A stretch of DNA of 37,418 nt from Defluviicoccus sp. (GTDB lineage Bacteria; Pseudomonadota; Alphaproteobacteria; MPNO01): the NCBI GenBank assembly GCA_028820505.1, contig JAPPIT010000132.1, forward strand, positions 22,145 to 59,562, in the 5' to 3' direction. The notes under the pieces are model-generated. The model did not search any database. It was not told the origin of the DNA and saw nothing but the letters and a program-made list of their open reading frames with translations. The translations under genes and the position numbers were made by a program. This document shows positions 1 to 37,418 of this stretch, in pieces (within the stretch, counting starts at the first letter, position 1; every line of letters starts with the position of its first letter).

Positions 1-120
1 CCCGCGGGGCGGGCGCGGCGGGTGGGGGGGGGGCGTGCCCCCAAACAAAACCCGCCCCCACCCCGCCGCCCCCCCCCCCCTTTTTTTGTGGGGGGGCCCC
101 CCCCCCCCCCCCTTCACGAG
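1..120. other. Homopolymer-rich contig-edge-like sequence
   Basis: This stretch is almost entirely runs of G and C, with runs of about 10-15 identical bases and one T run. It does not resemble the balanced high-GC coding sequence that follows at about 160. I see no coding, RNA or regulatory signal. It looks like low-quality sequence at a contig end rather than biology. Confidence 0.6.
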
Positions 121-165
121 GGGGTGCCGAGGGAAAGGACCTGTTCTGACCGAGGCGCATTCGCC

Positions 166-633
166 TTACCCGCGCCGTTTCTCCAGTACGGCGAGGATCG
201 CCCGCACGATCCCCACATAGCCGGTGCAGCGGCAGAGATTGCCGGAAAGCTCCAGCCGCACCCGTTTTTCGTCGGCTTCGGGCAGGCGCCTGACGATGTC
301 GCGCGCGGTCACCAGCATTCCCGGCGTGCAATAGCCGCATTGCAGGCCATGGTTCTCGGTGAAGGCCTGACGCAGGTCTTCCATCACCTCGTCATCGTCG
401 AAGCCCTCGATGGTGGTGACCGAAGCGCCGTCGCAGCTCACCGCGTAGGTGATGCAGGAGCGCATCGGCTCGCCATCGATCTCCAGCGTGCAGGCGCCGC
501 AGACGCCGTGTTCGCACCCGAGATGCGTGCCGGTCAGGCGCTGGCTGTCGCGCACGAAATCGGCGAGGCTGGTCCTCGGCTCCACGCTGGCCGTCACCGG
601 CGCGCCGTTGATGGTGAGGCTGATCTCGGTCAT
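166..633 (-). CDS. CoxS-type [2Fe-2S] subunit of a molybdenum hydroxylase
   Basis: This is the small iron-sulfur subunit (155 aa) of a xanthine oxidase/CO dehydrogenase family hydroxylase. It passes electrons from the Mo centre to FAD. The N-terminal plant-type ferredoxin domain shows the CEHGVCGAC cluster and a further Cys in MRSC. The C-terminal helical domain shows CGYC and CRCTGY, the second cluster. Length is normal for CoxS. The ATG at 633 is chosen because it overlaps the stop of the FAD subunit (ATGA, 630-633), giving translational coupling; an open frame continues upstream but is shadow. It is the last gene of the L-M-S operon. Substrate is unknown: the family includes CO, quinoline, nicotinate, isoquinoline and purine hydroxylases. 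Confidence 0.93.
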   Translation of the reverse strand: MTEISLTINGAPVTASVEPRTSLADFVRDSQRLTGTHLGCEHGVCGACTLEIDGEPMRSCITYAVSCDGASVTTIEGFDDDEVMEDLRQAFTENHGLQCGYCTPGMLVTARDIVRRLPEADEKRVRLELSGNLCRCTGYVGIVRAILAVLEKRRG

Positions 634-1454
634 GACGCGAACGCTCCCTTGATCGCGCGGCTGAGCGCGACGGCGTGGATCTGGTTGCCGTAGTCGTCGA
701 ACGTCGCGCCCTGGGCGGCGAGCGCCGCCTTGGCGTCGTCGATTTCCACGTCCTTGCCGGCCCGTACGGCCTCGGCGAGGGCCGGCACGTCGAGCGGCGC
801 GCCGTCGGTGGCGCCGAGGACGACCCCGGTGTAGCCGCGGTCCGGGTCGTGGACGACGGTCCCGATGGAATCCGCGAACTCGCCCGGCTTGCGGCAAATC
901 TTGTAGTAGCCCCACCTCGCCCCGGGCGAGAGCTTCGGGACATGGAGCGCGGTGACGATATCGGCGGGCTCCAGGGCCACGGTGAAGGCCGCGAGCTGGA
1001 ATTCCGAAAGCGGCACGACCCGCGCGCCGCCCGGCCCGTCGATGGCAACCTCGGCGCCCAGCGCGCGCAGCGCGGTCGGCCAGTCGGCGGCGGGGTCGGC
1101 GTGGGCGATGCTGCCGCCGATCGTGCCCCGGTTGCGCACCGCGCGGTAGGCGATCTGCCCGGCGACGGAACGCATCATGCCGTTGGTCGTATCCGGGACC
1201 TTGCCGTCCTCGATCGCCGCATGGGTGACGCCGGCCCCGACGACCAGCCGGTCGCCCTCGTCCGAGACGGTCTTGAGCGCGTCGAGCCCGCGGACCTCGA
1301 CCACCAGATCGGGCTGGGCGAGGCGCAGGTTCATCATCGGCCCGAGCGACATTCCGCCGCCGAGCGGCTTGTTGAACCCGTCGGTCGAGCCCAGCAGCCG
1401 GATCGCGTCGGCGATGTCGCCGGCGCGCGCGTAATCGAACCTGGCCGGCTTCAT
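630..1454 (-). CDS. CoxM-type FAD-binding subunit of a molybdenum hydroxylase
   Basis: This is the medium flavoprotein subunit (274 aa). The FAD-binding PCMH-like N-terminus has the pyrophosphate-loop segment KPLGGGMSLGPMMNLRLA. A second FAD-contact motif, RNRGTIGGSIAHADPAAD, corresponds to the family TIGG/ADP signature. The CO dehydrogenase C-terminal domain follows. The ATG at 1454 overlaps the stop of the large subunit by four bases, and the gene in turn overlaps the [2Fe-2S] gene by four bases. The three subunits therefore form one tightly coupled transcription unit. Length matches CoxM/CutM proteins. Confidence 0.92.
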   Translation of the reverse strand: MKPARFDYARAGDIADAIRLLGSTDGFNKPLGGGMSLGPMMNLRLAQPDLVVEVRGLDALKTVSDEGDRLVVGAGVTHAAIEDGKVPDTTNGMMRSVAGQIAYRAVRNRGTIGGSIAHADPAADWPTALRALGAEVAIDGPGGARVVPLSEFQLAAFTVALEPADIVTALHVPKLSPGARWGYYKICRKPGEFADSIGTVVHDPDRGYTGVVLGATDGAPLDVPALAEAVRAGKDVEIDDAKAALAAQGATFDDYGNQIHAVALSRAIKGAFAS

Positions 1455-3790
1455 GCCGCTTCTCCCCGGGCTGCCGAGATCGCCGCGAGGACGCGCCTGG
1501 GCGATATCGGGGTTTCGTTGACCTCGGCGCCGTAGCGCCTGAGCGCGTCGTTGACCGCGTTGCCGATCACCGCCGGGGTCGGGATGGTGCTGCCCTCGCC
1601 CATCCCCTTGATGCCGTGCTCGGTGTGCGGCGAGGGCGTGACCATGTGCGCGAGACGGAACGCCGGCACCTCCGCCGCGCCCGGCAGGTGGTAGTCGGCG
1701 AAGGTGGAGGCGAGCGGCTGGCCGAGCTCGTCGAACGGCGATTCCTCGAACAAAGCCGTCCCGATACCCTGCGCCGCGCCGCCATAGACCTGGCCCGAGA
1801 CCACCATCGGGTTGACCATGGTGCCGCAATCCTCGACCACGACGTAGTCGAGCACCTCGACCGCCCCGGTATCGGTATCGACCGCGACGACCGCCGCATG
1901 GGTCGAGTAGGAAAACGTGCCGTGATCGGGTTCCGGGCGGTATCCCACCACCGCCTCGATGCCGTCGGTATCGACGTCGGCCGGCAGCTCCTCGGGGTTC
2001 ATGTACCAGACCCGGCCGATCTCCGAGAACGGCAGGTCGCCGCTCGGCCCCATCACCCGGCCGTCGGCGACCCGGACCTCGTCGCGCTCGCATTGCAGCA
2101 GGTGTGCGCCGATGGTCTGCATCCGCTCGACCAGCACCTTGCAGGCGCGCGACACCGCGCCGCCCGCCATGACGATGCTGCGCGAGGCGTAGGTGCCGGT
2201 GGAATACGGCGTGAGTCCCGTATCGCCGTGGATCACCGAGACGTTCTCCGGGTCGATGCCGAGAATCTCGCTCGCCACCTGGGCAAGCGTGGTCTCCATC
2301 CCCTGGCCGTGCGACTGCACGCCCACCCGGAGCTCGAGCCCGCCGTCCGGGGTCAGCTTGGCGCCGGCCTGCTCGTAGCCCGGCACCATCTGGACACCCC
2401 AGCTCGCGAACACCGAGGTGCCGTGCGCGGCCTGCTCGACATAGCTGCCGAAGCCGAGCCCGATCAGCCTGCCGTCCGGCTCGCCGCGCGCCTGGCGCTC
2501 GCGCACCGCTTCGATGTCGATCATTTGCACGGCCTTGGCGACGGCGCCGGCATGATCGCCCGAATCGAAAGTCTTCTTTGCGATGTTGGTGTAGGGCATG
2601 GCCGAGGCCGGGACCATGTTGATCATCCGGACCTCGTGCGGCTCGCGACCCACCGTGCGCGCCACCGCGTCGACCAGCATCTCCATCGCGAAGGCGACGC
2701 CGGGCCGTGCCACGCCGCGATAGGGAACCAGCGGCGGCTTGTTGGTGACCACCGTCCAGGTCTTCACCCCGTAGGCCTCGATCGCATACGGCCCCGGCAG
2801 GTTGCCGCCGGCCATCGCCGCTTCCAGGCAGTTGGTGAAGGGGTAGATCGAGTACGCCCCGGCATCGACCGTGACCTCGCCTTCGAGGCCGAGGATTTTG
2901 CCCTCTTCATCGGCATGCGCGGTCACGATGTAGTGGTGCTCGCGGCAATTTGCGTCCGCGATCAGGTGCTCGCGCCGGTCGGAGATCCAGCGTGCCGGTC
3001 GGCCGAACTTCATCGCGTACCAGCAGGCGACGAGCTCTTCCGGCTGGACGTAGGTCTTGAGGCCGAACCCGCCGCCCACGTCGGGGGCGATGACCCGGAC
3101 CTGGCGCTGCTCCAGCCCGAGGAACGTGGCGAGCCCGGCGCGGATCAGATGCGGCACCTGGGTCGCGGTGTGGACGATCAGCTGGTCCATCCGCGGGTTC
3201 CACTCGGCGAGCACCGCGCGGCCCTCCATCGGAACCATCGCCTGCCGGCTCATGCGGAACTCGCGGGTTACGGAATGCGCGGCGCGCGCCCTGACCGAGT
3301 CCATGTCGCCGTCGGTGCGGGTCGCCAGCGCGATGTTGTCGCCCCACGCATCGTGGACCAGCGGCGCTCCCGGCTTGCGCGCCTCCAGCATGTCGACCGC
3401 GGGCGCGAGCTCCTCGTAATCGACCTCGACCGCCTGCGCGAGGTCTTCCGCCTCGGCCCTGGTGGCACCCGCGCAGGCCACGACGGTCTCGCCCACGAAC
3501 CGCACCTTGTCGATGGCGAGCGCCGGGAAGTCGGCCGGCTTGTAGCCCGGCAGCTTCGACGGCGCGCGCATCGGCTCGACGCCGTCGAGGTCGTCCGCCG
3601 TGAACACCCGGTTCTCCGCGCCTTCGGGTTTGACGATCGAGCGGATGCGGCCATGCGCGACCGGGCTCCTGACGAAGGCGAGCGCGACCTCGCCCGCCGC
3701 GGCGATGTCGGCGACATAGTTGCCGCGCCCCGCCAGGAACCGCCGGTCTTCCTTGCGCAGCACGCTGGCTCCGATCCCGGTGTCGCTCAT
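1451..3790 (-). CDS. CoxL-type molybdopterin-binding large subunit
   Basis: This is the catalytic subunit (779 aa) of a molybdenum hydroxylase. The molybdopterin-contact motif VGGGFGLK lies near residues 238-245. The active-site loop reads PYRGVARP at 356-363, resembling the form II AYRGAGR loop and not the AYRCSFR of true form I CO dehydrogenase, so Cu-dependent CO oxidation is unlikely. The presumed base glutamate is E732 in KGMGEGST. I chose the ATG at 3790 because it follows a GGAAGGGA ribosome site and the protein begins like family members (GASVLRKEDRRFLAGRG). It heads the L-M-S operon and is divergent from the flavin monooxygenase gene. Likely it hydroxylates an aromatic or N-heterocyclic substrate; the exact substrate cannot be read from sequence. 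Confidence 0.92.
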   Translation of the reverse strand: MSDTGIGASVLRKEDRRFLAGRGNYVADIAAAGEVALAFVRSPVAHGRIRSIVKPEGAENRVFTADDLDGVEPMRAPSKLPGYKPADFPALAIDKVRFVGETVVACAGATRAEAEDLAQAVEVDYEELAPAVDMLEARKPGAPLVHDAWGDNIALATRTDGDMDSVRARAAHSVTREFRMSRQAMVPMEGRAVLAEWNPRMDQLIVHTATQVPHLIRAGLATFLGLEQRQVRVIAPDVGGGFGLKTYVQPEELVACWYAMKFGRPARWISDRREHLIADANCREHHYIVTAHADEEGKILGLEGEVTVDAGAYSIYPFTNCLEAAMAGGNLPGPYAIEAYGVKTWTVVTNKPPLVPYRGVARPGVAFAMEMLVDAVARTVGREPHEVRMINMVPASAMPYTNIAKKTFDSGDHAGAVAKAVQMIDIEAVRERQARGEPDGRLIGLGFGSYVEQAAHGTSVFASWGVQMVPGYEQAGAKLTPDGGLELRVGVQSHGQGMETTLAQVASEILGIDPENVSVIHGDTGLTPYSTGTYASRSIVMAGGAVSRACKVLVERMQTIGAHLLQCERDEVRVADGRVMGPSGDLPFSEIGRVWYMNPEELPADVDTDGIEAVVGYRPEPDHGTFSYSTHAAVVAVDTDTGAVEVLDYVVVEDCGTMVNPMVVSGQVYGGAAQGIGTALFEESPFDELGQPLASTFADYHLPGAAEVPAFRLAHMVTPSPHTEHGIKGMGEGSTIPTPAVIGNAVNDALRRYGAEVNETPISPRRVLAAISAARGEAA

Positions 3791-3865
3791 CGCTGCTTCC
3801 CTTCCTGGAGTTGCGGCATGATTCACGCCGGACCCAGAGCCGTCAACGCCGCCCGCCGGGGTTCG

Positions 3866-3892
3866 TTGCGGCTCCCCCGATTTGCCTATACA
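3866..3892 (+). promoter_or_regulatory. Weak candidate promoter for the flavin monooxygenase operon
   Basis: In the 140-bp divergent gap there is TTGCGG (3866-3871), then 15 bp, then TATACA (3887-3892), placing the start site about 35 bp before the ATG at 3931. The spacer is short, so this is only a suggestion. The opposite promoter for the molybdenum hydroxylase operon must lie in the same gap but I could not identify it. Confidence 0.25.
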
Positions 3893-3930
3893 CATCGGGC
3901 CGCACCAGCCCGGTCCGGGAGCGCAGCGTC

Positions 3931-5007
3931 ATGGAATTCGGCTATTTCACCCTGTCCGACAACTACTATCCGGACAATCCGAGGAGCGCGAGCGACTTCG
4001 TGCTGGAGATCCGCGAACAGGCGATCCTCGCCGACCGGCTGGGCTTCCACTCGGCCTGGATCGGCGAGCATCATTTCGACCGGCTGGGCGTGAACTCGCG
4101 GCCCGACCTGGTGCTGGCGAGCATCGTCCCGGTGACCGAGCGCATCCGGCTCGCGCCCGCGGTCAACGTGCTGCCGATCCACCATCCGATCCACGTCGCC
4201 GAGTGCTGGGCGACGCTCGACCTCGTCAGCGGCGGACGGGTCGACTACGCCACCGGGCGCGGTTACGACCGGGCCGAGTACGAGCCCTTCGGCGCCGACT
4301 TCATGAAGTCGAAGGAGATCTTCGAGGAAGGGATCGACGTGGTCCTCAAGGCGTGGACCGAGCCCGGCATGTGGTCGCACAAGGGCGCGTATTACGACAT
4401 CCGCGACATGGAGATCACGCCAAAGCCGGTGCAGCAGCCGATCCCGGTCTATATCGCCTGCTTCTCCGGCACCAGCATGGAGATGGCGGCGAAGCGCGGG
4501 CTCAACATCATCTACGCCCCCTTCGCCGCCTCGATGATCTTCGGCGGGCTCGGCCCGGCGGTGGCGCAGTACCGCGAGGCCTGCGAGAAGGAGGGCAATG
4601 CCCCGGGCCGCGCCAAGTGCAGCTACTTCATCCACCTCGCCGACACCCCGGAGGAAGAGGATTTCGGCCGCCAGGCGATGATGGACTATTTCCGCCACTG
4701 CGTGCTCAGGGCCTTCCCGGACGACCCCTCCAAGATGCCGCCCACGATGCACTACTTCATGAAGATCAACGAGATCCTGCGCGGCATGACCAAGGAGACG
4801 CTGTCCGACAAGTCGATCCTGATCGGCAGCGCGGACGCGGTGATCGAGACCCTGAAACGCGTCGAGTCCGACGGCATCGACGAAGTCATCCTCTACTTCA
4901 ACGTGGGCCGCAAGCCGCACGCGATGGTCAAGGACCAGATGCACAAATTCATCGAGGAGGTCGCGCCGGCCTTCGAGGGGAGCCACGCCCGCGCCGCGGC
5001 CGAGTGA
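3931..5007 (+). CDS. LLM-class flavin-dependent monooxygenase
   Basis: A 358-aa bacterial luciferase-like TIM-barrel protein that probably uses reduced FMN and O2 on a small organic substrate. Diagnostic features are the start MEFGYFTL, the segment AWIGEHHFDRLGV (the EHHF signature of the luciferase family) and IRLAPAVNVLPIHHP. The VSGGRVDYATGRGYD segment is the flavin-phosphate region. The ATG at 3931 follows GGGAG at 3917-3921; longer in-frame starts overlap the divergent promoter region and are less likely. It leads a plus-strand string with the CoA ligase, maleate-isomerase-like, Rieske and RidA genes. No flavin reductase is seen nearby, so reduced flavin would have to come from elsewhere. 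Confidence 0.88.
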   Translation: MEFGYFTLSDNYYPDNPRSASDFVLEIREQAILADRLGFHSAWIGEHHFDRLGVNSRPDLVLASIVPVTERIRLAPAVNVLPIHHPIHVAECWATLDLVSGGRVDYATGRGYDRAEYEPFGADFMKSKEIFEEGIDVVLKAWTEPGMWSHKGAYYDIRDMEITPKPVQQPIPVYIACFSGTSMEMAAKRGLNIIYAPFAASMIFGGLGPAVAQYREACEKEGNAPGRAKCSYFIHLADTPEEEDFGRQAMMDYFRHCVLRAFPDDPSKMPPTMHYFMKINEILRGMTKETLSDKSILIGSADAVIETLKRVESDGIDEVILYFNVGRKPHAMVKDQMHKFIEEVAPAFEGSHARAAAE

Positions 5008-5034
5008 CGATCCCGCCCGGCCGTTTCCCCAACC

Positions 5035-5065
5035 CGTCATGCCCGGAACAAGTCCGGGCATGACG
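5035..5065. repeat. Perfect 13-bp palindromic hairpin (REP-like)
   Basis: Arms CGTCATGCCCGGA (5035-5047) and its exact complement (5053-5065) flank the 5-nt loop ACAAG. It sits alone in the 122-bp gap between the flavin monooxygenase and the CoA ligase. Similar GTCATGCCCGG palindromes are dispersed in many alphaproteobacterial genomes. The transcript hairpin could end or stabilise the upstream message; no T tract follows, so a classic terminator is doubtful. Confidence 0.8.
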
Positions 5066-5129
5066 AATGGAGAGGGCCGCGCTTGCCGCGTCTCGTCCGG
5101 CCTCACTATGATCGCCGCCGGGAGGGGGC

Positions 5130-6725
5130 ATGCGCGATCACAGCGTCGTCGTCGACGAACCCGCCACGCCGCGCGGCATCGAATTCGCCGGGACCTTCAA
5201 CGTCTCCGTCGCTTTCCTCGACCGCAATCTGGAGGAGGGAAGGGGCGACAAGCCGCTTCTGGTCACGCATGGCGCGTCGTGGAGCTTCGCCGCCGTCGCG
5301 GAGCGGGTGAACCGCGCCGCCAACGCCTTCCGGGCGCTCGGGATCGGGCCGGGCGACCGCGTCATGCTGTTCTGCAAGGACGGGCCCGGCTTCTATGACG
5401 GCTTCCTCGGGGCGGCGCGGATCGGCGCGGTGGCGATCCCGGTCAACTATTTCCTGAGGGCGGCCGATTACGCCTACATGCTGAAGGATTCGGGCGCCTG
5501 CGCGGTCATGGCCCATGCCGACATGTTCGGCGAGGTCGAGCCGGCGCTGGCCGAGGCGGGGGCGGGGGTCCGCCACCGCATCTGCGTCGATTCGGAAGCG
5601 CCCGGCTGGCTCCCGCACGAGGCGCTGCTGGCCGCCGCCGACCCCTGGTGCCCGCCCGAGCCGACGACGCCCCGGACCGACTGTTTCTGGCTCTACTCGT
5701 CAGGCTCGACCGGCGATCCCAAGGCGTCGGTCCACCAGCACAAGGACCAGATCTACACCTCCGTCCTCTACGCCGAGGCGGTTGCCGGGATGACGGCGGA
5801 CGACGTGCTGTTCTCGCCGCCCAAGATGTTCTTCGCCTACGGGCTCGGAAACTCGGTCTCCTTCCCGTGCTGGACCGGGGCGACGGCGGTCTATCTCGAA
5901 GGTCGGCCGACGGCGGAGAACACGCTGGATGCGATTTCCGAGTTCCGCCCGAGCGTCTATTTCGGGGTGCCGACGCTCTATGCGATGCAGCTCGCGGCGA
6001 TGGAGGCGGGGCGCGAGGCCGATCTGTCGAGCCTGCGCTGGGCGGCGTCCGGCGGCGAGGCGCTGCCGGCGTCCGTGTTCGAGGACTGGAAGGCACGCTC
6101 CGGCGTCGAGATCGTCGAATCCATCGGCTCCAGCGAGGCGCTCCATTTCTACACCGCCAACCCGCCGGCGGCGGTCAGGGCGGGCTCGCTCGGGACGCTC
6201 GTCGCCGGATACGAAGGGCGCATCGTCGGCGAGGACGGCGGCGACCTGCCCGACGGCGAGCCCGGCGAGTTCGTCATCAGGGGCGAGAGCGTCGCGACCT
6301 ATTACTGGAACAAGCCCGAGCGCACCGCGCGCGGCATGCGCGACGGCGGCTGGTTCCACACCGGCGATACCTGCTACCGGGACGGGGACGGCTACTACTA
6401 TTTCTGCGGGCGCGACGACGACATGCTGAAGGTGGGCGGCATCTGGGTGGCGCCGTTCGAGGTCGAATCGGCGCTCGCCGCGCACCCCGGCGTGCTGGAG
6501 GCCGCGGTGGTCGGCGCCGAGGACGGAAACGGGCTGGTCAAGCCGAAAGCGTTCGTCGCGCTGAAGGACCCGGGCGGCGCGGGACCGGCGCTGGAATCGG
6601 AGCTCGTCGCTTTCGTCCGGGGCCGGCTCGCGCCCTTCAAGTACCCGCGCTGGATCGAGTTCGTCGACGAGCTGCCCAAGACCGCGTCCGGCAAGATCCA
6701 GCGCTTCCGGCTGCGCGGCGCATAG
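5130..6725 (+). CDS. Benzoate-CoA ligase-like AMP-forming enzyme
   Basis: A 531-aa class I adenylate-forming enzyme, likely making an aromatic acyl-CoA from acid, ATP and CoA. The phosphate-binding loop is YSSGSTGDPK. The stretch SPPKMFFAYGLGNS is characteristic of benzoate/hydroxybenzoate-CoA ligases. Later come GWFHTGDTCYRD, the hinge region GRDDDMLKVGGIWVAP and the C-terminal catalytic lysine in PKTASGKIQRF. The ATG at 5130 is preceded by GGGAGGGGGC. It ends with TAG 12 bp before the next gene and belongs to the same plus-strand unit. Substrate is inferred only from subfamily resemblance; alkyl or heteroaromatic acids are possible. Confidence 0.88.
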   Translation: MRDHSVVVDEPATPRGIEFAGTFNVSVAFLDRNLEEGRGDKPLLVTHGASWSFAAVAERVNRAANAFRALGIGPGDRVMLFCKDGPGFYDGFLGAARIGAVAIPVNYFLRAADYAYMLKDSGACAVMAHADMFGEVEPALAEAGAGVRHRICVDSEAPGWLPHEALLAAADPWCPPEPTTPRTDCFWLYSSGSTGDPKASVHQHKDQIYTSVLYAEAVAGMTADDVLFSPPKMFFAYGLGNSVSFPCWTGATAVYLEGRPTAENTLDAISEFRPSVYFGVPTLYAMQLAAMEAGREADLSSLRWAASGGEALPASVFEDWKARSGVEIVESIGSSEALHFYTANPPAAVRAGSLGTLVAGYEGRIVGEDGGDLPDGEPGEFVIRGESVATYYWNKPERTARGMRDGGWFHTGDTCYRDGDGYYYFCGRDDDMLKVGGIWVAPFEVESALAAHPGVLEAAVVGAEDGNGLVKPKAFVALKDPGGAGPALESELVAFVRGRLAPFKYPRWIEFVDELPKTASGKIQRFRLRGA

Positions 6726-6737
6726 AGGAGGAACGGG

Positions 6738-7496
6738 ATGGTCGATGCCTGGGGCTGGCGGATGAAGTTCGGTGTGGTCACGCCGTCGACCAACACCATC
6801 GTGCAGCCGCATTACGACGCGATGGCGCCCAAGGGGGTGACCAATCACATTTCGCGCATGCACATCCCGGACGACCCGGTCAACTCGGACGAGGATTTCG
6901 ACGAGCTGATCCGGCGCATCGACGTCGCGCTGGAGGAATCGATCGACCGGGTGATGACCTGCCGGCCCGACCACCTGATCCTCGGCATCTCGGCGGAGAG
7001 CATCTGGGGCGGCGGGTTGGAGCCCGCGCGCAAGATCGAGGAGCGCATCGAGACCCGCGCCGGGTCGGATATCGGCGTGACCCAGGCCGCCGACGCGCTG
7101 CCCGCGGCGCTCCGCGCCTTCGGCGACGGGATAAGGCGGATCGCCATCGTCTGCCCCTACTACCCGGTCGCCATCGGGCATCTCCAGGCCTTCGCCGACG
7201 AGACCGGTTTCGAGCTGGTTCGGACCGAATGCCTCGCCTGCGACTCGCCGGTCAACATCGCGCACATCACCGAGGACGAATTGCGCGAGGCGGTCCGAAA
7301 GGTCGACGGGCCCGACATCGACGCCATCGTGCAGTTCGGCGCCAACCTGCCGATGGCCTATGTCGCGGCGGAGGCCGAGCGCTGGCTCGGGAAGCCGGTC
7401 GTCGCGGTAATGACGGCGACTTACTGGTACGCTCTGCGCCGAAACGGGATCGAGGACCGGAAACCCGGCTTCGGCCGGCTGATGGCGGAGCATTGA
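6738..7496 (+). CDS. Maleate isomerase/Asp-Glu racemase family protein lacking both cysteines
   Basis: A 252-aa member of the maleate cis-trans isomerase/arylmalonate decarboxylase fold. The N-terminal FGVVTPSTNT loop and the C-terminal GKPVVAVMTATYWYALRR segment align with the family. At the two usual catalytic cysteine sites it has ILGISAES (Ser85) and VQFGANLP (Gly201), so the classical two-cysteine chemistry is not possible. A very strong ribosome site, GAGGAGGA (6725-6732), fixes the ATG at 6738. It lies 12 bp after the CoA ligase and 19 bp before the Rieske gene. It may be a decarboxylase, a hydratase or a non-catalytic homologue; the function is not predictable. Confidence 0.85.
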   Translation: MVDAWGWRMKFGVVTPSTNTIVQPHYDAMAPKGVTNHISRMHIPDDPVNSDEDFDELIRRIDVALEESIDRVMTCRPDHLILGISAESIWGGGLEPARKIEERIETRAGSDIGVTQAADALPAALRAFGDGIRRIAIVCPYYPVAIGHLQAFADETGFELVRTECLACDSPVNIAHITEDELREAVRKVDGPDIDAIVQFGANLPMAYVAAEAERWLGKPVVAVMTATYWYALRRNGIEDRKPGFGRLMAEH

Positions 7497-7515
7497 GCGG
7501 GAGGAGGACCGCCGC

Positions 7516-8571
7516 ATGTTCCTGAAGAACTGCTGGTACGTCGCGGCCCAGCCGGAGGAGATCGGGCGGACGCCGTTCGCGCGGACGATCTGCAACGAGC
7601 CCATCGTTTTCTGGCGGACCGAGGCCGGGGACCCCGTCGCCTTCGAGGACCGCTGCTGCCACCGCCGGATGCCGTTGAGAAAGGGCGTGACCGAGGGCGA
7701 CCGGCTGCGCTGCCACTATCACGGGCTCGAATTCGACCGCACCGGCGCCTGCGTGCGCGTGCCGGGACAGACGACGGTGCCGCCGGACGCGCGGGTGCGG
7801 GCGTTTCCGGCGGTCGAGAAATACAACTGGATCTGGGTCTGGCCCGGCGACCCGGCGGCGGCGGACGAGGACCTGATAATCCCCTTCCCGTGGCGCGTCA
7901 GCGAGGATTGGGGCGACAAGGGAGCCTGTTTCCACCTCAACGCCGATTACCGCCTCGTGATCGACAACCTCCTGGACCAGTCGCACCTCGCCTTCGTGCA
8001 CGCGACCACGATCGGCAATTCGGCGATCGCCGAGGACGCCAATATCCGGACGATCAGGACGGACGAGACGGTGACCGTCGCGCGCTGGACGGTCGGCCAT
8101 CCGGCGCCGCCGACCTACCGGATGATGATGGGCTGGGAGGACGATTTCATCGTCGACCGCTGGGCGATCAACGAATTCCGCCCGCCCTCGGCCGTGCGCC
8201 TCCTGGTCGGCGCGGCGCCCGGCGCCGCCGGGGGGAAGGAATTCGGGTTCTCGACCATCGACCATCCAGAGCCCGAGGGCGGGTTCGCCTTCCGCAACCT
8301 CAACTTCATCACGCCGGAGACCGGGACCAGCTGCCACTATTTCTGGTCGAACGCCTGCAACCTCAAGCCGGTCACCGAGGAACGCACCGAGCTCCACTTC
8401 CGCCAGGTGATGAAGGCCTTCCAGCAGGACTGGGAGGTGCTGGAGCTGCAGCAGGCGAACTGGGACGACCGGCCCGTCGTCGAGACCAACGCGGATGCGG
8501 GTCTCATCGCGGCGCGGGCCCTGATCGACAAGTTCATCGCCGCCGAAGCCCTGCAAGAGGCGGCGGAATAG
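7516..8571 (+). CDS. Rieske non-heme iron oxygenase, vanillate demethylase-like
   Basis: A 351-aa terminal oxygenase. The Rieske centre is C47-x-H49-x16-C66-x2-H69. The mononuclear iron site shows D150, D154, H157 and H162 (DNLLDQSHLAFVH). The start MFLKNCWYVAA is typical of the VanA/phthalate-type oxygenase group, which does O-demethylation or ring hydroxylation. The ATG at 7516 follows GGGAGGAGG. No ferredoxin reductase partner gene is in the window, so electrons must come from a reductase encoded elsewhere. It lies in the same plus-strand unit as the CoA ligase. Confidence 0.92.
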   Translation: MFLKNCWYVAAQPEEIGRTPFARTICNEPIVFWRTEAGDPVAFEDRCCHRRMPLRKGVTEGDRLRCHYHGLEFDRTGACVRVPGQTTVPPDARVRAFPAVEKYNWIWVWPGDPAAADEDLIIPFPWRVSEDWGDKGACFHLNADYRLVIDNLLDQSHLAFVHATTIGNSAIAEDANIRTIRTDETVTVARWTVGHPAPPTYRMMMGWEDDFIVDRWAINEFRPPSAVRLLVGAAPGAAGGKEFGFSTIDHPEPEGGFAFRNLNFITPETGTSCHYFWSNACNLKPVTEERTELHFRQVMKAFQQDWEVLELQQANWDDRPVVETNADAGLIAARALIDKFIAAEALQEAAE

Positions 8572-8597
8572 CGCGAAACCGCAGACAGGAGGACAGC

Positions 8598-8993
8598 ATG
8601 CCGAAGCGGGAAGAGATCAACGTCGACTGGCCGTGGGCGAAGAAATTTCCGTTCCACTCCGCCATCAAGGTCGGCGACACGGTCTGGGTCTCGGGCATCG
8701 TAGCCTGGGACCCCGACGGAAATATCGTCGGCGAGGGCGACATGCTGGTCCAGACGCGCCAGACCTTCGCCAACATGAAGGAGGTGCTCGAAGCGGCCGG
8801 GGCGACGATGGACGACGTGGTCAAGATCCAGGCCTTCCTGACCGACATCGACCGCTACGCCGAGTACTCCCGGGGACGCTCGGAGGCGTTCACCGGCAAC
8901 ATGCCGGCGTCGACCGCCGTCACCTCGCCCAAGCTCCTGCAGGACGGTCTGCTGGTCGAGATCGAGTGCGTCGCCGTGGTCGGCAGCGGGTAG
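8598..8993 (+). CDS. RidA-family protein, arginine missing
   Basis: A 131-aa YjgF/YER057c/UK114 family protein. The segments VSGIVAWDPDGNIV and MDDVVKIQAFLTDIDRY are typical. Canonical RidA deaminates reactive enamines/imines using an Arg in the C-terminal P-x-R-x motif. Here that position reads MPASTAV, with no Arg, as in Rid subfamilies that are not imine deaminases. The ATG at 8598 follows AGGAGG (8587-8592). It is the last gene of the plus-strand unit, ending 17 bp from the convergent ArsC-like gene. Its job may be specific to a pathway intermediate. Confidence 0.9.
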   Translation: MPKREEINVDWPWAKKFPFHSAIKVGDTVWVSGIVAWDPDGNIVGEGDMLVQTRQTFANMKEVLEAAGATMDDVVKIQAFLTDIDRYAEYSRGRSEAFTGNMPASTAVTSPKLLQDGLLVEIECVAVVGSG

Positions 8994-9010
8994 GGGCCCC
9001 GTGCCCGCCC

Positions 9011-9358
9011 TCAGAGGATCTCCAGCACCGCCTCCGGCGGGCGGCCGAGCGCGGCCCTGCCGCCGCTGACCACGATCGGGCGTTCGATCAGGATCGGGTC
9101 GGCGACCATCGCGGCGATCAGGGCTTCCCGGCTCAGTTCCTCGTCGTCGAGGCCGTTTTCCCTGTAGGGCGCTTCCTTTTTCCGCATCAGGTCGCGCGGC
9201 TCCATGCCCAGCCCGGTCAGCAGCCCGTCGAGAGTCGCCGCGTCCGGCGGGGTCTTGAGGTATTCGACGATCTCGGGCGCGATGCCGCGCTCCTGCAGGA
9301 GCTTCAGCGTCGCGCGCGACTTGCTGCAGCGCGGGTTGTGATAGATCGTGACGGCCAT
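9011..9358 (-). CDS. arsC: ArsC-like glutaredoxin-type arsenate reductase
   Basis: A 115-aa thioredoxin-fold protein of the ArsC/Spx superfamily. NPRCSKS places the reactive cysteine at C11, and the C-terminal ERPIVV segment carries the conserved Arg. E. coli-type ArsC is longer (about 141 aa); this shorter form matches the chromosomal ArsC-like proteins annotated as glutaredoxin-dependent arsenate reductase. It is the last gene of a ten-gene minus-strand run, 26 bp after dusA. No other arsenic gene is present, so an arsenic role is not supported by context. Confidence 0.85.
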   Translation of the reverse strand: MAVTIYHNPRCSKSRATLKLLQERGIAPEIVEYLKTPPDAATLDGLLTGLGMEPRDLMRKKEAPYRENGLDDEELSREALIAAMVADPILIERPIVVSGGRAALGRPPEAVLEIL

Positions 9359-9384
9359 TTCGGTCTCCCGGTTCCGGGTCGGGG

Positions 9385-10380
9385 TCAGGCGGCGATGCGC
9401 TCGGGACCTTCGACCAGCCGCAACGCCTGGCGGAGCAGCGCGCCGGTGGCGCCCGGGCGGCGCGCGCCCTCGCTCAGCGTCCGACGCCAGGCGCGGGCGC
9501 CCGGCACCCCCTGATAGAGGCCGAGCACGTGGCGCGTCATGCGCCAGAGCGGCACGCCCTCGGCGAGCCGCGCGTCCACGTAGCCGGCATAGGCGTCTAT
9601 CGTCCCGGCGCGGTCGGGGAGCGCGGTGCCGTGCAGCGCGGCCTCGATTTCGGCCAGAAGGAACGGGTTGTCGTAGGCCGCGCGGCCGAGCATGACCCCA
9701 TCCGTCGGGCCGATCTGTTCCAGCGCTTCATCCTTCGTCGTGAAGCCGCCGTTGATGACGACCGTCAGGTCCGGACGCTCCCCCTTGAGCCGGTGGACGA
9801 ATTCGTAGCGGAGCGGCGGGATCTCGCGGTTTTCCTTCGGACTCAGCCCCGACAGCAGCGCCTTGCGCGCATGGACGATGAACACGCTGACCCCGGCCGC
9901 CGCGATCCGGTCGACGAAGCGCGCGAAATGGCCGTAACCGTCGCAATCGTCGACCCCGATCCGGGTCTTGACCGTGACCGGCAGCGCGGTCGCCTTCCGC
10001 ATCGCCGCCACGCAGTCGGCGACGGTCTCCGGTTCCAGCATCAGCCTTGCGCCGAAGCCGCCCTGGCTCACCCGCTCGCTCGGGCAGCCGAGGTTGAGGT
10101 TGATCTCGTCATAGCCCCACGCCTCGCCGAGCGCGGCGCAGCGGGCGAGGTCCGCCGGGTCGCTGCCGCCGACCTGGAGCGCGACGGGATGCTCCGCCGG
10201 ATCGAAGCCCAAGAAGCGCTCGCGGTCCCCGTGCAGGATCGCGCCGGCCGGAATCATCTCGGTATAGAGCAGGGTCCGGGGCGCCAGCAGCCGCAGGAAC
10301 CGGCGGCAATGCCGGTCCGTCCGGTCCATCATCGGCGCCACCGAGAGCCGCCGGTCCAGAGTGTCGCCCGGGTCCGTCAT
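9385..10380 (-). CDS. dusA: tRNA-dihydrouridine synthase A
   Basis: An FMN enzyme reducing uridine 20/20a in the tRNA D-loop. It shows SVAPMMDRTDRHCR at the start, the catalytic Cys99 in NLGCPSERV, then VKTRIG, HARKALLSGLSPKENR and VINGGF, in the order expected for DusA. With the ATG at 10380 the protein is 331 aa, close to E. coli DusA. In-frame starts at 10401 and 10428 exist, but the latter two would overlap queG; none has a strong ribosome site. It lies 10 bp after queG. Confidence 0.93.
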   Translation of the reverse strand: MTDPGDTLDRRLSVAPMMDRTDRHCRRFLRLLAPRTLLYTEMIPAGAILHGDRERFLGFDPAEHPVALQVGGSDPADLARCAALGEAWGYDEINLNLGCPSERVSQGGFGARLMLEPETVADCVAAMRKATALPVTVKTRIGVDDCDGYGHFARFVDRIAAAGVSVFIVHARKALLSGLSPKENREIPPLRYEFVHRLKGERPDLTVVINGGFTTKDEALEQIGPTDGVMLGRAAYDNPFLLAEIEAALHGTALPDRAGTIDAYAGYVDARLAEGVPLWRMTRHVLGLYQGVPGARAWRRTLSEGARRPGATGALLRQALRLVEGPERIAA

Positions 10381-10390
10381 GGGCGGCAAT

Positions 10391-11509
10391 CTAGCATCCA
10401 TCCCATTCCGACCGAACCGTCTCGTCATCCTCCCCGGCGCGGCGGCGCTCCCGCAGGCGGGCGAACGCTTCCTCCGGCAGCAGCCGCGACAGCGCCCAGA
10501 CCGCCATCGCGCGGACCAGCGGCGACGGGTCGGCGAGCGCCGCCTCGGCCGTGGCGGCCAGCGTGGGTTCGCCGCTGTTGCCGATGGCGATCATCGCGTT
10601 GCGGACGAAGCGGTCGCGCCCGAGACGCTTGACCGCCGATCTCGAGAACAGCGTGCGGAACGATGCGTCGTCGAGCGCGGCAAGCTCGGCGAGCCTGGGC
10701 GCGGTCAGTTCCATCCTCGGATAGAGTGCCGGTTCGGCGGCGGGGCGCGCAAACTTGTTCCACGGGCACACGGCCAGGCAGTCGTCGCAGCCGTATATCC
10801 GGTTTCCCATGGCGGCGCGGAACTCCGGCGCGATGTGCCCCTTGTGCTCGATCGTCAGGTAGGAGATGCAGCGCGTTGCATCGAGCCGGTAGGGCGCGGG
10901 GAAGGCATCGGTCGGGCAGACGTCGAGGCAGCGCCGGCAGGAGCCGCAACGGTCGGTCTCGGGCGCATCCGGCGCGAGCTCCAGGGTGGTCAGGATCTCG
11001 CCCAGGAACAGCCACGAACCGAACTCCCGCGAGACCAGGTTGGTGTGCTTGCCCTGCCAACCGATGCCGCTCCGCTGGGCGAGCGGCTTTTCCATCACCG
11101 GCGCGGTGTCGACGAACAGCTTGACCTCGCAGTCGAGCCGTTCGTGCATCCAGCGCGCCACGGCGCGGAGCTTCTTCCTCATCACGTCGTGATAGTCGCG
11201 CCCCTGGGCGTAGACCGAAACCGCGCCCCGGTCGCGCCGTTGGAGCGCCGCCAGCGGATCGGCGGCCGGGCCATAGTTCTGGCCCACCACGACCGCGGAT
11301 TTCGCCTCCGGCCAGAGGCGCGCGATGTCGCCCCGCCGGTCCTCGTTGGCGGCGAGCCAGCCCATGTCGCCGTGGTGACCCGCCTCGATGAAGCCCGCGA
11401 GGTCCTGCCTGGCCTTCCCGCCCAGCGCCGCCTCGCAGAACCCCACCGCGTCGAACCCCTCGGCGAGCGCGCGCCCGCGGATCCGTTCGCGGTGTTCGAC
11501 GCCGGTCAC
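10391..11509 (-). CDS. queG: Epoxyqueuosine reductase
   Basis: This enzyme catalyses the last step of queuosine synthesis in tRNA, reducing epoxyqueuosine with cobalamin. The 372-aa protein has the catalytic-region [12 protein letters not shown] (D134). Two [4Fe-4S] clusters are formed by C188/C191/C194, C198, C214 ([14 protein letters not shown]) and C241/C244/C248. A C-terminal HEAT-like segment follows. The start is the GTG at 11509, overlapping the tgt stop as GTGA (11506-11509). The long open frame beyond it is a shadow of tgt. It is grouped with queA and tgt, which act just before it. Confidence 0.93.
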
Positions 11510-12591
11510 GACGCGGCGAACTCCGCCAGCGTCCCGGCCTCTATCGCCTCGCGCAGCCCGGCCATCAGCCGCTGGTAATGGTGGACGTTGTGGGTGGTCA
11601 GCAGGATGGGCCCGAGCATCTCCTTCGCCCGGAACAGATGGTGCAGATAGGCGCGGCTGTAGCCGGCGCAGGCCGGGCAGGGGCAGTCGGCATCGACGGG
11701 GGACGGGTCGTCGGCGTGGCGCGCGTTCCTGATGTTGATCGTCCCCGCGCCCGTGTAGCCGCGCCCGGTGCGGCCCGACCGCGTCGGGATCACGCAGTCG
11801 AACATGTCGATGCCGCGCTGCACCGCGCCCACGATGTCGGACGGCGTGCCGACGCCCATCAGGTAGCGCGGCGCGTCGGCGGGGAGCGAGGGCACGGTCT
11901 CGTCGAGCACGCCGAAGGTCGTTTCCTGGCCCTCCCCGATGGCGAGCCCGCCCACCGCATAGCCGTCGAACCCGATGTCGATCAGCATCCCCGCCGACTC
12001 GCGCCGCAGGTCGCCGTGGACGCCGCCCTGGACGATGCCGAACAGCCCGTGGCCGGGGCGGTCGCGGAACGCCGCCTTGGATCGCGCGGCCCAGCGCATC
12101 GAGAGCCGCATCGAATCCGCCGCCTCGTCGACGGTCGCCGGAAAGGTCGTGCATTCGTCCAGCACCATCGTCACGTCGCTGCCGAGATTGTGCTGGATCC
12201 CGACCGCGCGTTCGGGGGTGAGCGCGTGGCGGGTCCCGTCGATATGGGAGCGGAAGACGACCCCGTCCTCCGCGACGGTCCGGCGCTCGGCGAGCGACAT
12301 CACCTGGTAGCCGCCCGAATCCGTGAGGATCGGCCCCTTCCAGTTCATGAAGCGGTGGAGCCCGCCCAGCTTCTCCACGGTCTCCTCGCCCGGGCGCAGC
12401 ATCAGGTGATAGGTGTTGGCGAGCACGATGTCGGCGCCCGCCACCGCCACCGCCTCGGGCGTCATCCCCTTGACGGTGCCGGCGGTTCCGACCGGCATGA
12501 AGGCGGGCGTGCGCACCGTTCCGTGCGCGGTCTCCAGCCGCCCGGTCCGCGCCGCCCCGTCCCGTGCGCGGATCGAGAACCGGACCCCCAT
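11506..12591 (-). CDS. tgt: tRNA-guanine transglycosylase
   Basis: It exchanges guanine 34 of the GUN anticodons for preQ1. The 361-aa protein shows D91 in TDSGGYQV, the DECTTFP substrate loop, GIVQGG and the nucleophile D265 in [10 protein letters not shown]. Its zinc site is C303, C305, C308 and H334. The ATG at 12591 overlaps the queA stop by one base (TGATG). Length and motifs are those of bacterial Tgt. It sits between queA and queG, the genes acting after it on the same base. Confidence 0.97.
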
Positions 12592-13649
12592 CAGGCGCCC
12601 TCAGCGCGATGGAGGAAGGTCGCGTCGCCGTAGGAATAGAACCGGTAGCCCGCTTGCGCCGCGTGGGCGTAGGCCGCCTTCATCCGCGCGAGCCCGGAAA
12701 ACGCCGCCACCAGCATGAACAGCGTCGAGCGCGGCAGGTGGAAATTGGTCAGCAGCGCATCGACGACGCGGAACCGGTAGCCCGGCACGATGAAGAGGTC
12801 CGTGTCGCCGCGGAACGCCCCGATCCCACCGTCCTCGTCCGCCGCCGATTCGAGCAGGCGGAGCGAGGTCGTGCCCACCGCCACGACGCGGCCGCCTTCG
12901 TCCCGCCGCCGCCGGACCGTCCCGGCGGCCCGCGGCGAGACCTCGCCCCATTCCGCGTGCATCCGGTGGTCCGCGACTCGTTCGGCCTTGACCGGCAGGA
13001 AGGTCCCGGCGCCGACATGGAGGGTCACGACGGCGATCTCCACCCCGCGATCCTCGATCCGGGCGAGCAGGTCCGCCGTCAGATGGAGGCCCGCCGTGGG
13101 CGCCGCGACCGCGCCGGGGGATTTCGCGTAGACGGTCTGGTAGTCGTCCCGGTCCCGCGCGTCCGCCCCCTCGGGCCGCGCGATATAGGGCGGAAGGGGA
13201 GTCTCGCCATGTTCGTCGAGCGCCGCGAGCACGTCGGTTCCCCGCGGAAAGCGGAGCCGCACCTCGCCGCCGTCGGCGCGGTCCATGACTTCCGCCCGGA
13301 AGTCGTCCGCCACCTCCAGCAGGTCGCCCGGGCGCAGCCGCCGCGCCGGGCGGGCGAGCGCGCTCCAGGTCTCGCCGTCGGGTGCGCGGTCGAGCGGCCG
13401 CAGCAGCGTCGCCTCGACGCGCGCGCGGCCGCGCATCCCGACGATCCGGGCGGGAATGACCTTCGTGTCGTTGATGACCAGCGCGTCGCCCGGCCGCAGC
13501 AGTCCCGGCAGGTCGGCGACGGTCCGGTCATGCAGGGACGCGCCCACTTCCAGCAGCCTCGCCGCCTCGCGCGGCACGACCGGCCGGTCGGCGATGACGC
13601 CTTCGGGCAGGTCGAAGTCGAAGTCTCCGGTCTTCAACCCGCCGGTCAT
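12591..13649 (-). CDS. queA: S-adenosylmethionine:tRNA ribosyltransferase-isomerase
   Basis: It transfers and isomerises the ribosyl part of SAM onto preQ1 in tRNA, giving epoxyqueuosine. The 352-aa protein has [14 protein letters not shown] at the start, [12 protein letters not shown], the APTAGLHLT motif, [22 protein letters not shown] and [17 protein letters not shown] near the end. All are standard QueA signatures. The ATG at 13649 overlaps the preceding gene's stop by four bases. It is followed immediately by tgt. Confidence 0.96.
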
Positions 13650-14167
13650 TCGTCCCCGGTTCCGTCCTCCCAGAGGTCGGCGATCTCGTCCGCGATGCGC
13701 TCGTAGGTCTCGTCTCGCGGCAGGATCATGCGCCCGGCCTCCTCCTCCTCGCGGGTGCGGTTGAGGCTCCATTCCTGGACCGAGTCCCGCAGCTCCTCGT
13801 CGGTGAGGATGAAGCTCAGCAGCCTGTTCTGGACTTCGAGCGGCGGGTCGTCGTCGCCCGTCTCGTCCAGGATCACCGCGCGGAAATAGACCACCGTGTC
13901 GAGGATCAGCTGCGCCTCCTCCTTGCTCCACTGGCGCATGGGCTCGAAATTGTTGGCCCGGAGCTCGGCCATCTGGGCGCGGGTGATGGTGCCGGGAACC
14001 CCGATCCGGGGCATCGACTTCTGATCGCCCGGCGGCTGAGCGGCGCCGTCGGATGCCGGCGCACTCTGCCGCGCGGCGAACTGGCGGCGCGCCCGCGCAT
14101 AGGCCGCCCGGCGCATCAGCAGCCAGACGACGAGTCCCACCGCGACGGCGATCAGTAAACTGTCCAC
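13646..14167 (-). CDS. Membrane-anchored protein of unknown function upstream of queA
   Basis: A 173-aa protein that I do not recognise. One N-terminal membrane segment (about residues 4-18) is followed by a basic patch ([12 protein letters not shown]), giving an inside-facing soluble part. A Pro/Ala-rich linker leads to an acidic, helical domain from about residue 60. The start is a GTG at 14167 with AAGGAG (14175-14180) eight bases upstream. It overlaps queA by four bases, so it is probably made together with it. A role in tRNA modification is not implied by the sequence. Confidence 0.75.
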
Positions 14168-14194
14168 GGAATTTCTCCTTCCGGTTCCGGCCGG

Positions 14195-14596
14195 TCAGTC
14201 TTCCCCGGCGCCGATGACGCCGATGGCCTCGATCTCGATCACCGCCTCCGGCTTGAACAGGTGCGAGACGCAGACCAGCGTCGAGCACGGGAAGTCGCCG
14301 GTGAAGAACTCGCGCCGCGCCCGCCAGATCTCCGGCTGGTGGCGCATGTCGGTGGTGAACATGGTGATCTTGGCGACGTCGTTCATCTTGCCGCCCGCCG
14401 CCTCCATCAGCGACTGCATCTGGGCGAAGATGTTCCTCGCCTGAACGTAGGCGTCGCCGGCCCCGATCACGTTCTGGTTCTCGTCCCAGGAGAGCAGCCC
14501 GGAAATGAACACCTGGTCGCCCACCTTCTTGCAGTTGGAGAGCGATTCCGGGCCGAGCTCCGGCGAGATGGGGCTTCTGATGCGTTCGAATTTCAT
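14195..14596 (-). CDS. RidA-family protein, second copy, arginine missing
   Basis: A 133-aa YjgF-family protein with [36 protein letters not shown] and a C-terminal [13 protein letters not shown]. The catalytic-Arg position reads FPCSTLVC, again without Arg, just as in the copy at 8598. The ATG at 14596 overlaps the stop of the epimerase-like gene by four bases. It follows the extradiol dioxygenase genes, so a role on an unstable ring-cleavage product is plausible. It differs clearly from the other RidA-like protein, so it is not a recent duplicate. Confidence 0.9.
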
Positions 14597-15474
14597 GGTT
14601 GCGTTCCCGTTTCGACCGGCGTTCCGTCCGGCCGCAGACGGTCCCGCCAGTGGTGCCTGGTCTCGAATCCCAGCTCGTCGCGGGCGCGCGCGACGTCGAG
14701 TCCGCTCCAGCACCCCGTCATGCCGTCCCGGATCCGCGTTCCCGGAAAATACCGGCGGACAAGCTCCTCGGTCGGCGTCGGATTGTGGCTGGTTGCGGCG
14801 GCGATGTTGAAGACCCGGTGGCCGTCGATATCCGCTTCCGCCGCGAGGCGGCAGGCCTCCGCCGCGTCGCGCGCGTCGACATAGGCCCAGAACCCGCCGA
14901 GAAGCCGCGCCGGGTCGCGCCAGCGCTCCCGGAACGAGAGGTAGGTCGGGTCGAAATTGACGCCCGAGATGCGGAGGCTCGCGACGGTCATGCCGCTCGT
15001 CGCGACGAATGAGTCGGCGAGCCGCTCGCCGAACGCCTTCGACAGCGCGTAGCAGTCGAGCGGCCGGCAGGGATAGTCCTCGTCGAGCGGCAGGACGTCC
15101 GGGTCCCAGATCTCGGGCGCGTAGATGAAGCCGTAGGCGGCGATGCTGGAGGCCATCACCACGCGCCGGACGCCGGTCTGCGCCGCCGCCCTCAGCACGT
15201 TGTAGGACGACGTCACGTTGTTGGAGAAGACGACGCTGTCCGCGGCCTCGGTGGCCGACTGGTGGGCGGCGAGATGGATCACCGAATCCGCGCCGTCGAG
15301 CGCCTCGAACAGGTCGCCAGACCGGGTCAGGTCGGCGATCCAGGATTCGCAAAGCTTTTCCGGCGGCCGGACCGCGTCGAGGCTGAGCACCTCGTAGCCC
15401 GCGGCGAGCATCGCCTCGACGGTCTTGGTGCCGAGCCGGCCGCTGCCCCCCGTGATGACTGTCTTCCGCGCCAT
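14593..15474 (-). CDS. NAD(P)-dependent epimerase/dehydratase-family SDR
   Basis: A 293-aa extended short-chain dehydrogenase. The nucleotide-binding glycine motif is TGGSGRLG, followed by VIHLAAHQ. The active site is YALSK with an upstream ASSIAAYG. The length and tail fit sugar-nucleotide epimerases or uronate dehydrogenase-like proteins. It lies 16 bp after the LigB-type subunit and overlaps the RidA gene, so it is likely a dehydrogenase or reductase of the catabolic pathway. No sugar-nucleotide genes are nearby. Confidence 0.88.
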
Positions 15475-15490
15475 CTCGCCGCTTTCCGGC

Positions 15491-16333
15491 TCACGCGCCG
15501 TCTTCGAGCGCGATCAGCCCCATGCCGGTGGTCATCGGCGCGTAGTAGTTGCGGTGCGCCCGGCCCACGGTTTCGGACAGCGCGCCCCGCATGACGAGCC
15601 ACATGATCAACTCGACCGCCTCGGCGCCCGCCGCCTCCATGATGTCCTGGTGGGTCAGCGCCACCAGCGCCGCCGGGTCGGATTCGATCCGGTCGAGCCA
15701 GGAATTGTCCCAGTCCGGGTTGAGGTGGCCGAACCGGGCGCCGTTCAGCTGGTGCGACATGCCGCCGGTGCCGAGGACCGCGACGCGCTCGTCGCCCGGG
15801 TAGCTCTCCACCGCGCGCCGGATGGCCCGGCCCAGCTTCCAGCAGCGCGCGGCGGTCGGCAGCGGATGCTGGATCACGTTGACCGCGAGCGGCACCGTCT
15901 TCACCGGCCAGCCGGGGTCGTGGCCGAAGCAGAGATGCATCGGCACCATGAAGCCGTGCTCGACCGCCAGCTCCTGGCACACCGTCATGTCGAACTCGTC
16001 GTAGACCAGCGATTCCGTCAGGTGCCACGAGAACGCCGCGTCGCCTGGGAAGTCGGGCAGCGGCCGGCGGCCCCAGCCCTCGTCGCCGACCGGGTAGAGG
16101 TCGGCCGCGCCGATCGCGAAGGTCGGGTACTTGTCGAAGAAGAACGAGCTGCCGTGGTCGTTGTAGACCACGATGGCGATGTCCGGCCTGATCTCGTCGC
16201 GCAGCCAGGCCTTGACCGGCTCGTAGGCGTCGAACAGCGGCTTCCAGGCCGGTTCCTGGGTGCGTCCCTGGTCGTAGGCGACGCCGATCGAGGGGACGTG
16301 GGAGGTGCCGATTCCGGCGACGACGCTTGCCAT
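15491..16333 (-). CDS. LigB-type extradiol dioxygenase, beta (catalytic) subunit
   Basis: A 280-aa class III extradiol dioxygenase subunit that opens a catecholic ring next to the hydroxyls using Fe(II) and O2. The metal ligands correspond to H12 (GTSHVPSIG), H60 (YNDHG) and E241. The proton-relay His is H194 (GTGGMSHQL). These match H12/H61/E242 and H195 of protocatechuate 4,5-dioxygenase LigB. It lies 3 bp after the LigA-type gene. The substrate could be protocatechuate, gallate or a related compound; no downstream meta-cleavage enzyme is recognisable in the window. Confidence 0.92.
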   Translation of the reverse strand: MASVVAGIGTSHVPSIGVAYDQGRTQEPAWKPLFDAYEPVKAWLRDEIRPDIAIVVYNDHGSSFFFDKYPTFAIGAADLYPVGDEGWGRRPLPDFPGDAAFSWHLTESLVYDEFDMTVCQELAVEHGFMVPMHLCFGHDPGWPVKTVPLAVNVIQHPLPTAARCWKLGRAIRRAVESYPGDERVAVLGTGGMSHQLNGARFGHLNPDWDNSWLDRIESDPAALVALTHQDIMEAAGAEAVELIMWLVMRGALSETVGRAHRNYYAPMTTGMGLIALEDGA

Positions 16334-16336
16334 GGC

Positions 16337-16699
16337 CTAGCGCGCCCCCGAGGCGTTCCGCGTGGCGAGGAACTCCTCGTAGGTTTCGCCGCGCTGATGG
16401 GCGCCGATCTGGTAGAGCCCGTGCCCCGTCACGGTGCCGATCTTGATGATCATGTAGATGTTGCCGCCGAGCTCGTCCATGATCCTGCGCCAGTCGCGGT
16501 CGCGGATGGCCTCCTTCTCGTCGGCGCTCAAGTCCCAGCCCGCCATGTAGGCTTCCTCGTCGGCCGCGAAGGCGTCGCGGTTCTCCGCCCGTGCAAGCGA
16601 CATCGCGAACTTGTTGATCCGGTAACCCCGGCGGGACTCCTCGCCGGTGAAGATTCTCGTATCGGCTATCGGACGGTTCCTGTCGACCTGGACCGGCAT
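16337..16699 (-). CDS. LigA-type extradiol dioxygenase, alpha subunit
   Basis: A 120-aa small subunit that caps the active site of LigAB-type dioxygenases. GYRINKFAMSLARAENR, the acidic FAADEEAYM segment, the RDWRRIM block and LGGNIYMIIKIG follow the LigA pattern. The ATG at 16699 follows AAGGAG. An in-frame extension to 16804 would lack a ribosome site. It is the first gene of the ten-gene minus-strand run, and the 181-bp gap before it (16700-16880) must carry the promoter, which I could not locate. Confidence 0.9.
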   Translation of the reverse strand: MPVQVDRNRPIADTRIFTGEESRRGYRINKFAMSLARAENRDAFAADEEAYMAGWDLSADEKEAIRDRDWRRIMDELGGNIYMIIKIGTVTGHGLYQIGAHQRGETYEEFLATRNASGAR

Positions 16700-16880
16700 T
16701 GCTGCTCCTTCGAGGCGGCGTTCCGAGGTCAATCTAGAGCGTATCCGGGCGGGAGGAAACCGCGGTGGCGACGCCCCGCCCCAACCCTCGTTCCTCAACG
16801 TCATGGTCGGCGAAAGGCATCGGGACAGGTTCGTCCCGACCCCGACATTTCGGCAGAGAATCCGGGAAGCCCTTCAGCCG

Positions 16881-18035
16881 TCACCCGCCCGGCAGCCCGA
16901 GCACGCGCTTGGCGAGGACGTTGCGCTGGATCTCGCTCGAACCGCCGTAGATCGTGGCCCGGCGCGACTGGAGGAAGATGCCCGTCGCGTCGACGGCGCC
17001 CGCCGGGGTCTCGATCCGCCCGGCATCCGCACCCCACGGCCCAGCGGCCTCGATGAGGAGATCGGTCGCGCGCTGCAGATTCTCCGTCGCGACCAGCTTC
17101 ATGGTCGAGCCTTCGGGGCCGAGCTCCATCCCGCTCGCCGCCAGGTCGACGGCCTGCCAGAACATCGCGGCCTGCACGGTTATGCTTATGGAGAGTTCCG
17201 CCAGCCGGTCGCGAAACGCGGCATCGCCGTCGATTCCCGTATGCCGGGCGACCGCCTTGATCCGCTCGACCGCCTCCAGCGCGTATTGCGGGTTCGACGT
17301 GAACAGCCGTTCGGTCGCGAGCAGGGCGGTCGCGATCTTCCAGCCGCCGTGCAGCGGGCCGACGAGGTTCTCCTCCGGTACCTCGACCCGGTCGAGGAAC
17401 ACCTGCGAGAACTCCTCTTCGCCGGTGATGGTGGTTATCGGGCGGATCTCGATCCCGGGCGTCTTCAGGTCGATCAGGATGAAGCTGATCCCCGCCTGCC
17501 TGACCTTCGCCTCCGGGTCGGTCCGCACCAGGGTGAACATCCAGTCGGCGTGATGCGCCCAGGTCTGCCAAATCTTGCCGCCGGAGACGATGAAGCGGCC
17601 GTCGCGCAGCTCGCCCCGCGTCGACAGGCCGGCGAGGTCCGACCCGGCGCCCGGTTCCGAGTAGCCCTGCGCCCAGATGACGTCGCCCGAGAGGATCGGC
17701 GGCAGGTGCCGCGCCTTCTGCGCCCCGCTGCCGTAGCGCATCAGGATCGGGCCGATATGGTTGATCCCCTGGACCGGGAGCTGCGGCGCCGACATCCGCG
17801 CGAGCTCTTGGCTGAGCACGATCTGCTGGGCGAGGCTCGCCCCCATGCCGCCATGTTCCCTGGGCCAGTGCGGCGCGATCCAGCCCCGGGCCGAGAGCGC
17901 GCGGTACCACGGCATGATCTCGTCCGGCGGCGGCCGGTCGGTCCGCCCCCTCAGGGAGGCCGGCAGGTTCGCTTCCAGCCAGTCCCGCACCTCCGCGCGG
18001 AACGCGGCCTCGTCCGGGGTGTCGTCGCGGAACAT
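16881..18035 (-). CDS. Acyl-CoA dehydrogenase
   Basis: A 384-aa FadE/CaiA-like flavoprotein that would introduce a double bond into an acyl-CoA. It shows GYSEPGAGSDLAGL (FAD/substrate loop), KIWQTWAHHADW and the C-terminal IYGGSSEIQRN. At the position of the medium-chain dehydrogenase Glu376 it carries Gly, which is common in this subfamily, so the base may lie elsewhere. It is transcribed divergently from the ABC importer, with 116 bp between the starts. The gene lies upstream of ligA on the same strand but is separated by 181 bp. Confidence 0.92.
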   Translation of the reverse strand: MFRDDTPDEAAFRAEVRDWLEANLPASLRGRTDRPPPDEIMPWYRALSARGWIAPHWPREHGGMGASLAQQIVLSQELARMSAPQLPVQGINHIGPILMRYGSGAQKARHLPPILSGDVIWAQGYSEPGAGSDLAGLSTRGELRDGRFIVSGGKIWQTWAHHADWMFTLVRTDPEAKVRQAGISFILIDLKTPGIEIRPITTITGEEEFSQVFLDRVEVPEENLVGPLHGGWKIATALLATERLFTSNPQYALEAVERIKAVARHTGIDGDAAFRDRLAELSISITVQAAMFWQAVDLAASGMELGPEGSTMKLVATENLQRATDLLIEAAGPWGADAGRIETPAGAVDATGIFLQSRRATIYGGSSEIQRNVLAKRVLGLPGG

Positions 18036-18151
18036 GTCGATCCGATCCTCTCTCCACCCAACGCCCCGTTATGGACGCCGTATCCCGCATCGTCCATGAT
18101 ACTGCCACGGACGGACCCGCAGCCGAACGGGCCGGGAAGGGGAGAAGCGAC

Positions 18152-19153
18152 ATGAACAAGACGGTTTCGCGCAGGCGTTTCCTCGAGAGCGCGGGCGGGG
18201 GCGGGCTCGCGCTGGGCGCGGGTCTGATCGCGGCGCCCAACCTTTCGTTCGGGGCCCAGCCGACGATGCTCAAGACGGCGACGCTGGCGGGCGGCTGGTC
18301 GAACCTGCAGAACTAGGTTCTCTTCAACAACAAGTTCGACGAGAAGCACGGCCTCAAGTTCGATTCCTTCCGGGTCTACAACCGGCTCGGCACCTACTAC
18401 GCCGACATGCTCAAGGGCAATTTCCAGATCGGCGTCGGCACCTGGGATTCGTTCGCCAAGATGCACATGAAGGGCGCGCCGATGCAGATCATCGGCATCG
18501 TCTCGACCGGGACGCTGGCCGGCATGTTCGCGCGCAAGGACGGCCCCAACTCGCTCGACGAGCTCAAGGGCAAGACGGTCGCCGCGATGCAGGTCTCCGG
18601 CACCTTCAAGATGGCCAAGACCTGGGCCAAGGTGTTCGGAAAGGTCGACTTCGACAAGGACGTGCGCATCCAGAACGCGCCCAACCCGCCGGCGACGATC
18701 AGCATCGTGGCCGCCGACCGCGCCGATGCGGCGATCGTCTGGGAGCACGCGCTCTCGGTCGGGCTGCACAAGATTCCGGGCTCGAAGGTTTTCCTCAACG
18801 TCAACGAGTTCTATCGCAGCCACACCGGGCGCGATCAGCCCTATTTCTGCATCGCGATCAACCGCAAGGCGCTCGGCGACGTGCCGCCCGACACCGTCGC
18901 GCGGGCCGTCAAGGTCTACGACGACTGCTTCAAGTGGATCATGGGCAACCCGGAGAAGTTCCAGGCGCTCGGCCCGACGGTGAAGATCAAGCCCGAGGTA
19001 CTCAAGACGGCGATGGATTCGGGACGCATGCAGTACAAGATGCGCCCGATGTCGGTCGAGAAGAACCGCGAGGACATCCTGTTCGCCGCCGACATCATGC
19101 ACAAGGCGGGCGCGCTGCCGAGCAAGGTCCCGGAGACCTATTTCGCCACCTGA
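18152..19153 (+). pseudogene. NMT1/SsuA-like ABC substrate-binding protein with in-frame TAG
   Basis: A Tat-exported solute-binding protein of the ABC importer. The signal peptide has twin arginines in SRRRFLES followed by a Gly/Ala-rich core. The frame from the ATG at 18152 (ribosome site AGGGGAG) is interrupted by a single TAG at 18314-18316 after GGWSNLQN. It then continues without shift through LFNNKFDEKHGLKFDSF to a normal stop at 19151-19153. Without the TAG it would be 333 codons, a usual length. The TAG is one base from TAC (Tyr). It is either a real nonsense mutation or a sequencing error; nothing supports recoding. The permease and ATPase genes are intact. Confidence 0.8.
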
Positions 19154-19172
19154 TCGTCCGCGCGCGTAGGCG

Positions 19173-19997
19173 ATGAGCACCCGGATCGATCCGGAGACCG
19201 CGGCCGGGCTCGAACCGCCCGCGCCGGCGGGGGCGGAGCGCAACTATTTCAAGCGCGACCTGTTCGCCAGCATCGTCATCATCGCGCTGATCGCCTTCGC
19301 CATGGAGGCGTGGAGCTGGGTCGCGCCAGTCTACATCATGCCGTCCGTCGTGCTGACCGGCGACGAGATCCTGACGATCCTCGGCGAGGATTACATCCAC
19401 ATCGTCACGACGATCCTGCGGCTGCTCTTCGCGGTCGCGTTCTCGCTCGTGACCGGCTCGCTGATCGGGGTGATCATGGGCATCGTTCGCCCGGCCGAGC
19501 CCTTCATCAAGGCGCTGGTGGTGATCTTCACCGGGGTGCCGGCGCTGTCCTGGATGCTGTTCGCGATCTTCTGGTTCCGCGGCACCGAGGAACGCGTGTT
19601 CTTCATCCTCGCCGTGATCCTGATCCCGTTCTACGCGCTCAACGTCTATGACGGGATCAAGGCGCTCTCCACCGACCTGGTCGAGGTGGTGGAGACCTTC
19701 CGGCCGAGCCGCTGGCAGGTCTTCCGGCTGCTGATCCTGCCGCACATCGTTCCCTACATCCTGATGACGACGAAGTCGATCATCGGCTACGCGGCGCGGA
19801 TGACCGCCTTCGCCGAGCTGGTCAGCGTCAATACCGGCATGGGCGCCAGGATGGGGCTCGCCCAGGACGAGCTCAACATGCAGGGGGTGATCGGCTGGAC
19901 GATCCTCTTGGTGATCGTCAATCTCGGCGTCCAGGCGATCGTCGCCTGGGCGGAGAAACGGCTTCTCAAGTGGCGGCCCGAGGTCTCGGTCCGGTGA
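19173..19997 (+). CDS. ABC transporter permease (SsuC/TauC type)
   Basis: A 274-aa inner-membrane permease with about six hydrophobic segments, the first near residues 32-47. The cytoplasmic EAA-type loop is VVETFRPSRWQVFRLLILPHIVPYI (shown in part), which docks with the ATPase. It belongs to the nitrate/sulfonate/taurine importer family. It lies 19 bp after the binding-protein gene, and its stop overlaps the ATPase GTG start (GTGA, 19994-19997). It probably imports the acid degraded by this locus, but the substrate is not predictable. Confidence 0.92.
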   Translation: MSTRIDPETAAGLEPPAPAGAERNYFKRDLFASIVIIALIAFAMEAWSWVAPVYIMPSVVLTGDEILTILGEDYIHIVTTILRLLFAVAFSLVTGSLIGVIMGIVRPAEPFIKALVVIFTGVPALSWMLFAIFWFRGTEERVFFILAVILIPFYALNVYDGIKALSTDLVEVVETFRPSRWQVFRLLILPHIVPYILMTTKSIIGYAARMTAFAELVSVNTGMGARMGLAQDELNMQGVIGWTILLVIVNLGVQAIVAWAEKRLLKWRPEVSVR

Positions 19998-20773
19998 CGG
20001 CGGCGGACGCCCGGGCGGTCATCGAGCTGGACCGCGTCGACCGCTATTTCGGCGCCCACCCGGCGGTGCTCGACCTGTCCTTCCGGGTCATGGAAGGCGA
20101 GATCGTGGCGCTGCTGGGGCGCACCGGGGCCGGCAAGTCGACCGCGCTCCACATGATCATGGGCGTGCTGGAGCCGACCCGGGGCACCGTCCGGGTGGAA
20201 GGGCTCGACCCCTACGCGCAGTTCAAGGCGTTGCGGGGAAAGCTCGCGGTGAGCTTCCAGAACGACCGCCTGCTGCCGTGGCGCGCGGCGTGGGAGAACG
20301 TGGCGCTCGGCCTCGAAATCCTCGGCTTCGACAGGGAAACGCAGCGCGACCGCGCGATCCAGTGGCTGGAGAACGTCAAGATCGTCGGCGAGGAGAACGT
20401 CCGCAAATACCCGCACGAGCTTTCCGGCGGGATGCGCCAGCGCGTCTCGCTCGCCCGCGCGCTCTGCGTCGATCCCGAGCTGGTGCTGCTCGACGAGAGC
20501 TTCAGCCAGCTCGACCACGTCACCTCGAAGGCGCTCCGCACCGACTTCACCGAGCTCGTCCGCCGCCTCGGCAAGACCTGCGTGCTGATCACCCACCGGA
20601 TCGACGACGCGCTGGAGATGGCCGACCGCATCCTGGTCCTCGCCGCCCCGGCGAAGCTCGCGCTGGAAGTGCGGGTCACCCCGGCGCTCCGCTCCGATTC
20701 CGACTGGCTCGAAGCCCAGCACGCCGCCATCGCCGCCGCGATGGGCGGCGAGGACGAGGGCGAAGCCGCGTAG
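19994..20773 (+). CDS. ABC transporter ATP-binding protein (SsuB/TauB type)
   Basis: A 259-aa ATPase with Walker A GRTGAGKST, Q-loop VSFQNDRLLPW, signature LSGGMRQR, Walker B LVLLDES and H-loop LITHR. The FQNDRLLPW form is typical of the nitrate/sulfonate importer family. I prefer the GTG at 19994, which overlaps the permease stop, over an ATG at 19970 inside the permease gene. It energises import together with the permease. The stop at 20773 is 32 bp before the thiolase-like gene, so the importer and the CoA enzymes are probably one unit. Confidence 0.92.
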   Translation: MTAADARAVIELDRVDRYFGAHPAVLDLSFRVMEGEIVALLGRTGAGKSTALHMIMGVLEPTRGTVRVEGLDPYAQFKALRGKLAVSFQNDRLLPWRAAWENVALGLEILGFDRETQRDRAIQWLENVKIVGEENVRKYPHELSGGMRQRVSLARALCVDPELVLLDESFSQLDHVTSKALRTDFTELVRRLGKTCVLITHRIDDALEMADRILVLAAPAKLALEVRVTPALRSDSDWLEAQHAAIAAAMGGEDEGEAA

Positions 20774-20805
20774 AAAACCCCAGGGGCAAGGAGGGATACC
20801 GCCGG

Positions 20806-21987
20806 ATGGCAAGGAATTTTCTCGAGTCGCAGGATGTCTGCATCGTCGCCTATGGCGAGACGAAGATCGACCGGAGAACCGGCAAGACGGCCTACGAGCT
20901 GGCCGCCGAGGTCGCCGAAGAGCTGTTCGCCAGGACGAATTTGACGCCCGGGGACATCGACGGCGTCTCCTTCACCGTGCCGCTCAGCGAGTGCGCCAAC
21001 CCGTTCTGGTCGAACTACTGCACCGACTATCTCGGGATTACGCCGCGCTGGCTGCAGACCACCGATATCGGCGGCGCGTCCGCCATCGGCAATGTCGCGC
21101 GCGCCGCGATGGCGCTGCAGAACGAGCTTTGCGAGACGGCGATGCTGATCGGCGCCGACGCGCCGTCGTCGAAATGGTCGGCGGTCTACGGCTCCTACCG
21201 CAACGAGTTCTGGGAGCCCACCGGCATCCAGGGCCCGCCCGGCGCCTTCGGCCTCCTGATGAACCGCTACATGGCGCAGTACGAGCTCGACTTCGCCGGG
21301 CTCGGCGCGCTCGCCGTGGCGCAGCGGAACGGCGCGGCGGTCAACGAGAACGCCTATGAGCGGTTCCGCAAGCGGATCGCCGTCGACGACTATCTCAACT
21401 CGCGCGAGGTCTCGACGCCGCTCCGCCTGCTCGATTCGGTGATGTTCTGCGACGGCGCCAACGGGCTGGTGATGATGAAGACCGACCGGGCGCGCGAGCT
21501 CGGCTTCGAGAACCGGGTCTACCCCTTCGCCTATTCGGAGATCACCAACTTCGCCGGCGCCGAGCAGACACCCGACATCACCGAGACCGGGTTTTCGGTG
21601 TCCGGGCCCGACGCGCTCGCCAAAGCGGGCCTGACGCCCGCGGACATCGCCATGTTCCACCCCTATGACGACTTCCTGATCGCGGTGATGCTGAAGCTGG
21701 AGCAGATCGGCTTCTGCGAACGGGGGCAGGGCTCGCAGTTCCTGCGCGACACCGACATCTCGCCAACCGGCGCGCTCCCCATCAACACCGGCGGCGGGCA
21801 GATCGGCTGCGGCCAGCCGGGGCTTGCCGGCGGCGGGGTCAACCTGGTCGAGGCGGTGCGCCAGCTGATGGGCGAGGCCGGCGAGCGCCAGGTGCCGGAC
21901 CCGGCCAACGCGCTGGTCACCGGGATCGGCGTCATCCCCTACGGCCGCAACTGGGGGACCAGCAACGCGATGGTCCTGGTCAAGTAG
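20806..21987 (+). CDS. Thiolase-like protein without the catalytic cysteine
   Basis: A 393-aa thiolase-superfamily protein of the lipid-transfer/SCP2-like group. Where thiolases have their acylated cysteine this protein reads TDIGGASAIGN (residues 86-95). The usual HD-F motif is replaced by YDDF at 287-290, and the GHP-G motif by CGQPG at 335-339. The YD-F change resembles that of Ltp2, a retro-aldolase that acts with a DUF35 partner in steroid side-chain breakdown. The adjacent gene is a DUF35 protein. The ATG at 20806 has AAGGAGG upstream. An aldolase role is inferred, not shown. Confidence 0.88.
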   Translation: MARNFLESQDVCIVAYGETKIDRRTGKTAYELAAEVAEELFARTNLTPGDIDGVSFTVPLSECANPFWSNYCTDYLGITPRWLQTTDIGGASAIGNVARAAMALQNELCETAMLIGADAPSSKWSAVYGSYRNEFWEPTGIQGPPGAFGLLMNRYMAQYELDFAGLGALAVAQRNGAAVNENAYERFRKRIAVDDYLNSREVSTPLRLLDSVMFCDGANGLVMMKTDRARELGFENRVYPFAYSEITNFAGAEQTPDITETGFSVSGPDALAKAGLTPADIAMFHPYDDFLIAVMLKLEQIGFCERGQGSQFLRDTDISPTGALPINTGGGQIGCGQPGLAGGGVNLVEAVRQLMGEAGERQVPDPANALVTGIGVIPYGRNWGTSNAMVLVK

Positions 21988-22010
21988 CGATTGCAGGAAG
22001 GAAGAACGGT

Positions 22011-22430
22011 ATGAACGAGCCAGCCCCCAAGCCGCGCCCCGTGCCGCGCCCGACCGCCAACACGCAGTTCTTCTGGGACGCCGCCAAGCGCGGGAAGCTT
22101 GCCCTGCAATACGATCCCGACGCGGACCGCTACCAGTTCTGGCCGCGCGCGATCTCGACCGCGACCGGCCGGCGCAACCTCGAATGGCGCGAGACCTCGG
22201 GCCGGGGCGAAGTCTATTCCTACACCGTCACCCACGTGCCGACCGCCGGGTTCGAGGAGCGCACGCCCTATGTCGTCGGGCTGATCGAGCTCGACGAGAA
22301 AGTCCGGATCATCGGCAACATCGTCGGCATCGATCCCGGCGAGGTGGAGATCGGGATGCGGGTCAGGGCGACGTTCGAGACCCTGACGGACGATATCGAC
22401 TACTTCGCCTTCGAGCCCGACGACGGATGA
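22011..22430 (+). CDS. DUF35 OB-fold protein, zinc ribbon lost
   Basis: A 139-aa partner protein of thiolase-like enzymes. The OB-fold part has the usual GRGEVYSYTVTH and FEERTPYVVGLIELDE segments. The N-terminal rubredoxin-like part normally binds zinc with four Cys, but this protein contains no cysteine at all; the equivalent segment reads LQYDPDADRYQFWPRA. It lies 23 bp after the thiolase-like gene, and overlaps the next ligase by four bases (ATGA, 22427-22430). It likely docks with or passes acyl-CoA to the thiolase-like protein. Confidence 0.9.
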   Translation: MNEPAPKPRPVPRPTANTQFFWDAAKRGKLALQYDPDADRYQFWPRAISTATGRRNLEWRETSGRGEVYSYTVTHVPTAGFEERTPYVVGLIELDEKVRIIGNIVGIDPGEVEIGMRVRATFETLTDDIDYFAFEPDDG

Positions 22431-23962
22431 AGCTCGCCACCCTGCTCGCGCAGAACGCGCGGCGCTATCCGGACAAGGTCGCGCTGGTCTGCGGGGACCG
22501 CCGGCTGACCTTCGCCGGGCTCGACGCGCGCGGCAACCGGCTGGCCAACGCGCTCGCCGCGCGCGGGGTCGGCTGCGGCGACCGGGTCGCGATCGCCATG
22601 CCGAACGGGATCGAGCTGGTCGAGGCGATGGCGGCGGTCCTCAAGCTCGGCGCGCTGATCGTGCCGCTGTCCACCCGGCTCGCCGCGCAGGAGATCGCCT
22701 ACATCCTCGGCCACTGCGAGCCGGCGGCGGTTCTCTACAGCGACGGCATGCGGCCCGCCGTCGCCGCCGCGCTCGACGGGCTCCCCGAAATACCCCGGAT
22801 CGTCGCCGGCGCCCCGGAGGCGGGGGAGGAGGGGTTTTCCACGTTCCTCGAGACCGGCGCCGCGGAGCCGCCGCCCGCCCCGCCGGCAGCCTTCGACGAC
22901 TGCATGATCGCCTATACCTCGGGGACGACGGGACGGCCCAAGGGCGCGGTCGCGACCAACGCGAACCTCGTCATCGCGGCGTTGGCGAACGTGGCGGAAT
23001 GGGAGCTCAGCGAGCGCGACGTGGTGCTGGCGACCACCGCGATGGCGCACCGGACGGGGTTGAGCCGGCTCGCCAACGCGATCGCGGTCGGCTGCCGCCT
23101 CGTCATGCAGCCCCGCTTCGACGCGGCCGGGGCGCTGTCGCTTATCGAGCGCGAGAAGGTGACCGTCGCGGGCGGCGTTCCGACCGTCTTCCGCATGATG
23201 GCGCCGGAGTTCGAGAAGCGGCCGGAGGCGGCAGCCTCGCTCCGCCTGATCGTCGCCACCGGCGAGGTGTTCCCGGTCCCGGTCAAGGAGCGCCTGCGGG
23301 CGGCGGTCCCGCATGTCGGGCTCTACACCTTCCTCGCCCAGACCGAGGCCGGGTACATCGCCGCGCTCCGCCCCGAGGAGCAGGAGGCGCGGCCGCACGC
23401 GGCGGGCCGCCCGATCATGGGCGTCGAGGCCCGCGCGGTCGACGCGGACGGGAACGACGTGCCTACGGGCGAGCCCGGCGAGCTCCTGGTGCGTTGCGGC
23501 GAGCCCGGCCGCGCGGTGGTCATGCGCGAATATTTCCGCGACCCCGAGGCGACCGCGGCGGCGTTCGAGGACGGGTGGTTCCGCACCGGCGATGTCGGCC
23601 GTTTCGACGCCGACGGGTACCTCTACTTCGTCGACCGCGCCAAGGACATGATCGTGACCGGCGGGCTCAACGTCTATTCCAAGGAGGTCGAGATCGCCCT
23701 GATCGACCACGCTTCGGTGGCCGACGCGGCGGTGGTCGGCGTGCCCGACGAGGAATTCGGCGAGGCGGTCGCGGCCTGTGTCGTCCTGGAGGAGGGCGGC
23801 GCGGCCACCGCCGACGAGCTGATCGAGCACTGCCGCGCGCGGATCGCGAGCTACAAGAAGCCGAGGCACGTCCACTTTTTCGACGACCTGCCGCGCACCG
23901 GCACCGGCAAGGTGATGAAGCAGGCGTTGAAGAAGCGGCTGGCGGAACGCTCTTCGGCGTGA
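22427..23962 (+). CDS. Class I adenylate-forming acyl-CoA ligase
   Basis: A 511-aa long-chain-fatty-acid/aryl-CoA ligase type enzyme. It shows YTSGTTGRPKGAV (phosphate loop), GGVPTVFRMM, ATGEVFPV, GWFRTGDVGRFDADGYLYFVDR and GLNVYSKEVE. The C-terminal catalytic Lys lies in PRTGTGKVMKQ. It is distinct from the benzoate-CoA-ligase-like protein at 5130 and closer to general acyl-CoA synthetases. It is translation-coupled to the DUF35 gene. It would activate the imported acid or a cleavage product before the thiolase-like step. Confidence 0.92.
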   Translation: MKLATLLAQNARRYPDKVALVCGDRRLTFAGLDARGNRLANALAARGVGCGDRVAIAMPNGIELVEAMAAVLKLGALIVPLSTRLAAQEIAYILGHCEPAAVLYSDGMRPAVAAALDGLPEIPRIVAGAPEAGEEGFSTFLETGAAEPPPAPPAAFDDCMIAYTSGTTGRPKGAVATNANLVIAALANVAEWELSERDVVLATTAMAHRTGLSRLANAIAVGCRLVMQPRFDAAGALSLIEREKVTVAGGVPTVFRMMAPEFEKRPEAAASLRLIVATGEVFPVPVKERLRAAVPHVGLYTFLAQTEAGYIAALRPEEQEARPHAAGRPIMGVEARAVDADGNDVPTGEPGELLVRCGEPGRAVVMREYFRDPEATAAAFEDGWFRTGDVGRFDADGYLYFVDRAKDMIVTGGLNVYSKEVEIALIDHASVADAAVVGVPDEEFGEAVAACVVLEEGGAATADELIEHCRARIASYKKPRHVHFFDDLPRTGTGKVMKQALKKRLAERSSA

Positions 23963-23971
23963 GGACACGCC

Positions 23972-24004
23972 ATGTATGCCGATCACACCCCGCTGCGCAC
24001 CTAG
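23972..24004 (+). pseudogene. Ten-codon reading frame, possible stump of the next operon gene
   Basis: An ATG at 23972, ten bases after the ligase stop and preceded by GAGGAC, opens MYADHTPLRT and then stops at TAG (24002-24004). Operon spacing suggests a catabolic gene began here and was cut by the incoming island, whose recombinase gene begins at 24116. The rest of such a gene is not found to the right within the window. It could also be a chance start. Confidence 0.3.
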
Positions 24005-24115
24005 CGGTGCTAACTATCTGAAACAAGGTCGTTTTCTTCTCCCCAAACGAGTTGCATTCGGGGAAGACGGGTTTCCGTTGCTTCCCCGGCTGCAACCGCA
24101 ACCGGGAGACCGAAC

Positions 24116-25240
24116 GTGTCGAGAACCAGCCTCACCGACGCCCGAATCGGGGCGCTCGTTCCGCGCAAGACCGCATACGACCTCCGCGACGGCAAGCTCA
24201 GGGGCTTCGGCGTCCGGGTGACGCCCGCGGGCGGGAAGCGCTTCTTCGTCCATTGCCAGCACGGGGGCGAGCGCGTCTGGAAGATCGTCGGCGACTTCGG
24301 CGAGATCGGCGTTGCGGAAGCGCGGTTGCGTGCCGAGGCGATGCTGGCGGCGATCAGGCGGGGCGAGCCCGCGCCGGCCTTGCCCGAGGAGACGCTGTTC
24401 GAGGCTGTCGCCGAGACCGTGTTCCGGCAGCACGAACGAGTCTGGAAGCCGGGCACGCTCCGTGTCAACCGGGGTTACCTGGAGAGACAAATCCTGCCCC
24501 GGTTCGCCGGGCGGCCCGTTGCCGAGATCGACCGGCGCGAGGTGCAGAACTGGTTCGCCTCGCTCACCGCGACCCCGGCCGCCGCCGACCGGTCCATGCC
24601 CATCCTTTCCGTCATCATGCGCGGCGCCGAGGCGATGGGTCTCCGGCCCGAGGGGTCCAACCCGTGTCGGGGGATCAGGCGAAACCGCCGAAAGGGGCGA
24701 GAGCGCTTCCTGTCGGACGACGAGGTCCGCGGTCTGTCCTCGGTGCTGTCGGCGCACGCCGAAGACTGTCCCGATCAGGTTGCGGCGATCCGCCTTCTTC
24801 TCCTCACCGGATGCCGCAAGAGCGAGCTCGTGACGCTGCGCTGGTCCGATTACCGCGAGGGGCACCTGTTCCTCCGTGACAGCAAAACTGGCCCTCGCAC
24901 CGTTTGGCTGTCGCAGCCCGCGCGGGCCATCCTCGATCGCATGGAGCGGACCGGCGCATGGGTGTTTCCCTCGCCCCACGCCGCACGGCCGCGCAGCACC
25001 GCCTGGCTGGACGACTTCTGGTGGCGCATCCGGGAGGAAGCCGGTCTCGACGACGTGCGTCTCCACGATCTCCGGCATACCCATGCCAGCATCGCCCTGA
25101 GGCGGGGCGAGACCATGCTCGCCATCGGCAGGCTGCTCGGCCACGCCGATCCCGAGACCACCCTCAAATATACCCATGCGGCCGACGCGACGGTCATGCA
25201 GGCCGCCGAGACGGTCGGCGCCGTGTTGGGGGCCGAATGA
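24116..25240 (+). CDS. Tyrosine recombinase/integrase 1
   Basis: A 374-aa phage-type integrase. The N-terminus (LTDARIGALVPRKTAYDLRDG, in part) resembles the arm-binding DUF4102 domain, then comes a core-binding domain at about residues 93-180 and the catalytic domain. Catalytic residues are R234 (TGCRKSEL), K257 (DSKTGP), H317 and R320 (HDLRHTHAS), H343 (LGHADPETTL) and Y352. The set is complete, so it should be active. The start is a GTG at 24116 with GGGAG upstream. Its stop overlaps the start of a second integrase (ATGA). Confidence 0.93.
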   Translation: MSRTSLTDARIGALVPRKTAYDLRDGKLRGFGVRVTPAGGKRFFVHCQHGGERVWKIVGDFGEIGVAEARLRAEAMLAAIRRGEPAPALPEETLFEAVAETVFRQHERVWKPGTLRVNRGYLERQILPRFAGRPVAEIDRREVQNWFASLTATPAAADRSMPILSVIMRGAEAMGLRPEGSNPCRGIRRNRRKGRERFLSDDEVRGLSSVLSAHAEDCPDQVAAIRLLLLTGCRKSELVTLRWSDYREGHLFLRDSKTGPRTVWLSQPARAILDRMERTGAWVFPSPHAARPRSTAWLDDFWWRIREEAGLDDVRLHDLRHTHASIALRRGETMLAIGRLLGHADPETTLKYTHAADATVMQAAETVGAVLGAE

Positions 25241-26382
25241 TGCCGGGAAGGGAGCGCAGGAAGCTGACCGATGCCGCCATTGGCCGCCTTCGCCCCCGGG
25301 CGCGGGAATATACAGTGTGGGACAGGAGTGTGCCCGGCCTCGGGGTCCGGGTGCGGCCGACCGGCGGGAAGAGCTGGGTCATGCTGGAGGAAACCGGCGG
25401 CCGCTCGAAGCGCGTCTCGCTCGGGCCGGTCTCGGTGAAGGGCATCGAGGAGGTCCGCCGGGAGTGCCTTGCCAGACGCGTCAGCCCGATGGCAGAGCCC
25501 GTCGCGCCGGCCCGCCCGGTGCCATCGTTCCGCGAGTTCGTCGAGGGCGAATGGAAGGCGGCGCATTTCGCCCGCTACAAGCCGTCGACACGGTATATCG
25601 CCACCCGGCTCCTCGAAACCAGGTTCCTGCCCGCCTTCGGCGAGAAGCCGCTCGACCGCATTGCCCCGGCCGAGATCAGGCGCTGGTTCGATGCCTTCAG
25701 CCGCACCGCGCCGGGCAACGCCAACCGGGCTCTCGACGTCCTGCGCCAGATGATGAACTTCGCCGTCGCCAGGGGCCACATCGAGACCAACCCGACGCGG
25801 GGGATCGAGCGGAACCGCCGGCCGCGAATGACGCGTTTCCTGTCGCGCGAGGAGATTGCCCGGTTGCACGGCGTGCTCGACGCCGAGGACGGGAAGGGCA
25901 ACCGGGAGCATGCCGACATCGTCCGCCTCCTGCTGCTGACCGGGTGCCGCAAGAACGAGATCCTCCGGCTGCGCTGGTCCGAGGTCCGGGACGACATGTT
26001 GGAGCTCGTCGACAGCAAAACCGGACCGAGAAAGGTTCCCCTCAACATCCATGCGCGGCGCATCCTCGCGCGCCAGCCGCGCGGCGAAGGCGCGTTCGTG
26101 TTTCCATCGCCTCGCGATCCCGACCGTCCGCGCAACGACAATCTCGTCTTCTGGTTCCGGATCCGAAAGGAGGCCGGCATCGAGGATGTGCGGCTTCACG
26201 ACCTCCGCCATACGCATGCGAGCCACGCGGCGATGAGCGGAGTTCCCATCCCCGTCGTCTCCCGCCTGCTCGGCCATTCCAGCGTCCGCATGACGCTCAG
26301 GTACGCTCATCTCGGGGACCGCGAGATCGAGCAGGCCGCCGAGCGCGTCGGGCAAGCGATCGGATCTCTTCTAGAGCTATAA
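25237..26382 (+). CDS. Tyrosine recombinase/integrase 2
   Basis: A 381-aa integrase of the same architecture as its neighbour. It has an N-terminal arm-type segment (RRKLTDAAIGRLRPRA), a core-binding domain, and catalytic R238, K261, H321, R324, H347 and nucleophile Y356. It is clearly related to integrase 1 (shared LLLLTGCRK, DSKTGPR, VRLHDLRHTHAS) but diverged over most of its length. The ATG at 25237 overlaps the stop of integrase 1 by four bases, so the pair is made in step. Both are complete, which is uncommon in a simple island. Confidence 0.93.
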   Translation: MMPGRERRKLTDAAIGRLRPRAREYTVWDRSVPGLGVRVRPTGGKSWVMLEETGGRSKRVSLGPVSVKGIEEVRRECLARRVSPMAEPVAPARPVPSFREFVEGEWKAAHFARYKPSTRYIATRLLETRFLPAFGEKPLDRIAPAEIRRWFDAFSRTAPGNANRALDVLRQMMNFAVARGHIETNPTRGIERNRRPRMTRFLSREEIARLHGVLDAEDGKGNREHADIVRLLLLTGCRKNEILRLRWSEVRDDMLELVDSKTGPRKVPLNIHARRILARQPRGEGAFVFPSPRDPDRPRNDNLVFWFRIRKEAGIEDVRLHDLRHTHASHAAMSGVPIPVVSRLLGHSSVRMTLRYAHLGDREIEQAAERVGQAIGSLLEL

Positions 26383-26400
26383 GGTAAGATTCCGACAGGT

Positions 26401-26427
26401 ACGTGGGGTATGTGGGGTATGTGGGGT
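26401..26427. repeat. Three tandem 9-bp repeats after the integrase pair
   Basis: The unit ATGTGGGGT is present three times in a row (26401-26409 with one mismatch, 26410-26418, 26419-26427), about 20 bp after the integrase 2 stop. Short direct repeats beside integrases often bind the arm domain or an excisionase, which is one possible role. Slippage at a GT-rich run is the alternative. Confidence 0.75.
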
Positions 26428-26603
26428 ATGTCGTCCGACATCTGAATATGCGTACACTTGCTGGGCATCATCGGAAGGAGTAGTCTCTCGTCGGGCAAGA
26501 TGCTGCTGGTCCTTAATCGGCGCGGCGAGGTTAGAGGGTACATTTTCTGTACTCCCCCGGTGATCCAATAGGATAAGGCGGTGGAACAAGAGGAGAATAT
26601 CCC

Positions 26604-27131
26604 ATGCACTACAAGATATACGGTCCGTACGAAATTCCGAGACTGGAAGGAGAGTTCAAAAGGCGGATAGACAAGGAAGATGTGGCTGCCTTTTGGGATA
26701 TTGTCGATGGTAGCTTGTATGATGGGTGTGGATGTTATGTATTTTGCATCGCCACACAGCGCAGGGAAAAACCTTGGTATGTCGGCAAGGCGCAGAAACA
26801 ATCTTTCGGCCGAGAGTGTTTCACACCGCACAAAATCGTAATGTATCACGAAGCTTTGGAAAAGTCCAATGGCACGCCTCTGATGTATTTTCTGGCAAGG
26901 TTTACGAAGACCGGACACATTTCCAGACCTACCAGGTCCGCGGCTGGACATGCGGATATCGATTTTGTCGAACGAATGTTTATCGAGAAAGGGTTTCATG
27001 TCAACCGGCACATTCGTAACAAAAGGGACACGAAGAATCCGGAAAACCTGATTGTCGAAGGCTTTTATAATTCTAGAGATCGTCGACGCAATCCGGTAAA
27101 GAGGCTTTACGAGTTGTTCGGTGGGGAGTAA
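26604..27131 (+). CDS. GIY-YIG-like nuclease-domain protein
   Basis: A 175-aa protein from the AT-richer cargo. A GIY-YIG-like pattern is visible: YVF at 45-47 in GCYVF, then WYVGKA at 58-63, an Arg at 70 and a Glu at 123 (FVERMFIEKG), as in the family order. GIY-YIG enzymes cut one DNA strand by a Tyr/Arg/Glu mechanism. The segment around the Arg is divergent, so activity is uncertain. The ATG has GAGGAG 11 bases upstream. No associated methylase or homing-endonuclease context is present beside it. Confidence 0.6.
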   Translation: MHYKIYGPYEIPRLEGEFKRRIDKEDVAAFWDIVDGSLYDGCGCYVFCIATQRREKPWYVGKAQKQSFGRECFTPHKIVMYHEALEKSNGTPLMYFLARFTKTGHISRPTRSAAGHADIDFVERMFIEKGFHVNRHIRNKRDTKNPENLIVEGFYNSRDRRRNPVKRLYELFGGE

Positions 27132-27455
27132 GTCAAGACGGCTATGGTAGAAGTCGGCCAGCATGCGGCAGTCTGGGTTGTTCGAGAAGCAAGAATGTCC
27201 CGGGCTCGATCGGAAAGGGGATGCCTTGTTTATGGTTTGTTCGACTTGTTTCACTATGCCACGTTGTGTTCACATGCTTGAACTAGTGGAGCTACGGTGG
27301 CCTTGGACGGGGTATCCGCTGAAGGGAGGAAACCAGTATCCGGAGGAGGGTAGCTGTAACCGCTTAGCGAGTAGGCAGGGACCTCTTTACTAAGGTGGAC
27401 TGCATGAAGCAACGGCCCGGCACCTTAGTTTAGCTATGTCAGCAGGAGAGACACG
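27132..27455. other. 324-bp gap with an inverted repeat, no gene seen
   Basis: No convincing coding sequence is present; a 76-codon frame at 27163 lacks a ribosome site. Apart from the 9-bp inverted repeat at 27389-27429, I see no structured RNA that I can name. The stretch from about 27290 to 27400 is purine-rich with several GGAGG-like words and could hold a non-coding RNA. Confidence 0.4.
27389..27429. repeat. 9-bp inverted repeat upstream of the secreted-protein gene
   Basis: Arms ACTAAGGTG (27389-27397) and CACCTTAGT (27421-27429) are perfect complements separated by 23 bp. It ends 26 bp before the ATG of the secreted protein at 27456. It could be an operator, an attenuator-like RNA hairpin or part of a recombination site; nothing decides among these. 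Confidence 0.6.
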
Positions 27456-27881
27456 ATGCGCTCATTGCTTTTCGTTGCTATAGTGTGTTTGACTGTAACG
27501 CCAGCGGTCGCCGCTAAACTTTTTGTAGTTGACAATTACGCATGTGGAAATGCGGAGGACTGGAAAAGTTCCGGACTATCTTATGGGGAATCTCTGTCCA
27601 TTAAGGATGTCAAGTTCGCGTATAGCGAAACCCCAGAAGCTACACGAGAAGTAAGCTTTGTTGTAGACAACAGGAAAAATGCAAGACTTCCCGTGCATGT
27701 ACATTGGGTCGTTCGGTCAGAGATAGACGGTAATCTTGTTGTTGTAGGTGCTGCTTCCAGTGATTTTGAATTGAAACTAATGAAACCAGGGAATAATAAA
27801 TTCAACATGAAACTACACTCAGCGCTAAAGTCGGATTCCAAAGAGTTTTATGGGTGTTTAGCTGTTGGATATGAAGAATAG
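27456..27881 (+). CDS. Small secreted protein of unknown function
   Basis: A 141-aa protein. The first 19 residues are a clear Sec signal (LLFVAIVCLTVTPAVAA) with likely cleavage after AVAA. The mature part has only two cysteines, one near its start (NYACGN) and one near its end (YGCLAV), which could pair in a disulfide. The pattern of alternating hydrophobics suggests a beta-sandwich. Ribosome site CAGGAG precedes the ATG. Base use is AT-rich, unlike the flanking genes, which fits recent acquisition. I do not recognise a family. Confidence 0.75.
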   Translation: MRSLLFVAIVCLTVTPAVAAKLFVVDNYACGNAEDWKSSGLSYGESLSIKDVKFAYSETPEATREVSFVVDNRKNARLPVHVHWVVRSEIDGNLVVVGAASSDFELKLMKPGNNKFNMKLHSALKSDSKEFYGCLAVGYEE

Positions 27882-28051
27882 ATCATTTTATACATAACCG
27901 CACTTTTATTTTTGGATATCTCGCCTTCATTCGCCTTTGAACGCACCGCGGAACGGGAGACTGCCCCCCATGCCGCCCTTGGTCTGCGGCGACGACTGCT
28001 GGCCACGGGCGAGCTGTGCTCGGCGCGCCGGGAAACGAGCGGCGCGGCCTG

Positions 28052-30886
28052 ATGCGCCTGTCGTGGAACGAGGTTCGCGCCCGCGCCGCTGCCTTCGCCG
28101 AAGACTGGAAGGACGCGGCCTACGAGAAGGGCGAGACGCAGAGCTTCTACAACGCCTTCTTCGACGTGTTCGGAGTGCGGCGGCGGAATGTCGCCCGCTA
28201 CGAGGCGCATGTCGCCAAGCTCGACAACCGCTCGGGCTTCATCGACCTGTTCTGGCCGGGCGTGCTGCTCGTCGAACAGAAGAGCGCCGGGCGCGATCTC
28301 CGCAAGGCGTACGAACAGGCCGGGGAGTATTTCGACGCGCTGCCGGAACGCGACCGCCCGCGCTTCATCCTTGTAAGCGACTTCCAGACCTTCGAGCTTC
28401 ACGATCTGGACGAGCGCGAGACCGTCGCCTTCCCCCTCGCGGACCTGCCCGCGCATGTCGAGGCGTTCGGGTTCATCCTCGGCGTGCAGCGCCGAACATT
28501 TCGCGATCAGGACCCCGCCAACATCGAGGCCGCCGAGCTGGTGGGGCGGCTGCACGACGCGCTCGCGAACGCAGGGCACGAGCGGCACGATCTGGAGCGT
28601 TTTCTCGTCCGGGTCGTGTTCTGCATGTTCGCCGACGATACCGGCGTGTTCGAGCCGCGCGACATCTTCCTCGATTTCATCGAGGCGCGCACTAGCGAGG
28701 ACGGAGCCGATCTCGGGCCGTGGCTCGCGCAACTGTTCGAGGTCCTCGATACGCCGGAGGGCGAGCGCCCCGCAACGCTCGACGAGGACCTCGCCCGGTT
28801 CCCCTACGTCAACGGCGATCTGTTCAGGGGGCACCTGAGGACCTTCTCGTTCGACGCCGCGATGCGCGTTGCGCTTCTCGACGCTTGCCGCTTCGACTGG
28901 TCGAACATCTCGCCCGCGATCTTCGGCGCGCTGTTCCAGTCGGTGATGGATCCCGTGGAGCGCCGCGCCCAGGGGGCGCACTACACGACCGAGAAGAACA
29001 TCCTCAAGGTGATCGAGCCGTTGTTCATGGACGACCTCCGCGCCGAGTTCGAGCGATTGAGGGCTCGCCGGGACAGCCGGCGTCTGGCCGAACTTCGACG
29101 GTTTCAGGCGAAGCTCGGCAGCATGACCTTCTTCGACCCGGCCTGTGGCTGCGGCAACTTTCTGATCGTCGCCTACCGGGAGCTTCGGGCGCTCGAAATA
29201 GAAGTGTTGAAGGAAGTGCACTCGGAGTTTCTCGTTCGCCTGGAGCGCATGACGGGCGGCTCCGACCTTCCATCGGACCAGCTGTCCTGCATCGATGTGG
29301 ACCAGTTCTACGGGATCGAGCTTGGCGAGTTCCCGGCCCGGATCGCAGAAACCGCGCTGTGGATGATGGACCACATCATGAACAACCGGCTGAGCCTTGA
29401 GTTCGGCCAGACCTTCGTTCGCATCCCGCTCGAGAAGTCGCCGCACATCGTCCACGGCGACGCGCTGGAAACGGATTGGACCGAACTGCTGCCGTCGGGG
29501 AATTGCTCTTTCGTCTTCGGCAATCCGCCCTTCGTGGGCGCGAAGTACCAGACGGTGGACCAGCGCGCGCAGGTACGCGGGATCGCCGCGCTCGGTAAGG
29601 GCGGCGGGACGCTCGACTACGTCGCCGCGTGGTTCATCAAGGCGGGGGAGTATGTGAAGGCCGGCGATGCGCGGATCGGCTTCGTCGCGACCAACTCGAT
29701 CACGCAGGGCGAGCAGGTCGCACAGCTATGGCCGGTCCTGTTCGGGCGCTGCAAGCTGGAGATTGCCTTCGCGCACCGGACCTTCGCATGGGGATCGGAC
29801 GCGCGCGGCAAGGCGCATGTGCATGTCGTCATTCTCGGCCTCGATCGGCGCAAGGCCGCGCGGGCGGAGAAGCGGCTGTTCGGCTATCCCGACTTCAACG
29901 GCGATCCGGAGGAAAGCCGACACGCGGCACTGTCGCCGTACCTGTTCGATGCGGGCGGTTTGTCCGACCCGCGTCTGGTGGTGCGGGAACAAAGCGCACC
30001 GATTAATGGAATGAGGAGGCTCATCATTGGGTCCAAGCCCATCGACGGCGGCAACTACATCTTCGACCCAGCGGAACGCGACGCGTTTCTGGATGCGGAG
30101 CCGGAAGCCGCACCCTGGCTCCGACCGTTCATCGGCGCGCGCGAATACCTGCAAGGGGGTGAGCGTTGGATCCTGGCGCTGCACGATACTCCCCCCGAAG
30201 TGCTGGCGCGGCTGCCCCATGTGCGGGAGCGAGTCGTCGCCGTCCGGGCCTACCGCGAGGCGAGCAAGAGCGCGCCGACACGGAAGCTAGCGGCGACACC
30301 GACCCTCTACCACGTCAACGTCATCCCCACCGCGCCGTTTCTGGTGATTCCCGAAGTCAGTTCGGAGCGCCGCGAATACGCGCCCATCGGCTGGCTGGAG
30401 CCGCCAACGATTCCGAGCAACCTTGTGCGGCTACTGGAGAACGCCACGCTGGCGGAATTCGCCCTGCTGACCTCGGCGATGCACATGGCGTGGCTGCGCC
30501 ATATCGGCGGACGGCTCAAGAGCGACTACCGCTACTCCATCGGCCTCGTCTACAACACCTTCCCGCTGCCGCCCACGGGCTCGGATCTGTCGAGACTGGA
30601 ACCGCTGGCTCAGGCCGTCCTCGACGCCCGCGCCGCTCATCGGGAAGCGACGCTCGCCGATCTCTACGATCCCGACCTGATGCCGCCGAACCTGCGGCGG
30701 GCACATCGGGCGCTCGATCGCGCGGTGGACCGACTCTACAGGCGCAGCGGATTCGCGTCGGAGCGCGAGCGCGTCGAGCATCTGTTCATGCTGTATGAGA
30801 AGATGCAAACTCCGCTTGAACTCGCGGCGCGGGGCAAGTCGAAGCGACGGCGGAGCGCTTCGGCCTCGCGGCGCGATACTCGATGA
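28052..30886 (+). CDS. MmeI-family single-chain restriction-modification enzyme (Type IIL)
   Basis: A 944-aa protein that recognises, methylates and cuts DNA in one chain. It resembles MmeI over its length. The PD-(D/E)XK nuclease site is D65-x9-E75-x-K77 (GFIDLFWPGVLLVEQK), the same spacing as in MmeI. Motif I of the N6-adenine methylase is FDPACGCGNF (D362) and motif IV is NPPF (N491). The C-terminal recognition part has GGRLKSDYRYS (K823, D825). The start RLSWNEVRARA matches MmeI's SWNEIRRKA, so the ATG at 28052 is preferred over the GTG at 28016. It ends in ATGA overlap with the next gene. Confidence 0.92.
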   Translation: MRLSWNEVRARAAAFAEDWKDAAYEKGETQSFYNAFFDVFGVRRRNVARYEAHVAKLDNRSGFIDLFWPGVLLVEQKSAGRDLRKAYEQAGEYFDALPERDRPRFILVSDFQTFELHDLDERETVAFPLADLPAHVEAFGFILGVQRRTFRDQDPANIEAAELVGRLHDALANAGHERHDLERFLVRVVFCMFADDTGVFEPRDIFLDFIEARTSEDGADLGPWLAQLFEVLDTPEGERPATLDEDLARFPYVNGDLFRGHLRTFSFDAAMRVALLDACRFDWSNISPAIFGALFQSVMDPVERRAQGAHYTTEKNILKVIEPLFMDDLRAEFERLRARRDSRRLAELRRFQAKLGSMTFFDPACGCGNFLIVAYRELRALEIEVLKEVHSEFLVRLERMTGGSDLPSDQLSCIDVDQFYGIELGEFPARIAETALWMMDHIMNNRLSLEFGQTFVRIPLEKSPHIVHGDALETDWTELLPSGNCSFVFGNPPFVGAKYQTVDQRAQVRGIAALGKGGGTLDYVAAWFIKAGEYVKAGDARIGFVATNSITQGEQVAQLWPVLFGRCKLEIAFAHRTFAWGSDARGKAHVHVVILGLDRRKAARAEKRLFGYPDFNGDPEESRHAALSPYLFDAGGLSDPRLVVREQSAPINGMRRLIIGSKPIDGGNYIFDPAERDAFLDAEPEAAPWLRPFIGAREYLQGGERWILALHDTPPEVLARLPHVRERVVAVRAYREASKSAPTRKLAATPTLYHVNVIPTAPFLVIPEVSSERREYAPIGWLEPPTIPSNLVRLLENATLAEFALLTSAMHMAWLRHIGGRLKSDYRYSIGLVYNTFPLPPTGSDLSRLEPLAQAVLDARAAHREATLADLYDPDLMPPNLRRAHRALDRAVDRLYRRSGFASERERVEHLFMLYEKMQTPLELAARGKSKRRRSASASRRDTR

Positions 30887-31731
30887 AGTCGGCGGACAAG
30901 GGTGTGGGGACTGATCTTCATATGGCCAAGCGAAAGGAAAACGAAGACGAACTTTGTGCACAGGACTGGTTGCAGCAGCAAGGTTACAGTGACATTCGAC
31001 GGCCTTGCAACGATCCGCCTGACTTCGTCGTCGATGGCTGCGCAGTTGAAGTGACCCGGCTGAATCAAAGAATAATCGTCGGGAACGATAAGCAGTCAAT
31101 AGGGGAAGAAGAAGCACGGAAACCGCTCGAAGACTACATAAGGAAAATCATCGATCAGCTTAGACCGCCCGGAAACGACGGATGTAGTTGGGTAATTGAC
31201 TGCGAGTATGATTTTTCTAAACCGCTGCCAGTCCGCAAGAACGTCACTCGTCAGATTTCGGAGGCGTTGACACCACTATTGCGGTTTTACGATGAGTCAA
31301 CCGTTTCCGGTATTCACTCCAAGTATTTCGATTACGACAAGCATGCCGGAGAGCCCCTACCTTTGGGATTTCCGCATCTCTGTCTGGATTGCGGTATCTG
31401 TCTCGATCTCGCAGAGTTCAACTATAAGCCCGCGAAGTTCATCTTGCAGAACGTCTCGGACGGCTATGGAATAGGCTTGCCCGAGGAATTGATTGTAAGT
31501 ATCCGGAACAGAATTCTCGATAAATCGAGGAACGTTCGCAAACAAGGTAAGGTTGGAAAGTACAAGAGCTGGTGGTTGATCTTGGTAGATCATGTTTGCC
31601 ATATGCCGATGACGTTTCTTTCAGAGGATAAATTGTCCTTTGTCCGGGAGCAGCGATTTGACTTCTGGTCAAGGGTTATAATTGTCAGCTTCCAGAATCC
31701 AAGCTGGCACTATGAATTACCGATTCGGTAG
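30883..31731 (+). CDS. Companion protein with a PD-(D/E)XK-like motif
   Basis: A 282-aa protein encoded immediately after the MmeI-family enzyme and overlapping it by four bases (ATGA, 30883-30886). Residues 46-60 read PDFVVDGCAVEVTRL, a PD-(D/E)XK-like pattern (D47, E56) with Thr58 in place of the usual lysine. The N-terminal part (ELCAQDWLQQQGYSDI) looks like a helix-strand entry to such a nuclease fold. The rest has no motif I know. An alternative start is the ATG at 30922. It could be a restriction helper, a backup nuclease or an unlinked passenger. Confidence 0.6.
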   Translation: MKSADKGVGTDLHMAKRKENEDELCAQDWLQQQGYSDIRRPCNDPPDFVVDGCAVEVTRLNQRIIVGNDKQSIGEEEARKPLEDYIRKIIDQLRPPGNDGCSWVIDCEYDFSKPLPVRKNVTRQISEALTPLLRFYDESTVSGIHSKYFDYDKHAGEPLPLGFPHLCLDCGICLDLAEFNYKPAKFILQNVSDGYGIGLPEELIVSIRNRILDKSRNVRKQGKVGKYKSWWLILVDHVCHMPMTFLSEDKLSFVREQRFDFWSRVIIVSFQNPSWHYELPIR

Positions 31732-31781
31732 TGCAAGTTTTTTCAAGATCAGAGCGAATGTGGGTCCTGAGTGTACTCCAC

Positions 31782-32153
31782 TTAGGGCTGGCCGACAGCC
31801 TGCTTTCCAAGTTCAACCAAACACGCCTTTAGCGCATCGAAAGCGAGGCCGCCCGTTGCTTCAAGGCACTTCTCCTTTGCCTTCTTCCAAATGGATTCTT
31901 TTCGGGCAGCATCCAGAAAATCATGACCTTCCCATGTCATTCTCTCGATCCTGTATGTCAGAATCCTGTGGGCTGGTCCGTCACCGCTTGGAACGGCTTT
32001 CCCTTCGATCAGCCCATGTTCGATCATGAGTTCTACATGCAGCCCGGTTTGCTCCTCTCCGTTGCCGGGAGTATCGAGCTTGATTGCCTTTCCGGGCTCT
32101 GTCGCTTCGATCTGCAAGAGGATTTCACGGACAAGGTCCATATTTCGTTTCAT
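31782..32153 (-). CDS. DUF2513-family protein
   Basis: A 123-aa protein starting MKRNMDLVREILLQIE and containing ERMTWEGHDFLDAARKESIWKKAKEK (shown in part), the pattern of DUF2513 proteins of phages and islands. The fold is predicted to be a winged helix, but no function is known. The start is the ATG at 32153, preceded by AGAGG; a TTG six bases upstream is also in frame. Its 3' end faces that of the companion gene, 50 bp away. Confidence 0.75.
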   Translation of the reverse strand: MKRNMDLVREILLQIEATEPGKAIKLDTPGNGEEQTGLHVELMIEHGLIEGKAVPSGDGPAHRILTYRIERMTWEGHDFLDAARKESIWKKAKEKCLEATGGLAFDALKACLVELGKQAVGQP

Positions 32154-32281
32154 GCACAACCTCTATCGGCCTTTGGCCTTTTGATCCCGAACAACATGAC
32201 CGCGGCTAGCGCGGTAGGGCAACAACTTTGCGCTGATTCGGCCCAAGGTCAACGGTTTCCGGGACTGACAAGGGATCGCGG

Positions 32282-32758
32282 TCAAAGCCAGTCGTCCCGG
32301 TCCAGCCGAGGAGGCAGGTAGGACGATGTCCGCCCGCGTGGGAGGAGCATCGCCTCGGCGATGAGCGTCCCGACCTTCTCCGCCGCCTCGACCAAATGGC
32401 CGTCGGCAAGGTGGGCATAACCGGCGGTGGTCCGGTGCCGCTTGTGACCCAGCAGCCTGCCGACTTGCGGCAGGTTTTCGCCCGCCATGACGGCTTGGCT
32501 CGCTGCGGTATGGCGCAGGTCGTGCAAACGGAGCCTGCCGAGTCCGGCATCCGTGCAGACCGCGCGCCAGCAGCCGTCGAAGCTCCCCGATCCGGCCGCT
32601 GGCTTCCGGCGACCGGGCAGCGCGTCGATGACGGCACGCGCGGCCTCGCCGAGCGGCTCCGCGCGCGGGCCGGTTTTCGAGTCTTCGAGGTTCAACGCAT
32701 CCACGCCGATATTCCGCCAGCGCAGATTGAATACTTCGCTGCGGCGGCAGCCGGTCAT
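32282..32758 (-). pseudogene. Truncated tyrosine recombinase (catalytic half only)
   Basis: A 158-codon frame holding only the C-terminal catalytic part of an integrase: TGCRRSEVFNLRW (Arg), EDSKTGPR (Lys), LHDLRHTAAS (His-Arg), LGHKRHRTTAGYAH (His, Tyr). In the upstream frame, a stop follows at 32780-32782 and the arm-binding and core-binding domains are absent. It is oriented opposite to the intact pair at 24116-26382. It is likely the remnant of a second, older element that once integrated here. Confidence 0.85.
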
Positions 32759-32865
32759 GCGATGGCGATGCTGATGGACTTATGACGGCTGCTGCCAGAT
32801 GATGTTGCCCCCACAACGGAGTACCTATCCGGCGTGATTCCGTATCCACACGAGACAGGCTTAAA

Positions 32866-33348
32866 ATGAAATACGTTCCCGAAAATTTGGTCCCCATGTT
32901 CAGGAAGGCCGCCATACTCCGAAACGAAATGCTGGTGTCAGGATTCACCGACAACGGCGGGGCTATTCATAGTGCAGAGCGCATCCTGGACATCCTGGGC
33001 CAACGGCTCAACTACCCGCGGCTCACCCATATCAACAAATTGCGCCAGTACCCCGACGCGGAATTTTCCGTGGCGGCGCTCTCCGCTTATGAACGGGGCG
33101 AGCGAGTCTTGATCGAGCACGTCGCGCCCCTTAGAGACCTGACCCGCCAGGCCATTGGAGTTCTCGATCGAGGTGCCTCCGATCGGGAACTCATCGAGTT
33201 TGTCGTACGACATTACCGACTGGTGCTCTTGACCGTGGAAGAGACCCAACGCCTGAATCGTGTCAACCGTTCCCGAATGACGCCCGACCGATTGAGCGAA
33301 GCCGGCATCAAGATAAGTCGACGATCCACCACCCTCCAAACGAGATAA
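32866..33348 (+). CDS. Hypothetical protein
   Basis: A 160-aa protein that I do not recognise. It is mostly helical with no membrane segment, signal peptide or cysteine. Its ATG is preceded by an imperfect GACAGG. A reading frame on the other strand (32938-33339) covers much of it; I prefer the plus strand because of its fuller length, clear start and normal residue mix, but the call is not secure. It lies between the decayed integrase and the gene at 33566. Confidence 0.5.
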   Translation: MKYVPENLVPMFRKAAILRNEMLVSGFTDNGGAIHSAERILDILGQRLNYPRLTHINKLRQYPDAEFSVAALSAYERGERVLIEHVAPLRDLTRQAIGVLDRGASDRELIEFVVRHYRLVLLTVEETQRLNRVNRSRMTPDRLSEAGIKISRRSTTLQTR

Positions 33349-33565
33349 GTCGTTCCCGGGAACTTCTCGGCAATCCGGTGGAGTAGCCGGATCCTGATGT
33401 TCCTTCGTTTTCTTGAGTCACTGTAGCTCCCACCCCCGCGCGGCACCGGCCCTGTCGCGAAAGCAAAAATGGGCACTTGCTGGCGCAGTTCGAAGATGTG
33501 AATCGTTGGACGGTATGGGCAGTCGAGGTCGGCTTGGCAATGGCGTGCTCCTGCGCGGCGAAGCT

Positions 33566-34351
33566 TCAGGTGGGTGCGATGTCGCCTCTATTCCTCCTTT
33601 CCTGCTCCAACGCGTAAGTCCGCCACTCGGAACAATTCGTCAGGCAATAGAAGTCTCGCTCAGGATAGGAGATGACGCGCCTCACGTTCTCAGCCAGCAG
33701 AGGGTGCTTGCTGTAGCCCTGAAAGTCCGTTGGCTCGTTTGAACGATATCCACGGCTGACCAAATATCGCCGGTAGATGGAGCAATCGGGGTATCTACCG
33801 AGCGATGCGATCGGAACGTCAACTTCGACAAGGCGTGGCGTGCCAATGCGCCTCAGGATGGACGAGATGACTGGATCCTCTTGGTGGCATCGGTACAGAG
33901 CCTCACCTCCCCAGTGCCGGAAGAACGGACCGATCCCGCACTCATCCGTCCTCCTTGGGGGGAAAAAGGAGAACCAAACCTTTCCGACCCGATTTTCTTG
34001 GTCAGCCCAATTTTCCGATTTTAGACGCAGTGCGATTTGAGGTTTGATCGAGCCGGTCTTTGCGAGAAGGTCGATACGACGTGCCAACGTCTCCACATTT
34101 GGAAGGTGCATCCCGTCTCGCAACAGCTCGTCCGCCTCGGCATCCGTTAGATGCGTACAATGCCATCCCCGGATTTCGTATGCCCGCAAGACATCCCTCA
34201 GGCCATACATAGCTGCGTCGAACAACGGAGCGGAAGCCTGTCCCGTCTTGGCTTCCCATGCTCGAAACACGTCGTGGTGTTCATCGAGATAGTTGGTCAA
34301 CGCCGCCGGCCACGAAGACGGTCTATCAAGGTCGAGTTGTGTCCTGGGCAT
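33566..34351 (-). CDS. Hypothetical protein, unknown family
   Basis: A 261-aa soluble protein. The part near residues 60-85 (RGWHCTHLTDAEADELLRDGM) followed by GPFFRHWGGEALYRCH is patterned like proteins of defence and toxin loci that have an ADP-ribosyltransferase-like fold (His-x-Thr then a distant aromatic). I cannot confirm that. No signal or membrane segment. The ATG at 34351 is chosen; an in-frame GTG at 34375 also exists. It stands alone, with no partner gene next to it that would suggest a toxin-antitoxin pair. Confidence 0.65.
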   Translation of the reverse strand: MPRTQLDLDRPSSWPAALTNYLDEHHDVFRAWEAKTGQASAPLFDAAMYGLRDVLRAYEIRGWHCTHLTDAEADELLRDGMHLPNVETLARRIDLLAKTGSIKPQIALRLKSENWADQENRVGKVWFSFFPPRRTDECGIGPFFRHWGGEALYRCHQEDPVISSILRRIGTPRLVEVDVPIASLGRYPDCSIYRRYLVSRGYRSNEPTDFQGYSKHPLLAENVRRVISYPERDFYCLTNCSEWRTYALEQERRNRGDIAPT

Positions 34352-34697
34352 CGCATTCTCTTGGCTCGCAAACACGTTCGCGTCTCACCCGGCCACGGCG
34401 TACCGGCAGCAACGCGACCGTGACTTCGTGGCCAGACGGTAGATCGAATGGCTGAGCTACCGGACCGCGATCCGTCGCTTTCATATCACCGCGCCCATTC
34501 GACGCAAAGTGCCTCCGCTTGCGTACCGGCCCCGGTCATCGGTAAGGGGATCGTGGCTTGGTACCTGAGCGCGGGCCTCCCCCGGATGCTATTGGCGGCG
34601 CGTCCATATCCACCAGCCAGGAGCTGGCGCTCACCCGACATGGCACCCTGTATTGATTATAATGCTCCGATCCGCGTTACAGAGGAGTCGATCCAAC
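34352..34697. other. 346-bp gap containing a promoter, no gene seen
   Basis: This stretch separates two divergent genes. No convincing coding sequence is present, because the short frames lack ribosome sites. It contains the well-formed promoter at 34635-34663 that serves the membrane-protein gene on the plus strand. The promoter for the minus-strand gene at 33566-34351 was not identified. Confidence 0.5.
34635..34663 (+). promoter_or_regulatory. Sigma-70-type promoter for the membrane protein gene
   Basis: CCGACA (34635-34640, 4 of 6 to the -35 consensus), exactly 17 bp, then a perfect TATAAT (34658-34663). Transcription would begin near 34670, about 28 bp before the ATG at 34698, with the ribosome site AGAGGAG inside the leader. 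This is the clearest promoter in the window. Confidence 0.55.
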
Positions 34698-35189
34698 ATG
34701 GACAAAACCGGTTTGAACTTGGAAATCTGGGTACGGATGTACGAAGAGCAAATCCGCCATGTGCGGCACCATGAGTCCTTGCGTTCATTATCGACGAACA
34801 TCGCGGTTGTCGTCTCGGCAGCTGTTCTCGGCTTGTTCGCTACGGGCGTTACTTCGCACCAACAGTGGGCTCTATCGATGTTCCTCATACTCCTCTACGT
34901 CTACGGGCTGATGATGAGCCTGAAGTACTATGAGAGGAGCAGGCTGCACCATGCAGTTTCCACGAAATACCGAGACGTGATATCCGAATTCAGCCAGTGC
35001 GATGGCCATGCGATCAACGAACTGCGCTGCCATGCTCGCCGTGAACACAAGACCATCGTGCGAAGGCTGGCGATCATGATCGCTTGGCGCGATCGAAGCC
35101 ACGACCGGGCCGCAGCAAGCCCGACGTTTCAAGCGCCGGAATGGCGACGACGACATGCGCCTTGGCATCGACGCAAACGGACGATATAG
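34698..35189 (+). CDS. Two-helix membrane protein of unknown function
   Basis: A 163-aa protein with an N-terminal helical soluble segment (LNLEIWVRMYEEQIRHVRHH) and two membrane helices at about residues 33-51 and 57-76. These are followed by a cytoplasmic basic tail. Similar small two-helix proteins, including SLATT-type, appear in defence islands, but this one is not a clear member. The last 30 residues are Arg-rich and read into host-like GC-rich sequence, so the natural end may have been replaced at the island boundary. AGAGGAG precedes the ATG. Confidence 0.7.
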   Translation: MDKTGLNLEIWVRMYEEQIRHVRHHESLRSLSTNIAVVVSAAVLGLFATGVTSHQQWALSMFLILLYVYGLMMSLKYYERSRLHHAVSTKYRDVISEFSQCDGHAINELRCHARREHKTIVRRLAIMIAWRDRSHDRAAASPTFQAPEWRRRHAPWHRRKRTI

Positions 35190-35239
35190 GACTCGATGGA
35201 TCGGCGGACCGCCGAACGGGCCAACGGGAGGGACGCAGG

Positions 35240-35710
35240 ATGAACGCAGGGAAGACCATGATCGTCGCGGTGGCCGCGCTTGCGGTTGCAGCTTGCAGCG
35301 GGGGCGAGAAGGAGAAGGCGGGCACGGTGATCGGCGCGGGTCTCGGTGCGCTCGCGGGCGCCCATGTCGGCAAGGGTCCGGGCAAGCTCTTCGCCGTGGC
35401 GGTGGGGACCATGGCCGGCGCCGCGCTCGGGAGCGAGGTCGGCAAGTCGCTCGACCGCGCCGACCGTCTGGCGATGCGGCGCTCGACCCAGGGCGCGCTG
35501 GAGAAGAACAGGACCGGCGCGGCGAGCGAATGGCGCAATCCGGATTCGGGAAACCAAGGGACGGTCACGCCGACCCGCACCTACAGGACCGAAGCCGGAC
35601 GGTATTGCCGGGAGTACCGGCAGACGATCACCGTCGGCGGCAGGACGGAGGAGGGTTACGGCCGCGCCTGCCGCCAGCCGGACGGGTCGTGGCGGATCGT
35701 CGAGAGCTGA
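35240..35710 (+). CDS. Glycine-zipper surface lipoprotein (17-kDa antigen type)
   Basis: A 156-aa outer-membrane lipoprotein. The signal ends in a lipobox, AVAAC, with C19 lipidated. Residues 28-66 are a glycine zipper (GTVIGAGLGALAG, then GTMAGAALGSEVGKSLD), as in Rickettsia 17-kDa antigen proteins. The C-terminal part has TYRTEAGRYCREYRQTITVGG, a common RT0821-like surface antigen segment. The ATG at 35240 is preceded by GGGAGGGACGCAGG. It appears to be host chromosome to the right of the island. Confidence 0.9.
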   Translation: MNAGKTMIVAVAALAVAACSGGEKEKAGTVIGAGLGALAGAHVGKGPGKLFAVAVGTMAGAALGSEVGKSLDRADRLAMRRSTQGALEKNRTGAASEWRNPDSGNQGTVTPTRTYRTEAGRYCREYRQTITVGGRTEEGYGRACRQPDGSWRIVES

Positions 35711-35781
35711 GGAGGGCCGGGCTCGCGACTCCGACGGGCGGCGAATTCCCCATCGACAACGACGATGCGATTTCCGCCCGC

Positions 35782-36618
35782 ATGACGGCCCCCAATTCCG
35801 CCACGGTCCCGGCCGCGCGCGTGGTGGCGACCGTCGACTGGTACGACGCGGCGAAGGGGTACGGATTCCTGACGCCCGGCGGCGGCCTGCCCGATATCTT
35901 CTGCCATGCCTCGGCGCTCGAGCGGGTGGGCCTGGCGACGCTGCTCGACGGTGCGACGGTGACCTGCGAGGCGATGCAGGGCGACAGGGGTCCGCAGGTC
36001 GCACGCATCCTCGCCGTCGATTTCTCGACGTCATCCCCGATCCCGGTGCCGGGCGACCGCGGAATGGAGAGCGACCGTGACCTACCCCGACCCGCCGCGC
36101 CGACCGGGACGGGCCCGGTCAGGACGCGCGTCAAATGGTTCCTGCCGAGCAAGGGCTACGGGTTTCTTGAGCGCGGGGACGGCTCGGGCGACGTGTTCTG
36201 CCACCTGACGGCGGTTCAGGCTTCCGGCCGGGAATTCCTGCCCCAAGGCGCGACGGTAACCTGCGAGGTGGCGGAGACCGAGCGGGGTCCGCAGGTCACG
36301 CGGATTCTCGCCGTCGACGACCCTCCCGATCGGGACGCCGCGGCGGAGGACCGACAGCCACACGCGCTCCCCGATCCGGCATGGCGGGACGGCGGGCCGG
36401 ACGAGGCGACGGTGTCGATCCCGGGCACGGTCAAGTTCTACGATGCCGGGAAGGGGTACGGGTTCGTCGTCCCGGACGGGGGCGGGCGCGAGGTGTATGT
36501 CCCCCGGAGCGCGCTGTTCCGGTCGGGTCTCGACGACCTCGTGCCCGGGCAGCGGGTCAGCGTCTGGGCGGAGGAGGTTCCGCGCGGCCTCCAGGCGACG
36601 GAGATCGAGCCGATTTGA
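35782..36618 (+). CDS. Triple cold-shock-domain protein
   Basis: A 278-aa protein with three cold-shock domains (about residues 13-79, 112-178 and 212-277), single-strand RNA/DNA binders. Each has the RNP1-type KGYGF (25-29, 124-128, 224-228). The RNP2-type motifs are DIFCH, DVFCH and EVYVP; the third lacks the His. The linkers are acidic and Pro-rich. Alphaproteobacterial versions usually have one or two domains. The ATG at 35782 has no good ribosome site; an open frame continues upstream to the lipoprotein, so the true start may be a rarer codon after GAGGAGG at 35710-35716. Confidence 0.88.
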   Translation: MTAPNSATVPAARVVATVDWYDAAKGYGFLTPGGGLPDIFCHASALERVGLATLLDGATVTCEAMQGDRGPQVARILAVDFSTSSPIPVPGDRGMESDRDLPRPAAPTGTGPVRTRVKWFLPSKGYGFLERGDGSGDVFCHLTAVQASGREFLPQGATVTCEVAETERGPQVTRILAVDDPPDRDAAAEDRQPHALPDPAWRDGGPDEATVSIPGTVKFYDAGKGYGFVVPDGGGREVYVPRSALFRSGLDDLVPGQRVSVWAEEVPRGLQATEIEPI

Positions 36619-36622
36619 GGCG

Positions 36623-36650
36623 CGATGTGACCCGGTCGGCGGTCACATCG
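36623..36650. terminator. 10-bp hairpin between convergent genes
   Basis: Arms CGATGTGACC (36623-36632) and GGTCACATCG (36641-36650) pair perfectly around an 8-nt loop. It begins five bases after the cold-shock gene stop and overlaps the stop of the convergent gene (36643-36645). The position suits a shared terminator; no T tract follows, so it is a weak intrinsic terminator. Confidence 0.45.
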
Positions 36651-37418
36651 ACATTCCCCGGCCCCTGGTCTGGCTCCGCTGCTGCTCCTCCGCCTGGAAT
36701 CTCTGGTTCTGTACTTCCTCCCACTGGGCGCGTTCCTGGCGGATCGGCCGGTCGACCCTGTCGGCGAGGTCCCGGAGGGTATCCTTGAGGCCGGGCCTGT
36801 TCTCGAATTGCACCTGGTAATCCCGGTCCCGGAGCATCGCCTCGGCCTCGTTCACCGCGCGCCGGGCGGGATTGACCCAGTTCCGGTAGTCCTCCTGGCG
36901 GACGAAGGGCACCTCGCTCTTCTCCGCCGCCGCGCGCTTCTCCAGGCTCTCCTTGAGCGTCTCGGTCACCCGGTCGAGCCGTTCGGCCTGCCGGGTCATC
37001 TCCTCGCGCATGTTGAGCTCGTCGCGGATCAAGCCCGACGCGCCGGAGGTCCTCAAGTCCCAGGCGTTGACGGACATCGAGACGCAGAGCTTTTGGTGCT
37101 CGGGCAGGAAGAAGCGGTGCCGGCCGGTCTCGCGCTCCCGGTCCCTGACCTCCTCCATTCCGGCCGCCATGCGCGCCGGCAGGCCGTCGATCCGGCGCGC
37201 CCGTTCGAGGCGGCGCACGCCGGCCTCGATCCTCTCCCGGCCGCCGAGCGCGTCGAGTTGGGGCGCGTGGCGCGGGTCGTCGAGGAGCTTCCGCCCCGCC
37301 TCGATGGCGCGGTCGGCATCGCGCCGCCAGAGCTTGTGGGAGAGGCCAAGCTTCGTCACCGGTTCGAGGTAGGGGAGTTTCGTCTTCGCCTTCTCCAGCA
37401 GCGCGTCGCGCCGCGCGA
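36643..37418 (-). CDS. Charged helical protein, 5' end outside window; possible relaxase C-terminus
   Basis: The reading frame is open from the window edge at 37418 to the stop at 36643, about 258 codons, so the start lies beyond the window. The protein is strongly charged and helical, with coiled-coil-like stretches (RQAERLDRVTETLKESLEKR) and a Gln-rich tail. LWRRDADRAIEAGRKLLDDP and similar blocks resemble the C-terminal parts of conjugative relaxases (TraA/MobA), but no relaxase catalytic motif is included. A GTG at 37359 could be a start, but the open frame upstream argues for a longer protein. Confidence 0.5.
   Translation of the reverse strand, partial: ARRDALLEKAKTKLPYLEPVTKLGLSHKLWRRDADRAIEAGRKLLDDPRHAPQLDALGGRERIEAGVRRLERARRIDGLPARMAAGMEEVRDRERETGRHRFFLPEHQKLCVSMSVNAWDLRTSGASGLIRDELNMREEMTRQAERLDRVTETLKESLEKRAAAEKSEVPFVRQEDYRNWVNPARRAVNEAEAMLRDRDYQVQFENRPGLKDTLRDLADRVDRPIRQERAQWEEVQNQRFQAEEQQRSQTRGRGMSM

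Follow-up and report, generated by a model that had tools for sequence, protein, structure and literature searches.

A gene for an MmeI-family (Type IIL) restriction-modification enzyme and an overlapping gene for a 282-aa protein of an unnamed family (hereafter the companion) were found in a window of 37 kb (C215:22145-59562), which is the whole stretch of DNA analysed and part of a 5.5-Mb genome assembly. The preferred reading, with a probability of roughly one half (0.52), is that the two genes form an anti-phage cassette borne by a tandem-recombinase element as its cargo, with the companion as an autonomous auxiliary effector and not an MmeI subunit. Under this mechanism, MmeI would be self-sufficient, methylating one strand of a predicted NCCGAG-like site and cutting unmodified DNA downstream of the site. 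The companion, from an undescribed family, would be read from the MmeI transcript as a separate effector with a PD-(D/E)XK fold, and would provide an auxiliary or second line of defence as a nuclease rather than serve as a subunit of MmeI. The sequences show both genes, their purifying selection, the transfer of the cassette with exchange of its recognition part, and companions that occur away from MmeI and among defence genes; we infer nuclease activity of the companion, co-transcription of the two genes, phage protection, and this division of labour.

MmeI and other Type IIL enzymes cleave about two turns away from their site and methylate one strand. The MmeI gene of the window is full-length (28052..30886, plus strand) and, starting with the ATG at 28052, encodes 944 aa. 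An N-terminal PD-x9-EQK nuclease, a helical spacer, a gamma-class N6-adenine methyltransferase, a TRD, and a C-terminal domain follow each other in one chain, and five Pfam models (MmeI_N, _hel, _Mtase, _TRD, and _C) exceeded the gathering cut-off. The PADLOC REase_MTase_IIG match was 1157.7 bits, and the protein aligned end to end with MmeI (PDB 5hr4) over 922 aa (E 4e-263). By alignment, the nuclease motif is intact (D65...E75-Q-K77) and corresponds to the catalytic motif D70...E80-M-K82 of MmeI (PMC4833311); the methyltransferase motifs DPACGCGNF (DPAC.GNF invariant) and NPPF are also intact. The TRD region lies at 29750..30660 (plus strand; residues ~567-870, TRD core 640-841). At the specificity positions known from the MmeI structure, the window enzyme has K645, E751/N773, L774/R810, and K806/D808 (MmeI numbering), from which an NCCGAG-like recognition site is predicted.

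The companion gene (30883..31731, plus strand) was identified from the ORF, its homologues, and structure models. Its ATG overlaps the TGA of the MmeI gene by 4 bp (ATGA, 30883..30886, plus strand). An earlier note on this DNA had described an MmeI gene and, overlapping it by four bases, a 282-aa protein with PD-x8-E-V-T; both genes, the overlap, and the motif (PPDFVVDGCAVEVT) were confirmed. The only close relative of the companion is in a Rhodospirillaceae MAG (L006), where an MmeI gene directly precedes it and the 4-bp overlap is kept, as GTGA. A chance ORF was excluded because dN/dS between the window and L006 is 0.14, indicating purifying selection; the two proteins are 90% identical over 282 aa, and the differences at codon positions 1, 2, and 3 (17/14/50) fall mostly on position 3. 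There is also a conserved in-frame Met14 (30922), the first 13 residues being the least conserved of the protein, and translation from Met14 could leave the two genes 35 bp apart. Sequence and profile searches with the companion against Pfam, NCBIfam, PADLOC, PHROGs, and PDB returned nothing usable.

Residue conservation was scored in an alignment of 11 companions, namely those of the window, L006, a Poribacteria MAG, a Caldilineaceae, an alphaproteobacterium, a gammaproteobacterium, a Desulfurellaceae, a congener, two plasmids, and a phage contig. E23, P46-D47-F48, E56-V57, I211, K214, and W230-W231-L232 are invariant in 11/11, and the PD and (D/E) acids of the superfamily (P46-D47 and E56) are present throughout. 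The PD-(D/E)XK lysine, two residues after E56, is absent in all 11 sequences; the residue is T in the window (T58), L006, L007, L010, L011, and L198, and R in L008, L009, L185, L196, and L197. Since T or R takes the place of the motif lysine, catalysis by the companion is not assured, and the same 11/11 absence of the K of the ExK motif would suit a protein that keeps the PD-(D/E)XK fold but has lost catalysis and serves in binding or regulation. That reading is considered extremely improbable, however, as the invariant E23, D47, E56, K214, and W230-W231 suggest an active site whose lysine has shifted position.

Two AlphaFold runs on the companion gave models with pLDDT 77-78; the second run, from whose input two rows from plasmid records were omitted, produced five models of similar confidence. 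With the second model, VIA-align placed the CdiA-CT nuclease 4g6v at the top (Z 9.4, 117 aligned, 3.3 A), with 1y0k at Z 8.6 and SfsA at Z 7.0, values of Z 7-9 being middling; these three we take to be members of the PD-(D/E)XK superfamily. Nt.BspD6I, Vsr, Hjc, and EcoRV were at Z 3.6-4.4, and the best rows (Z 9.4 to 3.6) are mostly PD-(D/E)XK-fold nucleases. Foldseek with the companion model against PDB and viral models gave no significant match. The modelled companion is PD-(D/E)XK-like, its predicted fold resembling PD-(D/E)XK nucleases most, and it may act as a nuclease through a metal-dependent phosphodiesterase activity.

The block common to the window and L006 spans 28036..31757 (plus strand) by DNA comparison and is 86% and 83% identical at its two ends. 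The flanks directly outside it are unrelated, and recombinase remnants match further out; in the window, this is what remains of a further tyrosine recombinase, located downstream of the cassette (32282..32758, minus strand) and 75% identical in DNA to a similarly placed stretch in L006. The genomes themselves are not closely related. A 10-kb part of the upstream region of the window matches the L006 genome in short patches only (65-93% identity, mostly 65-78%), whereas other DNA adjoining the L006 cassette, partly repeated, matches the window genome at 87-90%.

MmeI residues 1-330 (dS 0.365) and the companion (dS 0.339) have diverged equally between the two cassettes, at ~0.35, compared with >1.1 for MmeI residues 331-870, and the TRD region at 29750..30660 has been replaced (25-62% identity). 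Because dS is equal at the two ends and exceeds 1.1 between them, the ends have a common history, the middle having been replaced. The simplest reading of these sequences is one transferred unit, the methyltransferase/recognition part of which would have been exchanged later. The L006 enzyme has Q645 and Q774 at its recognition positions (MmeI numbering); the companion has thus stayed while the target changed. The same two-gene segment in different flanks, with equal divergence at its ends, shows a mobile cassette that was co-inherited as a discrete unit. The pair recurs once beyond the window, which gives two genomes in all.

These comparisons bear on whether the restriction enzyme needs the companion as a working part, either an extra nuclease or a specificity partner for this MmeI subfamily. 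The 4-bp overlap kept in both cassettes agrees with such a role, and so does the companion having diverged as much as the N-terminal nuclease part of MmeI. On the other hand, MmeI enzymes need no separate methyltransferase to act (PMC4081073), the window MmeI has all of its own domains intact, its homologues of 62-79% identity have no companion, and the companion occurs without MmeI in several phyla, all of which makes a working part very improbable. A specificity subunit in particular was rejected, this MmeI having a complete TRD that was exchanged independently of the companion. In the L006 cassette, the TRD was replaced while the companion did not change correspondingly. The association of MmeI and companion is real at the sequence level; obligate coupling is not.

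The host mobile element has its left junction at 23995, where a small chromosomal gene is interrupted; in three congeners the chromosome runs through this gene intact. A tandem pair of tyrosine recombinases begins at the interrupted gene (24116..25240 and 25237..26382, both on the plus strand), the first being multi-copy in the genus and the pair having many copies across it. One congener (G746) has the recombinase pair at the identical site without the MmeI-companion cassette, and another (G748) has an MmeI of 62% identity without the companion, the next gene being convergent. The right end of the element was not found within the window, with which the contig also ends. Two further genes lie beside the cassette. 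Between the recombinases and MmeI, 26604-27131 encodes a 175-aa protein with a GIY-YIG-like stretch (GCYVF...WYVGKA) recognised by eye and with no family match. Right behind the cassette, a DUF2513 protein is encoded on the opposite strand (31782-32159), and on a Paracoccus plasmid (L029), too, a DUF2513 gene follows MmeI at a distance of 341 bp.

Elsewhere, members of several phyla have the companion without MmeI, and MmeI adjoins it at 2 of ~11 companion loci, those of the window and L006; at the ~10 loci other than the window, MmeI was seen beside it in L006 only. In the Poribacteria MAG (L007), a homologue of 51-54% identity directly follows a PDC-S34 protein (2.5e-105) and adjoins a Drt8 reverse transcriptase (5.7e-155); another tandem recombinase pair lies upstream of it. 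The homologue in L008 adjoins a CBASS TIR-SAVED effector and an E1-E2 protein, and that in L011 is followed by a ThsB-type TIR (Thoeris-like) and by TIR and SLOG genes. Defence-gene neighbours thus recur in unrelated genomes (L007, L008, and L011, with MmeI in the window and L006), and the family has a defence-gene habit independent of MmeI. L009 and the plasmid loci have no obvious defence neighbours, and L010 is a short contig. Direct tblastn of the companion against phages and plasmids gave no match; the remote relatives were reached through L009 (Polaromonas and Vibrio plasmids) and through a profile (L184 and L185). On the Polaromonas plasmid (L196, 7004-8442), the homologue overlaps a gene for a 232-aa hypothetical protein by 4 bp, without MmeI. 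The homologues of L184 and L185 lie within phage contigs among structural genes and are possibly phage-carried defence genes. The companion is very probably a defence effector, but as a family it is not a partner of MmeI.

The genes behind other MmeI genes were surveyed in 78 non-redundant full-length homologues from genomes, plasmids, and viral contigs, 75 of which had readable downstream sequence. An ORF was counted as tight if it was on the same strand, encoded >=100 aa, and lay within -25 to +30 bp of MmeI. Tight ORFs were present downstream in 18/75 cases and upstream in 13/77 (p 0.32), so a general excess of tight genes behind MmeI was rejected as not significant, and it is therefore the kind of gene, not the tightness, that is suggestive. 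With effector-like genes only, sorted by the author's own judgement, the counts were 9/72 downstream and 2/74 upstream (p 0.03), a comparison that rests on this sorting and is further limited by the 19-bp gap of L149. The tight ORFs of L033, L057, L083, L108, L151, and L156 were left out of this count, nothing supporting effector status, and L162 and L164 were set aside as another system, in which an MmeI-like protein without the nuclease motif is followed by a helicase or PLD-like gene. Most of the 75 testable MmeI genes have no tight downstream partner, and a minority have effector-like genes.

The effector-like genes behind other MmeI genes lie at -10 to +19 bp and belong to unrelated families: SduA at -4 (L081, E 1.4e-103), NERD with a gap of 19 bp (L149), TIR (L032), RES (L125), DUF3644/PDC-S19 (HEPN; L140), Abi_C (L167), and a PLD-like gene slightly under the Pfam cut-off (L027). 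A further tight downstream gene (L061) is GIY-YIG-like, recognised by eye only. No report of effectors appended to MmeI was found in the open literature searched. MmeI-like proteins lacking the N-terminal nuclease motif, which precede an SF2-type helicase and often a PLD-like protein, form a recurrent separate system (L067, L089-L092, L143, L162-L164, and L020, the last at G000:C198 in the window's own genome).

The survey could reflect ordinary stacking in defence islands. For the companion, this would mean that an independent defence gene was inserted behind MmeI in an accumulating island and shares its transcript with no functional link. The majority of companion homologues have no MmeI beside them and several adjoin other defence genes, most MmeI genes are partnerless with the few partners all different, and tight downstream ORFs are not significantly enriched. 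The exact two-gene unit, overlap included, has nevertheless moved between distant genomes with both genes under purifying selection, and passenger stacking is held to be a possible but rather unlikely explanation. A doubtful further proposal is that the operon position behind MmeI takes interchangeable effectors (PD-(D/E)XK-like, SduA, TIR, PLD, RES, NERD, HEPN, and Abi_C); this would be a modular two-layer defence, with restriction first and a suicidal or auxiliary effector fired upon restriction failure.

A back-up toxin of the abortive or addiction type was also considered. Here, the companion would be silent while MmeI is active or the genome methylated, and would attack host nucleic acid once MmeI is blocked or lost, the trigger being a phage that blocks MmeI or sites exposed by MmeI loss. 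Typical abortive effectors (TIR, RES, HEPN/DUF3644, and Abi_C) do occur behind other MmeI genes, the closest fold match of the companion includes a nuclease toxin domain, and similar back-up effectors were described for BREX (PMC12839542). The companion has no evident sensor domain or regulator, however, and its homologues without MmeI would be without control, making a back-up toxin very unlikely.

The earlier note had called the companion "nuclease-like" and had suggested that coupling implies a shared function, perhaps an expanded defence system. This is partly supported, by the predicted PD-(D/E)XK-like fold, by the defence neighbours in several unrelated genomes, and by the co-inheritance of the cassette; a joint two-protein machine as a consequence of the coupling is not supported, L006 alone of ~10 other places having MmeI. 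The conserved adjacency of the two families, which the note had named as a check, did not hold at the companion loci (2 of ~11 with MmeI) or at the 75 MmeI loci, which mostly have no partner. Outside the two cassettes, the companion is largely in unrelated contexts, which the note had named as refuting its idea, and a congeneric MmeI stands without it.

The companion adds an undescribed nuclease-fold family to the likely anti-phage effectors, in a genomic context that opens it to direct testing. It also raises the question of whether a second effector commonly stands behind one-gene restriction-modification systems, as argued for BREX; if true, many solitary MmeI annotations overlook half of a system. 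Domain order, catalytic motifs, and the positions of the recognition residues in the window MmeI are those of MmeI and Type IIL enzymes, from which the locus differs by its overlapping second gene, characterised MmeI enzymes being described as needing no separate methyltransferase (PMC4081073). Shedu (SduA, DUF4263) is a stand-alone PD-(D/E)XK defence nuclease, and the companion is similar as a single-gene nuclease-fold effector; SduA likewise sits at -4 behind a different MmeI (L081). The two have no sequence relation (no PADLOC match), and unlike Shedu, the companion lacks the ExK lysine and any obviously separate N-terminal domain. The PADLOC candidates PDC-S34 and PDC-S19 are, like the companion, stand-alone genes in defence loci but of different families, PDC-S34 directly preceding the companion homologue in L007 and PDC-S19 standing behind another MmeI. 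In BREX and Dnd, diverse nucleases and suicidal effectors are appended to a core based on DNA modification (PMC12839542, PMC10853773); the appended effector is alike in the window, whereas the core here is a single Type IIL enzyme.
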